Part shown: piece by piece, positions 1 through 10,000 of the stretch
Numbering within the stretch: the first letter of the stretch is position 1
How the letters are laid out: each line of letters starts with the position of its first letter
Source: Kiritimatiellota bacterium
GTDB lineage: Bacteria; Verrucomicrobiota; Kiritimatiellia; JAAZAB01
Length of the DNA: 10,000 bases
Direction of reading: 5' to 3'
Assembly (NCBI GenBank): GCA_008636095.1
Contig: VSJD01000335.1
Coordinates: 1 to 10,000 of the forward strand
Position numbers and translations under genes: made by a program
Notes under the pieces: generated by a model
Told to the model about the DNA's origin: nothing
The model's database searches: none
What the model saw: only the letters and a program-made list of their open reading frames with translations

Positions 1-302
1 CGCGTTCTCTCCTGCCTACTTCCAATGCCGTTATCTTTGGCCATGCCCGCTGGCAAATCGAAAACTATGCATTCAATGAACTCTCGACTGCCTGGCATGC
101 TGACCACTATTTTCATCATCACTCTGTTTCCATTATGGCCTTCTGGCTGCTCATGTTCATTGCCCATACCGTTTTTCATACTTTCTGCGACCGTAATCTC
201 AAGCCCGCTTTCCGCAACCGCTATTCCATGCTCTTCATTGCCGAACAGTTGCGCACCGCTTTCGTTTTTGGCGATTGGGATCGCACCATTCCCACGCAAT
301 GA
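1..302 (+). CDS. DDE transposase, C-terminal fragment (5' end outside window)
   Basis: Reading from base 3, the frame is open for 99 codons and stops at TGA 300-302. The translation begins RSLLPTSNAVIFGHARWQIEN and continues with FNELSTAWHADHYFHHH, then FWLLMFIAHTVFH and RNLKPAFRNRY. The RWxIEN..FNEL block, followed by a His-rich DH.FHH stretch and a hydrophobic helix ending in RNLKP, is what I recognise as the C-terminal part of an IS4-like DDE transposase. The Glu at bases 60-62 is probably the third catalytic acid. The first two Asp residues would lie upstream of the window, so I cannot tell whether the element is intact. No terminal inverted repeat can be recognised without the left end. 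A longer ATG frame at 25-393 is a shadow of this one. The family call is fairly sure; the subgroup is not. Confidence 0.75.
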   Translation, partial: RSLLPTSNAVIFGHARWQIENYAFNELSTAWHADHYFHHHSVSIMAFWLLMFIAHTVFHTFCDRNLKPAFRNRYSMLFIAEQLRTAFVFGDWDRTIPTQ

Positions 303-526
303 TGCGCTGGCGCGCGGACTCTTGCCAATCCACACGAATACGAACCGCGGGATGGTCGTGGTGTGTTCCCCCGCGCCCAAATCAAGAAAATAGTGCCCGG
401 CCAAGCTCGTGAATCTGCCACGCCAACGTCCGCGCCGTCCTACTTCTGGCTATGCCCTGTCAATTCGATCCGCTTTTAGCCCTCAGGATGCAAACTTTCG
501 GAATTCTTGGCGCGAACGTGTAAATA
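303..526. other. Gene-free spacer after the transposase
   Basis: I find no convincing gene here. The transposase frame stays open for about 59 more codons after its TGA (to TAG 480), but the translation lacks any recognisable family feature. The right end of the insertion sequence should lie in this stretch. Its terminal repeat cannot be identified without the left end. Confidence 0.5.
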
Positions 527-555
527 TTGACACAACGTGAGGGATCGTGTATAAA
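527..555 (+). promoter_or_regulatory. sigma70-type promoter of the rubredoxin-rubrerythrin-ferritin cluster
   Basis: TTGACA at 527-532 and TATAAA at 550-555 are separated by exactly 17 bp. This is a perfect -35 box and a 5/6 match to TATAAT at optimal spacing. Transcription would start near 562 and leave a leader of about 65 nt before the rubredoxin ATG. GTGT (518-521) and ACAC (530-533) form a small dyad overlapping the -35 box, and AACGTG occurs directly repeated at 515-520 and 534-539. Either could be an operator, but no known Fur or PerR box is evident. Confidence 0.7.
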
Positions 556-627
556 ACATGTAAATAATAGCTATGGTCAGGCGATAGAACCGCGTGAATG
601 GATACTCCATATAAGAAAGGTGTTTGT

Positions 628-786
628 ATGCAACGTTTTATCTGTGATGTCTGCGGCTATGTGTACGATCCCAAGCTGGGCGATCCGGAGCATGGCGTAA
701 AGCCGGGAACGCCATTTGACCTGGTGCCGGCTGACTGGGTTTGCCCGGAATGCGGCGTCGGCAAGGATCAGTTTTCGCCGGAATAA
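628..786 (+). CDS. Rubredoxin
   Basis: A 52-residue one-iron electron carrier of the cytoplasm. The protein starts [15 protein letters not shown] and contains the two metal-binding knuckles CDVCG (Cys6, Cys9) and CPECG (Cys39, Cys42). The usual rubredoxin framework is present: YVYDP, GDPEHG, G(T)PF and the PADWVCP block. Length is exactly typical. I chose ATG 628 because AAGAAAGG (613-620) lies 7 nt upstream; an in-frame ATG at 598 would add ten non-family residues without a ribosome binding site. It is the first gene after the 527-555 promoter and precedes rubrerythrin, so it probably passes electrons to rubrerythrin for peroxide reduction. That pairing is known from anaerobes; here it is inferred from gene order. 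Confidence 0.96.
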
Positions 787-792
787 GGAGCC

Positions 793-821
793 CCGATCCG
801 TGCGTAAAACGCGCAGATCGG
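793..821 (+). other. Imperfect hairpin after rubredoxin
   Basis: The 13-nt arms 793-805 and 809-821 (CCGATC...GATCGG with inner TGCGT...ACGCG) pair with one C-A mismatch and one G-T wobble around an AAA loop. There is no following T run, so it is not a classical intrinsic terminator. It starts 7 nt after the rubredoxin stop and may protect or demarcate the 3' end of that cistron. Confidence 0.5.
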
Positions 822-837
822 AATGGTTGATGGTATT

Positions 838-861
838 ATCCGCACGTTGTTACGTGCGGAT
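838..861 (+). promoter_or_regulatory. Perfect hairpin just upstream of the rubrerythrin ribosome binding site
   Basis: ATCCGCACGT (838-847) is the exact reverse complement of ACGTGCGGAT (852-861), closing a TGTT tetraloop. Only two bases (862-863) separate the stem from AGGAGG (864-869). TTT (861-863) is too short for a typical terminator. Possible roles are an attenuator, an mRNA-stabilising 5' structure after processing, or a structure that modulates access to the ribosome binding site. Confidence 0.55.
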
Positions 862-877
862 TTAGGAGGATGATCCC

Positions 878-1450
878 ATGGAGTTCAAAGGCAGTAAGAC
901 GGAACGGAATGTGTTGACGGCGTTTGCAGGCGAATCCCAGGCGCGCAATCGTTACACGTATTTTTCCGGCCAGGCGCGCAGGGATGGTTTTATCCAGATC
1001 GCCGATGTGTTCGAGGAAACCGCCAACCAGGAACGCGAACACGCCCACCGGCTCTTCAAGCTCCTGCAGGGCGGGGTGGTAAAAATTGAAGGCTCATTCC
1101 CGGCGGGCGTGGTGGGTACGACTCTGCAGAACTTGAAGGCCGCCGCCGCCGGCGAACATGACGAGTGGTCGGAAATGTATCCGGGTTTTGCCAAGATCGC
1201 CCGTGCGGAAGGTCTTGAGCCGATTGCTAAAGTCTTCGATGCCCTGGTGGTTGCAGAGCGCCAGCACGAAAAGCGCTACCTTGGCTTTGCGGCCAATGTA
1301 GAAGCCGGCACGGTCTTTAAGAAAGATAAGGAAGTCGTGTGGCGTTGCCGTAACTGCGGCTATCTGCACAAAGGCAAAGAGGCGCCCCAGGCTTGCCCGG
1401 CCTGCGCCCATCCCCAGGCCCATTTCGAACTGCTGGCGGAGAATTGGTAA
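878..1450 (+). CDS. rbr: Rubrerythrin (diiron peroxidase with rubredoxin-like tail)
   Basis: A 190-residue cytoplasmic NAD(P)H-linked peroxidase of anaerobes that reduces H2O2 to water. Residues ~1-140 form the ferritin-like four-helix domain. Its diiron ligands are visible: Glu19 in GESQARNRY, Glu52 and His55 in QEREHA, Glu93 and Glu96 in GEHDEW, Glu127 and His130 in ERQHEKRY. Residues ~153-190 form the rubredoxin-like Fe(Cys)4 domain, with CRNCGY (Cys157, Cys160) and CPACAHPQ (Cys173, Cys176). Length and domain order match classical rubrerythrin. ATG 878 is set by AGGAGG at 864-869, 8 nt upstream. The gene lies 91 nt after rubredoxin, its likely electron donor, and 32 nt before ferritin, so the three are probably co-transcribed. 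Confidence 0.97.
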   Translation: MEFKGSKTERNVLTAFAGESQARNRYTYFSGQARRDGFIQIADVFEETANQEREHAHRLFKLLQGGVVKIEGSFPAGVVGTTLQNLKAAAAGEHDEWSEMYPGFAKIARAEGLEPIAKVFDALVVAERQHEKRYLGFAANVEAGTVFKKDKEVVWRCRNCGYLHKGKEAPQACPACAHPQAHFELLAENW

Positions 1451-1482
1451 AATCTTAATTATGCATCGCAAGGAGAATGCCC

Positions 1483-2016
1483 ATGCTTAATCAAAAAATG
1501 GTGGATGCCCTGAACGGCCAGATGAGCAATGAGTTTTATTCCGCCTATCTATACCTTTCGATGTCGGCGGCCTCCGCCGCCATGGGATTAAAGGGCGCGG
1601 CCAACTGGTTCATGGTCCAGTACCAGGAAGAAATGGTCCATTTTATGAAGTTTTATAACTACGTCCTCAGTCAGGGCGGCGCGGTCACGTTAGCGGCGGT
1701 CAAGGCGCCGCCGTCGGCCTTTAAGTCACTGCTGGACATGTTCGAGCAAACTCTCAAGCACGAGCAATTCATTACGAAATGCATTAACGAGTTGTCGGAC
1801 CTGGCCCTCAAGGAAAAGGACCACGCCACCGCCGTCCTTTTGCAGTGGTATGTGACCGAGCAGGTCGAGGAGGAAGCCAACGACAATGATGTGCTGGCGC
1901 GCCTGCGCCTGGTGGGCAAGGATGGCAATGGCTTGTTCATGCTCGACAAGGACCTGGCAACGCGCATCTTCACGCCGCCGCCTGCGACGGCCGCCGGCGG
2001 CGCTCCGGCCGCGTAA
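1483..2016 (+). CDS. ftnA: Non-heme bacterial ferritin
   Basis: A 177-residue iron-storage protein that oxidises Fe(II) and stores ferric mineral inside a 24-subunit shell. It begins MLNQKMVDALNGQMSNEFYSAY. All residues equivalent to the E. coli FtnA iron sites are present at the same numbers: Glu17, Glu49, Glu50, His53, Glu94, Glu126, Gln127, Glu129 and Glu130. An Ala/Pro/Gly-rich tail (residues ~165-177) extends past the usual helix E region and is probably disordered. I prefer ATG 1483 over ATG 1477 because AAGGAG (1470-1475) lies 7 nt before 1483 but touches 1477. Downstream of rubrerythrin, it can take up iron while peroxide is removed, which limits Fenton chemistry. The neighbouring repeat mosaic begins 6 nt after its stop. 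Confidence 0.96.
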   Translation: MLNQKMVDALNGQMSNEFYSAYLYLSMSAASAAMGLKGAANWFMVQYQEEMVHFMKFYNYVLSQGGAVTLAAVKAPPSAFKSLLDMFEQTLKHEQFITKCINELSDLALKEKDHATAVLLQWYVTEQVEEEANDNDVLARLRLVGKDGNGLFMLDKDLATRIFTPPPATAAGGAPAA

Positions 2017-2021
2017 GGACT

Positions 2022-2267
2022 GTGAAAAATATCCGTACCTGCCAGATCTTAGCCCGGATATTTCACGGTTTAAGATCGCCCGTGAAGTATCCGCTTTGGC
2101 CGCAACATGATGCGGCCAAAGTTTCGGCGCGGCGCATGAGCGCCTTGCTCAAGACTAACCCTTCGCCGCGCCGGAAGGCAAACCCTGAGCAAGTCCCGTT
2201 CTTCGGGGCGCGTCGAAGCCCGAAGGGCGGACATTTCACGCCAATGCGTGAAATGTCCGGGTTAGTC
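2022..2267. repeat. Palindromic repeat mosaic with five alternating copies of a ~14-bp word
   Basis: The core word (consensus about CGTGAARTRTCCG) occurs five times in alternating orientation: 2022-2035 (+, two extra A), 2055-2068 (-), 2080-2093 (+), 2228-2241 (-) and 2246-2259 (+). The second copy can pair with either the first or the third, giving mutually exclusive hairpins. GATCTTA (2045-2051) also pairs with TAAGATC (2071-2077). Further dyads are TTTGGCCGCA/TGCGGCCAAA (2095-2104/2111-2120), TGAGCAAG (2186-2193) with CTTGCTCA (2144-2151), GGCGCGGC/GCCGCGCC (2126-2133/2165-2172), CCCTTCG/CGAAGGG (2159-2165/2221-2227) and GACTAACCC/GGGTTAGTC (2153-2161/2259-2267). The last pair bounds a 115-bp block. 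It resembles a REP/BIME-like or MITE-like intergenic element; which family is unknown to me. Confidence 0.8.
2228..2259. repeat. Perfect 14-bp hairpin spanning the dsbD start codon
   Basis: CGGACATTTCACGC (2228-2241) and GCGTGAAATGTCCG (2246-2259) are perfect reverse complements around a CAAT loop. The likely dsbD ATG (2244-2246) sits in the loop and the first base of the right arm. The right arm encodes residues 2-5 of the protein. If transcribed from upstream, this hairpin would strongly limit translation initiation at 2244. Confidence 0.85.
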
Positions 2268-4019
2268 GTTGTGCTTATGGGCTTGGCCAGTCTAGTGATG
2301 GCGGCTGATCCTTTTCAGGTATCCGTCCAGCTGGTGTCGTCCAATCAAATGTTGTCTGTGCAGGTGGAAGTTCCGGACCACCACAAGTTATATGCCGATC
2401 AATTCCGCGTCGAAGTTCCAGCACCGGCCAAGCTGATTCCGCGCTTCCTGCCAACACCGGAAAGTCAAGCCGATCCTTTGAGCGGAGAAAATACGCTCGT
2501 TTTCACACGCTCCTTCAAGGCACTTTACGCCATTGAAAACCTGAACACTAATCGTTTGCCGGTCACGGTGCGATGGCAGGGCTGTAACGCGACCGTTTGT
2601 TTTTTGCCGGTAACGAAAACATTTCTGGTTTCATGGGCAAGCCTGGCGTCATCTTCGGGCACCGTTCCTGCCGCAAACACGGCGGCTTTATCAGCCGATT
2701 GGCTGCCCGCCGATTGGCGAACCGCAAATTTGCGGTCCGCTGATTGGCGCGCGTTGACCAATCGGTTTATGCTTGTCGCTCAGCGGGCCGGGTATCTCTC
2801 ACCGTCGGAACTTATTTCATTTCTGGAATCGGCGCAAGGGCAGGGGGGCACTGTGCCGGAAACGCCCCTTGATCGCTGGTTGAAACGGTCGCTGTGGCTT
2901 TCGGTCCTGATCCTGCTTGTGGGTGGACTGGCCTTAAACCTGACGCCCTGCGTATTGCCGATGATTCCCATCAACCTGGCGATCATCGGCGCCGGGACTG
3001 GGGCGGTCACCACCGCTGGGGCGGTCACCACCGCTGGGGCGGTCACCACCGCTGGGGCGGTCACCACCGCTGGGGCCCAGTCGCGCCGGCGCGGGTTTGG
3101 GCTGGGTGCGCTGTATGGACTGGGCATGGCAGTCGCTTACGGCATCCTGGGTCTGCTGGTTGTACTGACCGGCACGAAGTTCGGCGCAATCAACGCTTCG
3201 CCTTGGTTTAATGTGAGTGTCGCGCTTCTGTTTGCTGTTCTGGCGCTGGCCATGTTTGATGTCTATCAAATTGATTTCTCCCGATTCCAGGGACGCTTTA
3301 ACAAGATTGGCATGGACGGCGATAACAGCCGCTATGACGGCAACAGCCGCTGTGGCGGCCATAGCCGTTTTGGCGGCGCGCTGGTGATTGTTGCCCTGGG
3401 CGCGCTGGCCGCGATTCTCTCGGGCGCCTGCGTGGCGCCGGTGGTGCTTTCGGTGCTTTTGCTTTCGGCCAGTCTGTATGCCCAAGGTCACGGCGCCGCT
3501 CTGCTGCTACCCTTTATCCTTGGCCTGGGCATGGCCTTGCCGTGGCCACTGGCCGGCGCTGGTCTGGCTTGTTTGCCCAAGCCGGGCCGCTGGATGGAAC
3601 GTATCAAGCACGGGTTCGGTGTCCTGATCCTGTTGGCGGCTGTCTATTACGCCTATACGGGACTGACGATCTGGCAGCAATCGCTGTGGCAGCCATCGCT
3701 GTGGCAGCCATCGCTGTGGCAGCAACCGTCGCAGAGCGGCGCAAGCGAGGGATGGCTGACCAGCCTGCCTGAAGCACTGGTTTTGGCGGACCGGGAGCAG
3801 AAACCGGTTTTCATTGATTTCTGGGCCTCGTGGTGTAAAAATTGTCATGTCATGGATGCGACGACTTTTCGGAACGCGCAGGTCCGTCAGCAGTTGGCAT
3901 CGTTTGTCAGGGTCAAGGTCCAGGCCGAACATCCCAATCAACCGCCCGACCGGGATATCCTGGACGCATTTGCCGTGATGGGCTTGCCCACATATGTTGT
4001 GCTCAAACCCAACCTGTGA
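2244..4019 (+). CDS. dsbD: DsbD-family thiol:disulfide interchange protein with in-frame tandem repeats, short C-terminus
   Basis: An inner-membrane protein that carries reducing power from cytoplasmic thioredoxin to extracytoplasmic thiols. From ATG 2244 it has 591 residues. Residues 1-20 form a signal peptide (cleavage near VMA/AD). Residues ~21-130 are the DsbD N-terminal domain with the GCNATVC pair (Cys114, Cys119). Residues ~215-475 form about six membrane helices, with the redox pair in TPCVLP (Cys236) and SGACVAP (Cys396). The last two helices of E. coli DsbD seem absent. A thioredoxin-like domain follows with WCKNC (Cys531, Cys534) and GLPT. Only 57 residues follow Cys534 and the chain stops just after GLPTYVVL, so the final strand and helix of the fold are missing. 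Four tandem-repeat tracts lie in linkers or loops. The start is uncertain: the frame is open back to GTG 2022, but that stretch is repeat DNA; ATG 2253 is an alternative. No strong ribosome binding site is seen. Confidence 0.87.
   Translation: MREMSGLVVVLMGLASLVMAADPFQVSVQLVSSNQMLSVQVEVPDHHKLYADQFRVEVPAPAKLIPRFLPTPESQADPLSGENTLVFTRSFKALYAIENLNTNRLPVTVRWQGCNATVCFLPVTKTFLVSWASLASSSGTVPAANTAALSADWLPADWRTANLRSADWRALTNRFMLVAQRAGYLSPSELISFLESAQGQGGTVPETPLDRWLKRSLWLSVLILLVGGLALNLTPCVLPMIPINLAIIGAGTGAVTTAGAVTTAGAVTTAGAVTTAGAQSRRRGFGLGALYGLGMAVAYGILGLLVVLTGTKFGAINASPWFNVSVALLFAVLALAMFDVYQIDFSRFQGRFNKIGMDGDNSRYDGNSRCGGHSRFGGALVIVALGALAAILSGACVAPVVLSVLLLSASLYAQGHGAALLLPFILGLGMALPWPLAGAGLACLPKPGRWMERIKHGFGVLILLAAVYYAYTGLTIWQQSLWQPSLWQPSLWQQPSQSGASEGWLTSLPEALVLADREQKPVFIDFWASWCKNCHVMDATTFRNAQVRQQLASFVRVKVQAEHPNQPPDRDILDAFAVMGLPTYVVLKPNL
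2694..2753 (+). repeat. Four 15-bp units (pentapeptide-like A[DN][WL]xx) in the dsbD linker
   Basis: Four consecutive 15-bp units encode ADWLP, ADWRT, ANLRS and ADWRA (DsbD residues 151-170), between the N-terminal domain and the first membrane helix. The register matches the pentapeptide-repeat consensus A(D/N)Lxx, with Trp replacing the central Leu in three units. Each unit begins with a small dyad: GCC-GATT-GGC twice, GCA-AATT-TGC, then GCT-GATT-GGC. A 16-bp perfect palindrome, ACCGCAAATTTGCGGT, lies at 2721-2736. Four units are too few to form a pentapeptide-repeat helix by themselves. Confidence 0.8.
3000..3071 (+). repeat. Four perfect 18-bp tandem repeats in dsbD (AVTTAG x4)
   Basis: The unit GGGGCGGTCACCACCGCT is repeated four times without any change at 3000-3017, 3018-3035, 3036-3053 and 3054-3071. 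It encodes alternating GAVTTA residues (DsbD ~253-276) in the loop between membrane helices 1 and 2, directly after the helix holding Cys236. Each unit contains a dyad GCGGT-CACC-ACCGC. Absence of divergence between units implies recent expansion or ongoing slippage, so copy number may vary between strains. Confidence 0.95.
3321..3374 (+). repeat. Three degenerate 18-bp tandem repeats in dsbD
   Basis: Three 18-bp units encode DNSRYD, GNSRCG and GHSRFG (DsbD residues ~360-377) in the loop between membrane helices 3 and 4, shortly before Cys396. Units share xx-AGC-CG(C/T) and the dyad GCCG...CGGC across each unit boundary. They are more diverged than the AVTTAG array, so this expansion is older or has been under less homogenisation. 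Confidence 0.75.
3672..3716 (+). repeat. Three 15-bp tandem repeats in dsbD (WQPSL)
   Basis: Units at 3672-3686, 3687-3701 and 3702-3716 have the form TGGCAGCCATCGCTG (the first has CAA for CCA) and encode WQ(Q/P)SL. A partial fourth unit follows. The array forms the linker between the last membrane helix and the thioredoxin-like domain (DsbD residues 477-491). Each unit contains the dyad CAGC-CATC-GCTG. Confidence 0.9.
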
Positions 4020-4063
4020 CGCTTGAAAACCAAACGCAAAAAGCATTCAAAAAGGATCCAACC

Positions 4064-5038
4064 ATGAGTCAACGCGTAATCTTCGGTAAAACCGGTTTGA
4101 GCGTGTCGCCGGTCTGTTTTGGCACGTGGCAGTTGTCCCCCCGCTTCTGGGGCGACCAGTCCAAGACCGACATCCTGACCGCCATGCACAAGGCGCTCGA
4201 CCTCGAAATCAACTTCTTCGACACGGCCGACGCCTACGGCGACGGTTACGCGGAGACCGTGTTGGGCGAATTCATGGCCGGCGTTCGCCGTAACTCGATC
4301 ATCCTGGCCAACAAGGTCTTCAACCATTTTAACCCGGACGCCAGCCGCTACCCGGACCTCTCACCCGCCCACATCGTGGAACGGTGTGAGGCGTCTCTGA
4401 AGCGCCTGCGAACGGACTACATTGACCTTTATCTTCTGCACTTCTTCGATCCGCTTACGCCGCTCGCGGACGTTGCCGAGACGATGGAGCGCCTGCGCCA
4501 GCAGGGCAAAATCCGGCACTACGGCGTGAGCAACCACACGCTGGAGCAGTTCCGCGCCTTGCGGGTCGTCGGCGCGTTCAATGCCGCCCAGCCGTCCTAC
4601 AGCCTGCTCAACCTGCGCATCGAAGCGGACTTCCTCCCATACTGCCTGGCGGAGAATGTCGGCGTTATGATTTATTCGCCCATGCATATGGGCCTGCTCA
4701 CCGGCAAATACAAGGGGCACGAAACCTTCACCGACTTTCGCAAGGAGCATCCCGACTTCCAGGGCGAGCGCTTCCGCAAAATCACCTCCGCCGTCCAGGG
4801 GCTGAAACCGATGGCCGACAAGTACGGCCTGTCGCTTTACCAGCTTATCCTGGCGGCCACGCTCATGCACCCGGCCATCCAGTCGGCCGTTACCGGCATC
4901 AAGACCCCGGACCAGATCGCCGAGGCGGCTGGGGCCATGGGGAAAGAGATTGAAAGGAGCGACTATTTTGCCATACGTTCCGCCCTTGCCATCGATGGCG
5001 CCACCAAAGTCAAAGACGCCGCCGGCAAAACGAAGTGA
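4064..5038 (+). CDS. Aldo/keto reductase
   Basis: A 324-residue soluble NAD(P)H-dependent oxidoreductase of the AKR (beta/alpha)8 barrel family; the substrate cannot be told from sequence. It starts MSQRVIFGKTGLSVSPVCFG, the usual first strand. The catalytic tetrad is complete: Asp53 and Tyr58 in FFDTADAYGDG, Lys84 in LANKVF and His126 in LYLLHFFDP. The cofactor region is also recognisable, with GVSNHTLEQ in the middle and SAVTGIKTPDQIAEA near the C-terminus. ATG 4064 is supported by AAAGGA at 4051-4056, 7 nt upstream. The frame runs open upstream to 3842 but there overlaps dsbD out of frame and lacks family similarity. The gene begins 44 nt after dsbD and could be transcribed with it; no obvious functional link to the redox cluster exists. 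Confidence 0.95.
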   Translation: MSQRVIFGKTGLSVSPVCFGTWQLSPRFWGDQSKTDILTAMHKALDLEINFFDTADAYGDGYAETVLGEFMAGVRRNSIILANKVFNHFNPDASRYPDLSPAHIVERCEASLKRLRTDYIDLYLLHFFDPLTPLADVAETMERLRQQGKIRHYGVSNHTLEQFRALRVVGAFNAAQPSYSLLNLRIEADFLPYCLAENVGVMIYSPMHMGLLTGKYKGHETFTDFRKEHPDFQGERFRKITSAVQGLKPMADKYGLSLYQLILAATLMHPAIQSAVTGIKTPDQIAEAAGAMGKEIERSDYFAIRSALAIDGATKVKDAAGKTK

Positions 5039-5308
5039 TGGAAGGTTACGCCGACGCGGTACCACGCAACGCTCTTGCGTGGAGAGGGAAGAGATCAAGG
5101 AGCCGGATCACGCTCCCTGGCCGAGCTCGGGCAGGCCGTGCCTGCCCTGCGAAGCGCCTTGGCGAAGCATGGGCCGCTGTGTCCTCAGGGGTGTCCTCCA
5201 TAGGCGGATCCGCCTTCGGCGGAAATCCCAGCTTGCTTTACATCTTCTTGTTTTTTATAGCGGCTCCCAACATTTAAGGACCTAATGAAGAGGCAAAAAT
5301 CTTCTCAA
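5039..5308. repeat. Palindrome-rich spacer between convergent genes
   Basis: No gene is supported here. The stretch holds several perfect dyads: CCACGCAA/TTGCGTGG (5062-5069/5075-5082), GGAGC/GCTCC (5099-5103/5112-5116), GGGCAGGC/GCCTGCCC with a CGT loop (5129-5136/5140-5147), the palindrome GGCGGATCCGCC (5203-5214), and the overlapping hairpin TCCGCC-TTC-GGCGGA (5209-5223). GCGAAGC is directly repeated at 5149-5155 and 5163-5169, and GTGTCCTC at 5179-5186 and 5191-5198. A T run at 5251-5256 lies too far from any stem for a textbook intrinsic terminator. The region may still end transcription from both sides. Confidence 0.65.
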
Positions 5309-8300
5309 TTAATATTTTCGGCCTTTTCTGAAATGACTTCCGATCTCATAATCGGTCAAGGCCCGGTTGAAGATTTTCACATCGTCAAGGGAACCCTTGA
5401 ACAACTTGCTCCCCATATTAACCTGGCCGATATATAAATTGGACGCCGCCCACTGCAAACTACCGGAAGAACTGGTGACATCGGTTGAAATTAATTCGCC
5501 GTCCTGGTAGCACTTCACAATATTCAATCCGTCGTAGGTAAATGCGACATGGCGCCAGCCGTCCCAGAAGAGGGGGGCTGAATATTGACACCAGTGCCAG
5601 CCTTGATTGACGGTGTTAATATGGGGATATATTCGATTATTTAAAATATCCAAACCATAAGCTCCTTCCGCTCCGGCAACTTCATTCCAGCCTGTGAAAT
5701 TCGTTGTCGGTGAATAGACCCAGGCTTCCATGGTAATTTCGGAAACTTTCAAGCTATCATTTGTGCCGCAAGCAATATAATCATCAATCCTGTCAAAGAC
5801 AAAGGCATCGCCGCTCCACAGCGGACTACCGCACAGAACCCCGTCATTCCCTTCCCAGGATGAATCTTTAGCTATGGCCACTTCCCCCTCGTCAAATTGC
5901 CAGCATCCGACCAGATTAATATTTTCTTCCCTTTCCCTGAAATGATTTCTGATCTCATAATCGGTCAAGGCCCGGTTAAAGACTTTTACATCGTCCAGGG
6001 AGCCTTTGAATAATTTACTCCCCATATTAACCTGGCCGATGTATAAATTACCCACCCAGTCCGCCCACTGCAAACTACCGGAAGAACTGGTAACATCGGT
6101 TAAAATTAATTCGCCGTCCCGGTAATATTTGACCGTTCCCAACCCGTCATAAGTGCAGGCAACCTGATGCCAGCCTTCCCAGGACAAAACGGAGGTATAA
6201 GGACAATAATGCCAGCCCTGGTTGGCCGTATTAATATGGGCACGCAGCTGGTTATTCACTATTAAAAGTCCATACGCGCCTTCCGCTCCAATTATTTCCC
6301 GCCAGCCCGGGAAATTCGTCGTGGGCGAATAGACCCAGGCTTCCATGGTAATTTGGGAAACCTTCAAGCTGGCATCGTTCCCGCAATCAATATAATCATC
6401 AATCCCGTCAAAACTAAATGCATCGCCAATCCACTGCGGGCTTCCGTACAGGACCCCGTGATTGCCCCGCCATGATGAATCGTTGGCTATGGCCGGGTTT
6501 TCTTCATCAAACTGCCAGTACCCGACCAGGTTTTCCTCTTTCAGTTGAATATCGTCCACATAATACGTAACGGCCTGGGCCGTATTCCAGTTTAAAATAT
6601 ATACGCCCAATGCTTCATTGGTCTGGGCAATTGTCCTGGTCACGCTTATTTTCTGCCAACCGCTGTTAAGCGTCGTTACGTTTTTGGCATAGGTCCAGCC
6701 GGCGGCGGAATAAAGACATATCTTCACCTGCCCCGCTCCTTTAACATAGGCGCTGGCCATATAAGTCTTGCCTTGCTCCACCAAATAGCCGGCCACGGTT
6801 TTCAATCCTTCATTCCCGTTGATGCCCGGAGTAGTTACTTTGAGCGCGTAATCTTCAGCGAGCGAGGCGTCAGATATTTCAAGCGTTGCGGGATTGGCGC
6901 TCCGGTAGGAAGCCCAGCCTTTTGTGCCCAGTTCAAAACTGCCATTATAAAGCATTTTATAATTTTGATTTTCCATTAATTCAACATTGTCCGCATAAAA
7001 CGTGACAGCCTGGGCCGTATTCCAGGTTAAAATGTGTACGCTCAACACTTCATTAGGCTGCTTGATTGTTCTGGTCACGCTTATTTTCTGCCAGCCGCTG
7101 TTGAGCGTCGTTACGTTTTTGGCGTAGGTCCAGCCAGCGGCGGAATAAAGACATATCTTCACCTGTCCAGCTCCTTTAACATAGGCGCTGGCGGTATAAG
7201 TCTTGCCTTGCTCCACAAAACAACCGGCCGGGTTCCTGAATCCATCAAACAACTGGATGCCCGGGGTGGTCACTTTGAGCGCCTTATTGCCCGCGAATGA
7301 TGCGGTAGACACCTCAAGCGTTGCGGGATTGTCACTGCGGGCGGAAGCCCAGCCTTCCGTACCCAGCTCAAACCCGAAGTTCTCCGTCAGGTTAATACGC
7401 TGCCAGCCGATACTTAACTGGCGGTAGCCGTTTGTCCAGCAGGACGAGCGCTCTTTCAGCGCGTAATAATCCACTATATCATTATCGCTATATAACGGAT
7501 TGACGGATATATCCCCCGTCCCCGCGCTGGTCCCAATATAATTCTGATTCACGCAGAATATATTGTTATAACTGGAATCACATTGCGAGCCGCCCGAACA
7601 AACAATTCCATCGCCGGCCGTGATGATGCTGTGATTGATATCTAACAACGAACCGTCCCCGGCCAGGATGGCCTGGTCGGCGGCGCCGATAGTTATGTTC
7701 TCAACCAGTGCGCTCGCATTGCCCGTCATTTCGATGGCCGTATTTTCCACGTCAAAGATGCAGTTGCGCATGCGAAGATTATTGGCAGCGTCAAGTTTAA
7801 TTCCATTAATCCCGTTAAAAGCAATATTTTCAATCAGCACGTTATCCGCGGAACTTACGAGCGCCGCAAAATCGGCCTCGGATGCTATTATAACCAAATC
7901 CGCCGCCTCGCCCCTGATCTTGATATCATCCTTGAACAAGAGATTTTCACGGTAAATTCCCTTGGCGACAAATATTTGTGTTTCGGGTCCGGCCATGTTA
8001 ATTGCACTTTGAATACTTTTAAACGGGGCGTTGGCGGCTCCCGTTTCTGCGGTCACGGAACTGTTGTTGTTCACATACACTTGCGCCGCGGACCATGATG
8101 AATAGACCCAGCGCGAAGACAGGTTATATGCGTCAAGCGCCCTCGCTCGGAAAGCAACCGCACTGACTGTTCGGTCGAAGGTGGCCGTCAAATAATCAGC
8201 ATTGGCGCTTTTAAGCGCATCCCAGTTGGTGCCGCCATCCAGGGAATATTCCAGCTCTATTTTGCTAATGCCGTTCTCATCGGCGGCCTGCGCCGTAATT

Positions 8301-10000
8301 TCAAGATATTCATCGCGTTCTGTAATAGAGAGAAAACATTCCGGCAGATCATTAAACGCGGTCCAGCCCTTGACGGTTGGCGTGTCTTCAATATAGACAT
8401 AAATGCGCTGTCCATTGGAAACCGTGTTGGAAGGCGTGAATGTTAATTCAAGCGCGTTGTCGCCGCTGGTCAGCGGGTCGTCCGTTGTTGCGGTTGGACC
8501 GGGAACCGCGTAATCGCCGGGATTATACGCGATGCGGCTGGCCAGTATTAAGGAATTTTGTATGTTTTCAGGTTTGGCCTTGATGTACATACTGGTATCC
8601 CAGGCCGGGCCGGCATTTTTATTCCTGGCAAAGACATGAACGGGCGCGCTTAAGGAAGTCTCCGCACTAACATTCCGCACAATTATCTTGATTTGACCGG
8701 TATCGGGATCATAAGAAATATTCGCACCTTTGACTACCAGCGGCCACTGCAGGCCTCCCCAGACATCATAAAGCCGGCCGCCCGGTGTATGCATCTCTTC
8801 TTTCATAAACGTATATTTACTGACACAGGCACTTTCCGCCAGGCCGGTAATCTTGTTTGTGTAAACAAAAGTGCTGGTGCTTTCGTCATACCCATATGGA
8901 CCGTTAAAGCAGTGGGCTACGGCCATGAGTCCTGCTTCTCTACTGTACCCGGCATAATTCTTCCAGTCCGTGCTGTAAATATAAACCTTGACGTGATCCA
9001 CGTTATTATTAGTTATTTGGATGTAACCACTATAGCTTGCATAGCTTTCCGTTACGGGCATATGCCAGAATTTACCATCTGGGCCAGCAGCGCTCAGGGC
9101 TTTGCCTTTTTGTAATATTCCTCCGGCCGAATTATAGCCCTCCCAATAAACCCCCAGCCACACGGGTGATGTGGACCATGTTTTCACCCCTTTTGCCATT
9201 ACGGTAAAATCAAGACGGCAAATCCCCAGATTACTGCCGCAGATTTGAGCGGCAACCTGACATCCATCCGCACACATTAACCCCCGGCTGTTGCCAACGC
9301 CCAACCCTTCCGCGTGGGCAACGTAAGTTTTCGGATTAACGACGTTTGTTATCTGGCTATTATCATTAAAACGAATCACATATCCGCCTTGATAAGCACT
9401 GCCGCCGTTTCTGATAATATAACTCGCGCTATAGTCCTTATTTGACTGGATGGCTATATCCTGATAACTGTCCATGTCCGAGCCGTTTATAAGATAAGTT
9501 GTTGCCCCATTAGTTAGTATTTCGGAATCCGGCGACCAGCCGTTTTTTCCATCCTGGAACTTGCCATTAACAATCAGATTTTCGCCGGTTAACGACACCA
9601 GGTCAAAAATAACCGGGGTTGCGTCCGTAGAGGTAATTAGCACGCGCGATTTGGTCGCGTTGGCCGGGCAAAGAAATGCAAAACCAAATCCCTTCCACGA
9701 AGAGCCTGCCCCTTTTGTATAATCCTGCTGTCCAATGATCTGCGCATTGTTATAATGGATGACAGTAACTTTAGCCGTTGCATTTGAGGCCTGGCCTTGT
9801 ATTACACAATAAAAATTATAGTTCAGCCCGGGAGTTAAAATAATATCCTGGTAACAGCCGGCCCCGCCAGCCACTATGGCCGAATAACCTTGCGATGTTC
9901 TGACCCAATCAACCAGATTGCCCTGCCAGGCTATAATCTGATCTCCGGTCATTAATTCAAAGCCGCCATTCGCTATTTTTTCGCTTTCATAAACCTTGAT
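5309..10000 (-). CDS. Giant multidomain extracellular protein: jelly-roll modules, beta-helix, two LamG domains (N-terminus outside window)
   Basis: The frame is open from the window edge at 10000 to TAA 5311-5309, giving 1563 visible residues; ATG 9952 is internal because IKVYESEKIANGGFEL precedes it in frame. Domains, counted from the edge: ~1-132 a jelly-roll-like module (IANGGFEL...WQ); ~141-280 a second one (NLIVNGKFQDGKNGW); ~290-550 unrecognised; ~555-635 an Ig/FnIII-like segment; ~641-865 a right-handed beta-helix of the pectin-lyase fold (VYVNN..., APFKSIQSAINMA, FVAKGIYRENL, then NVLIENIAF and LRMRNCIF turns); ~874-1015 and ~1019-1152 a pair of CBM4/9-like modules; ~1157-1361 and ~1362-1563 a pair of LamG/ConA-like domains (YWQFDE, FDGIDDYIDCG, MEAWVY, DDVKVFNRAL..EI). 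It is probably secreted and glycan-binding. No lyase or hydrolase catalytic motif and no C-terminal sorting signal is visible. Confidence 0.9.
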   Translation of the reverse strand: MKVYESEKIANGGFELMTGDQIIAWQGNLVDWVRTSQGYSAIVAGGAGCYQDIILTPGLNYNFYCVIQGQASNATAKVTVIHYNNAQIIGQQDYTKGAGSSWKGFGFAFLCPANATKSRVLITSTDATPVIFDLVSLTGENLIVNGKFQDGKNGWSPDSEILTNGATTYLINGSDMDSYQDIAIQSNKDYSASYIIRNGGSAYQGGYVIRFNDNSQITNVVNPKTYVAHAEGLGVGNSRGLMCADGCQVAAQICGSNLGICRLDFTVMAKGVKTWSTSPVWLGVYWEGYNSAGGILQKGKALSAAGPDGKFWHMPVTESYASYSGYIQITNNNVDHVKVYIYSTDWKNYAGYSREAGLMAVAHCFNGPYGYDESTSTFVYTNKITGLAESACVSKYTFMKEEMHTPGGRLYDVWGGLQWPLVVKGANISYDPDTGQIKIIVRNVSAETSLSAPVHVFARNKNAGPAWDTSMYIKAKPENIQNSLILASRIAYNPGDYAVPGPTATTDDPLTSGDNALELTFTPSNTVSNGQRIYVYIEDTPTVKGWTAFNDLPECFLSITERDEYLEITAQAADENGISKIELEYSLDGGTNWDALKSANADYLTATFDRTVSAVAFRARALDAYNLSSRWVYSSWSAAQVYVNNNSSVTAETGAANAPFKSIQSAINMAGPETQIFVAKGIYRENLLFKDDIKIRGEAADLVIIASEADFAALVSSADNVLIENIAFNGINGIKLDAANNLRMRNCIFDVENTAIEMTGNASALVENITIGAADQAILAGDGSLLDINHSIITAGDGIVCSGGSQCDSSYNNIFCVNQNYIGTSAGTGDISVNPLYSDNDIVDYYALKERSSCWTNGYRQLSIGWQRINLTENFGFELGTEGWASARSDNPATLEVSTASFAGNKALKVTTPGIQLFDGFRNPAGCFVEQGKTYTASAYVKGAGQVKICLYSAAGWTYAKNVTTLNSGWQKISVTRTIKQPNEVLSVHILTWNTAQAVTFYADNVELMENQNYKMLYNGSFELGTKGWASYRSANPATLEISDASLAEDYALKVTTPGINGNEGLKTVAGYLVEQGKTYMASAYVKGAGQVKICLYSAAGWTYAKNVTTLNSGWQKISVTRTIAQTNEALGVYILNWNTAQAVTYYVDDIQLKEENLVGYWQFDEENPAIANDSSWRGNHGVLYGSPQWIGDAFSFDGIDDYIDCGNDASLKVSQITMEAWVYSPTTNFPGWREIIGAEGAYGLLIVNNQLRAHINTANQGWHYCPYTSVLSWEGWHQVACTYDGLGTVKYYRDGELILTDVTSSSGSLQWADWVGNLYIGQVNMGSKLFKGSLDDVKVFNRALTDYEIRNHFREREENINLVGCWQFDEGEVAIAKDSSWEGNDGVLCGSPLWSGDAFVFDRIDDYIACGTNDSLKVSEITMEAWVYSPTTNFTGWNEVAGAEGAYGLDILNNRIYPHINTVNQGWHWCQYSAPLFWDGWRHVAFTYDGLNIVKCYQDGELISTDVTSSSGSLQWAASNLYIGQVNMGSKLFKGSLDDVKIFNRALTDYEIGSHFRKGRKY
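5312..6532 (-). repeat. Tandem duplication of a LamG module (~205 residues each)
   Basis: Copy 1 (6532 down to ~5918) begins NLVGYWQFDE and copy 2 (5917 down to 5312) begins NLVGCWQFDE. DNA similarity is high, for example across 5331-5440 and 5940-6049, with the copies offset by 609 bp there. One visible indel is WADWVGN in copy 1 versus WAASN in copy 2. Long stretches such as LYIGQVNMGSKLFKGSLDDV are identical. Confidence 0.9.
6533..7381 (-). repeat. Tandem duplication of a CBM4/9-like module (period 435 bp)
   Basis: Copy A runs from 7381 to ~6947 (NFGFELGTEGWASARS) and copy B from 6946 to ~6533 (NGSFELGTKGWASYRS). The offset is exactly 435 bp. The cores QVKICLYSAAGWTYAKNV and TTLNSGWQKISVTRTI are identical in both. 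DNA in this core (about 6640-6780 and 7075-7215) differs at only scattered, mainly synonymous positions. This points to recent duplication or gene conversion. Confidence 0.92.
7405..8080 (-). other. Right-handed beta-helix region of the giant protein
   Basis: Residues ~641-865 begin with VYVNNNSSVTAETGAANAPF and KSIQSAINMAGPETQIFVAKG, the usual entry into a pectin-lyase-fold helix. Short rungs follow, each with an N-x-x-I/L-x-x-x-x-F/I pattern: NVLIENIAFNG, LRMRNCIFDVENTAIEM, ALVENITI, LLDINHSIIT and DSSYNNIFCVN. No cluster of Asp/Arg/Lys residues typical of pectate-lyase active sites stands out, so binding or a structural role is as likely as catalysis. Confidence 0.75.

What the first reader, a model, noticed from the sequence alone, without database searches (positions are those of the whole stretch)
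2694..3731. DsbD homologue with four separate in-frame minisatellites, one per linker or loop, each unit hairpin-capable
Four tandem arrays interrupt one redox membrane protein: 4 x 15 bp (ADWxx, 2694-2753), 4 x 18 bp perfect (AVTTAG, 3000-3071), 3 x 18 bp (xxSRxx, 3321-3374) and 3 x 15 bp (WQPSL, 3672-3716). All units are multiples of 3. All arrays sit outside the folded domains and helices: the N-domain linker, loop 1-2, loop 3-4 and the linker to the thioredoxin domain. Unrelated in sequence, they share one property: each unit carries or completes a short dyad (GCC-GATT-GGC, GCGGT-CACC-ACCGC, GCCG...CGGC, CAGC-CATC-GCTG). In-frame palindromic insertions inside genes are known from Rickettsia (RPE elements), but tandem arrays of several types in one gene are unusual. 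The inference is a genome-wide process that seeds or expands small palindromes, tolerated where the protein is flexible.
Basis: partly seen in the sequence, partly recalled or inferred. Interest (0 to 1): 0.72.

Follow-up and report, generated by a model that had tools for sequence, protein, structure and literature searches.

The report
Hairpin minisatellites inserted into core genes
In one genus of uncultured bacteria, short DNA hairpins, mostly in units of exactly 18 letters, have been added and multiplied in frame inside ordinary genes, and what is conserved between them is the hairpin's shape rather than its sequence.

Summary
The four arrays are real and lie in a DsbD gene of a Kiritimatiellae MAG. 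Against three same-genus homologues, site 2 is a clean insertion, site 3 is absent from two of the three, and sites 1 and 4 are expansions. One 18-bp unit sits at site 2 here, site 4 in a second species and site 3 in a third, in three reading frames giving three peptides, so the process acts on DNA. It is genome-wide: in unbiased samples 11 of 19 period-18 arrays here (0.68 expected) and 8 of 17 in a sister species (0.36 expected) have exactly the geometry 5-bp stem, 4-nt loop, 5-bp stem, 4-nt loop, with nearly free sequence. Arrays sit in core genes (MurF, MurD, ProA, GlnE, RsmH and others). Copy number steps by 18 bp between species (ProA 3/2/1/0) and is zero in the outside genomes aligned. 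Between the two species 6 aa is the commonest coding indel (15 of 44), against 0 of 14 in a Sinorhizobium control. Best mechanism (inferred): hairpin-dependent slippage and template switching, filtered for frame and loop position. It resembles Rickettsia palindromic elements, small dispersed repeats and PARCELs but belongs to none. New variant of a known kind; mechanism unproven.

The parts
2022..4019 (+). open frame of the DsbD homologue (GTG at 2022; likelier starts are ATG at 2244 or 2253); DsbD_N, DsbD_TM, Thioredoxin_7
   Evidence: homology to same-genus proteins begins at residue 77-81 of this frame
2694..2753 (+). site 1: four 15-bp units (ADWxx) in the linker after the N-domain; about 30-33 bp longer than in L039, where one ADW unit is present
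   Evidence: weak dyads, one perfect 16-bp palindrome
2998..3076 (+). site 2: GCGGT-CACC-ACCGC-TGGG, 4.4 perfect copies, encoding (AVTTAG)4; 72-bp insertion absent from all three same-genus homologues
   Evidence: unit (rotated CGGTCACCACCGCTGGGG) also at site 4 of L035 (x3) and site 3 of L039 (x1)
3321..3377 (+). site 3: three 18-bp units of the GCGGC-AACA-GCCGC-TATG type in the loop before the next helix; absent from L034 and L035, while L039 has one site-2-type unit
3672..3725 (+). site 4: 3.6 copies of a 15-bp unit (CAGC-CATC-GCTG-TGG, stem 4, loops 4 and 3) in the linker to the thioredoxin domain; L035 has 3 x the site-2 unit here and L034 one hairpin GCGGC-AACA-GCCGC

Best explanation
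The four arrays are local outcrops of a genus-wide mutational process that adds and multiplies short hairpin modules, mostly 18 bp, inside genes. Shown by comparison: modules have a fixed dumbbell geometry (5-bp stem, tetraloop, 5-bp stem, tetraloop; a 15-bp version has 4-4-4-3), nearly free sequence, and copy number that differs between species in 18-bp steps; related modules recur at other sites, preferentially on the same contig; orthologues of the tested genes outside the genus lack them. Inferred: the cause is replication error at hairpins. A nascent strand or flap folds on a chance inverted repeat with a 4-nt loop; slippage between short direct repeats 18 bp apart adds a unit; intrastrand template switching (quasi-palindrome correction) then perfects or rewrites the stem. 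With two tetraloops each half-stem can pair with its upstream or its downstream partner equally well, which would make the unit prone to slip. Of the lengths produced, selection keeps those that preserve frame (15, 18 bp) and fall in flexible segments. Occasional copying of a module to a nearby site spreads families locally. No benefit to the protein is needed.
For: (1) Geometry found without selecting on dyads: of TRF period-18 consensus units, 11 of 19 (own, unbiased) and 8 of 17 (G004) are exactly 5-4-5-4, against 0.68 and 0.36 expected from shuffled units; 0 of 2 in other taxa (0.06); in the best-stem listing every unit with a 5-bp stem has loops 4/4. (2) In the 49-cell loop matrix for S-L1-S'-L2-S with stem 5, clusters at (4,4) are 19 (own; other cells mean 3.21) and 26 (G004; mean 2.35), against 6 (mean 2.79) in other taxa, 0 (mean 0.98) in the same family's other genera and 2 (mean 3.50) in Sinorhizobium; 30 of 32 and 34 of 39 of the 23-mers are distinct; clusters with two or more motif hits are 8 of 19, 8 of 26 and, in other taxa, 0 of 6. 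(3) Copy ladders: ProA own 3, G004 2, G003 1, G001 0, six genomes outside the genus 0; YicC own 3, G002 2, G004 1, G003 1, and 0 in the four outside genomes displayed; MurF own 4, and 0 in G002, G004 and four outside genomes; L199-type membrane protein own 3, G004 2, G002 2, G003 0, G001 0, four outside 0. (4) Indel spectrum own vs G004, 74 non-overlapping orthologue pairs, 30,087 aa: 6 aa = 15 of 44 indels, 5 aa = 0, 7 aa = 1; Sinorhizobium control 0 of 14, Fisher P 0.008. (5) One DNA unit read in three frames in three species (AVTTAG, RSPPLG, GHHRWG). (6) In the L199-type gene of G002 the unit matches the 18 bp just before the array at 14 positions, that stretch holds CCAC-CTGC-GTGG, and two of the changes make the stem longer; unexpanded G003 has CCGC-CTGC-GTGG there, one G-T pair (read by eye). 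(7) Precedent: yeast rad27-delta accumulates short-direct-repeat indels and quasi-palindrome corrections (PMC5677150, abstract and section 16).
Against: In three of four first-step cases read by eye (ProA, MurF, TopoVI-B) about half of the first unit is not explained by the neighbouring sequence, so pure local duplication does not suffice. Among 12 well-flanked 6-aa events only 6 look tandem and 8 have a stem of 5 or more (null 22%); 3 of the 15 come from one poorly aligned pair. Own against G003 (40 kb, 10 indels) has no 6-aa indel, though two of 12 aa and one of 24; G004 against G003 has 4 of 12 (these G003 stretches were chosen for known units). Within-array changes are mostly one-sided: 45 broken and 20 G-T against 3 two-sided Watson-Crick cells. 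About 3 of the 19 own and 2 of the 26 G004 motif clusters are expected by chance. No repair-gene loss is specific to the genus: the Pol I-type 5'-3' exonuclease domain is present in 5 of 5, MutS above cut-off in 4 of 5, and SbcD above cut-off is missing from 5 of 5 but also from 30 of the 33 others. No mutation rate was measured.
Confidence: 0.57

Rival explanations
1. A very small mobile element: 14-18-bp hairpins are moved by a transposase that recognises hairpin plus tetranucleotide (REP/RAYT or IS200/IS605-like), and tandem arrays arise by repeated insertion beside an existing copy.
For: Units fall into families beyond chance (own unbiased: 7 pairs with 14 or more of 18 identical against 1.38 expected; G004 24 against 7.5), similar units cluster on the same contig (permutation P 0.0004 and 0.0008), the site-2 unit is at three different sites in three dsbD genes, the first insertions in ProA and at dsbD site 2 are flanked by short direct repeats (by eye), and Y1_Tnp genes exist in 4 of 5 genus genomes.
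Against: Sequence is nearly free, unlike transposase substrates; Y1_Tnp is as common outside the genus (13 of 15 other genomes); single 5-4-5 hairpins are not in excess over 5-3-5 or 5-5-5 hairpins (1.50, 1.41, 1.50 per kb); many changes are plain copy-number steps. The contig test is partly biased because C93, C213, C196 and C62 (and three G004 stretches) were picked by similarity.
Confidence: 0.2
2. Protein-level selection: flexible hexapeptide repeats are favoured in loops and the DNA dyads are a by-product of codon choice.
For: The array units are multiples of 3, and in DsbD all four overlap low-confidence, mostly coil segments.
Against: The same DNA unit gives three unrelated peptides in three frames; shuffled units do not reproduce the dyads; unrelated enzymes carry unrelated hexapeptides.
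Confidence: 0.04
3. The arrays act in the RNA or DNA (mRNA hairpins, protein binding sites) and are kept for regulation.
For: Strong hairpins; loops CACC/TGGG recur in several loci.
Against: No conserved sequence or position; arrays lie inside many unrelated genes; copy number differs between close relatives.
Confidence: 0.06
4. Ordinary VNTR slippage: any short tandem repeat in this genus expands, and hairpins are incidental.
For: Many heptanucleotide arrays also exist (periods 7 and 14 make 36 of 102 own arrays).
Against: Geometry is specific (5-4-5-4; at period 15, 4-4-4-3 in 5 of 9 unbiased units against 0.65 expected, and 1 of 4 in other taxa against 0.34); period-21 units show no dyad excess at P 0.05; 18-bp insertions without tandem similarity also occur, 6 of 12 well-flanked.
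Confidence: 0.1

Closest known systems
Rickettsia palindromic elements (RPE)
   Same: Palindromic DNA inserted in frame in conserved genes (PMC2229807, passages); such insertions are described as lying in non-structured segments (PMC2996958, passages)
   Different: RPEs are 105-146-bp elements; these are 15-18 bp, tandem, and share shape rather than sequence. The 33-bp insertions seen in passing are the nearer analogue.
Very small mobile repeated elements / SDRs of cyanobacteria (Elhai 2008; not held; recalled)
   Same: About 20 bp, tandem, possibly mobile (so described in PMC2884548, passage)
   Different: As recalled, SDRs are defined by a conserved sequence
PARCEL (palindromic amphipathic repeat coding elements)
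   Same: Intragenic tandem repeats whose DNA has dyad symmetry, thought to shuffle within genomes (PMC2996958, abstract and passages)
   Different: A 25-residue protein motif with a conserved amphipathic pattern in ORFs without assigned function, mobile-element associated in some taxa; here 6-residue units of unrelated peptides in core enzymes
REP/RAYT palindromes
   Same: Short hairpins with a tetranucleotide, sometimes inside ORFs (PMC3733652, passages)
   Different: REPs carry GTAG or CGTC tags, have conserved families and are mainly extragenic
Quasi-palindrome correction and inverted triplication by template switching (rad27-delta yeast, ODIRA)
   Same: S-S'-S is a tiny direct-inverted-direct triplication; short-repeat indels and palindrome perfection occur together in rad27-delta (PMC5677150, abstract and section 16; ODIRA: PMC10766183, passages)
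   Different: ODIRA amplifies segments that contain a replication origin, so far larger ones; rad27-delta is an engineered defect, and no loss of the corresponding nuclease domain was found here

Membership tests
Rickettsia palindromic element | 105-146-bp element with long stem and terminal inverted repeats | tested here: not met
   units are 15 or 18 bp
Rickettsia palindromic element | in-frame insertion in conserved protein genes | tested here: met
SDR (Elhai 2008, recalled) | conserved unit sequence dispersed through the genome | tested here: not met
   30 of 32 and 34 of 39 motif hits are distinct; small families only
PARCEL | 25-residue amphipathic repeat motif | tested here: not met
   hexapeptides of unrelated composition
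PARCEL | dyad symmetry in tandem coding repeats | tested here: met
REP/RAYT | GTAG or CGTC tag next to the hairpin | tested here: not met
   loops are diverse (TGGG, CGAC, ACCG, TTCG, GTTG and others); CGTC occurs as a loop in one family (L231, L185) but not generally
REP/RAYT | cognate Y1 transposase adjacent to the repeats | tested here: inconclusive
   Y1_Tnp genes present, but also in 13 of 15 genomes outside the genus; adjacency not examined
In-frame coding minisatellite (VNTR) | tandem units with copy number varying between relatives | tested here: met
   ladders in ProA, YicC, TopoVI-B, L199-type protein; variation within a species not testable here
MITE | terminal inverted repeats with fixed-length target duplication | tested here: not met
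   exact direct-repeat lengths at 39 single-period loci range 5-17, median 8, 5 being required by the search

The most novel reading that the evidence does not exclude
A shape-defined genetic element: an 18-nt dumbbell (5-bp stem closed by two tetraloops) that propagates through single-stranded folding, so that geometry rather than sequence is inherited. Stems would drift by paired changes, copies would spread by template switching to nearby sites, and a whole genus would thereby have 18 bp as its commonest coding indel, building new peptide segments in core enzymes.
Probability: 0.22. Interest if true: 0.9.

Novelty: new variant of a known kind. Interest (0 to 1): 0.76.

Why it matters
Indel lengths in bacterial genes usually fall off with size (recalled; the Sinorhizobium control here agrees); in this genus one length dominates and is tied to a DNA fold. 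If the mechanism holds, it gives a natural system for how hairpins drive in-frame tandem duplication and how proteins acquire new loops, and it makes the origin of coding minisatellites and palindromic insertions testable from sequence. It also warns that copy-number-variable hexapeptides in these MAGs may reflect mutation rather than adaptation.

Tried and rejected
Rejected or not supported: assembly artefact (units of the same kind in several MAGs of the genus; raw reads not seen); selection for a peptide (three frames); a single conserved 18-mer family (pattern CGGWCACCWCCGCYGGGG with 1 mismatch gives 10 hits in G000, 3, 2 and 5 in G002, G003 and G004, and 1-3 in 12 of the other 54 genomes); loss of SbcD, MutS or the 5'-3' exonuclease as a genus-specific cause; Y1 transposase as a genus-specific cause; local templating of the loop L1 (three first-step cases, by eye, none fits). 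First null dropped: counting circular self-complementary matches against single-base shuffles saturates in GC-rich units and showed no signal (0 of 19 own and 0 of 17 G004 period-18 units at P 0.05); replaced by contiguous-stem geometry, with the matrix as a second test. A second tall pair of cells in the own matrix, (3,2) and (2,3), with 20 and 14 hits: 21 of the 34 are one dispersed sequence, CCGCCNNNGGCGGNNCCGCC. The first Sinorhizobium stretches were not syntenic and gave 0 pairs; refetched. The sample of the same family's other genera is small: 0 clusters in 157,897 b where 3.5 to 6.2 would be expected at genus rates; comparing own or G004 proteins with that sample gave 2 of 17 and 1 of 6 indels of 6 aa, none with good flanks. 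G001, the most distant genus member, had no unit in the genes where it could be judged, so the process may belong to part of the genus only. Rows dropped before counts: five contigs chosen by similarity (C1, C93, C213, C196, C62) from the unbiased own set; three genus loci from the other-taxa set (of 80, 77 used); overlapping orthologue pairs (131 reduced to 74). Three G004 stretches (L190, L198, L199) chosen by hits stay in the G004 set; without them (4,4) is still 28 hits against a mean of 2.12. In the YicC display 8 of 10 loci were used, in the L199 display 9 of 10; in MurF the G012 row aligned poorly and two rows (G001, G003) fell out of the alignment by frame choice, while one search shows their matches split at the array without extra bases. 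The genes were picked because they have arrays, so ladders cannot show direction or rate. Literature searches for an 18-bp hairpin-array phenomenon or repeats in Kiritimatiellae showed no match in their listings; the library holds only open-licence papers.
Full report
WHAT IS THERE. The open frame at 2022-4019 encodes a DsbD homologue (DsbD_N, DsbD_TM, Thioredoxin_7). Record titles of the nearest relatives place the genome among Kiritimatiellae MAGs; the three nearest dsbD genes (L034 = G002, L035 = G004, L039 = G003) are 71-75% identical over the frame.

ARE THEY INSERTIONS? Codon alignment: site 2 is a clean 72-bp insertion absent from all three. Site 3 is absent from L034 and L035, while L039 has one 18-bp unit there, and that unit is the window's site-2 unit. 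At site 4 L035 carries three copies of that same unit, L034 one hairpin GCGGC-AACA-GCCGC (the window's site-3 type), and the window a 15-bp hairpin array. Site 1 is an expansion of a single ADW unit present in L034 and L039. The site-2 unit is thus read as AVTTAG, RSPPLG or GHHRWG in three species.

WHERE IN THE PROTEIN. The AlphaFold2 model (mean pLDDT 78.5, pTM 0.64, 31 sequences) has segments below pLDDT 50 near the start and at residues 132-162, 251-271, 356-368 (with one residue above) and 481-496. The arrays are at residues 148-167, 250-273, 357-374 and 474-488: mostly coil, with the ends of sites 1, 3 and 4 running 3-6 residues into a helix.

IS IT GENOME-WIDE? I sampled 925,807 of 3,806,325 bases of the own genome and 662,281 bases of G004. 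Five own contigs chosen by similarity were set aside. Period-18 arrays: 20 in 858,080 b (own), 17 in 662,281 b (G004), 3 in 515,537 b of loci from outside the genus. Of consensus units of length 18, 11 of 19, 8 of 17 and 0 of 2 are exactly stem5-loop4-stem5-loop4, with 0.68, 0.36 and 0.06 expected from shuffles; in the five set-aside contigs 9 of 10. Among period-15 units, 2 of 5 (own) and 3 of 4 (G004) have 4-4-4-3, against 0.37 and 0.28; outside 1 of 4 against 0.34. A direct scan for S-L1-S'-L2-S with stem 5 and all loops 2-8 peaks at (4,4): 19 and 26 clusters against means of 3.21 and 2.35 in the 48 other cells. Loci outside the genus give 6 against 2.79, the same family's other genera 0 against 0.98 (157,897 b) and Sinorhizobium 2 against 3.50 (750,000 b). 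Clusters with two or more motif hits are 8 of 19, 8 of 26 and 0 of 6 (own, G004, outside). The other tall pair of cells in the own genome, (3,2)/(2,3), is in 21 of 34 hits one conserved dispersed sequence, whereas 30 of 32 and 34 of 39 of the (4,4) 23-mers differ. Most clusters lie in long open frames: 17 of 19 and 20 of 26 in frames of 250 codons or more (frame length only).

WHICH GENES. I searched families for 19 own proteins and found one for 18 (L233 had none). With tandem dumbbell arrays: TopoVI-B, PilC/GspF, ComEC, GlnE (two arrays), YicC, PgpA, an outer-membrane efflux protein, ProA, RsmH, MurF, MurD, an alanine-racemase-fold protein, a lysine-aminomutase-like radical SAM protein and DnaJ. 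With only the short S-L1-S'-L2-S motif, of which about 3 in the own sample are expected by chance: a PD-(D/E)XK protein, phosphoglucose isomerase and RibD; GMP synthase has two overlapping motif hits.

STEPWISE COPY NUMBER. ProA: own 3, G004 2, G003 1, G001 0, six genomes outside the genus 0. YicC: own 3, G002 2, G004 1, G003 1, four outside genomes 0. MurF: own 4; G002, G004 and four outside genomes 0. TopoVI-B: own 2, G004 1, G003 0; the linker is not alignable further out. A membrane protein chosen from G004 (family not searched): own 3, G004 2, G002 2, G003 0, G001 0, four outside 0. All these steps are multiples of 18 bp.

AN INDEPENDENT TEST. Without reference to repeats, I aligned reciprocal-best open frames of the unbiased own sample and the G004 sample. 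In 74 non-overlapping pairs (30,087 aa, 89.4% identity) there are 44 indels: lengths 1 to 4 aa have 8, 5, 3 and 4; 5 aa 0; 6 aa 15; 7 aa 1; 11 aa 3; five others longer. With well-conserved flanks 12 of 33 are 6 aa. The Sinorhizobium meliloti/medicae control (41 pairs, 14,761 aa, 87.8%) has 14 indels, all of 1-5 aa. Fisher P for 6-aa is 0.008, and against the mean of lengths 4, 5, 7 and 8 the Poisson P is 7e-12. Of the 12 well-flanked 6-aa events, 6 look tandem (null 3.6%) and 8 hold a stem of 5 or more (null 22%). Smaller comparisons: G004 against 40 kb of G003 has 4 of 12 indels of 6 aa, own against the same 40 kb 0 of 10, but two of 12 aa and one of 24 aa (stretches chosen for known units).

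FAMILIES AND SPREAD. Units are more alike than random dumbbells of the same composition (own unbiased: 7 pairs with at least 14 of 18 identical against 1.38, P 0.007; G004 24 against 7.5, P 0.007), and alike units are enriched on the same contig (P 0.0004 and 0.0008; partly biased by contig choice). So units appear both multiplied in place and copied nearby.

MECHANISM. Best supported is replication error at hairpins: slippage between short direct repeats 18 bp apart plus template switching that perfects stems. In the L199-type gene of G002 the unit equals the 18 bp just before the array at 14 positions; that stretch holds CCAC-CTGC-GTGG, a 4-bp stem with a tetraloop, and the differences lengthen the stem. 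Unexpanded G003 has CCGC-CTGC-GTGG there, with one G-T pair (by eye). The same combination of changes is reported for yeast lacking the flap nuclease Rad27 (PMC5677150, abstract and section 16). Against this, about half of the first unit in ProA, MurF and TopoVI-B is not explained by its surroundings, which favours import of a ready-made unit. None of the four families tested separates the genus from its neighbours: the 5'-3' exonuclease and MutS are present, SbcD above cut-off is absent but also in most of the class genomes searched, and Y1 transposases are general. Step one (how a unit first appears) is inferred; step two (18-bp changes) is shown by comparison, not by watching it happen.

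COMPARISON. It works like in-frame palindromic insertion (RPE) and like small dispersed repeats, and shares dyad-bearing coding tandem repeats with PARCELs, but a defining feature of each was tested and not met (size, conserved sequence, 25-residue motif). The searches listed no description of shape-conserved, sequence-free coding minisatellites or of an 18-bp indel peak.

Noticed in passing
window 2031-2264: The region just upstream of the dsbD start is a dispersed repeat: its translation matches six other places in the own genome and places in G003, G004, G008, G027 and G056.
   Followed up: no
L260, L150, L168: A 33-bp palindromic element of the CCAGGCTCCGCC...GGCGAGT type is inserted in frame in genes of one species and absent from the orthologue in the other; its commonest 13-mers occur 14 times in about 1.6 Mb. 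It is the closer analogue of an RPE.
   Followed up: partly
window 5203-5222: Member of a dispersed family GGCGGNNCCGCCNNNGGCGG that makes up 21 of 34 hits in the (3,2)/(2,3) cells of the own geometry matrix.
   Followed up: partly
own genome and G004 samples: Many heptanucleotide arrays (periods 7 and 14 are 36 of 102 own arrays and 24 of 74 in G004), reminiscent of cyanobacterial heptad repeats (recalled).
   Followed up: no
L034 dsbD, site 1: In-frame insertion CTTCGCCAAGGCTACGCAGGGCAGGC resembles, on the opposite strand, the intergenic sequence at window 5130-5165 (by eye).
   Followed up: no
L231 (glnE) and L239: A further dispersed palindrome, TCCCGACCTCCCGGAGAGTCGGGA, lies inside open frames at these two places; one of its 13-mers has 6 copies in the own sample and 0 in G004.
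   Followed up: no
G000:C297 and other genomes: The Pol I-type 5'-3' exonuclease domain sits in open frames of about 200-400 aa in 16 of the 17 genomes with a match, so it may be a stand-alone protein rather than fused to a polymerase.
   Followed up: no
window 5309-9952, minus strand: A very long open frame (1,547 aa) with internal near-repeats (two copies around 5320-6530 and two around 6540-7370, by eye); families not searched.
   Followed up: no
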